32,154 nt of DNA from Acidobacteriota bacterium (lineage in GTDB: Bacteria; Acidobacteriota; Terriglobia; UBA7540): NCBI GenBank assembly GCA_003225365.1, contig QHZN01000124.1:1-32154 (forward strand). The letters run 5' to 3'. The position numbers and the translations under genes are program-made. Positions 1 to 32,154 of this stretch are shown one piece after another (position 1 is the stretch's first letter; every line of letters starts with the position of its first letter). The notes under the pieces are model-generated. The model saw nothing but the letters and a program-made list of their open reading frames with translations, was not told the origin of the DNA and did no database searches.

Positions 1-2
1 AG

Positions 3-191
3 ACGAACGGCTTCTACATACTGGCAACGGAAGCGAGCGTTCGCGGATTGCGCGGTGGCGTCTACGAAGTGACGCACGCCCGCTTGGCACTTTTAGACAT
101 GCACTCCATCCGATACGAGATCCTCCCGCCTGCTGAGACCCCTCTCGATGAAGCTGAAGCGCTTCGAAATTCTCCTACCGTTGAACTATAA
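3..191 (+). CDS. C-terminal end of an unrecognised protein (partial)
   Basis: An open frame runs in from the left edge and ends at a TAA at 189-191, giving about 62 residues that end in NSPTVEL. I do not recognise a family. The frame is supported mainly by its neighbour: the next gene begins at 148 inside it, a 44-bp overlap that is common for translationally coupled pairs. The tail is rich in Pro and Glu (residues like ILPPAETPLDEAEAL) and has no membrane segment. The true start lies outside the window. It could be a chance open frame, so confidence is moderate. Confidence 0.45.
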   Translation, partial: TNGFYILATEASVRGLRGGVYEVTHARLALLDMHSIRYEILPPAETPLDEAEALRNSPTVEL

Positions 192-462
192 CGATGGCGG
201 GCCCATCGAGCCGGCCAAGTTTCTAGTGACACACCGCGAAATCCTCGAGGCCTTTGGCGCGACCACCATTGACCCTATACAGGCGTTAGGCACGTGGGTG
301 TACCGCGGTACGCTTTACCAAGATCGCCCGCTCCGCATTCGCATCGATTCCCCAAACGCCGAGGACGCCCTCGCCTTCATGCGAACCTACAAGGAAATCC
401 TGAAAAATCGCTCCCGACAGATCGATATTTGGATTGCCGCGCACGATATCGAAATCATCTGA
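148..462 (+). CDS. Small hypothetical protein
   Basis: A 104-residue soluble protein beginning MKLKRFEILLPLNYNDG, with no signal peptide or membrane segment. The composition is protein-like, with alternating hydrophobic stretches (FEILLPL, IDIWIAAHDIEII), and the C-terminal half (about residues 55-104) reads like an alpha/beta domain. I recognise no motif. It overlaps the preceding partial gene by 44 bp on the same strand, so the two probably form an operon, and it ends 9 bp before the stop of the convergent propeller gene. Function unknown. Confidence 0.6.
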   Translation: MKLKRFEILLPLNYNDGGPIEPAKFLVTHREILEAFGATTIDPIQALGTWVYRGTLYQDRPLRIRIDSPNAEDALAFMRTYKEILKNRSRQIDIWIAAHDIEII

Positions 463-470
463 TGCAGTCG

Positions 471-1511
471 CTATCGCCCGAAAACTAGAACGACAAACGA
501 ATTCGGCACTATGGTTGGCCGAGGCCGGGGATTTTCCGCGGTCGCGGCGGGCGGCGCGCCGAACTCCGCCGTCACCAGATAAACGTTGTGCGTCTTCGTG
601 TCGAGCGCCATCGTCCGCGCGCCGCGCTGCGTCTGGACGTTATCCACCACGGTGAACTTGTCTGGGGAGTCTTCATGGACAACGGTGAGCGTCCCGTCGC
701 CGTTGGAGCTAAAGGCCAGGCCCGTCGCGGGATCGAAGCGGTTGGCGTCCACGCCCTTCCCGATGGCGGGCGTCGCGACGACCTTGCCGGTGTCGGCATC
801 CATCACGGCCATCATTTGATTGTGGCAGCCGATGAACAGGCGCCGATGTTCGCGGTCAATCGCCATGCCCGAGGGCTCCTCGCACGGAGCGAGCGGCCAG
901 CGGTTGAGCACTTTGAGCGATTTCGAATCTATTTGCACGACGAGGCTTTTATCTTCGAGGTTGTTGTAAACGTGCCCCGCGCCGTCGGCGGCGGCGAATT
1001 CTGGGCGGCCGCCGAGGGGAATCGTCCCCTCGACGTTGCCGCTCGCCGCGTCAATCGCGGTCGAGCTGTTTCCGCGCCCGTTGAACGCAAAGACGCGCTT
1101 CGAGGCCGGGTCGTAAATAATCCCGTCCGGGCCGGTGTCGGTCTTCGCTTCGCCAAGGACCTTGAGCGTTTTCATGTCGAAGATGGTTACCGTGGATGAG
1201 CGGCCGTTGCTCGTGAATCCGCGGCCGAGTTCCGGGGCGAGCGCGATGCCGTGAACGCCTTGGGTGTCAGGGATGTCGCCGGCCACTTCGCCCGTGTCGG
1301 CGTTCAAGACCATGACGTGCGTTCCGCGCGAGATGTAGAGCCGGCGCGCAACGCTATCTATCTTCAAGTAGTCCCAGGATCCTTCGCCGCCGACCTGATA
1401 TTTTTTCAGCAGATGGTAGCCCGAGCCTTCGGGCCTGGGGGCGGCCGTCGAAAGCGCCATGCCTGCGAAGCCCAAAATCCCCAAGAGAATTGCGACGCGA
1501 TGCTTTGACAC
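471..1511 (-). CDS. Secreted YVTN-type beta-propeller protein
   Basis: A 346-residue protein with an N-terminal signal peptide (MSKHRVAILLGILGFAGMAL, cleavage near STAAP) followed by repeated blades of about 40-45 residues of the YVTN/cytochrome-D1-like propeller type: short beta-strand motifs such as RLYISRGTHVMVLNADTGEV, STVTIFDMKTLKVLGEA and MMAVMDADTGKVVAT. Such proteins are exported and usually act as binding or scaffold proteins; no catalytic residue is evident. It is transcribed away from the aldo/keto reductase gene. Substrate unknown. The family call is firm, the role is not. Confidence 0.85.
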   Translation of the reverse strand: MSKHRVAILLGILGFAGMALSTAAPRPEGSGYHLLKKYQVGGEGSWDYLKIDSVARRLYISRGTHVMVLNADTGEVAGDIPDTQGVHGIALAPELGRGFTSNGRSSTVTIFDMKTLKVLGEAKTDTGPDGIIYDPASKRVFAFNGRGNSSTAIDAASGNVEGTIPLGGRPEFAAADGAGHVYNNLEDKSLVVQIDSKSLKVLNRWPLAPCEEPSGMAIDREHRRLFIGCHNQMMAVMDADTGKVVATPAIGKGVDANRFDPATGLAFSSNGDGTLTVVHEDSPDKFTVVDNVQTQRGARTMALDTKTHNVYLVTAEFGAPPAATAENPRPRPTIVPNSFVVLVFGR

Positions 1512-1654
1512 TGGATGCCTCCTGTGTAGTTGGGCTGCCCCTTCACGTCCCGCCGTTATCGCGCGGCGAGGCTGGTGGGTTTAAGCCGATTGTCTCCCAC
1601 TCCCGACGTATCTGGGTTAAAATTCGTTACATTCAATCGAAGGGGGAGGAGACG

Positions 1655-2839
1655 ATGCCCGAGTCCATGACCCGCAGAGACTTCATAAAGACCTCCGCAG
1701 CGCTCGCCGCCCTGCGGCCCGGAGACTACGGGCGGCGGGCCGCGGGCGCTGGCCTTGCCATTTCCGAAGCCACAAGGCGGACAGAAGGGGAGGCCGAAAC
1801 CCCTGCGCCGCCCGAGTGGCGAAACCGAAACCCGGAATTGCGATATCGCCGGCTCGGCCGCACCGGATTCATGGTTTCGGAAATCGTCTGCGGCGGCGAC
1901 CCCATCACACCCACAAACATCCATCACGTCGAAGTGGCCATCGGCATGGGGCTCAACTACCTCGATACCTCGCCGGTTTATAACGACGGCCTATCCGAGG
2001 AAGGCTACTCGAAGCTCATCCAGGGCGCCGACCGCGGCCGCGTGTTCGTCAATACGAAAGTGGACCCCTTCTCCGCCAATCGCTACAAAGCCTACCTCGA
2101 AGTTTTCAAGAGCCTTCCAGCCACCGAGCAGGCCGAGGTGCTACGCGCGTCCGGCGAGGACATGGCTCGCCGACAAGCGACCGTCCCGGAGTACATGGGC
2201 GGCTATTTCACGGGGCAGGAGCGTCAGATCGAAGAAATGGCCATCGCGAATGTGCTTGAAGAGAAATATGGCGCGAAGATTGACCGCCCGAAGGTTTACG
2301 CGCAGACCATCGTTCAGTCGCTCGAAGGCAGCCTCCGGCGGCTTCGGACCGACCACGTGGACTTGCTGATGTGCCCGCACGGGGCCGCCTCGCCTGAAGA
2401 GGTCCGAATCCCGGAAATCTTCGAGGCGTTCGAAAAGCTCAAGCAGCAAGGCAAAGTCCGTTACCTCGGCGTTTCCTCGCACTCAGACCCGGCGGGCGTC
2501 CTCGGCGCGGCGATGGAGACGGGCGTCTATTCGATGGCCATGATAGCCTATAACATCATCAACCGCCGGTACGTCGAGCCGGTCATCGCGGAAGCCAAGC
2601 GGCGCGATTTCGGCGTCATCAACATGAAATCCGCGCAGGCGGTGTTTCACCGCGACCGCTCACCCGTGCCGTTTCCGGAGCGCGCCGCGCTGCTCGAGAA
2701 ACTCGTGCCGGGCGATATGGGCCTCCACCAAAAGGCTTACACATTTTCGCTCGGAAACCCGAATATCAGCGCCGTGATTTCGAATATGGTGGACGAAAAA
2801 CAAGTGCGGGAAAACTTGCCCGTGGCGTTGCGAACGTAA
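1655..2839 (+). CDS. Aldo/keto reductase family protein with Tat-type N-terminus
   Basis: An NAD(P)H-dependent aldo/keto reductase of 394 residues. The start at 1655 is chosen because GGGGGAGGAG lies 4 nt upstream and the protein then opens with a twin-arginine motif, TRRDFIKTSAALAAL. The AKR catalytic tetrad is visible: Asp104 and Tyr109 (DTSPVYN), Lys135 (VNTKVD) and His242 (CPHG). The barrel is (alpha/beta)8, and an insertion of about 70 residues follows Lys135. The hydrophobic part of the Tat signal is short and followed by RPGDYGRR, so export is uncertain. The next gene (TPR protein) starts 9 bp after the stop, so the two are likely co-transcribed. Substrate unknown. Confidence 0.88.
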   Translation: MPESMTRRDFIKTSAALAALRPGDYGRRAAGAGLAISEATRRTEGEAETPAPPEWRNRNPELRYRRLGRTGFMVSEIVCGGDPITPTNIHHVEVAIGMGLNYLDTSPVYNDGLSEEGYSKLIQGADRGRVFVNTKVDPFSANRYKAYLEVFKSLPATEQAEVLRASGEDMARRQATVPEYMGGYFTGQERQIEEMAIANVLEEKYGAKIDRPKVYAQTIVQSLEGSLRRLRTDHVDLLMCPHGAASPEEVRIPEIFEAFEKLKQQGKVRYLGVSSHSDPAGVLGAAMETGVYSMAMIAYNIINRRYVEPVIAEAKRRDFGVINMKSAQAVFHRDRSPVPFPERAALLEKLVPGDMGLHQKAYTFSLGNPNISAVISNMVDEKQVRENLPVALRT

Positions 2840-2848
2840 GGAGCGCTG

Positions 2849-3766
2849 ATGGGCCGGTTCACTCAAAAGGGAAAATCTGCGGGGTTCGGGCTGGCGGCGT
2901 GGTTGATTTTGGGCGTAGCGATAGCGGCGGGGCAGGCCCCGTCCGCGGCCAAGGCGCCGCTCAGCAGGTTTGACGTTGCCGGCTTGCTTGCTGCCGGCAT
3001 CCGGCCAGGACGGATTGCGCAACTTATCGGGCAGAGCGGCACCAGCTTCGTTGTGTCCAACGACGAGGCCACCAGCTTGCGTGCAGGGGGTGCCTCCGAT
3101 GGACTGCTCACAGTGTTACGCGGGACAGCGGCGCGCGGAAGGCCCGGGGGCGAATCCCTGGAATCGCAAGCCGATCCGAAAACATTCCTCCACCTTACAG
3201 AGGCGGCCGCGCTCATCGCGCAGAAGAGGTACACGGACGCTGAGCGGGAGTGCCGGGCTGCTCTGAACGAGGGTTCCGCCAGCGCTTGGGTCCACATCGC
3301 CCTAGGTCGGCTCCTCTTCCTCGAAGCAGGGGGAAGGAAGAGGAAGGACCCTGAGAGGTCCCGGGAGCTGGATGAAGGGCTTCAGGAGCTTCAAACCGGC
3401 CTCCATTTGGCGTTCGCTTACGCGGACGCTCATCTAGCCTACGGGGAAGCCCTCGAGTCCGTTGGCCAGTTCAGATTAGCTCTTTCAGCATTCAGTAAGG
3501 CGGTTGAACTGGAGCCAGATTACCTCGACGCCCTTGCCCATTTTGCGTTTGCCCTAGGCGTGACCGGTCAATGGGCATCCGCGCAGAAAGAGTTTGAGAA
3601 AGTAATCCAGCTTGATCCTACGAATGTCTCTGCGCACTTCGGGCTAGGAACAATGCTGGAAGAACAGGGGAAGACACAGGAGGCGAAGGAGCAGTATCGA
3701 ATAGTCCGCGACCTCGACCCGGATTTTCCGCCCTACAAGAAACTTCCTCGTGAGTTCAAACATTAA
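2849..3766 (+). CDS. Secreted TPR-repeat protein
   Basis: A 305-residue protein. AAGGAG lies 6 nt before the ATG, and the N-terminus has a hydrophobic segment (about residues 13-29, FGLAAWLILGVAIAAGQA) that looks like a signal peptide or anchor. After a short DUF-like region (about 37-95), residues 105-300 contain TPR repeats with the usual A-x-G/A-F/Y-P spacing, for example YADAHLAYGEALESVGQ, ALSAFSKAVELEPDYLDAL and AQKEFEKVIQLDPTNVSAH. TPRs mediate protein-protein contacts. It follows the aldo/keto reductase with a 9-bp gap, suggesting one transcript. Partner unknown. Confidence 0.85.
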   Translation: MGRFTQKGKSAGFGLAAWLILGVAIAAGQAPSAAKAPLSRFDVAGLLAAGIRPGRIAQLIGQSGTSFVVSNDEATSLRAGGASDGLLTVLRGTAARGRPGGESLESQADPKTFLHLTEAAALIAQKRYTDAERECRAALNEGSASAWVHIALGRLLFLEAGGRKRKDPERSRELDEGLQELQTGLHLAFAYADAHLAYGEALESVGQFRLALSAFSKAVELEPDYLDALAHFAFALGVTGQWASAQKEFEKVIQLDPTNVSAHFGLGTMLEEQGKTQEAKEQYRIVRDLDPDFPPYKKLPREFKH

Positions 3767-3834
3767 TCCAACGGACCATCGACCACCACGCGACCGAACG
3801 CAATCTGAGATTTGATTCTCTGCAAGCTCAAAGC

Positions 3835-3984
3835 TCATTTGCTGGCATATTTTTGCGGGTCCTGGTCGAACTTCGCCTTGCAGCCTGGGTTGCAGAAGTA
3901 ATACGTCTGGCCTTTGTAGTCGCTCTTCGCCGCGGCCTTTTCCGAATCAATTGTCATCTTACAAACCGGGTCGGTAACTTTCAT
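3835..3984 (-). CDS. YHS-domain metal-binding small protein
   Basis: A 49-residue ORF beginning MKVTDPVCKMTIDSE and ending in DQDPQKYASK. It matches the YHS domain: DPVCKM, then Y-x-G-x-x-Y-Y-F-C-x-x-x-C-x-x-x-F with Cys8, Cys31 and Cys35 as probable metal ligands. YHS domains occur alone or in copper-transporting ATPases and bind heavy metals; the protein is probably cytoplasmic and may act in copper handling. A good Shine-Dalgarno sequence (GAGGAG, about 5 nt before ATG) supports the start. Its 5' flank lies about 60 bp from the heptamer array at 4043-4133. The gene is short but both motif and RBS are clear. Confidence 0.85.
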   Translation of the reverse strand: MKVTDPVCKMTIDSEKAAAKSDYKGQTYYFCNPGCKAKFDQDPQKYASK

Positions 3985-4042
3985 TCGCGCCTCCTCAAGG
4001 AGCTATTCTAACATTGGCAAGTTAGACGGACATGGCAAGGGA

Positions 4043-4133
4043 GAAGGCAGTAGGCAGTAAGCCGCTAGCAGTTCACAGTCAGCTGTCAGTTGTATGTCGT
4101 CGGCTAGTCACTCGCCACTTGCCACTCGCCAAT
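4043..4133 (-). repeat. Bipartite heptamer array (copy 1)
   Basis: Thirteen degenerate heptamers in exact 7-nt register. On the plus strand these start GAAGGCA, GTAGGCA, GTAAGCC, GCTAGCA and end CGCCACT, TGCCACT, CGCCAAT. Read on the minus strand the order is AGTGGCA-like units first, then degenerate middle units, then TGCCTTC. This is the same order as the array at 24482-24639. It begins 6 nt after the stop codon of the minus-strand gene at 4140-4436. Confidence 0.85.
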
Positions 4134-4139
4134 GCCGTT

Positions 4140-4436
4140 CTACGCTGCGGGCGCGGCTCGAAGGCGCTGTCTGAGAAGTTCGCGGAATGAATTGCAGATT
4201 TCCGCGCGCAGGTCGGGCGGAAGCGCGGCGAGGGCTTCGAAAGTCGTCGGAAATCGCGCGTCCGAGCGGAACTCACCGCCAAGCAGCGTGGAGATGGCGA
4301 GCAGGGCCATAATCTCTTCGTCGCGAGGTTCGTGGGTGGCGAAATAGGGCAAAAAACCTTCGGGATCTCCCGCGCCGCGTTCCATGACCACGTGGACTTG
4401 CTGGTCGAAAAAAATCTTGATCCTCTCTTGCTCCAT
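4140..4436 (-). CDS. Small hypothetical protein downstream of nrdJ
   Basis: A 98-residue protein beginning MEQERIKIFFDQQVHVVMERG. The frame is open further upstream, but ATG 4436 is preferred because a purine-rich GGGGAAG lies just before it and it starts 25 nt after the zinc-ribbon gene's stop. It has no signal peptide or recognised motif; it is probably mostly helical (IMALLAISTLLGG, LRAEICNSFRELLRQRLR). It is the last gene of the nrdJ - zinc ribbon - hypothetical run on the minus strand and is followed 6 nt later by a heptamer array. Function unknown. Confidence 0.6.
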   Translation of the reverse strand: MEQERIKIFFDQQVHVVMERGAGDPEGFLPYFATHEPRDEEIMALLAISTLLGGEFRSDARFPTTFEALAALPPDLRAEICNSFRELLRQRLRAAPAA

Positions 4437-4461
4437 AACTTCCCCAGAGGCGATTCCGGTT

Positions 4462-4647
4462 TCACCCCTCGGCGTGGAGGCAAGTCGGGCAGACCAAAAT
4501 GATGGTTGCGACGCGGTCGCCGGCCATGCGCTGCACATCCCAGCCTTCGCGGATGGCGCTGTCCGCCGCGGGGAGCTTCGAATCGCAGTACCAACAGAAG
4601 CCCTCGCCGGTCGAACAAATCGCCCTCAAAGCTTCATTTACGTTCAT
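4462..4647 (-). CDS. Small zinc-ribbon protein
   Basis: A 61-residue protein from ATG 4647 (MNVNEALRAICSTGEG), chosen over an in-frame start 111 nt upstream because GGGGGCAACC precedes it and the upstream stretch contains the hairpin at 4670-4697. Two Cys pairs, CWYC near residue 18 and CPTC near residue 53, are spaced as in a zinc ribbon. No catalytic motif is seen. It lies 133 nt after nrdJ on the same strand and 25 nt before the next small gene. A nucleic-acid or partner-binding role is possible but not shown. Confidence 0.7.
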   Translation of the reverse strand: MNVNEALRAICSTGEGFCWYCDSKLPAADSAIREGWDVQRMAGDRVATIILVCPTCLHAEG

Positions 4648-4669
4648 GGTTGCCCCCAAAAACGGGAGA

Positions 4670-4697
4670 GGGCTGCCCCGACGTATCGGAGCAGCCC
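4670..4697 (-). terminator. Hairpin with TACG loop between nrdJ and the zinc-ribbon gene
   Basis: On the minus strand a 12-bp stem (GGGCTGCTCCGA / TCGGGGCAGCCC, one G-T wobble) closes a four-base loop TACG. It is followed about 8 nt later by TTTTT. It sits 84 nt after the nrdJ stop and could terminate or attenuate read-through into the two downstream small genes. The T-run is displaced from the stem, so full intrinsic termination is uncertain. Confidence 0.55.
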
Positions 4698-4780
4698 CTC
4701 CAGGCTGCGCACTCATTATGTGAGACTCCCCATCGCTCGTCAAGGTTGCCTTCACCATTGGCCTTGACCAATCCCGTCCC

Positions 4781-7732
4781 CTACGAGCACCCGCTGGTCG
4801 AGCCGCAGTTCATACAGCGATAGCAGGCGCCGTTCCTGACCATGATAGCTCCGCAGTCGGAGCAGCTTGGGGCATCCTCGGTGGGCGCGACGCCGGCGAG
4901 CGACGGTTGCGAGACGGGCTGGGCCGTTGCCGCGCGTGTGAATTGGGTCATCAAGTTGGCGGCTTTTTCGGCTTCCGAGCCGTTCAGCGGCTGCACGCTC
5001 GTATCTTCGCGCGGCTGGGCGTCGCGCGGCAAAAACTTCAGCGCCAGCCAGCGGAAGATATAATCCATGATGGACTTGGCGTAGCGGATGTCGGGATTAT
5101 TCGTCCAGCCGCTGGGCTCGAAGCGCGTGTGGCTGAACTTGTCGCACAGCACCTTCAGCGGCACGCCGTACTGGAGGGCGAGCGAGACGGCGGTGGCGAA
5201 CGAATCCATCAGACCGGAGACCGTCGAGCCCTCCTTGGCCATGGTGATAAAGATTTCGCCCGGCTGTCCGTCCTCGTAGAGCCCCACGGTCAAGTAGCCC
5301 TCGTGGCCCGCAATCGAGAACTTATGTGTGACGGCGCGGCGCTCGTCGGCCAGCTTGTGCCGCCGGGCGGCCGGCCCCCCCGCCGCGGTAGCCACCACAG
5401 GCGCACTGTCCGCCTGGGCGCCAGCCGGGTGGTCATTCGCCGTTTCTTCCGGCTCCTGGCTTCTAGCTTCTGACTTCTGCCTTCTGCTTTCTGATTTCTC
5501 CTTCGGCTTCGCGTCCGCCGTGCTGAGGGGCTGGACGCGCTTCGACCCGTCGCGATAAATGGCGATGGCTTTGAGCCCCAGGCGCCACGCCTCCGTATAA
5601 ACGCGCATGAGGTCATCCACAATTGCTTCTTCGGGCATGTTCACGGTCTTTGAGATCGCCCCGGAGATGAACGGCTGCACCGCCGCCATCATGCGCACGT
5701 GGCCCATGTAGTGGATAGCGCGCTTGCCGTTCGCGGGCTTCAAGGAGCAGTCGAAGACAGGCAGGTGCTCGGCCTTCAAGTGCGGCGCGCCTTCGATGGT
5801 CCCGTTCTGGTCAATGTAGTTGACGATTTCGGCGGTCCGCTGGTCGTTGTAGCCGAGCTTCAAGAGCGCCGCAGGGACGGAGTTGTTGACAATCTTGATG
5901 AGCCCGCCGCCCACCAGCTTCTTGTATTTCACCAGCGCCAAGTCCGGCTCCACGCCCGTAGTATCGCAATCCATCATGAATCCGATCGTGCCGGTCGGCG
6001 CGAGCACGGTAACCTGCGCGTTGCGGTAACCGTACTTCATGCCGCTCGCCAGGGCCTCTTGCCAGACTCGCCGCGCAGCCTCCCACAGCGTATCCGGGAC
6101 GTTCCGCGCGTTGATGCCCGCCAGCGCCTGCTGGTGCATGGCGATGACGCCGAGGAATGAGTCCCGGTTGACGCCGAATCCAGGCGCAGGGCCCATCTCC
6201 GCCGCAATGCGAGAGGACTCCAGATACGCTTCCCCGTGCATGAGCGCCGTGATGGCCGCGGCAAAATCGCGCCCGCCGTCGGAGTCGTAGGGCTGACCGC
6301 GCGCCATCAGCAAGGCCCCAAGATTCGCGTAGCCAAGCCCCAAGGGGCGGAAGTCATGCGAGTTCTCAGCGATGCGGTCGGTCGGGTAGCTGGCGTTATC
6401 CACCAGGATTTCCTGCGCCAGGATCATGACATCCACGGCCGCCATGAACGCCTCGACGTCGAACCTGCCGTCGGGAGAAACGAACTTCATCAGATTGAGC
6501 GAGGCGAGGTTGCAGGCGGAATCGTCCAGGAACATGTATTCGCTGCACGGATTCGAAGCGTTGATGGGCGCCGTGGACTTCGACGTGTGCCACTTGTTGA
6601 TGGTCGAATGAAACTGCATCCCCGGGTCACCACATTGCCAGGCGGCCTCGGCAATCTTCCGCATCAGGTCGCGCGCGCGATAGACCTTGGCGGGCCGGCC
6701 GTCGGTGACGCGCCGCGTCGCCCAATCCTTGTCGTCCACCACCGCCTGCATGAACTCGTCGGTGACGCGCACGCTGTTGTTGGCGTTCTGGAAGAAGATG
6801 GAGCTGTAAGCATCACCGTCCAAAGACGGATCGTAGCCCGCGTCCACCAGCGTCCAGGCCTTGCGCTCCTCTTTAGCCTTGCACTCGATAAAATCCACGA
6901 CGTCGGGATGGTCGATATTCAGGATGACCATCTTCGCCGCCCGGCGAGTCTTTCCGCCGGACTTGATGACGCCCGCGAAGGCGTCGTAACCCTTCATGAA
7001 GGAAAGGGGACCGGAGGCCACACCGCCGCCCGACAATGACTCCAGGGAAGACCTGAGAGGTGAGAGGTTCGTGCCCGTGCCCGAACCCCACTTGAAGAGC
7101 ATCCCTTCCGTCTTGGCAAGGTTGAGGATGCTTTCGAGGTTGTCCTGGACGGAGTTGATAAAGCAGGCAGAGCACTGTGGGTGACGGTAGACCTCCGTCT
7201 CCTTCTTGATGGAACCCGTGGCAGGATCGTAGTACCACCCGCCGCCTTCCGAGCTTCGGCGGTATTTGTGCCACAGGCCGCAATTGAACCAGACCGGGGA
7301 ATTGAACGCCACCTTCTGGCGCACGAGTAGATGGATCAGCTCGTCGTGAAACGCCTTGGCATCCTCCTCGGTCTTGAAATAGCCGCCCTCGGCTCCCCAG
7401 TCGGCGATGGTGTCCGCGACGCGGCTGATGAGTTGCTTGACGCTCGATTCACGTTCGGCCGTCGATAGCTTGCCGTGAAAATATTTCGACGCCACGATGT
7501 TGGTCGCCGTCTGCGACCAGTCTTTGGGAACTTCGAGGTTCCGCTGCTCGAAAATCGTCTGGCCCTTCTCGTTCTGAATGGAGGCGGTGCGGGTCTCCCA
7601 TTCGACCTCGTCGAAAGGGCGCGTTCCAGGACGCGTGAAGTGCCGCTTCACGCTGAGGCCGCGCCGGACCGCCGGTTCGCTCGCCGAGGTCGAATTCTTC
7701 GCCGCTACAGAAAGGATATCCCTGTCCGCCAT
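4781..7732 (-). CDS. nrdJ: Adenosylcobalamin-dependent (class II) ribonucleotide reductase
   Basis: A 983-residue class II RNR that reduces ribonucleotides to deoxyribonucleotides using a B12-derived radical, independent of oxygen. Visible landmarks: NSPVWFNCGL (about 144-153); CSACF with redox Cys near 187-190; the catalytic NPCSE (Asn394, Cys396, Glu398); the second redox Cys at 407 (SACNLASLN); APTGTIGFMMDCDTTGVEP (glycyl-barrel region); a TSCPD-type domain (about 800-895, HKFSIAGHEGYLTVGLYEDG); and a C-terminal zinc ribbon (CSDC...CYRCMNC...C). A Shine-Dalgarno GGAGG lies 5 nt before the ATG. The linker at residues about 741-764 (KSESRRQKSEARSQEPEE) is encoded by a heptamer repeat array and is probably disordered. 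The gene has its own promoter and a leader of about 160 nt. Confidence 0.97.
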   Translation of the reverse strand: MADRDILSVAAKNSTSASEPAVRRGLSVKRHFTRPGTRPFDEVEWETRTASIQNEKGQTIFEQRNLEVPKDWSQTATNIVASKYFHGKLSTAERESSVKQLISRVADTIADWGAEGGYFKTEEDAKAFHDELIHLLVRQKVAFNSPVWFNCGLWHKYRRSSEGGGWYYDPATGSIKKETEVYRHPQCSACFINSVQDNLESILNLAKTEGMLFKWGSGTGTNLSPLRSSLESLSGGGVASGPLSFMKGYDAFAGVIKSGGKTRRAAKMVILNIDHPDVVDFIECKAKEERKAWTLVDAGYDPSLDGDAYSSIFFQNANNSVRVTDEFMQAVVDDKDWATRRVTDGRPAKVYRARDLMRKIAEAAWQCGDPGMQFHSTINKWHTSKSTAPINASNPCSEYMFLDDSACNLASLNLMKFVSPDGRFDVEAFMAAVDVMILAQEILVDNASYPTDRIAENSHDFRPLGLGYANLGALLMARGQPYDSDGGRDFAAAITALMHGEAYLESSRIAAEMGPAPGFGVNRDSFLGVIAMHQQALAGINARNVPDTLWEAARRVWQEALASGMKYGYRNAQVTVLAPTGTIGFMMDCDTTGVEPDLALVKYKKLVGGGLIKIVNNSVPAALLKLGYNDQRTAEIVNYIDQNGTIEGAPHLKAEHLPVFDCSLKPANGKRAIHYMGHVRMMAAVQPFISGAISKTVNMPEEAIVDDLMRVYTEAWRLGLKAIAIYRDGSKRVQPLSTADAKPKEKSESRRQKSEARSQEPEETANDHPAGAQADSAPVVATAAGGPAARRHKLADERRAVTHKFSIAGHEGYLTVGLYEDGQPGEIFITMAKEGSTVSGLMDSFATAVSLALQYGVPLKVLCDKFSHTRFEPSGWTNNPDIRYAKSIMDYIFRWLALKFLPRDAQPREDTSVQPLNGSEAEKAANLMTQFTRAATAQPVSQPSLAGVAPTEDAPSCSDCGAIMVRNGACYRCMNCGSTSGCS
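5442..5508 (-). repeat. Heptamer repeat translated inside nrdJ
   Basis: In coding orientation the DNA reads CAGAAAG, CAGAAGG, CAGAAGT, CAGAAGC, TAGAAGC, CAGGAGC, CGGAAGA: seven units in 7-nt register. CAGAAGG is the same heptamer, rotated, as GAAGGCA at 4043 and as the complement of TGCCTTC at 24549. It encodes the basic/acidic linker between the catalytic barrel and the TSCPD domain. Confidence 0.85.
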
Positions 7733-7905
7733 TGTTGCCTCCGGAGGTAAGCCCGAAGCTTTTTATTCGAATCGTTGCGGTGTGGTCTCGGATCCGCTCT
7801 ACCGGGTCCGTTGGGCCTGCCCGGTGAACACCACAGTCGTTCCCCTGCGCGGTCCCGCTCGTTCGGCGCCAACCGATAGCCGCGTCTTTGTGCGCGAGTA
7901 AATCT
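7733..7905 (-). promoter_or_regulatory. Structured nrdJ leader
   Basis: Between the promoter and the nrdJ ATG the minus-strand RNA would be about 160 nt and can fold: TGTGGT pairs with ACCACA, enclosing ACCGGG pairing with CCCGGT. Near the start codon, AAGC pairs with GCTT around a TTCGG loop. The Shine-Dalgarno sequence lies in a perfect palindrome, CCTCCGGAGG, so CCTCC could mask GGAGG. I could not match the cobalamin-riboswitch B12 box. It is a candidate cis-regulatory RNA of unknown ligand. Confidence 0.45.
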
Positions 7906-7929
7906 AGCGCCTGAAATCGGGCTTGTCAA
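7901..7929 (-). promoter_or_regulatory. Sigma70-type promoter of nrdJ
   Basis: On the minus strand TTGACA (7929-7924, perfect -35) is followed after exactly 17 nt by TAGATT (7906-7901, 4 of 6 to the -10 consensus). Transcription would begin near 7894, about 160 nt before the nrdJ start. Confidence 0.65.
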
Positions 7930-8559
7930 GAGAAAAAGCACAAGGCATGGTAGTTTATTTTGGAAGGCACCCAATTTGTTGTGGAGGGCACGTCCATTGC
8001 GGGTTATGTCGGGCTACCACCGACCACTATAAGTTCGTGTAACAAATTGATACAGCGCGCGTTCGCTGCGGGCTTTGGATGGCTACAACCCGCAGTCGCG
8101 CTTACCAAGCGCTTGGCCTCACGCATCCCGCGCAGCCACTCGTCTTAAATCAAGAATTGGGTCCACAAGTTTTTCAAGCAGGGTCTTAGGTCTCAACAGG
8201 GTTTGAGGCAACTCCGCTCTGCTCTCCGAGCAGAGGAGTGGTGTTTCCGTAAAATAATTTGCCGTCTGGCTAGCTGCGGCGACATCGCCACATAAATCCT
8301 CTGCGCGCTGCGAGGCGCCGCGGATGCGCGCTCGTGTCGTCCGCAAAATCGAATCCAACCGGCTGTGTCTGATGTTTCTCGAACTTCCGACCGATGCACG
8401 CCAGGCCATCCGAAAATACATCCATGCAGAGGCCAGCGCCTGAAGGAGAAGCGCATCCCTCACGAGCGCACGCTCCCGGGCGGATCCGCCAAGGCGGCCA
8501 CCACATCAACAGGCCTTCAGTGATAAGCGAAGGTCCGACCTGTGGTGGGCAGACAAAAA
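7930..8559. other. Non-coding block rich in dyad symmetries
   Basis: About 630 bp without a convincing gene between nrdJ's promoter and carD. It holds a 9-bp inverted repeat CAATTTGTT/AACAAATTG (7972-7980 and 8041-8049); a 7-bp stem CTGCGGG/CCCGCAG (8066-8072, 8089-8095) that extends with GCGCG/CGCGC; the 12-bp palindrome CCAAGCGCTTGG (8105-8116); an 8-bp hairpin CTCTGCTC/GAGCAGAG with a 3-nt loop (8217-8235); the palindrome GGCGGATCCGCC (8479-8490); and an 8-bp stem CCACCACA/TGTGGTGG (8498-8505, 8541-8548) enclosing CCTTC/GAAGG. A 39-codon ORF at 8324-8443 (+, starting MRARVVRKIESNRLC) is possible but has no RBS. Confidence 0.6.
8498..8548. terminator. Hairpin 3' of carD
   Basis: A perfect 8-bp stem CCACCACA/TGTGGTGG encloses a second stem CCTTC/GAAGG. 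It begins 12 nt beyond the carD stop codon, the position expected of a 3'-end structure for carD mRNA. No T-run follows on the minus strand, so it may protect the mRNA end or act with Rho rather than be a classical intrinsic terminator. Confidence 0.4.
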
Positions 8560-9069
8560 CTAACTGGGCAACGGAACCCTGAGGTTGGACTTGTTGAGAG
8601 CTTTGACGAGCAAGGCTTCCGCTTCCATGCGCTCCACCCCGCGCGCCACAGCCGTCTCGTCCGCGAGCAGCGCCCAGGAACGGTCGAGCATTTTCTTCTC
8701 GCGGAACGAAAGCGGTTTGGCCTGATTGAGCAACAGGAGGCTCTTGAAAACTTCCGCCACCTGCTGGAGCGAGCCGTTGCGCATCTTCTCGGAGTTTTCT
8801 TTGAAGCGGTTCTTCCAGTCCGATGGCAGCTTGCAGCGGCCCTTCTCCAGATACTCGAGGACAGCCTGAACTTCGCGGTTCTTTGCCACGCGCCGCAGGC
8901 CGACGTTCTGCACGTTACTGGTGGGCACCATGACGCGCAGGCTGCTCGAATTCAGCCGCAGCAAGTAGAAGACCTCCGGCTGGCCGGTCAAATTTCGCGT
9001 GGAAATCTGCTCGACAATCCCCACTCCCTGATTCGGATAAACGACCTTCTCCCCGACTTGGAAGTCCAT
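8560..9069 (-). CDS. carD: CarD/CdnL-family RNA polymerase-binding regulator
   Basis: A 169-residue protein. The N-terminal Tudor-like RNA polymerase-interaction domain starts MDFQVGEKVVYPNQGVGIVEQIS, the CarD signature (positively charged turn, V-Y-P-x-x-G-V-G-x-I). A helical C-terminal DNA-binding domain (about 75-160) follows, containing RRVAKNREVQAVLEYLEKG and SLLLLNQAKPLSFREKKML. CarD family proteins stabilise the RNAP open complex and tune rRNA and growth-related promoters. A strong GGAGGGGG precedes the ATG. The gene is divergent from the small winged-helix gene, and both have recognisable promoters in the shared 220-bp region. Confidence 0.93.
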   Translation of the reverse strand: MDFQVGEKVVYPNQGVGIVEQISTRNLTGQPEVFYLLRLNSSSLRVMVPTSNVQNVGLRRVAKNREVQAVLEYLEKGRCKLPSDWKNRFKENSEKMRNGSLQQVAEVFKSLLLLNQAKPLSFREKKMLDRSWALLADETAVARGVERMEAEALLVKALNKSNLRVPLPS

Positions 9070-9103
9070 AAGCCCCCTCCGCTTGTGGATGACTCAAAAA
9101 ATC

Positions 9104-9132
9104 AGCGTAACGAAATCCGGAGACGGAGTCAA
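9104..9132 (-). promoter_or_regulatory. Promoter of carD
   Basis: Minus strand TTGACT (9132-9127) is followed after 17 nt by TACGCT (9109-9104). The -35 matches 5 of 6, the -10 only 3 of 6. It lies 35 nt upstream of the carD ATG. Confidence 0.5.
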
Positions 9133-9169
9133 GGGGGCTCTTGAGACCTCACGCTGCCCTTTTTCGAGT

Positions 9170-9188
9170 GCTGCCCCTGGTGGGCAGC
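9170..9188. promoter_or_regulatory. Inverted repeat abutting the divergent promoter
   Basis: A perfect 7-bp inverted repeat GCTGCCC-CTGGT-GGGCAGC lies 4 nt upstream of the -35 of the winged-helix gene, with a third half-site GCTGCCC at 9153-9159. The placement between two divergent promoters fits an operator, but no regulator is identified. Confidence 0.4.
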
Positions 9189-9191
9189 GCC

Positions 9192-9220
9192 GCGACAGGG
9201 GCACTAGCCCGTGGTACAAT
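9192..9220 (+). promoter_or_regulatory. Promoter of the winged-helix gene
   Basis: GCGACA (9192-9197), a 17-nt spacer, then TACAAT (9215-9220, 5 of 6 to the -10 consensus). The predicted start near 9227 leaves a leader of about 60 nt. Confidence 0.6.
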
Positions 9221-9289
9221 GTAACCGTCCAATTCAGTGCCGGCCCATCTAAGGGTTTGTATATTCACGAAGGAGGAATTCCAAGTTCT

Positions 9290-9511
9290 ATGGATATCAA
9301 GAACACAGTTGGAGAAACCGCAGGCAAAATCTGGGAGGCCCTTTCGAACGACGGGCCTCAAACCGTGACGCAACTGCAGAAAAAAATCAACGGGTCGAGC
9401 GAATCAGTGAATTTGGCCCTCGGATGGCTCGCCCGCGAAGACAAAGTGGACATGGCGCAAGTTGACAAGAAGACTGTTCGTGTCCAATTGAAGACCCAAT
9501 CCGTTCGGTAA
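9290..9511 (+). CDS. Small winged-helix protein
   Basis: A 73-residue protein starting MDIKNTVGETAGKIWEALS. The start at 9290 is preferred because AGGAGG stands 13 nt upstream and the promoter at 9192-9220 lies inside the longer open frame. The fold reads as a winged helix-turn-helix: helix 1 (AGKIWEALSNDG), helix 2 and recognition helix (TVTQLQKKINGSSESVNLALGWLAREDKV), wing (DMAQVDKKTVRVQL). It resembles the small winged-helix family seen near housekeeping genes (DUF2582-like, from memory). It is probably a DNA-binding protein with unknown targets. Confidence 0.75.
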   Translation: MDIKNTVGETAGKIWEALSNDGPQTVTQLQKKINGSSESVNLALGWLAREDKVDMAQVDKKTVRVQLKTQSVR

Positions 9512-9559
9512 GCGTCGGGGTAGGGCTTGCCTCAGACGTTGCGTGGCGACCAAGACCGT

Positions 9560-9970
9560 TCAAGGGCCAAGCGTGGCAATGCCGCGATATGCGGGCATGA
9601 AACTCCGTAATGGCAGCCGCTGGATGCCGTCCGGGGCGGGGTGTTCACCCCACGGGTTCCTCACCGTGCCCTCGCGCCCGTTGGGGTCGTAGCAGAAGAC
9701 GGTATAGCTGTGCGCGCTCACGTGCCAGTTCTGTGCGTCGGAAGGCGGGGTTTGCCCTCAGACCATCAGCTCGTCGGATTGGCTCCCCCCTGTGCAAGCG
9801 ACGAAGTGGCGATGGTCCTGCGTGGCAATGGTCAGCGCCTGCGTGGTCTAGCTCTCATCCTGATTCGGAACGGCGAGTACATTTTCTCCGCCAAACACCT
9901 GCATCACGCGCTCCGCAATTCCGCCCTCGTCAACGGCCCGGTAAGCGCGGAAAAGCTCGCCGTTTTCCTT
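9560..9970 (-). pseudogene. Remnant of a calpain-like (C2) cysteine protease
   Basis: Reading one minus-strand frame gives about 136 codons interrupted by TAG (9848-9850) and TGA (9758-9760), ending at TGA (9560-9562). The C-terminal stretch contains AHSYTVFCYDPNGREGTV and then RNPWGE, the calpain hallmark with catalytic His (H-A/S-Y) and Asn (N-P-W-G) in the right order and spacing. The preceding stretch, including ERVMQVFGGENVLAVP and ALTIATQDHRHFVACTGG, fits the region before the His. The half with the catalytic Cys is absent: homology stops at the vapC stop codon (9971-9973). The gene is therefore truncated and stop-ridden, apparently broken where vapBC now lies. Confidence 0.65.
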
Positions 9971-10405
9971 TCAAGAGGGATTCAGTGGATTGAAAACATG
10001 CAAGCGGGGGAAACGCGCGAAATCCTTATCGCTCGACGCCAGCATCGCTCCGTGTTCGATGGCCAAGGCCGCGAGTTCCGCGTCCATCACCAAGGGGCCG
10101 TGGCACTGCCCTTCAATGAGCAGGTCGCGAAAGATTGGCCAGTGATTCTCACCCGGACTGAGAATGACGACGGGCGCGTGCTCCAGCCATTCCGAGACGA
10201 TGGCGACCGCTTCGGCGATTGTAAGCGGACGTTCGAACGCCCGTGGATTCGTGCCAATGCGGACGAAGGCCAGAACCGCCGTCCAAGCCAAGCCCACCGG
10301 CTCCGTTCGCGAGAACGTCGCCTCCAGCCAGCGGCGGGCGGAGTCATGCTGCGGAGACGAAGAGTCGTAAGCGTGCAGGAGCAGGTTCGCGTCAACCAGA
10401 ATCAA
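9971..10405 (-). CDS. vapC: VapC-family PIN-domain ribonuclease toxin
   Basis: A 144-residue PIN-domain protein, the toxin of a type II toxin-antitoxin pair; such toxins cut RNA using Mg2+ held by acidic residues. Visible are Asp5 (MILVDANLLL), Asp108 (VMDAELAALA) and Asp126/Asp128 (SSDKDFARFP). The position usually holding Glu in helix 3 is occupied by Ala46 (AVLAFVRIGTNPR), which I recall as a feature of the TNPR subfamily. Its ATG overlaps the end of vapB by 4 nt, the usual coupling. Its stop is followed at once by the calpain remnant in the same frame. Confidence 0.85.
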   Translation of the reverse strand: MILVDANLLLHAYDSSSPQHDSARRWLEATFSRTEPVGLAWTAVLAFVRIGTNPRAFERPLTIAEAVAIVSEWLEHAPVVILSPGENHWPIFRDLLIEGQCHGPLVMDAELAALAIEHGAMLASSDKDFARFPRLHVFNPLNPS

Positions 10406-10644
10406 CGATGGAGGGCCCCTTCCACCTGCTCCAATAACTCCCCGATATTGTAGTTTAGCCCCGGCCGCAGACCGAGCCGTCGCGACTTTACAACGAAGCG
10501 CGACGGAGGACGCAGCGGCCGCCGAGAGCTAAAGCCCAGGCGCAGGAAATGGTTCACTACGTATTTCAGCGATTGGCCCGTGCGCCTCACCTCAGCGCGC
10601 AGCTTGGCCGCAACGTCGTCATCTACGGTCAAAGTGGTTCGCAC
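10402..10644 (-). CDS. vapB: VapB-type antitoxin
   Basis: An 80-residue antitoxin with an N-terminal ribbon-helix-helix DNA-binding domain (MRTTLTVDDDVAAKLRAEVR, then a second helix SLKYVVNHFLRLGF) and a basic/hydrophobic toxin-binding tail ending GELLEQVEGALHR. It neutralises VapC and autoregulates the operon. The start is GTG at 10644; the in-frame codons upstream reach a TAG after four codons, so no earlier start exists. The promoter places the transcript start almost at the GTG, so the mRNA is probably leaderless. Confidence 0.82.
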   Translation of the reverse strand: MRTTLTVDDDVAAKLRAEVRRTGQSLKYVVNHFLRLGFSSRRPLRPPSRFVVKSRRLGLRPGLNYNIGELLEQVEGALHR

Positions 10645-10679
10645 ATCTTGATGCTAACCGAATGACATCAAGATGTCAA
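10643..10679 (-). promoter_or_regulatory. vapBC promoter with perfect operator dyad
   Basis: Minus-strand TTGACA (10679-10674), a 17-nt spacer and TAGCAT (10656-10651), with only 6 nt between the -10 and the GTG start. A perfect 11-bp inverted repeat, ACATCTTGATG (10643-10653) and CATCAAGATGT (10666-10676), overlaps the -35, the -10 and the start codon. It is the expected binding site for the VapB ribbon-helix-helix dimers. Confidence 0.75.
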
Positions 10680-10702
10680 GCGCCGCTTCTTAGCCTGGCA
10701 AC

Positions 10703-10789
10703 GGCGGTTCATAACCCGTCGCCCGTAGGCGACGGCGCCCGAAGAGCTCTGAGGCCCGCAGGGGATCCTGGGCTGCAGGCCGAACCGCC
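10703..10789. repeat. Palindromic element with three-way-junction geometry
   Basis: An outer 8-bp stem GGCGGTTC/GAACCGCC (10703-10710, 10782-10789) encloses two arms. Arm 1 is a perfect 8-bp stem CCGTCGCC/GGCGACGG (10716-10735), with loop CGTA on the plus strand and TACG on the minus strand. Arm 2 is GGCCCGCAG/CTGCAGGCC (10753-10781, one wobble). It lies between the rhodanese stop and the vapBC promoter. The design parallels the 55-bp element inside the kinase gene at 15604. Confidence 0.65.
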
Positions 10790-10843
10790 CCTCCTGGCCC
10801 TAAAAAATCAAGATTGCCTGTGGGACGCCGGGGCTACGAGCGC

Positions 10844-11707
10844 CTACGCGTGGGCGCCTTTCGATTCGCCCTTCTCGATTGGGGCGTCCACCAGGTTTCC
10901 CCACTCGGTCCAACTACCGTCGTAGTTTCGAACTTTTTCGTAGCCCAACAAATACTTCAGGACGAACCAGGTGTGGGAACTGCGCTCGCCGATGCGGCAG
11001 TAGGCGATGGTCTCGAGGTCAGGCCGCACGCCCTGGCCCTCGTAGAGGCGCACCAGCTCGTCGTAGGACTTGAACGTGCCGTCCTCGTTCGCGGCCTTCG
11101 ACCAGGGAATATTGGCCGCGCCCGGGATATGCCCGCCTCGCTGCGCCGTCTCGCTCATGCCCGGCGGGGCAATCACTTTGCCGGTAAACTCGTCCACCGA
11201 GCGCACGTCCACCAGATGCCGTTTTTTCTTCGAGAGTGTTTCGAAGATCTGCTCCCGACGCGCGCGGACGCTCTCGTCGGGCGGATGCGCCTGATAAGAA
11301 GCCCGCGGGAACCTCGGGACAACGGTTGTGAACGGGTGCTTCTCGAGCTCCCACTTCTTCCGCCCGCCGTTCATCAGCCGCGCGTCCTGATGCCCGAAGT
11401 ACTTGAACTGCCATAAGGCGTAGGCTGCGAACCAGTTGTTATTGTCTCCGTAGAGGACTACGGTGGTGTCGTTCGAAATGCCCGAATTGCTCGCCAGTTC
11501 CTCGAATTGCTTCTGGCCCAGCAAGTCGCGCCGAACGTTGTCCTGGAGCTGGCTCTGCCAGTTCCAGCCCACAGCGCTTTCGATGTGTCCCTTTTCGTAG
11601 GCACTCGTATCCACGTCCACTTCCACCAGACGAACTTTCGGGTCCGACGTGTGTTCACTTACCCAATCCGTCGTGACTAATGTTTCCGGATGCTTGTACT
11701 CACCCAT
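10844..11707 (-). CDS. Thiosulfate sulfurtransferase, two rhodanese domains
   Basis: A 287-residue tandem rhodanese. The N-terminal inactive domain (about 8-125; WVSEHTSDPKVRLVEVD, VVLYGDNNNWFAAYALW) lacks the Cys, and the C-terminal catalytic domain (about 160-285) carries Cys237 in CRIGERSSHTWF, the site of persulfide transfer from thiosulfate to an acceptor such as cyanide or a cellular thiol. The motif GHIPGAANIPW is present. AAAGGAGG lies 11 nt before the ATG. No signal peptide, so cytoplasmic. No co-directional neighbour within 200 bp. It resembles the cysA/sseA-type enzymes of actinobacteria and acidobacteria. Confidence 0.92.
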   Translation of the reverse strand: MGEYKHPETLVTTDWVSEHTSDPKVRLVEVDVDTSAYEKGHIESAVGWNWQSQLQDNVRRDLLGQKQFEELASNSGISNDTTVVLYGDNNNWFAAYALWQFKYFGHQDARLMNGGRKKWELEKHPFTTVVPRFPRASYQAHPPDESVRARREQIFETLSKKKRHLVDVRSVDEFTGKVIAPPGMSETAQRGGHIPGAANIPWSKAANEDGTFKSYDELVRLYEGQGVRPDLETIAYCRIGERSSHTWFVLKYLLGYEKVRNYDGSWTEWGNLVDAPIEKGESKGAHA

Positions 11708-12315
11708 TTTTGATTAATCCTCCTTTTCGATTGATCTTGCTCGGAAATACCGAAAAAGCTGGGGTCAACAACAGCAACACCAAGAGTGCTGCGCGCTCAA
11801 AAAGGCGGAAGGTGCCTCTGTCACGCCCATTCGCTGCATCTTTTTATCATATCATGCTCGCGCGATCGTCGGTTTCAATATTTGCTTCTTCCGGAAGGCT
11901 CGCTGACTTACCTCTCAAACCGCCACCTCGCCAAGAGGCCAGAATAATTTAGCGTTCCTGTCCTTGTGTCGCCGAAAAAAGAGCTACCGGTTTTTTTTCA
12001 ACTGAACGACTCACGGCGACGATTCCTCGGCCGTATGCAATTGACCAACCCATGTCAGATTGCCTGGCGGGGGTTTCTTCATCGATTTTCCAACCTGAAG
12101 TGGCTTTAGGTCGCGGTAATCAGTCTTCTGATATTGATAACATCTTTAGAATCTGTGGATTGTGGTCTATTTGGGTCTCTTACCACGAGGAGCTGAGATT
12201 TGACATGGCGCCCAATTATTTGATATAAAAGCGATTGCAGGGTCGTGAAGAGTCGCTGGCTTGTTCGGGCGCATTTTTGCAATAGCTTCAAAACAAGCTG
12301 GTTAAAAGGTGAAGT
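11708..12315. other. Intergenic region upstream of rhodanese and TPR genes
   Basis: About 600 bp between two divergently transcribed genes. The only signal I can support is the promoter at 12200-12229. The stretch 11950-12110 is AT-richer than average and has an A6/T8 pair around GAGCTACCGG (11976-11998), too weak to call. I see no gene here. Confidence 0.5.
12200..12229 (+). promoter_or_regulatory. Promoter of the TPR gene at 12316
   Basis: TTGACA (12200-12205), an 18-nt spacer and TATAAA (12224-12229): a perfect -35 and 5 of 6 at the -10, the best-scoring promoter I see in the window. It implies a leader of about 80 nt. Confidence 0.7.
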
Positions 12316-13002
12316 ATGGAGCGTTCCTCGAGACGAAATCGGAACCGGAGGCCGAGGGCGGTAAGCGGCCGAAAACGGTTGAGACGCTCTGGAACCGGCC
12401 GCAGACGCCTCCGCGCCCGCGGGAACGGCCACCCTGCTCGCCGGAACACTGCCCCCGCCCATTCCGCCGCAAGTGTAGCCGCCAAGCTCCGTAGCGACCC
12501 TCGCTACTCAGCAGCCGTAAAAAACTTCGAAGCCGCCACTCGCTACTTCCTGAAGGAGCAGTACGCCAAGGCCCGAGAAGTCTTCGAAAAAATCGCGGCG
12601 GAGGCGCCGGTAGAAGTCGCCGAGCGCGCTCGGGTCCACTTGCGCCTGTGCGAACAAAAGATGACCGAATCGTCGGCCGCGCCGAGGAACGCCACCGACA
12701 ATTACAACCTGGGAGTAGCCGCGCTCAACGCGCGGAAGCTTGACCAGGCCATCGAATACCTTCGCCGGGCCGACCGCTCCGCGCCCGACCGGGAGGAGAT
12801 TCGCTACGCCCTCGCCGCCGCATTCGCCCTGCAGGGGAGTCCTGAGGCGGCACTGGAGCTCTTGAAAGCTGCCATCGAGCTCCGGCCCGGCAACCGATTC
12901 CAGGCTCGGATGGACGAAGACTTCCAGTCGCTCGCCGATGACCCCCGCTTCCGGAAGCTCACACAATCGGAACCGACCGCCGCGAACTCGTCGCCCTACT
13001 GA
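12316..13002 (+). CDS. TPR-domain protein with Arg-rich N-terminus
   Basis: A 228-residue protein. Residues 1-50 are extremely Arg-rich (SSRRNRNRRPRAVSGRKR and onwards), with no hydrophobic signal. From about residue 60 TPR-like helices appear: NFEAATRYFLKEQYAKAREVFEKIA, NYNLGVAALNARKLDQAIEYL and ALAAAFALQGSPEAALELL. I recall similar acidobacterial proteins with a basic head and a C-terminus reading NRFQARMDEDFQ, which supports the frame. AAAGGTG precedes the ATG. A GTG frame at 12309 overlaps the head in another frame but ends at 12494. The basic head may bind nucleic acid (inference). Confidence 0.75.
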   Translation: MERSSRRNRNRRPRAVSGRKRLRRSGTGRRRLRARGNGHPARRNTAPAHSAASVAAKLRSDPRYSAAVKNFEAATRYFLKEQYAKAREVFEKIAAEAPVEVAERARVHLRLCEQKMTESSAAPRNATDNYNLGVAALNARKLDQAIEYLRRADRSAPDREEIRYALAAAFALQGSPEAALELLKAAIELRPGNRFQARMDEDFQSLADDPRFRKLTQSEPTAANSSPY

Positions 13003-13193
13003 TCGCAAGTGTAGGTGTAGGTGATCGCCGCTGCCACGGCGCTCTTGCCCGGGAATTCGAAGTGCGGTGGCTCCGGCGACGCCATACGCCCCGCCTGCGA
13101 TGGAATTCTTCGGAAACCTTCGGATACGCCACCTTCAACAAGGCGATACCCTCGCCTATTCGACAAGGCGACGGCCATTGTGTAGCATTAGCC

Positions 13194-14093
13194 ATGGCAT
13201 GGCCTCCTAAAATGACGGGCCCCGAGCTGAAAGCCCTGGGCGCCGCGATCTTCGGATTCGGCACAGGGCTCTATTGGTTCTTCAAAGGGTTCAAGGTCTT
13301 CCGCGAATATCGAGTGATTAAAGACACGCCGGAAATCCCGATTCGAAGCATTTCGATGGGCTTGGTTCACGTACACGGAAAGGCCGGAGGCGAGGAGACC
13401 GTAACCAGTCCGATCTCCGACACGCCCTGCCTCTACTACCAAATCGTCGTCGAGAAGTGGATCACGGGCGCGCGAGGCGGCGGAAGCTGGACTGATTATC
13501 GAACCGACTCTAAGGGCGTCAGATTTAATCTCGAAGACGCGTCCGGAAAAACCGCGGTGGACCTGCAGGGCGCCGAAGTGAAATTGGTTCCGACCAGCGT
13601 CACGGAGACCCAGCGCACCCAAGCCCCGCCGGTCGGTTTGTGCGGCGAGGGACTTGACCCACGCCTCTCACTGGCAATGTACGAGGTGAGCGACAACCAT
13701 CTGAACGCTTACGCGGACAGACTCGGCGCGCACGGGCACTCGCTGGCCGGCACCATCAAGGGTCTGGCCATACAAGGTGATCCCGGATATGGTGCGGCAT
13801 TCAATGCACGCGCAGGGTTGCCCCGCGCCTACCGGTTTACCGAGTATTGCATCCGCGCGGGCGAATCCTACGACATCACCGGGACCTGCGTCGAAAACCC
13901 CGACGCGAAGAATGTCCACGACCGCAACCTGATCGTGAAAGGCGAAAGCGAGCCGACCTTCTTGATTACTTCTAAAAGCCAAACGGGAATTGAATCGGCG
14001 CTGCGAAGAGGAGCGATGGCGCGCGTTTTCGGCGGCGCCGCGGCGGCTATCTTTTGTCTGGCGTTCATTTTCGTCAAACTCGGCTGGATCTGA
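13194..14093 (+). CDS. Membrane protein with GIDE-type (E3 ligase-like) domain
   Basis: A 299-residue protein from ATG 13194; an alternative ATG lies at 13212, and neither has a clear RBS. It has an N-terminal transmembrane helix (LKALGAAIFGFGTGLYWFF, about 9-30), a central domain and a C-terminal helix (VFGGAAAAIFCLAFIFVKLGWI). The central part, with TPEIPIRSISMGLVHVHGKA, SPISDTPCLYYQIVVEKW and VRFNLEDASGKTAVDLQGAE, matches the GIDE domain known from the mitochondrial ligase MUL1 and from bacterial proteins. No RING finger is present, so ligase activity is not implied. TAGCAT sits 5 nt before the ATG. Confidence 0.75.
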   Translation: MAWPPKMTGPELKALGAAIFGFGTGLYWFFKGFKVFREYRVIKDTPEIPIRSISMGLVHVHGKAGGEETVTSPISDTPCLYYQIVVEKWITGARGGGSWTDYRTDSKGVRFNLEDASGKTAVDLQGAEVKLVPTSVTETQRTQAPPVGLCGEGLDPRLSLAMYEVSDNHLNAYADRLGAHGHSLAGTIKGLAIQGDPGYGAAFNARAGLPRAYRFTEYCIRAGESYDITGTCVENPDAKNVHDRNLIVKGESEPTFLITSKSQTGIESALRRGAMARVFGGAAAAIFCLAFIFVKLGWI

Positions 14094-14175
14094 ATGCCGG
14101 ATCCGATCCGCCGTGCGGCAAGGATTTGGGGGCCGTAATGGGACGCCTCAAATCACGCCCGCGGGCTCAGTCCAG

Positions 14176-15093
14176 TCATCCCCCGGCCAGTTCGCTGACT
14201 TTGTCGAGGTCAAGCCTCAAGTCGCCGTCGGCGTCCACCTCGAAGGCAGGCGCAAAGCGTGCGCTCCAGGCGATCTCGTCATAACGATACGAGTAGCGCG
14301 CGTGGACAGTCTGGCTGAAGGTGTCGTCCACGCCCTTGACCAGGATCAGCACCTCCGCCTGCGAGCGCGCGAGTTCTGCCGAGGTTTTCCCGAAGAGCGG
14401 GCTGTCGGCGTCAATGGGGTGGACAATGGTCCAGGTGAGCGGCATGAATAGGACGCGGTCGCGCTCGAGGTCGAGCCCCGCGTACCGCCGCTCGAGGCGC
14501 TCTCCGTCCTTTTCCACGGTCATCAGCAGCATCCGGGCCTCTACTTCCATCAAGTTGCTGACGTTTCGGTTGACGATACGGAACTGGAGGCTGCTGCCGC
14601 CGCCGTAGGGGGCGACGATCATCGAATCCGAGAATCCAATGCGGGCCGAAGGGCGCGTTACCCGCCCCACCAGAAACCCCGTCGCCACGGCGAACCCCAA
14701 CAGCCCCACCATCGCCTCAAACGAGGCCAGGAGATTTGCCCCGGCGGTTGCGGGGACGATTGACCCGTACCCGACCGTGGTGATGGTCTGCGAGCTGAAA
14801 AAGAAGGCGTTCATAAAGCGCCCCCAGGCCGTCGGGGCCTGGGCGCCGTGCAAGGACTCCACCCCCAACGCGCAATACCCGAGGGCGAACATAAGGTTCG
14901 CGGCTACGAAGCCCGCAAACACCACCGTCAGAAATACCGGCCAGGGTTGGTTAATCAAAAACAGGTAGGGATGAATGTCCCGCCAGGTGGTGCCGCGGCG
15001 CCGGACGTTGAACTGTCCGTCTTTGCGGATGACACGGCTCAACTTGTCTCCATATTTCTGAGTAAGGCCCGGATCGTAATTTGCTTTTTCCAT
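14176..15093 (-). CDS. Inward-rectifier-type potassium channel (KirBac)
   Basis: A 305-residue channel starting at ATG 15093, with AAAGGGGAG just upstream; the longer open frame is rejected for lack of an RBS. Slide-helix region WRDIHPYLFLINQPW (about 37-51), TM1 (52-75), pore helix and filter TITTVGYG (filter TVGYG at 106-110), TM2 (122-146), then a cytoplasmic immunoglobulin-like Kir domain (150-300; SLQFRIVNRNVSNLMEVEARM, WTIVHPIDADSPLFG, SYRYDEIAWSARF). All parts of a KirBac subunit are present; four assemble into a K+ channel in the inner membrane. It converges with the GIDE-domain gene, with no shared operon. Confidence 0.93.
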   Translation of the reverse strand: MEKANYDPGLTQKYGDKLSRVIRKDGQFNVRRRGTTWRDIHPYLFLINQPWPVFLTVVFAGFVAANLMFALGYCALGVESLHGAQAPTAWGRFMNAFFFSSQTITTVGYGSIVPATAGANLLASFEAMVGLLGFAVATGFLVGRVTRPSARIGFSDSMIVAPYGGGSSLQFRIVNRNVSNLMEVEARMLLMTVEKDGERLERRYAGLDLERDRVLFMPLTWTIVHPIDADSPLFGKTSAELARSQAEVLILVKGVDDTFSQTVHARYSYRYDEIAWSARFAPAFEVDADGDLRLDLDKVSELAGG

Positions 15094-15235
15094 ACGCTCC
15101 CCTTTAGATCGGCTTTGCCGGCGGCTCGACCCGCCACCGCTCGGCGGACATTCTACCAAGCTCGAATTGCAGCCGCTTAGCGACGGAAGCCCCGTATTAA
15201 TAATGGAGCGTTGCGCAGCATGCTCTCGACCATGC

Positions 15236-15264
15236 TTGATTCGTAATCTGGTTCCATCTACACT
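15236..15264 (+). promoter_or_regulatory. Probable promoter of the kinase gene
   Basis: TTGATT (15236-15241), a 17-nt spacer and TACACT (15259-15264), each 4 of 6 to consensus, 45 nt upstream of the kinase ATG. Confidence 0.45.
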
Positions 15265-15309
15265 CCGAAGAATCGCGAGAGGCACTCCAGCGCGAGCAGC
15301 GGGGCTCTA

Positions 15310-17454
15310 ATGATTGGACAGACGATCTCCCATTACCACATTCTTGAGAAGCTCGGCGCGGGTGGGATGGGGGAAGTTTACAAGGCAGAAGACACCCGAC
15401 TCCACCGATTTGTCGCCCTCAAGTTCTTGCCGGAGGCGATGGCGCGCGATCCCCAGGCGCTTGAACGCTTTCGACGAGAGGCCCAGGCTGCTTCGGCGCT
15501 GAATCATCCGAACATCTGTACGATCCACGACATTGACGAGTTCGAAGGCCGGTCATTTATCGCCATGGAGTTGCTCGAAGGGCAAACGCTCAGGGAGCGG
15601 TTGGCTGTAGCGGGCGTCTATGACGCCCGACACGCCGGTCATAGACCGGCGCTACAGCTCGACACCCTCCTCGACCTGGCCATTCAAATCGCCGAAGCGC
15701 TCGACGCCGCGCACACTAAGGGCATCGTCCATCGCGACATCAAGCCTGCGAACATTTTTATCACCACGCGCGGTCAACTGAAGATTTTGGATTTCGGTTT
15801 GGCGAAGTTGACGGCCGTAGGGGCGCAAGCCCTTGCGCCCCTACCCTTGGGCGGGGTAGGGGCGATTTATGAATCGCCCCTACTCGATAGACCCACGGCG
15901 ACGATCGTGCCGGAGTACCTAACTTCGCCCGGCACGACGATGGGCACCGTCGCCTACATGTCCCCGGAGCAGGCGCGCGGAGAAAAACTTGACGCGCGCA
16001 CCGACCTGTTCAGTTTCGGCGTGGTGCTCTATGAGATGGCAACAGGCGTCTTGCCGTTCCAGGGCAACTCGTCGGCGGCCATCTTCGGCGCAATTCTCCA
16101 CGAGTCCCCGGCTTCGCCGCTCTCGCTCAATCCGCGATGCCCGGCGAAGCTCGATGAGATCATCTCGAAGGCGCTCGAAAAAGACCGAGACTTGCGCTGC
16201 CAGACCGCCGCCGAACTGCGCGCCGACCTGAAACGCCTGAAGCGCGACACAACCTCGGGCCGCTCTGTAGCGGCAGGAGCCAGTTCGGCGCCGTTGCCCG
16301 TCCCGCTTTGCGGGACGGCCGCGACAACCGAGGTCACAAAAGGTAGGGGCGATTCACGAATCGCCCCTACGCCGCGCCGCACCAGCCGCCGCAGTCTCTG
16401 GCTGGCCTTGGCGGGCGGCCTTGTTATCGTGAGGGCAATGTTAGGTTACCTTCTGACTCGGCCCTTGCCGCCGCCCAAAGTTTCCGGCTACGTGCAAATC
16501 ACGCACGACAGCCGGCCGAAGATACTCGTGGGGACCGACGGGGCGCGGCTTTTCCTCAACGAAAACCCATCCAGCGGTGCGATCATACATCAGGTATCCA
16601 GCACTGGCGGCGAAGTCGCACATATTCCTGCGCCTTCCCCTAGTATGTCCCTCCTCGCCGTGTCGCCCGATGGGGCTAACCTCCTCGTCGCAGGTGTCCC
16701 GGATCCGCAACTAGAAGGACCGCTGTGGAGTCTCCCCGTTCTTGGTGGCCCGCCGCGACGGCTCGCGAGTGTTGCAGGTCGCGACGCGGCTTGGTCGCCC
16801 GATGGCCAGACGCTCGTTTACGCCAACGCCCACGATTTATTCCTGGCCAAAGCTGACGGGACGGAATCCCGCAAGCTGCTTTCTGCTCCCAATGTCGTCC
16901 TTTCGCCAGCCTGGTCGCCGGACGGGAAGGTAGTTCGCTTCAGCGTGCAAGGTGGGAGTGGGCTGACGAGCACGGGCAGTTCTCTTTGGGAAGTGTCACC
17001 CGACGGCACGAACCCTCACCGGTTGCTTCCCGGTTGGCACACTCCCCCCGATGAATGTTGCGGCAAATGGACCTCGGATGGCGATTACTTCGTCTTCCAG
17101 TCGAAAGGAAACATCTGGGCGCTGGCCGAGGGAAAACTGCTGCGAAAACCGAGCGCGCAGCCGGTGCAATTAACCTCCGGGCCGATGCGCTTCTCGTCGC
17201 CTTTGCCCAGCAAGGACGGGAAAAAACTTTTTGTAGTCGGATACCTGGCCCGAGGAGAGTTGGTGCGCTACGACGAAAAGTCCGGCGAGTTCCTCCCGTT
17301 TCTTTCCGGAATTTCAGCGGATCGACCAGCCCGCAGAGGCGTATCTGGTCTCGCCCGACGGCGGAAGTCCGCCAGAACTGCTCCCGGAAGGCAATCTCTC
17401 CAAATGGGACCCCAACTGGTCACCGGATGGAAAAAAGATCGTATTCGGCCCTGA
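15310..17454 (+). CDS. Pkn-type Ser/Thr kinase with TolB/WD40-like sensor half, frameshifted
   Basis: A 714-residue ORF. The kinase domain (about 8-310) has the glycine loop [16 protein letters not shown] (Lys38), HRDIKPAN (Asp143), DFG (161-163) and [11 protein letters not shown] transmembrane helix (about 361-381) leads to an exported beta-propeller with TolB-like SPDG repeats ([33 protein letters not shown]). The core catalytic residues are intact. Three stretches are encoded by palindromic repeats and look foreign to the family: residues about 99-117 inside the N-lobe/helix D region, about 170-191 in the activation loop, and about 330-354 before the membrane. After residue about 670 the frame leaves the family sequence and stops at 17454; the true continuation is in another frame (17321-17896). 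Confidence 0.88.
15604..15658. repeat. 55-bp palindromic three-arm element inside the kinase gene
   Basis: Outer 9-bp stem GCTGTAGCG/CGCTACAGC (15604-15612, 15650-15658) enclosing two 6-bp arms, GGCGTC-TAT-GACGCC and CCGGTC-ATA-GACCGG. It is translated in frame as about 18 residues ([16 protein letters not shown]) between helix D and helix E of the kinase. TGTAGCG...CGCTACA elements are, from memory, dispersed repeats in acidobacterial and related genomes. Confidence 0.75.
15817..15883. repeat. Two tandem GTAGGGGCG palindromes in the kinase activation loop
   Basis: First copy: a 13-bp stem GTAGGGGCGCAAG/CTTGCGCCCCTAC with a 2-nt spacer (15817-15844). Second copy: a 12-bp stem GTAGGGGCGATT/AATCGCCCCTAC (15856-15883). 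Both are translated in frame immediately after DFGLAKL, so they occupy the activation segment. Confidence 0.8.
16298..16370. repeat. Two palindromes in the kinase juxtamembrane linker
   Basis: CCGTCCCGC-TTT-GCGGGACGG (16298-16318) and a third GTAGGGGCG copy with a 13-bp stem, GTAGGGGCGATTC/GAATCGCCCCTAC (16343-16370). Both are translated in frame just before the transmembrane helix, where added length is likely tolerated. Confidence 0.75.
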
Positions 17455-17896
17455 CAACAGCGACACGCAGTCGGTGGTTCGCATCCTCGACCTGGCGACA
17501 AAAAAGATTTCCGACGTGCCAGGCTCCAAAGGCCTCTTTTCTCCGCGCTGGTCGCCCGATGGACGCTACCTCGTCGCCATGCCTGATAACGAAGAGGGCC
17601 TTGTGCTTTTTGACTTCGCGACCGAGGAGTGGACCGAATTGGCCAGGAAAAATGCGGGTTGGCCGAATTGGTCGAAAGACGGGCAATACGTTTACTTTCT
17701 CGGTTGGCCCGACGATCCCTCCATCATGCGGGTGCGGATTCGCGACCGGAAGCTCGAGCGAGTAGCGGACTTGAAAAACTTTCGGCAAACGGGCTATTGG
17801 GGCTCCTGGTTGGGTCTGGCCCCGGACGATTCTACTCTCCTGCTCCGAGACACAGGCACGCAGGAAGTCTACGCCCTCGACTGGGAGGCGCCGTAG
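17321..17896 (+). pseudogene. Out-of-frame C-terminal part of the kinase sensor domain
   Basis: In the frame at positions 2 mod 3 the DNA encodes a clear continuation of the propeller: [78 protein letters not shown] and the usual family ending APDDSTLLLRDTGTQEVYAL. It has no sensible start codon of its own, since the nearest ATG is inside a blade. Compared with family members as I remember them, about 60 residues between ISA and YLVSPDGG are missing at the junction near 17318-17327, consistent with a deletion not divisible by three. Confidence 0.75.
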
Positions 17897-17953
17897 CGAT
17901 CCCTCACGTGGACATGGAGCAGGCGATGCCAACCGTAGCAAACGGGGAATTCA

Positions 17954-19564
17954 ATGGCTGAAGGAAAACTTTCCGTGCTGATTCTCGCCGCGGGCAAGGC
18001 GACGCGATTCAAGAGCGAGCACTCGAAGATGCTGCACCGCCTGGCGGGGCGGCCCCTCGGCGAATACGTGCTCAGGACCGCGATGTCGCTCCACCCGACC
18101 GAGACCTGGATGGTGATCGGGCACGAAGCGGCGGAAGTCCGCAAGGCCTTCGAGCGCCCCGGGCTGGTCCTTATCGAGCAGAAGGAGCAACGCGGCACGG
18201 GACACGCGGTGATCGCGGCCCGGGACGAGCTCGCGCGCTCGGCCAGCCCGACCGTGTTGATTCTGGTGGGGGACGCGCCGCTACTCGCCCCGGAGACGCT
18301 CGAAGGCCTGGCCGCCGCCCACGCCCGCGCTCGCGCCGCCGCCACCGTGCTCACGACCGAGGTCGAAGACGCCACCGGCTACGGCCGAATCGTGCGCAAG
18401 GGGGGCCGGGTGGTGGGAATCGTGGAAGAGAAAGTGGCGACCGCGGCCGAGCGCCACATCCGCGAAATCAACTCCGGCATTCTTTGCTTTGAGCGCAAAA
18501 AACTCCTGGCCCACCTCGACGCCCTCTCCGACGACAACGCGCAGAAGGAATTCCTGCTGACGGATTTGGTAGGAATCCTCACCCGCGAGCATGAGAAAGT
18601 GGTGGCCTACCCAGTGGTGCTCGGCCAGACGCGCGTGGGCCGGGCCTGCGTGCTCCGGCCTTACTCGACCATCACCGACTCGATCCTCGGCGACCGCGTC
18701 ACGGTGCGGCCTTGCTCGGTCATTTCGGGGTCCGAAGTCGCTTCCGATGTCTTCGTCGGCCCGTTCGCGCATTTACGCGACGGCGCGGTGATCGAGCAAA
18801 ACGCCCGCATCGGCAATTTCGTCGAAGTCAAGAAGTCGCGCGTGGGGCGCGGCTCCAAGGCCTCGCACCTGACTTATCTCGGCGACGCGACCCTCGGCGC
18901 AAACGTCAACATCGGCGCGGGCACCGTCACCTGCAACTACGACGGCGAGAAGAAGAATCCGACGACCATCGAAGAGGGCACGTTCATCGGCAGCGGGACG
19001 ATGCTGGTGGCGCCGGTGCGCGTCGGCCGCGGCGCCTACGTCGGCGCCGGCTCGACTATCACCGACGATGTCCCGCCCGAATCGCTCGCCCTCGGCCGCG
19101 CCGTCCAGATCAACAAAGAAGGCTGGGTTGCGCAGCATAAGAAATCGCCTGCCCCCCGACAGGCAGTTCCCGCCCCGGCACACACCTATCTGGCCGAATC
19201 ATCCGCTAAATCCACGCTCAAGCGGCGCGATGTGGGCGAGGTAACCATCCTCGACCTGGGCGGGCGGCTCACCATAGGCCGGCCCGTGGACGATCTCGGG
19301 CGTCTGGTGCGCGAAACTCTTGCGGAGGGGCGCCGGCACATCCTCCTTGACCTCAAGGGCCTCGTTTACATTGACAGTTCCGGTGTGGGCGGCTTTATGG
19401 CCGGCGCCAGCGCGGTTCGCGCCGCAGGGGGGGAGCTGCGAATAAGCGCCGTCCCCTCTAAGATCCTTCGCCTGATGGAAGTTTCAAACCTCGACCGCGT
19501 CTTCAAAATATTCCAAAGCGAGGAAGCCGCCCTCAAGGGATTCGGAGGTCCCTCTACCTCTTGA
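17954..19564 (+). CDS. glmU: GlmU-like bifunctional enzyme fused to a STAS domain
   Basis: A 536-residue fusion. Residues 1-220 form the uridyltransferase domain (LAAGKATRF, GTGHAV, GDAPLL, GYGRIVR, EEKVAT, EINSGI) that makes UDP-GlcNAc. Residues about 224-395 form the left-handed beta-helix acetyltransferase domain (FVEVKKSRVGRGSKASHL, GDATLGANVNIGAG, TCNYDG). After a Pro/Ala linker (395-425) comes a STAS domain (about 426-530): EVTILDLGGRLTIGR, then DLKGLVYIDSSGVGG with Ser475/476 at the anti-sigma-antagonist phosphorylation site. No start codon or stop separates the parts. The GlmU part is about 60 residues short: the segment with the conserved G-V-N-N-R motif, whose Asn binds Mg2+ in E. 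coli GlmU, is absent after VVAYPV. Uridyltransferase activity is therefore doubtful. Confidence 0.85.
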   Translation: MAEGKLSVLILAAGKATRFKSEHSKMLHRLAGRPLGEYVLRTAMSLHPTETWMVIGHEAAEVRKAFERPGLVLIEQKEQRGTGHAVIAARDELARSASPTVLILVGDAPLLAPETLEGLAAAHARARAAATVLTTEVEDATGYGRIVRKGGRVVGIVEEKVATAAERHIREINSGILCFERKKLLAHLDALSDDNAQKEFLLTDLVGILTREHEKVVAYPVVLGQTRVGRACVLRPYSTITDSILGDRVTVRPCSVISGSEVASDVFVGPFAHLRDGAVIEQNARIGNFVEVKKSRVGRGSKASHLTYLGDATLGANVNIGAGTVTCNYDGEKKNPTTIEEGTFIGSGTMLVAPVRVGRGAYVGAGSTITDDVPPESLALGRAVQINKEGWVAQHKKSPAPRQAVPAPAHTYLAESSAKSTLKRRDVGEVTILDLGGRLTIGRPVDDLGRLVRETLAEGRRHILLDLKGLVYIDSSGVGGFMAGASAVRAAGGELRISAVPSKILRLMEVSNLDRVFKIFQSEEAALKGFGGPSTS

Positions 19565-19920
19565 GCATACGGTCGCCCCATTTTGCTCCCCTCGAAAGGC
19601 CCAGCAGCCTGAGCCCATTGCCTGACCCTCCGGGGCGGAAACCCCTTGAGCAGCTTCGCGAGGCCGTCTCCTTCGAGCGGCAAGCCAAGCCATTCTTACC
19701 GTGCCAAAGTAAGAATTCCTCGGAACTCGATCTCTGGTCAGGCCCTCTTAGCGTATAAGCGACATCGTTTCAATAAGTTAAGGCCATAGCCGTCTGGTAC
19801 CCGGCGTGCGCTATACACGGGCTGAGTCCGACTCTCAGAGGGGACGGCGAACCGAGCCGCCAAACAATGCTCCCTCCGGGGTGACGGACATCGGGAAGGA
19901 ATCAACCAGGAGGAAAGGCA
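19565..19920 (+). promoter_or_regulatory. Intergenic region with structured leader
   Basis: An 8-bp inverted repeat ATTCTTAC/GTAAGAAT (19692-19699, 19709-19716) lies near the left side. A -10-like TATAAG (19754-19759) has no good -35. From about 19766 the plus-strand leader of about 155 nt can form CTGAG/CTCAG and CGGC/GCCG hairpins and contains GCCGCCAAACAATG followed by CCGGGGTGACGG, which loosely resembles the core of ydaO (c-di-AMP) riboswitches. The usual 3' half of that class is not found, so the identification is weak. Confidence 0.4.
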
Positions 19921-20799
19921 ATGGCCATTGATCAGATATCGGAGAAAGACAGCCAGAGATCGGACTCAGGGGGGACGCGTCGCGACGTGGGCATAATCAT
20001 CGCTTTCGTCGTGATGGCCCTGCTCGCCATCAGTGAAATCCATACTTTGAACAAGGTGGGTTCGATGCAGGAATCCATGAAAGCAGAGGAAACGCAATTA
20101 CGCGGTGAACTCACCACTCAAGTCAATGACCGCTTGACCGCGATGGAGACCTCGAACGCCCAAGCCATCGAGGCGATGAAGAAGGACGTGGAGGTCGTGG
20201 GCAAGCGGACCGGCACCACTCAGGTCGTCTTGCGGCGCGAAAAGGCCAAGCTCGCCCAGCTTGAAGACCTTGCAAACAAGCAGGCCGACGAGCTGAAACA
20301 GGAGATCTCCGCCAAGGCCGATGAGAAGGAAGTGGGCGCGCTCACCCAGGACGTCTCCTCGACGCGCTCGGACCTCGATAGCACCAAGAAGACGCTCGAC
20401 GCCACGCGCAGCGACCTCGGCATGGCCCGCAGCGAATTCGGCACGCTCATTGCCCGCAACCACGATCAAATCGAAGAGCTGCGGAAACTCGGGGAACGCG
20501 ACTACTTCGAGTTCTCGCTCACTCGCAACAAGATCCAGAAGGTTGCCGGGATTGGCCTGACGCTCAAAGGCACGAACGTCAAACACCACCAGTACAACCT
20601 GATCCTGAACGCCGACGACATGAATATCCTGAAGAAAAACCGCACGGTCAACGAGCCGATTTTCTTTTACACTGCCGGCTCAAAAAGGCCTTTTGAGTTG
20701 ACCGTCAATAATGTACAATCGGGTCAGGCGAAGGGGTACATCAGCACCCCAAAGGGTGCAACGAGCGAAGTCGCTTCGCGCGGGGAGGGCGTCCGCTAA
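19921..20799 (+). CDS. Membrane-anchored coiled-coil protein
   Basis: A 292-residue protein; AGGAGG is 7 nt before the ATG. It has a short cytoplasmic head (1-20), one transmembrane helix (DVGIIIAFVVMALLAISEI, about 22-40), and a long coiled coil (about 45-200) with heptad-like repeats such as LAQLEDLANKQADELKQEI and LDSTKKTLDATRSDLGMA. A compact C-terminal beta-rich domain (about 203-280) contains YFEFSLTRNKIQKVAGIGL and IFFYTAGSKRPFELTVNNV. I recognise it as a conserved acidobacterial hypothetical but cannot name a function. It is preceded by the structured leader and followed by a good terminator, so it is probably monocistronic. Confidence 0.8.
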   Translation: MAIDQISEKDSQRSDSGGTRRDVGIIIAFVVMALLAISEIHTLNKVGSMQESMKAEETQLRGELTTQVNDRLTAMETSNAQAIEAMKKDVEVVGKRTGTTQVVLRREKAKLAQLEDLANKQADELKQEISAKADEKEVGALTQDVSSTRSDLDSTKKTLDATRSDLGMARSEFGTLIARNHDQIEELRKLGERDYFEFSLTRNKIQKVAGIGLTLKGTNVKHHQYNLILNADDMNILKKNRTVNEPIFFYTAGSKRPFELTVNNVQSGQAKGYISTPKGATSEVASRGEGVR

Positions 20800-20836
20800 G
20801 CGGCGTTCGCGAAAGTTTCCGGCTTCCAGAGTCGAA

Positions 20837-20866
20837 GGCTCGCCTTGCGCGAGCCCTCGGCTTTTT
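20837..20866 (+). terminator. Rho-independent terminator after the coiled-coil gene
   Basis: A 7-bp stem GGCTCGC/GCGAGCC with loop CTTGC (20837-20855) extends by CGA/TCG across one mismatch and is followed by TTTTT (20862-20866). It is the clearest intrinsic terminator in the window. Confidence 0.8.
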
Positions 20867-20931
20867 ATTAACCCAGCTGGACAAAGCGCCAGTGTCCGGC
20901 CATGTAGAAACCCACTGGAGGTGTTTCCATC

Positions 20932-21552
20932 ATGGTCAAGCGCGTTTTGTTGTTCACACTTCTCGCGGCGTTGGCGGCGTTCCCCGCCGGGGCCGAGCAG
21001 CTTAACTTGCCCGCCGGTTCAGCTCTCCATTGTCGCCTCACCCAGGCGATCAGCACCAAACTCAATTTCCAGGGCGACGCTTACACCGCCACCGTCACCG
21101 AACCGGTGGTCGTGAACGGCCACGAAGTCATTCCCTTCGGCTCTACCGTTCAGGGACGGATCGCTTGGATGCTGCGCCCCGGGCGTATCAAGGGCGCGGG
21201 CGCGATGCAGTTGGCGGCGGATAAGATTACTTTTCCGGACGGTCGGAGCTTTCCCCTTGCCGCCACATTGATGACGACTTATGGCGCGGAGGGCGCGAAG
21301 TTGAACGGGACGGAGGGCGCGATTTACGGCCCCACCTCGCGCCTGAAGGATTTACAGGAAGTCGGCATCGGGATGGGCGGCGGCGGGTTCCTGGGGACGC
21401 TGTTCGGCGGGTTCCACGGGGCCGTCATCGGAGGGGCAATCGGCGGCGGGGTGGCCCTGGCGGATACGCTGCGCAAGCGCGGTCCCGATCTGACCCTTCC
21501 GACGGGCACCGAGCTCAACTACCAGTTGACGCGCGAGCTGGCAATCCAGTAA
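20932..21552 (+). CDS. Secreted hypothetical protein
   Basis: A 206-residue protein with a classical signal peptide (MVKRVLLFTLLAALAAFPAGAEQ, cleavage after AGA). GGAGGTG is 8 nt before the ATG. The mature part is beta-rich (ALHCRLTQAISTKLNFQGD, EVIPFGSTVQGRIAWML, MQLAADKITFPDGRSFPL). A glycine-rich hydrophobic segment (GGGGFLGTLFGGFHGAVIG, about 149-180) may insert in or associate with the envelope. The C-terminus TLPTGTELNYQLTREL echoes the N-terminal LPAGSALHCRLTQA, so the two ends look like an internal duplication. Function unknown; probably periplasmic or outer membrane. Confidence 0.75.
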   Translation: MVKRVLLFTLLAALAAFPAGAEQLNLPAGSALHCRLTQAISTKLNFQGDAYTATVTEPVVVNGHEVIPFGSTVQGRIAWMLRPGRIKGAGAMQLAADKITFPDGRSFPLAATLMTTYGAEGAKLNGTEGAIYGPTSRLKDLQEVGIGMGGGGFLGTLFGGFHGAVIGGAIGGGVALADTLRKRGPDLTLPTGTELNYQLTRELAIQ

Positions 21553-21610
21553 CGGCGGGCTGGCTCGTGGGACGGATTGCGGCGCTGGGAGTGTCGGCGC
21601 CCGCGGCGCT

Positions 21611-22531
21611 TCATTTCTCCGAAATTACGCGGCCGTACGAGCTCGCCCGGCTGAGCCGAGTGAAGTGTTCGTAAGCCTTCCGCGCCACCGACTCGATCGC
21701 GCGCTCGCCCTGGTTTTCGTCCCCCAAATAGGTCGTCATCACGGTGATCACAAAAGGGCGTCCGGGGATCTCGATAATCCCCGCGTCGCATCGGACGCCT
21801 TCAAGCGCTCCGGGCTTGTCCTCGATCACGGTGCCGGAGGGCAGAGCCTTGTTGAACAAGCTGTCTTTCGGCAGCGCCAGAAGAGCCAGATACTTTTTCG
21901 TATGTGCCGGGTCAAGCGCTTTGCCGGCCCTCAACTTTGCGAGCAGCCCTGAAAGCTCTCGCGGCGTCGAAACGTTTTCATTCCCCTGCCGTGCCGCTTC
22001 GAGGTCCATCATCTTGCGGCGCAAGTGCGTCTGGTTGAGGCCGAGCGACCCCGCGCGCGAGTTGACGTTCGCCATGCCCACGCGCTCGATCAGTATGTTG
22101 GTCGCGGAATTGTCGCTGAGCACGACCATGAACGTCGCGAGGTCTGCGAGCGTCATCGTCACCGTGCCATCGCCCAGCATGTAGAGAATCGGGTCGCCCG
22201 CCGCCGTCTCGTTGCGGCGGACAGTGTGTTTTTCGTCGAGCGAGAGCTTCCCTTCCTGGTCCTGGCGCATGAGCTCCAGGAGCACCGTCAGCTTGATGGT
22301 ACTCGCCGTGGGGAAAACCAGCTCGGCGTTGTGCTCGAACGTCTCGCCGGTTGCCAGGTCCTGAATAAAATACCCCATGACCCCGTCGAGCCCTTCAGCC
22401 TCGCGAAGAAGGCCGGCTTCGAGCTTCGCGTGCAGGTTCGACTGGAGGGAAGACTGGGTGCCCCCCTGTCCGCGGGCGAAGCACACCACAAGTATGGCTA
22501 GGGGAATCGCGGCAAGCCGCTTTGAGACCAT
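21611..22531 (-). CDS. Class A beta-lactamase-related serine hydrolase
   Basis: A 306-residue protein from ATG 22531; GGAGG lies 7 nt upstream, which favours it over an in-frame ATG at 22555. Signal peptide MVSKRLAAIPLAILVVCFA. It has the serine-penicillin-recognising signatures: STIK (nucleophile Ser77, Lys80) and SDN (139-141). A Glu at about 178 (DLEAARQGNEN) sits where the class A omega-loop Glu is expected. The third motif, normally K-T/S-G, reads KPG (239-241) before ALEGVRCDAGI. Periplasmic. The KTG-to-KPG change and the diverged omega loop make true beta-lactamase activity uncertain; a peptidase role is possible. Confidence 0.85.
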   Translation of the reverse strand: MVSKRLAAIPLAILVVCFARGQGGTQSSLQSNLHAKLEAGLLREAEGLDGVMGYFIQDLATGETFEHNAELVFPTASTIKLTVLLELMRQDQEGKLSLDEKHTVRRNETAAGDPILYMLGDGTVTMTLADLATFMVVLSDNSATNILIERVGMANVNSRAGSLGLNQTHLRRKMMDLEAARQGNENVSTPRELSGLLAKLRAGKALDPAHTKKYLALLALPKDSLFNKALPSGTVIEDKPGALEGVRCDAGIIEIPGRPFVITVMTTYLGDENQGERAIESVARKAYEHFTRLSRASSYGRVISEK

Positions 22532-22714
22532 GAGAGGCCTCCTGTTGGATTCCATCGGAATGCGTGAAAGATTTCGGGTGGCCCCATTCTGGGCTCGACG
22601 GCAGAGGAGCCAAGAATCTCAGTTTCTCGATTTTAATTCCGGCGCGTGTTGATTCGTTCCACTCTCGATCACTAGGGCGCCGCTGCCGGCAAACGGCTGA
22701 AAAATGGAGACGTC

Positions 22715-23725
22715 TTAAGACCCGACGTACTTTGCGTAGAGGCCTCGGGCCACGGCCGGGTCGTCCGTGCCCTTGATGATAGCGCGACCATCGGAGAAGA
22801 CGGTCAGCTCGTAGGGCGCGAGCTCGAACCTCAGCAGGAATTCATTCCCGCGCACCGGACCGAATCGCTCAAGGCGCATTCCAAGCTCCCGCAAATCGAG
22901 GGCGCGGGAATCGGCCTGGCGGAGTTGAACGGCGTTCCGGCCGCAAAGCGACCCCGAGAACGAGCTTTCGCCGTCCAGGTATCTGAACTCTCTTGCCCCG
23001 CAAACTCGGCAAGCGGGGTCGCGGCGCGGCCGCACGCGTTGAAACTTGTTCCCCCAAATGTCCGCTGAAAGGAATTCGCCGTGGAGCACTTCGACGCGCC
23101 CGAGGAGAAGCTTCAAGGTTTCCGTCACCTGCTCCGCGGCCGCCCAGGCGACGGCCGGGGCAATCACACCCACGGTGTCGCAAGTGTCCCCCAAGCCAAC
23201 GGGGGGCACGGGGAAGACACAGGCCAGGCACGCCGTCTCGCCGGGCCGAACCGTCATTGTGGCCGCGTAGCTTCCGACCGCCGCTCCGTAAACCCAGGGA
23301 ATGCCGAGCTTCACCGCCGCGTCGTTCAAAAGGTAGCGGGCTTCGAAATTGTCCGTGCCGTCGAGAATGACGTCGAATCCACGAACGAGCTCTTCGGCGT
23401 TTCGTGGCTCGAAGTCGGCCACGACACCTTCGCTGCGAATATCGGAGTTAATGGCGCGAAGCTTGCGCTCCGCGGCGACGGCCTTGGGAAGATTCTGGGC
23501 GGCGTCGGACTCGTCGAAAAGCATCTGGCGCTGGAGGTTCGATTCCTCCACGAAATCGCGGTCCACGATGCGAAGCGCCCCGACGCCCGCGCGCGCGAGC
23601 TGACTGGCCTGGAACGTCCCGAGCGCCCCCGCGCCGATAATGACGACGCGCGATCGGGCAAGCCTCTTCTGTCCCGCCTCCCCGATGGGCGCGAAGAGAA
23701 TTTGTCGTGAATATTTTTCGGTCAT
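22715..23725 (-). CDS. ThiF/MoeB/HesA-family adenylyltransferase (E1-like)
   Basis: A 336-residue E1-like enzyme that adenylates the C-terminus of a ubiquitin-like sulfur carrier (ThiS or MoaD type). ATP-binding GAGALG (31-36), VDRDFVEESNLQRQ (54-67), DGTDNFEARYLLND (122-135), zinc Cys pairs CLAC (166-169) and CRVC (239-242), and the probable catalytic Cys182 in GDTCDTVGV. The C-terminal 80 residues (about 255-336) are not a rhodanese domain; they form a small alpha/beta tail containing LDLRELGMRLERFG. Partner gene not in the window, so thiamine versus molybdopterin cannot be decided. Divergent from pcm, with about 90 bp between them. Confidence 0.9.
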   Translation of the reverse strand: MTEKYSRQILFAPIGEAGQKRLARSRVVIIGAGALGTFQASQLARAGVGALRIVDRDFVEESNLQRQMLFDESDAAQNLPKAVAAERKLRAINSDIRSEGVVADFEPRNAEELVRGFDVILDGTDNFEARYLLNDAAVKLGIPWVYGAAVGSYAATMTVRPGETACLACVFPVPPVGLGDTCDTVGVIAPAVAWAAAEQVTETLKLLLGRVEVLHGEFLSADIWGNKFQRVRPRRDPACRVCGAREFRYLDGESSFSGSLCGRNAVQLRQADSRALDLRELGMRLERFGPVRGNEFLLRFELAPYELTVFSDGRAIIKGTDDPAVARGLYAKYVGS

Positions 23726-23792
23726 GCGGATGCGCGCCTCGGCGCAATTTGATTATACCCCGTCCGCCCTCGCGGAAATGGCCTCCGGCATG

Positions 23793-23798
23793 TATACT
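23793..23798 (+). promoter_or_regulatory. -10 element of pcm
   Basis: TATACT (5 of 6) lies 19 nt before the pcm ATG at 23818. I see no matching -35. The implied leader is only about 13 nt and lacks a Shine-Dalgarno sequence. Confidence 0.4.
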
Positions 23799-23817
23799 GG
23801 TCTTGTCCCCTGTTCCC

Positions 23818-24486
23818 ATGAAAACCGTTCGAGAAGCCGTACCCTACGAGTCCGAGCGGCGGGCGATGGTCGAGACGCAGCTCCGGCGGCGCGGCTTACG
23901 CGACGAGCGGGTGCTCGCGGCCATGCTCAAGGTCCCCCGACACGAGTTTGTTTCGCCGGCGCTGGCCCATGCGGCGTACGACGACCGCCCGCTGCCGATC
24001 GGCGAAGCCGAGACCATCTCGCAGCCTTATATCGTCGCGGCCATGACCGCCGCGGCGAGAGTCGCGCCCGGCGACAAAGTGCTCGAGGTGGGGACGGGCA
24101 GCGGCTATCAGGCGGCGATGCTTGCGGAGCTCGGAGGGCGAATCTATTCGATGGAGCGGAACCCGCGGCTGGCCGAGAGAGCTCGCGAGCGGCTGGCGCG
24201 GCTCGGCTACTCGACGGTCGAAGTTATCACGGGCGACGGCACCGAGGGCTACCCGCCCGCCGCGCCTTACCAGGTGATTCTCGTCACCGCCGCCGGCCCG
24301 AACGTCCCCTCGCCGCTCCTCGATCAGCTTGCCGACGGCGGGCGACTGATCATCCCCGTCGGCAGCCGCGAGAACCAGTTTCTTCAGCAGATTTTCAAGC
24401 ACGGCCGGGAGACCCACACCCGACTGCTCGATTCCTGCCGCTTCGTCCCCCTGATCGGAAAACACGGCTGGCCCGAAGAACAGTGA
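23818..24486 (+). CDS. pcm: Protein-L-isoaspartate O-methyltransferase
   Basis: A 222-residue SAM-dependent methyltransferase that repairs L-isoaspartyl residues in damaged proteins. ATG 23818 (MKTVREAVPYESERRAMVETQL) gives the usual family N-terminus; the open frame upstream crosses the promoter. Family signatures: VPRHEFVSP, ISQPYIVAAMT, the SAM motif VLEVGTGSGYQAAMLAEL and VILVTAAGPNVPSPLLDQLADGGRLIIPVG. Its TGA stop (24484-24486) lies inside the first heptamer of the repeat array that fills the gap to the next gene. No operon partner function is evident. Confidence 0.95.
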   Translation: MKTVREAVPYESERRAMVETQLRRRGLRDERVLAAMLKVPRHEFVSPALAHAAYDDRPLPIGEAETISQPYIVAAMTAAARVAPGDKVLEVGTGSGYQAAMLAELGGRIYSMERNPRLAERARERLARLGYSTVEVITGDGTEGYPPAAPYQVILVTAAGPNVPSPLLDQLADGGRLIIPVGSRENQFLQQIFKHGRETHTRLLDSCRFVPLIGKHGWPEEQ

Positions 24487-24639
24487 CAAGTGGCAAGTGA
24501 TTAGTGATGAGTGATACGTGACACGCGAAAAGCATCGGGAAGGTGAACTGCCTTCTGCCTTTTGCCTTCTGCCTTCTGCCCTCTTACTGCTACCTTCTGC
24601 CTTTACCCTTTGTGGTTTAACCTTTATCCTTTGCTCTAC
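24482..24639 (+). repeat. Bipartite heptamer array (copy 2)
   Basis: In exact 7-nt register: AGTGACA, AGTGGCA, AGTGATT, AGTGATG, AGTGATA, CGTGACA, CGCGAAA (24482-24530). An 18-nt junction follows, then thirteen units beginning TGCCTTC, TGCCTTT, TGCCTTC, TGCCTTC, TGCCCTC and drifting to ACCCTTT, GTGGTTT, AACCTTT, ATCCTTT, GCTCTAC (24549-24639). The array starts in the pcm stop codon and ends exactly at the next ATG. Order and orientation match copy 1. Confidence 0.9.
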
Positions 24640-25401
24640 ATGCCATCCCTCCGACTGAGCATCGTCATCCCGGCTTACAACGAAGCGCAGCGCCTCGGTT
24701 GCACGCTTGAAAAAATCAGCGCCTACCTTTTGACACAGAGTTACGCCACCGAATTGATTGTCGTGGACGACGGCTCGACCGACAGCACGCCAGACCTGCT
24801 TCGCAATTTTGCCGCAAGCCACGCGCAGATGCGGGTTCTTCGCAACCAGCACAACCGCGGCAAGGGCTTTACGGTACGGCGGGGCGTGCTTGAAGCGCGG
24901 GGCGATCTCGTGCTTTTCACCGACGCCGACTTGTCCGCGCCGATTGAAGAGGCCGACAAGCTGCTCGCCGCACTGGAAACGAATCGGGCGGATGCGGCGG
25001 TTGGCTCCCGTGCGCTTGACCGGGGACTGATCGGCGTCAGGCAGCCGTGGTACCGGGAGCAAGCCGGACGGGTCTTTAACCTCATCGTCCGCGCAATCAC
25101 GGGGTTGAGAATCCACGATACGCAATGTGGTTTGAAGCTCTTCCGCTCGAGCGCCGCGCGCCGCGCCTTCGAGCTTCAGCGCGTCACCAGCTTCGGCTTC
25201 GACCCGGAAGTCCTCTTCCTGATCGAGCGCCTAGGCGGCAGAGTCGTGGAACTTCCCGTGCGCTGGAACGACAACCCCGCCACCAAAGTCCATTTTCTGC
25301 GCGACTCCATCCGCATGTTCCTGGACCTCTTGGCGCTGCGCTGGCGCTGGGCGCGGGGGCATTACCACTCCAAGCCGTCACAACCCGGCGTAGCGCAATA
25401 A
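24640..25401 (+). CDS. GT2 glycosyltransferase, dolichyl-phosphate glucosyltransferase-like
   Basis: A 253-residue family 2 glycosyltransferase from ATG 24640 (MPSLRLSIVIPAYNEAQRL); residues encoded upstream would come only from the repeat array. Motifs: VDDGSTD (nucleotide-sugar binding), NRGKGFTVRRGVLEARGD, the metal-binding DADLS, GSRAL and DTQCGLKLFR. The pattern is that of ALG5/DPG-synthase-like enzymes, which transfer a sugar from UDP- or GDP-sugar to a polyprenyl phosphate at the membrane; no transmembrane helix is visible. No Shine-Dalgarno sequence exists because the heptamer array abuts the ATG, so translation may depend on coupling or on an unusual mode. Confidence 0.9.
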   Translation: MPSLRLSIVIPAYNEAQRLGCTLEKISAYLLTQSYATELIVVDDGSTDSTPDLLRNFAASHAQMRVLRNQHNRGKGFTVRRGVLEARGDLVLFTDADLSAPIEEADKLLAALETNRADAAVGSRALDRGLIGVRQPWYREQAGRVFNLIVRAITGLRIHDTQCGLKLFRSSAARRAFELQRVTSFGFDPEVLFLIERLGGRVVELPVRWNDNPATKVHFLRDSIRMFLDLLALRWRWARGHYHSKPSQPGVAQ

Positions 25402-25423
25402 CAGAAACCGAACGGGATTTTTC

Positions 25424-25453
25424 TTGACTATCCGGGCGCGAGCGGCCTATCAT
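25424..25453 (+). promoter_or_regulatory. Promoter of a short transcription unit
   Basis: TTGACT (25424-25429), an 18-nt GC-rich spacer and TATCAT (25448-25453); each hexamer matches 5 of 6. The predicted start is near 25460. The only downstream plus-strand content before the convergent Nudix gene is the 13-codon ORF and hairpins. Confidence 0.65.
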
Positions 25454-25481
25454 CCCGCCAACGCTAGAAAGGAGGTGATCC

Positions 25482-25523
25482 ATGTCAATAGACTGTAACC
25501 TTAGCGAGGGTGCTGAGGCATAG
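25482..25523 (+). CDS. 13-residue peptide ORF with an extreme Shine-Dalgarno sequence
   Basis: ATG 25482 to TAG 25521-25523 encodes MSIDCNLSEGAEA. The preceding AAAGGAGGTGATCC (25468-25481) is complementary over 14 nt to the canonical bacterial 16S 3' tail, directly abutting the ATG with the GGAGG core at normal spacing. With the promoter upstream and a terminator-like hairpin downstream, this is either a real small-peptide gene or a leader ORF. No family known to me. Short length keeps the coding call tentative. Confidence 0.5.
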   Translation: MSIDCNLSEGAEA

Positions 25524-25640
25524 TCCCGACTTGTCGGGATGTCCTAGGGATCCCTCTCTCTAGCGAAGGGAGGGTGAACGGCCGCCCCGACCGTGTCGGG
25601 GCTTCCCGCAGGCGCGGGACGTGCCAATCCTAATCAGCAT
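25524..25640. repeat. Cluster of short palindromes after the peptide ORF
   Basis: TCCCGAC/GTCGGGA (25524-25539), the palindrome AGGGATCCCT (25546-25555), CCCCGAC-CGT-GTCGGGG (25585-25601) and TCCCGC-AGGC-GCGGGA (25604-25619). They resemble CCGTCCCGC...GCGGGACGG in the kinase gene (16298), so they may be small dispersed palindromes as well as RNA hairpins. Confidence 0.6.
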
Positions 25641-25646
25641 TCCGGG

Positions 25647-25690
25647 CCCCGGGCGCAGCGGCGAACGCCACGCCCGGGGTCTTTCGCTTT
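25647..25690 (+). terminator. GC-rich terminator-like hairpin
   Basis: A 9-bp stem CCCCGGGCG/CGCCCGGGG (25647-25655, 25671-25679) with inner stem GGCG-AA-CGCC, followed by TCTTTCGCTTT. It would end the short plus-strand transcript started near 25460. Confidence 0.65.
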
Positions 25691-25703
25691 CACGAAGCCC
25701 AGC

Positions 25704-25721
25704 AGTTGCGGCACCGCAACT
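25704..25721 (-). terminator. Hairpin directly after the Nudix stop codon
   Basis: Perfect 7-bp stem AGTTGCG/CGCAACT with loop GCAC on the plus strand (25704-25710, 25715-25721), abutting the Nudix TGA. No T-run follows on the minus strand, so it may stabilise the mRNA end rather than terminate. Confidence 0.4.
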
Positions 25722-26204
25722 TCAAACTCTGCGATGCTTCGCAACCTGGAACGCTGTGCGCACCACGCGTGTGGCCATTTCGGTGAGGTGATATTTCGGC
25801 AGGTCTTTCGGCCGGACCCAGCAAGCGTCCACCACATCCGAGCCCGGGCGCAGCTTTCCCCCGCGAAGCCGGCAGACGTAGTCCACGATCACGAAGTGGT
25901 AGCGGACGCGCCGGCCTTCCTTAAAAATTCGGTCGAAGGTCGCGATGATCTGGACCGGCTCGACGGCGAGCCCGGTTTCCTCTTTCAATTCCCGGCGCAC
26001 GCCCGCCGCCAATTCCTCGCCGAGCTCGATCAGGCCGCCGGGAATGGACCACTCGCCTTTGAGCGGCTCGCGTCCGCGGCGGATGAGCAGCGCGCGCCCG
26101 CGATGGATGACCACTCCGCCCACGCCCACCATCGGCCGGTCGGGAAATTCGCGCCGGCCTCGCGGTTCTTTATTGACTGGTTTCTTCAAAGCAGAATCAA
26201 GCAC
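25722..26204 (-). CDS. Nudix hydrolase
   Basis: A 160-residue hydrolase of nucleoside-diphosphate-linked substrates. The Nudix box is complete: Gly57, Glu63, and RELKEETGL from Arg71 (GX5EX7REUXEEXGU), followed by a beta-rich half with RVRYHFVIVDYVC. The start is GTG at 26204; an ATG at 26132 would remove REFPDRP, a stretch I remember as part of the conserved N-terminus, so the longer form is preferred although no clear Shine-Dalgarno sequence is seen for either. The substrate cannot be assigned from sequence; the ADP-ribose/NADH-type branch is plausible. Stands alone on its strand, converging with the short unit at 25424-25690. Confidence 0.9.
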   Translation of the reverse strand: MLDSALKKPVNKEPRGRREFPDRPMVGVGGVVIHRGRALLIRRGREPLKGEWSIPGGLIELGEELAAGVRRELKEETGLAVEPVQIIATFDRIFKEGRRVRYHFVIVDYVCRLRGGKLRPGSDVVDACWVRPKDLPKYHLTEMATRVVRTAFQVAKHRRV

Positions 26205-26360
26205 GTCGCATCGGCCTATTCAAAATCATCATTTGATGGAATGACCCCTGATACGTCTTCTCGGCGCAATGGGACAAAGATCCGAATGCTCAATGATTCC
26301 ATTTTCTGGCTCTCGAAAGGGCCGGCTCTCGCGAGCATTGACGACTCGCCACTACTCTTG

Positions 26361-27773
26361 TCATTGGCTCTCCATACGGCCCACGACTTCGTAGAGCATC
26401 TTCAGCCCGCGGCGAAGCTGGTCCACGGGGATGCGTTCGTTCGGCGCGTGTTCGGTCTCTTCGACCTCGGGCGTGAGCTCGATCGGCGCGAAGCCGTAGG
26501 AGTTAATTCCGAGCGGACGGTACATTTGGCTCTCGTTATAGCCGCCGTTGAGGACCGGCGTAACGAGCGCCTGGGGGCTGTACTCGTGGACGACCTGCTC
26601 AATGATGCGATAAAGCGGCGTGGTAATCGGCGAGGAGTTGGGCGGACGAAAAACGCTGATAGGCACCAGGTCAATGTGGCCGTCCGCGACCACCGAGCCG
26701 AGCTCCGCGAGAAACGCCTGTGGGTCCTCGCCCGGAAGCAGCCGGATGTCCAGGTCGCAACTGGCCGTGTCCGGAATGACGTTGGTTTGCGGCCCGCCCT
26801 TGAGCACGGTCAGCGAAACCGTGTCGCGCAGGAGATAGTTATAGCGCTCGTCAGCGGTGATCTCCTTGACCAGTGCCGGGTCCTCGAGCGAGCGGCGGAT
26901 CTCTAGAAACTGGCGCGCGCGCGGCTCCTTTTCGAGCTTGGCGATTTGGTGGAAATACTCTTCCACCTGCGGCAGCAGGTGAATGGGCGTCTGCCAATTG
27001 ACCACACGGCACATGGCGCGTGCCAAGCGGTTTGGAGCGGAATCGGCGATGGGAATAGAACCGTGCCCGCCGCGCCCGTGAGCGACCATCCGAATCCAGA
27101 ACGGCGCCTTTTCCGCCGCTCCAATGCCGTAAATCACCTTGGGGCCCGGATAGATCAGGTTCGAGCCGCCTTCGGTAATCAGGTACTGGGCGTCCTGGAC
27201 AAGCTCGGGGTGATTGGCAATCATCCACGCGCTTCCGGTATCGTCCACTTCCTCGTCAGCGGTGGCGAGGAAGACCAGGTCGCGCTTGAGCGGCAAGTGC
27301 TCGCGCCACGCTATGAGCATGATCACCGCTTGGAGAAGCCCTTCGTCTTTCATATCGAGCGCGCCGCGGCCGTAAAGTTCGCCGCTAACGATTTCGCCCG
27401 CAAACGGCGGCGCCCGCCAGCTTTTCGGGTCGGCATGGACGACGTCCATGTGGTTCAAGAGCACCATCGGCCGCTCGCTGCCGTCGCCTTTCAGGATCGC
27501 GAAAATGTTCGCATGGACGGGGGCATAGGGGTAAACGGTGTTCGGAATCCCCGCCTCGTCGAAGAGGCGCTTGAAGAACTCCGCCGCCTTCATCTCGTTT
27601 CCCGGCGGGTTCGAAGTATCAATGCGCAAATATTCCTGAAGCAGCCGTACCGCCTCGTCCTGGTATTTCTCCCATGCGATCGCTTCGAAATGCTTCTCAA
27701 ACGCGCTTTGGCCGAGCGCGGATGGTGAGAGGGCAATAAGCGCGAGAGGGAACAAAGCGGCGGGAAGTCTCAT
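26361..27773 (-). CDS. Secreted M20-family metallopeptidase
   Basis: A 470-residue exported zinc peptidase. Signal peptide MRLPAALFPLALIALSPSALG. Active-site motifs of the M20/dapE-like fold: LLNHMDVVHAD (ligand His108, Asp110), GRGALDMKDE (bridging Asp140), TADEEVDD (catalytic Glu174, ligand Glu175), EGGSN (Asp/Glu ligand region) and HAPNER (C-terminal His ligand). The dimerisation domain lies at about 215-340. It probably cleaves dipeptides or removes acyl groups from amino acids in the periplasm; exact substrate unknown. Divergent from aroDE with a 316-bp intergenic region. Confidence 0.92.
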   Translation of the reverse strand: MRLPAALFPLALIALSPSALGQSAFEKHFEAIAWEKYQDEAVRLLQEYLRIDTSNPPGNEMKAAEFFKRLFDEAGIPNTVYPYAPVHANIFAILKGDGSERPMVLLNHMDVVHADPKSWRAPPFAGEIVSGELYGRGALDMKDEGLLQAVIMLIAWREHLPLKRDLVFLATADEEVDDTGSAWMIANHPELVQDAQYLITEGGSNLIYPGPKVIYGIGAAEKAPFWIRMVAHGRGGHGSIPIADSAPNRLARAMCRVVNWQTPIHLLPQVEEYFHQIAKLEKEPRARQFLEIRRSLEDPALVKEITADERYNYLLRDTVSLTVLKGGPQTNVIPDTASCDLDIRLLPGEDPQAFLAELGSVVADGHIDLVPISVFRPPNSSPITTPLYRIIEQVVHEYSPQALVTPVLNGGYNESQMYRPLGINSYGFAPIELTPEVEETEHAPNERIPVDQLRRGLKMLYEVVGRMESQ

Positions 27774-28089
27774 CAGCCTCCAAAGGGCTTCGGTCAGGCG
27801 ATGCGAGAGGCGCCCTGGCTTTATAAGCGCCCTCCAGTTTCAATCGAAACAGGGGCGTACTATAGCAGATTTGCCGCCCTCCGAGCCTTTGCAATCGGGG
27901 GGGAAAGAAGACCTGCTGGCTCCCTTGAGAGCACGTTTAACCTTTTCATCTTGCAGACTTTATGGCAAAGGCTCGACCGCCGCCGAGGGCCCCAGGGCCG
28001 TCGATTGCGCATCCAAGTTCTTGCCTTCTTAATATCAACGGCTTTATATTCAGCGGGTTAAAAGCTCGTGGAAGGCTCGTGAGGCTGTC
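27774..28089. other. Intergenic region between divergent M20 and aroDE genes
   Basis: It holds the aroDE promoter at 28021-28050 and, on the minus strand, a -10-like TATAGT (27864-27859) without a good -35 for the peptidase gene. A short dyad GTTTC-AATC-GAAAC lies at 27837-27850. No gene is visible. Confidence 0.5.
28021..28050 (+). promoter_or_regulatory. Promoter of aroDE
   Basis: TTGCCT (28021-28026), an 18-nt spacer and TATATT (28045-28050, 5 of 6), about 40 nt upstream of the ATG at 28090. Confidence 0.5.
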
Positions 28090-29607
28090 ATGTCGGGCAA
28101 GTCGGGTTCACCGAAGTACTTCGTGACGCTGGCCGCCACTACGCTGGGTGGCATGGAATCGCAGGCGGAGCGCGTCAACAGCTCTCTGATCGGCTACGAG
28201 TTCCGTCTCGACCATTTGAAAGAATCCGAGAACCTGGAGCACCGCCTGCGGCAGCTCGCCGTGCGCCTACGTTTCCCGCAGATGATCGCCACCTGTCGCC
28301 GCAAGACCGCCGGAGGACTTTTCCGGGGTACGGTGGGCGAGCAGGTCGAAATCCTGTTGAGCGCTGTCCGGGCGGGATGCCAGTGGGTTGACCTGGAAGT
28401 CGAGTCCCTTGACAGGTTGCGGCTGGAAACGCTGCTGGAATTTCGGCCGGCAAAAATCATCGCCTCCTATCATAATTACCGCAAGACTCCCGCGCTCACG
28501 CCCATTTACCGTCACCTGGCAAGGTTGCCTGTGCAAGTCGTCAAAGTAGCGGCCTACGCCCGCAACCTTTGCGATAACCTGCGCGTTTTTCGGCTGTTGA
28601 AAAGCCGCCGCAAAAAAAGAAGCCAGAAGCTGGTGGCGATGGCTCTGGGGCCGTCGGGGCTGCCCTCGCGGATTCTTGGGCTGCGCTCCGGAAGCCTGTT
28701 CACCTACGCTTCGCCCGGCGATCATTTTGCCGTCGCGCCCGGCCAACTGCCCGTGGAAGTGATTGGCCAAGTTTACCGGGCCGACCGCTTGAACTATCGG
28801 ACCGAGCTTTACGGCGTGGTGGGATCGCACGCCTCGTATTCGCTTTCGCCCGCTATGCAGAACGCGGCGTTCCAGGCCAAGCACCTCAACGCCGCTTACC
28901 TGCCCTGCGAGACCAATCGGCTCGGCGACTTCCTGGATTTTGCGCGCCAAATGGGTTTTGTGGGCTTCAGCGTCACTATGCCGTTCAAGCGCCCGATCAT
29001 TCGCGACCTCGATTGGCTTGACCCTCTGGCTTCCGAAATCGGCGCGTGCAACACCGTCGCCGTCGAGCGCGGGAAATGGTTGGGGTGGAATACGGACGCG
29101 GCGGCCGTGGTCGAAGTGCTGACGAAACGCCTGCGGCTGGCGGGCAGCCGCCTGCTGATTCTTGGCGCCGGCGGCGCGGCGCGCGCGGCGGCTTACGCGC
29201 TTAGGGCGGAGGGAGCGCAGGTAATTCTCGCGGCGCGGCGCGAAGCCTCAGCGCGGCGCCTGGCGCGCACGCTTTCGGCCGAAGTCGTCCCCTGGGGCAG
29301 CGCCGATGGCTTGGACGTGGACGCGGTCATCAACGCCACGCCCGTAGGATCGCCGCCGCAGGTTGGCGCGGTGCCGATTGACTTGGCCCGCCTGCGCGTG
29401 CGCGTGGTCTTCGACATGGTCTATTATCCCCTCCAAACGCGCCTGCTCGCCGAGGCCCGCAGTCGCGGGCTCATCGCCATATCGGGCCTGGAAATGCTCG
29501 TCGCCCAGGGCGCGCGCCAGTTCGAAATCTGGACTGCGCAGGCCGCCCCTCGCGCCCTCATGGAACAAGCCGTCCGCGCCGCGCTCAGCCACTCCCCGAC
29601 CCGGTGA
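28090..29607 (+). CDS. aroDE: Bifunctional 3-dehydroquinate dehydratase / shikimate dehydrogenase
   Basis: A 505-residue fusion catalysing two consecutive steps of the shikimate pathway. Residues 1-225 are a type I dehydroquinase (YEFRLDHL; Schiff-base Lys152 in VKVAAYAR; catalytic His128 in SYHNY). Residues 238-500 are AroE: SLSPAMQN, SVTMPFK with Lys300, NTD with Asp336, the Rossmann motif GAGGAARA, VINATPVG and the closing QGARQFEIWTA. All catalytic residues are present. No Shine-Dalgarno sequence is obvious. The same AroD-AroE order is known from plants and several bacterial groups. Confidence 0.95.
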   Translation: MSGKSGSPKYFVTLAATTLGGMESQAERVNSSLIGYEFRLDHLKESENLEHRLRQLAVRLRFPQMIATCRRKTAGGLFRGTVGEQVEILLSAVRAGCQWVDLEVESLDRLRLETLLEFRPAKIIASYHNYRKTPALTPIYRHLARLPVQVVKVAAYARNLCDNLRVFRLLKSRRKKRSQKLVAMALGPSGLPSRILGLRSGSLFTYASPGDHFAVAPGQLPVEVIGQVYRADRLNYRTELYGVVGSHASYSLSPAMQNAAFQAKHLNAAYLPCETNRLGDFLDFARQMGFVGFSVTMPFKRPIIRDLDWLDPLASEIGACNTVAVERGKWLGWNTDAAAVVEVLTKRLRLAGSRLLILGAGGAARAAAYALRAEGAQVILAARREASARRLARTLSAEVVPWGSADGLDVDAVINATPVGSPPQVGAVPIDLARLRVRVVFDMVYYPLQTRLLAEARSRGLIAISGLEMLVAQGARQFEIWTAQAAPRALMEQAVRAALSHSPTR

Positions 29608-29659
29608 TTCGCACCCCGCCCCGTCAGCCGACGGACAAGGCGAGAGCGCGCAGTTGCGC

Positions 29660-29773
29660 TTAGACCTGCGTCAATAGTCGAGCGTAGGCGTAGCCTTCGG
29701 CCAGCGAGATCCAGACTCTTCGGACCGTCACCCGAATCTGCGCGCCGATCTTCTCCCGCTGTGCGGGATCAGC
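29660..29773 (-). pseudogene. Possible transposase C-terminal remnant
   Basis: The last 37 codons of a minus-strand frame read ADPAQREKIGAQIRVTVR then RVWISLAEGYAYARLLTQV before TAA. This is like the C-terminal tail of DDE transposases of the IS1380/IS4 type as I remember them (a basic R-x-x-R-R-V followed by a S-x-x-Y-P-Y-A-x-L-F tail). Nothing upstream in the frame looks like the catalytic domain, and no terminal inverted repeats were found. Treat as a decayed insertion. Confidence 0.35.
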
Positions 29774-29929
29774 CGCAACGTGTTCGCGTGACGATCCGCT
29801 GCACTTCCTCCTGGCAGCCCGCCGAAGCATCAATAATCGAGGGCCGCGTTGCCCGGAGTGCTCTCCAACGCGTCTGAAGCTCTGGGCCGCGGGGCCGGTA
29901 GCAGAGTAGGATGGCGAGAGGGAAGGACC

Positions 29930-29982
29930 GGCTAACCCGCGGCACGCGCCGTGGGCTACCGTCTGCCGCCCGCTGCGGCGGG
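29930..29982. repeat. Two palindromic repeats downstream of aroDE
   Basis: GGCTAACCCGCGG and CCGTGGGCTACC (29930-29960) form an imperfect palindrome around CACGCG; this GGCTAACCC...GGGCTA type is, from memory, a dispersed repeat in acidobacteria. Nine bases on lies a 5-bp hairpin CCCGC-TGCG-GCGGG (29969-29982). Confidence 0.55.
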
Positions 29983-30038
29983 ATGAATTATTCAGGGAAT
30001 TTGCGACATCAGGACGCCAGGAAGTTGACAGGCGCCGC

Positions 30039-31085
30039 TCAATGAGCCGTTCGCTTATCCTTGTGGGCAGCAAGCTCGGCCGCGATAACCTTCTCAAACG
30101 AATCCTGAGGCTGGTTGCCGCTGACCATGTTCCCATTAATGAAGAATCCCGGAGTGCCATTCACTCCGGCTCTCAGCCCCGCTTGCCGGTCTTCCTCGAT
30201 TTGCGCGTTGTACTTGCCGCTGGATAGGCAGGAATCAAATTGCTTCTCATCCAGCTTTAGATCACCAGCCAGGCCGACCAAACCATCACGATTGAGCTTA
30301 TTCTGATTTTGGAACAGAAGGTCGTGGTATTCCCAAAATTTCCCCTGCTCGACGGCGCAACGAGAAGCTTCCGCGGCCATCTCGGCCTGCGGATGAATGT
30401 CTCGCAGCGGAAGGTCGCGATATGCCAAGCTCACACGACCGTCGTATTTGGCGAGCAATTTCTTCAGAGTCGCCTCAACTGATTGGCAATATGGACATTG
30501 GAAATCGGAGAACTCCACGATAACCACCGGAGCCTTGGCATCCCCGCGGACCCGTGCGGGATCATAAGCGACATCGACTTTTGGTTTTTCGAGAAGGATG
30601 GACACGCCGGCTTGCTCCCGGAGGCTTTTGTAGTAATCCTGGCGTGCCTGCTCGACTTTTGCCTTTTTCAGCAACCGCTGGAGTTGCGGCTTAATTTCGT
30701 CGAAAGGTCTTCCAAGCTGCTCCTTTTGCACGATGTAAAGAGCCTGTAGCTCGGCTTCGGTGGGCTCAGGGACCTTGGCATCCACATCCTGCTCGAGGAC
30801 TTTCTCGGTCGGAATACCCTTTCTCTTGGCCTCCGCTTCCAACAGCTTTTGGTTCACCAGCTTGTCGAGGGCCTTGCTTTTCACGTCGTATTCTTGCAGG
30901 CGAAGTTGGAATACTTGTGCCTGAACGAAAGGCAGCAAATCATCGTCGTAGATGGTCTGTCCCCCAACTACGGCAAGCTGTTCCTTTTGTTTGGCTTGGC
31001 CACGAGTTTGGGCTACGGAAGCACCCGAGCCGAGGAGGGAAAAAACTAAAAAAAGTACAGCAAAGCTGTTGGATTTGGTTCGCAT
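30039..31085 (-). CDS. Secreted DsbA-like thiol oxidoreductase with helical N-domain
   Basis: A 348-residue protein from ATG 31085 (MRTKSNSFAVLFLVFSLLGS, signal peptide with cleavage near SVAQ). The longer open frame to 31520 is rejected because it reads through another gene's promoter and lacks a signal. Residues 35-160 form a helical SurA/PpiC-like N-terminal segment (VGGQTIYDDDLLPFVQAQVF). Residues 175-345 are a DsbA-type thioredoxin fold with CPYC (197-200) and cis-Pro loop VNGTPGFFINGN. It probably oxidises or isomerises disulfides in exported proteins. A promoter-like pair lies so close that the mRNA would be leaderless. Confidence 0.9.
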   Translation of the reverse strand: MRTKSNSFAVLFLVFSLLGSGASVAQTRGQAKQKEQLAVVGGQTIYDDDLLPFVQAQVFQLRLQEYDVKSKALDKLVNQKLLEAEAKRKGIPTEKVLEQDVDAKVPEPTEAELQALYIVQKEQLGRPFDEIKPQLQRLLKKAKVEQARQDYYKSLREQAGVSILLEKPKVDVAYDPARVRGDAKAPVVIVEFSDFQCPYCQSVEATLKKLLAKYDGRVSLAYRDLPLRDIHPQAEMAAEASRCAVEQGKFWEYHDLLFQNQNKLNRDGLVGLAGDLKLDEKQFDSCLSSGKYNAQIEEDRQAGLRAGVNGTPGFFINGNMVSGNQPQDSFEKVIAAELAAHKDKRTAH

Positions 31086-31091
31086 TGCCTG

Positions 31092-31120
31092 AGTATGCCA
31101 GAATGCGCTGGACAAGTCTA
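31092..31120 (-). promoter_or_regulatory. Probable promoter of the DsbA-like gene
   Basis: Minus-strand TAGACT (31120-31115), a 17-nt spacer and CATACT (31097-31092), each 4 of 6. Only 6 nt (CAGGCA) separate the -10 hexamer from the ATG. Confidence 0.4.
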
Positions 31121-31188
31121 GCGGATTGCCGAAAGGGTAGTGACTCATTTTGATTTTTCTTCCGTATAGATTCGGCCCGGAGCCGTGC

Positions 31189-31194
31189 CATAAT
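31189..31194 (+). promoter_or_regulatory. Extended -10 of the small basic gene
   Basis: TGCCATAAT: TG one base before CATAAT (31189-31194, 5 of 6), an extended -10 without a recognisable -35. The ATG follows after 6 nt (AGGGCC). Confidence 0.5.
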
Positions 31195-31200
31195 AGGGCC

Positions 31201-31437
31201 ATGATACGTCCTAAGAAACTGCCGCGCGATGCGAACCAGCGCGCCCACGAAATTGCCAAGCTACTAACCGGAGAGGTGATCGAGCCGCCAGAGCCGGAGC
31301 GGTCGGCAGTGTCAGCGTATCTAGCCCAGATCGGACGGAAAGGGGGACTAAAGGGCGGCAAAGCACGAGCCAAGAAGTTGTCTGCTAAGAGAAAGAAGAT
31401 TGCAAGAGTTGCAGCAAGAGCCCGCTGGTCCCCGTAG
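31201..31437 (+). CDS. Small basic protein with KGGKARA...ARW tail
   Basis: A 78-residue protein from ATG 31201 (MIRPKKLPRDANQRAHEIAK); an in-frame ATG at 31150 would start upstream of the promoter. The N-terminal half has LPRDANQRAHEIAKLLTGE, and the C-terminal half is very basic with GRKGGLKGGKARAKKLSAKR and the ending ARARWSP. I recall this as a widespread family of small conserved proteins of unknown function, often on plasmids or next to other accessory genes. Nucleic-acid binding is a reasonable inference from charge. No Shine-Dalgarno sequence; probably leaderless. Confidence 0.75.
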   Translation: MIRPKKLPRDANQRAHEIAKLLTGEVIEPPEPERSAVSAYLAQIGRKGGLKGGKARAKKLSAKRKKIARVAARARWSP

Positions 31438-31534
31438 GATGGCTCATAGCTCATGTATATCAAACTGGTGTCCGCATTAGTGCACAGAATGTGCAAGGTG
31501 CTGTACACGATTTGAGACACCTATCGCTTGGAGC

Positions 31535-31564
31535 TTGACATCGAATCGATGATTCGCCTAAACT
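31535..31564 (+). promoter_or_regulatory. Promoter of the right-edge operon
   Basis: TTGACA (31535-31540, perfect), an 18-nt spacer and TAAACT (31559-31564, 4 of 6). The following small ORF begins only 4 nt after the -10. Confidence 0.6.
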
Positions 31565-31568
31565 TCGT

Positions 31569-31748
31569 TTGACAAATGATTACAATTCGGCGAGGGTGTA
31601 CGGTTTGATTGCTCTTCCTGCGGGACATCAAGATAGCGCAGAGATCGAACTTAGAGTAACAGTGTCCCCTCACGCCTTAAACCGGCTGAACCGGCAACTT
31701 TCATCTGACGATAGGCTTCTTAACAATAGGTGGGCAACGACGCAATGA
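31569..31748 (+). CDS. Small protein of unknown function (first gene of right-edge operon)
   Basis: From TTG 31569 the frame encodes 59 residues beginning MTNDYNSARVYGLIALPAGH and ending RLLNNRWATTQ; GTG 31596 is an alternative start giving 50 residues. The TTG lies 4 nt after the -10 of a good promoter, suggesting a leaderless mRNA. The TGA stop overlaps the next gene's ATG (ATGA at 31745-31748), typical of translational coupling and the best evidence that the ORF is real. The residues AEIELRVTVSPHALNRL suggest a small beta-alpha fold. I do not recognise a family. Its GC content is lower than that of most of the window. Confidence 0.55.
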   Translation: MTNDYNSARVYGLIALPAGHQDSAEIELRVTVSPHALNRLNRQLSSDDRLLNNRWATTQ

Positions 31749-32154
31749 GTGTATCGGCTGTAGAACAACCGGACATGATGGGCACACCGTCTGACCTGTT
31801 CAGTGGTGCTCCAAGCCTCCCAATCGAGCCGAAGTCTAACAGCTTGCAAGTGGACAAAGCCAAGATGGTGCGAACACTCAAGTTGCAGATTGATACGACA
31901 GTATTCCGGTTGCTTACAAGTGCTATCACATCCAGCGAATTTATCGAGCTGCGCAAGGAATTGTTCCCAAAGTACAGGAGTTTAGCGGGTGCGATTTCAA
32001 ACATAATCCAGAGCGATTTGGTGCTGCAGGACGACATCAAACGAGCACGAACGGATGCGTACCGTTACATTGCGCGGTTATTTGAAAGAGATGTCAAAGT
32101 CTTTTACGGAGGAAGATGCCCGAGAAGAAGCGCTTTTCTGTCTGAATGTGCTCC
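31745..32154 (+). CDS. Unrecognised protein, partial at the right edge
   Basis: An open frame from ATG 31745 runs off the window without a stop, giving at least 136 residues beginning MSVSAVEQPDMMGTPSDLFS. A Shine-Dalgarno-like AGGTGGG lies about 10 nt upstream and the start overlaps the previous stop by 4 nt. The N-terminal 35 residues are polar and probably disordered; from about residue 40 the sequence is helical (TLKLQIDTTVFRLLTSAI, FIELRKELFPKYRSLAGAI, IKRARTDAYRYIARLFERDV). No known motif is seen. Codon use and GC are lower than in the flanking housekeeping genes, suggesting an acquired island beginning near 31440. Confidence 0.65.
   Translation, partial: MSVSAVEQPDMMGTPSDLFSGAPSLPIEPKSNSLQVDKAKMVRTLKLQIDTTVFRLLTSAITSSEFIELRKELFPKYRSLAGAISNIIQSDLVLQDDIKRARTDAYRYIARLFERDVKVFYGGRCPRRSAFLSECA

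Follow-up and report, generated by a model that had tools for sequence, protein, structure and literature searches.

UDP-GlcNAc made by GlmU, the essential bifunctional GlcNAc-1-P uridyltransferase/GlcN-1-P acetyltransferase, is a precursor of both peptidoglycan and lipopolysaccharide, and GVNDR is a catalytic motif of this enzyme. Canonical RsbV and SpoIIAA act by capturing a kinase, some STAS domains bind a lipid or a nucleotide, and the known targets of partner switches are sigma factors and a few enzymes controlled in trans. Diguanylate cyclases were found under the control of STAS proteins (PMC8457831), and STAS control was also described for polysaccharide-dependent biofilm (PMC10120452). 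In HsbA-HsbD, BgrV-BgrR and SiaC-SiaD (PMC8457831), as well as in SypA-SypE (PMC10120452), it is the phosphorylation state of a STAS or STAS-like domain that controls a target other than a sigma factor. For mycobacterial GlmU, the acetyltransferase activity is modulated by PknB phosphorylation (Parikh et al. 2009, as cited in PMC4619583).

Here, we describe a locus where GlmU and a STAS domain form one polypeptide. It lies within the window, by which we mean the whole analysed stretch of 32,154 nucleotides (contig QHZN01000124.1 of assembly GCA_003225365.1). Both catalytic domains of GlmU are recognisable in the fused protein, which differs from GlmU in its C-terminal STAS domain; in the window copy, about 62 codons, GVNDR among them, are also lost. 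The fused STAS domain resembles SpoIIAA and RsbV in fold, length and the Asp-Ser phospho-motif; unlike them, it is tethered to an enzyme, has no linked kinase gene and carries a diverged kinase-facing helix. In HsbA-HsbD, BgrV-BgrR, SiaC-SiaD and SypA-SypE STAS is a protein of its own, whereas here it belongs covalently to its presumed target, the enzyme GlmU. Mycobacterial GlmU/PknB offers a parallel in the Ser/Thr phosphorylation of GlmU, but in that case GlmU itself is the substrate of a Hanks kinase, while here phosphorylation would be directed at the added STAS domain.

Results

A Single Open Reading Frame Encodes GlmU and a Complete STAS Domain

The open reading frame at positions 17954..19564 of the forward strand runs without a stop through 536 codons and joins GlmU through a short linker to a complete STAS domain (Table 1). 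Residues 4-397 matched TIGR01173 with 457.3 bits (whole-protein HMM; cut-off 366.85), and residues 428-526 matched PF01740 with 49.5 bits (cut-off 22.6). The STAS part also passed the cut-off of TIGR00377, the anti-sigma factor antagonist model (54.2 versus 53.45 bits); for the fused copies of two other genomes this score was 62.0 (G004) and 42.9, which is below the cut-off (G009). The DSSG motif occupies residues 474-477. A preliminary description of this DNA had claimed that GlmU continues stop-free into a complete STAS domain with DSSG (Ser475/476), and both the HMM matches and the ORF analysis agree with it. Neither a stop or frameshift nor an assembly error turned out to underlie the join, and independent genomes carry the same fusion (see below). 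Overall, the frame is confirmed to encode GlmU and STAS as one genuine covalent protein, whose phosphorylation motif of the SpoIIAA/RsbV type is intact.

Table 1. Coordinates of the features of the glmU-STAS locus and of the rsbW-rsbV-like pairs.
Feature	Position	Strand	Basis
GlmU uridyltransferase (N-terminal) domain, residues 1-220, without its last segment (GVNDR)	17954..18613	+	TIGR01173 2-212/224; alignment with intact relatives
Junction of the in-frame internal deletion, ~62 codons absent	18611..18619	+	TIGR01173 gap; alignment with relatives
GlmU left-handed beta-helix acetyltransferase domain, residues 222-397, without first coils	18617..19144	+	PF00132 hexapeptide repeats; TIGR01173 277-451
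GlmU-STAS linker, differing between relatives in both length and sequence; contains an inverted repeat with 5-bp arms	19145..19216	+	
CTGCC(N8)GGCAG inverted repeat, inside the linker	19149-19166		
STAS domain, SpoIIAA/RsbV type	19217..19546	+	PF01740, TIGR00377; SpoIIAA best solved relative by sequence and fold
Ser475 codon, equivalent of the SpoIIAA Ser58 phospho-acceptor	19376..19378	+	Alignment to SpoIIAA
Ser476 codon	19379-19381	+	
Coiled-coil membrane-type protein, 292 aa, no Pfam match, located 3' of glmU in the majority of relatives examined, whether fused or unfused	19921..20799	+	Synteny
Second conserved 3' neighbour, weakly TrbI-like	20932..21552	+	Synteny
rsbW-rsbV-like pair loci	L181:2357-3189; L183:7860-9697; L184:7011-8997		

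The GlmU Part Carries an Internal Deletion

Positions ~213/224-276 of TIGR01173 are absent between residues 220 and 222 of the window protein, which gives two separate profile matches, and every aligned relative, fused or unfused, has about 62 more residues at this point. The segment lost, in frame, contains GVNDR, the linker helix and the coils with which the beta-helix starts; the Asn of GVNDR is a metal ligand, equivalent to Asn227 of E. coli. A complete uridyltransferase domain with this Asn and the linker helix is thus missing from the window copy and present in all relatives aligned, where GVNDR and the beta-helix are intact. The beta-helix domain of the window copy keeps the KK, HLTYLGD, NIGAG, CNYDG and KEGW motifs, and it is the only copy without the first coils. 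In the preliminary description, the deletion of about 62 codons had gone unnoticed. Within the genome bin of the window we found no other full GlmU; the deleted copy is the only glmU there.

The gene 5' of glmU, encoding a Ser/Thr kinase with a PD40 propeller (15310-17896; frame 15310-17454), is frameshifted: compared with its genome paralogs L213 and L215, it lacks about 60 residues near position 17305, where the frame shifts. Since two similar lesions are found in neighbouring genes, the internal deletion of glmU is likely an artefact or a local strain mixture of the contig. Two of the relatives have irregularities of their own. In G001, a genome of the same genus, an in-frame TAA lies inside the GlmU beta-helix (L009:1915-1917, contig G001:C345), and the STAS frame resumes after it; in G016, the STAS part (L020:1950-2471, contig G016:C450) is in another frame than glmU, probably owing to an indel.

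The STAS Domain Retains an Antagonist-Like Fold and Its Phospho-Serine

The STAS profile was closest to anti-sigma factor antagonists. A structure model of the STAS domain alone (pLDDT 91.5) found its best PDB match in SpoIIAA in complex with SpoIIAB (1th8/1thn, TM 0.85-0.87), with RsbV bound to RsbW close behind and the STAS domains of MlaB and SulP further off; the model of the full-length fused protein was of low confidence (pLDDT 66.6, pTM 0.41), and we draw no claim on domain placement from it. Ser475 aligns with Ser58 of SpoIIAA, the established phospho-site. All 13 fused STAS domains keep Asp474 and Ser475, though the domain is otherwise only ~44% identical, and the second Ser of DSSG is replaced by Ala in nine of the 13 copies.

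Purifying selection acts on the STAS part: where dS is unsaturated, its dN/dS is ~0.17-0.25, versus 0.11-0.16 for the GlmU part. Across the same eight species, mean identity is 44.5% for the fused STAS domains versus 84.7% for the standalone paralog, the fused value being lower in 28/28 pairs, and the divergence includes the kinase-facing helix after the phospho-serine. Such a difference in identity points to different constraints on the fused STAS domain, either looser ones or those of changed partners, and the divergence, helix included, speaks against a domain strictly bound by one and the same conserved kinase.

The Fusion Is Old and Restricted to One Family

Tracing fused frames by a protein search of 60 relatives combined with ORF analysis, we found the fusion in 13/39 genomes of the window's family, spanning nine genera of uncultured Acidobacteriota with conserved synteny. 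Besides the window genome, these are G004, G006, G009, G012, G017, G018, G020, G028, G032, G001 (with the TAA), G016 (with the frameshifted STAS) and G008 (a profile match at a contig edge). When 399 genomes of the class were scanned with a profile of the GlmU tail plus STAS, all 11 full-length matches fell into the window's family; outside these 11 there were only the contig-edge fragment of G008 and the frameshifted copy of G016. Among 297 genomes across the phylum, 258 of which had a GlmU-type match, the GlmU of the window was the sole fused one. The architecture had been proposed as one to search for in other genomes: it does recur, in one family only, and neither the 297 genomes of the phylum nor the 399 of the class yielded it outside that family. 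No fusion match was obtained in the phylum of a Myxococcales-labelled genome, in a scan that had no positive control, and a plasmid search returned only ordinary GlmU among the matches listed.

In seven genera of the same family (g2, g3, g5, g10, g11, g14 and g15), GlmU ends normally, without STAS; from g7 and g13 no complete glmU tail was recovered. The preliminary description had envisaged relatives with glmU and a STAS gene adjacent but separate. This was not what we observed: the synteny comparison revealed no separate STAS gene adjoining glmU in unfused relatives, and 3' of 17 unfused glmU genes there was neither a STAS gene nor a decayed remnant of one (best score 2.0 bits). Fused and unfused genomes largely share the same order, in which glmU is followed by the genes for the 292-aa and TrbI-like proteins and often by a beta-lactamase-like and a ThiF gene.

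A scan of named genomes yielded only distant GlmU matches. In the GlmU tree, the class groups with Ca. Acidiferrales and gp2 Acidobacteria, and the host is an uncultured member of the Acidobacteriota, probably of the Terriglobia. On the GlmU tree of the family, 5-6 changes are required to account for the fused label, and a topology with the fused genomes as one clade was disfavoured (AU p 0.029). A single origin of the fused STAS domains themselves was not rejected (2 changes; AU p 0.31). The simplest reading of these topologies, though not a proven one, would be one early gain of the fused STAS followed by several losses. Overall, the fusion is old and lineage-restricted.

As for how the glmU stop was lost, it had been proposed that the insertion of a small palindrome in the linker removed it. 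The CTGCC/GGCAG repeat does exist, but we reject this role for it: its arms are of 5 bp, it is unique in the genome, and it is absent both from the same-genus linker and from the other fused linkers.

Candidate Partners Are Encoded Away from glmU

No HATPase_c_2 gene linked to glmU-STAS was found among the window genes scanned or listed on the window contig, and no kinase or phosphatase gene was conserved beside glmU-STAS in the synteny comparison. The Ser/Thr kinase upstream of glmU in the window (15310-17454) was considered and rejected as the cognate kinase, its linkage not being conserved and the window copy being frameshifted: in G001, an ion-channel gene precedes glmU with no kinase match between them, and the kinase was matched at no other glmU locus.

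In the genomes checked, the gene for the standalone STAS protein nearest to the fused profile (~110-130 bits) has an RsbW/SpoIIAB-type HATPase_c_2 gene as its neighbour. We word this kinase as RsbW-like because its scores stay under the equivalog cut-offs of the RsbW and SpoIIAB models. The resulting rsbW-rsbV-like pair is present in the window's genome (contig G000:C65, locus L181) and conserved in the family, and a gene for a FliA/WhiG-type sigma factor lies near it in G006 and G010. In its own right, the pair is a candidate partner-switch module of uncultured Acidobacteriota. The search for a cognate anti-sigma kinase thus ended with an RsbW-like gene beside the standalone paralog and none beside glmU-STAS. 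The suggested tie between GlmU and a stress-signalling switch stands as plausible but unproven, the pair being encoded elsewhere and its STAS protein being the closest standalone paralog.

Discussion

In the part of the literature searched, we found no publication on a GlmU-STAS fusion and only one incidental match, which bears out the earlier impression that such a fusion is unfamiliar from described GlmU proteins. All of the parts are known, while the domain architecture itself appears to be new, as judged on this part of the literature.

We favour, with a probability of roughly 40%, a reading in which the tethered STAS domain would serve in cis as a docking and phospho-switch module acting on GlmU. 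The tethered STAS domain would be bound by a partner protein or by a serine kinase, RsbW-like or other, and the kinase would phosphorylate Ser475; the state of Ser475 would change the partner bound to the GlmU trimer, and this partner, in turn, may influence where or how strongly UDP-GlcNAc is made. Such a module would be the cis counterpart of HsbA-HsbD and BgrV-BgrR, where STAS proteins control enzymes in trans. It is consistent with the occurrence of the fusion in 13/39 family genomes and in no other genome sampled, the antagonist-like profile and fold, the Asp-Ser pair kept in 13/13 copies, the low dN/dS and the presence of the RsbW-like pair in these genomes; reported STAS control of diguanylate cyclases (PMC8457831) and of polysaccharide-dependent biofilm (PMC10120452), as well as the phosphorylation of mycobacterial GlmU (cited in PMC4619583), are precedents for it. 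Against it speak the far greater divergence of the fused STAS compared with the standalone paralog, the Ala in place of the second Ser in 9/13 copies, the lack of a kinase or phosphatase gene conserved beside glmU-STAS, and the seven genera whose GlmU has no STAS, which is therefore not essential.

The same divergence, the Ala after the phospho-serine, the missing linked kinase and the absence from related genera would all fit a STAS domain that has drifted out of Ser phosphorylation and merely docks or scaffolds, placing GlmU near another protein or binding a lipid or nucleotide. We regard this as somewhat unlikely, keeping in mind that Asp-Ser is invariant in 13/13 copies while most other columns vary, and that the closest folds are kinase-bound antagonists, with MlaB and SulP further away. 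If the phospho-serine and fold are kept for the capture of a kinase, as in canonical RsbV/SpoIIAA, the flow of information might run the other way: a STAS domain freed or hidden according to the substrate or UDP-GlcNAc state would capture an RsbW-like anti-sigma kinase and inform the sigma network about precursor supply. This is made imaginable by the rsbW-rsbV-like pair, which is conserved in the family and in two genomes lies close to a FliA/WhiG sigma gene. The would-be kinase-binding surface of the fused STAS diverges fast, however, and a dedicated RsbV-like partner is already encoded in the genome, so that such a metabolic reporter, with its putative conformational link from GlmU to STAS, seems rather unlikely to us.

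It is also improbable that the tail is a near-neutral read-through, tolerated without any role after an rsbV-like gene landed behind glmU and the stop was lost. The freely varying linker would suit such an accident, as would the lack of the fusion in seven of the family's genera and in every other family sampled; the fusion has, however, persisted through deep divergence in nine genera with a dN/dS well below 1, and the complete fold and the phospho-motif are kept. That an assembly chimera or a sequencing error made the join in the window genome is next to inconceivable: at least two lesions in adjacent genes, the kinase (15310-17896) and the GlmU deletion, do invite this suspicion, but the join recurs in 12 further genome bins, in the same position and with synteny shared, which rules out such an origin.

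Returning to the in-cis module, it is tempting to suppose, at somewhat less than even odds, that a committed enzyme of envelope-precursor synthesis has directly incorporated a partner-switching phospho-domain, so that a kinase/phosphatase switch would act on the UDP-GlcNAc supply without transcription, or GlmU would report to the switch. The fusion suggests, rather than shows, that cell-wall supply is wired into a stress-type switch in these bacteria. A natural covalent GlmU-STAS protein would provide a direct and testable route from signalling to envelope precursors, and the fused and unfused relatives within one family represent natural controls.
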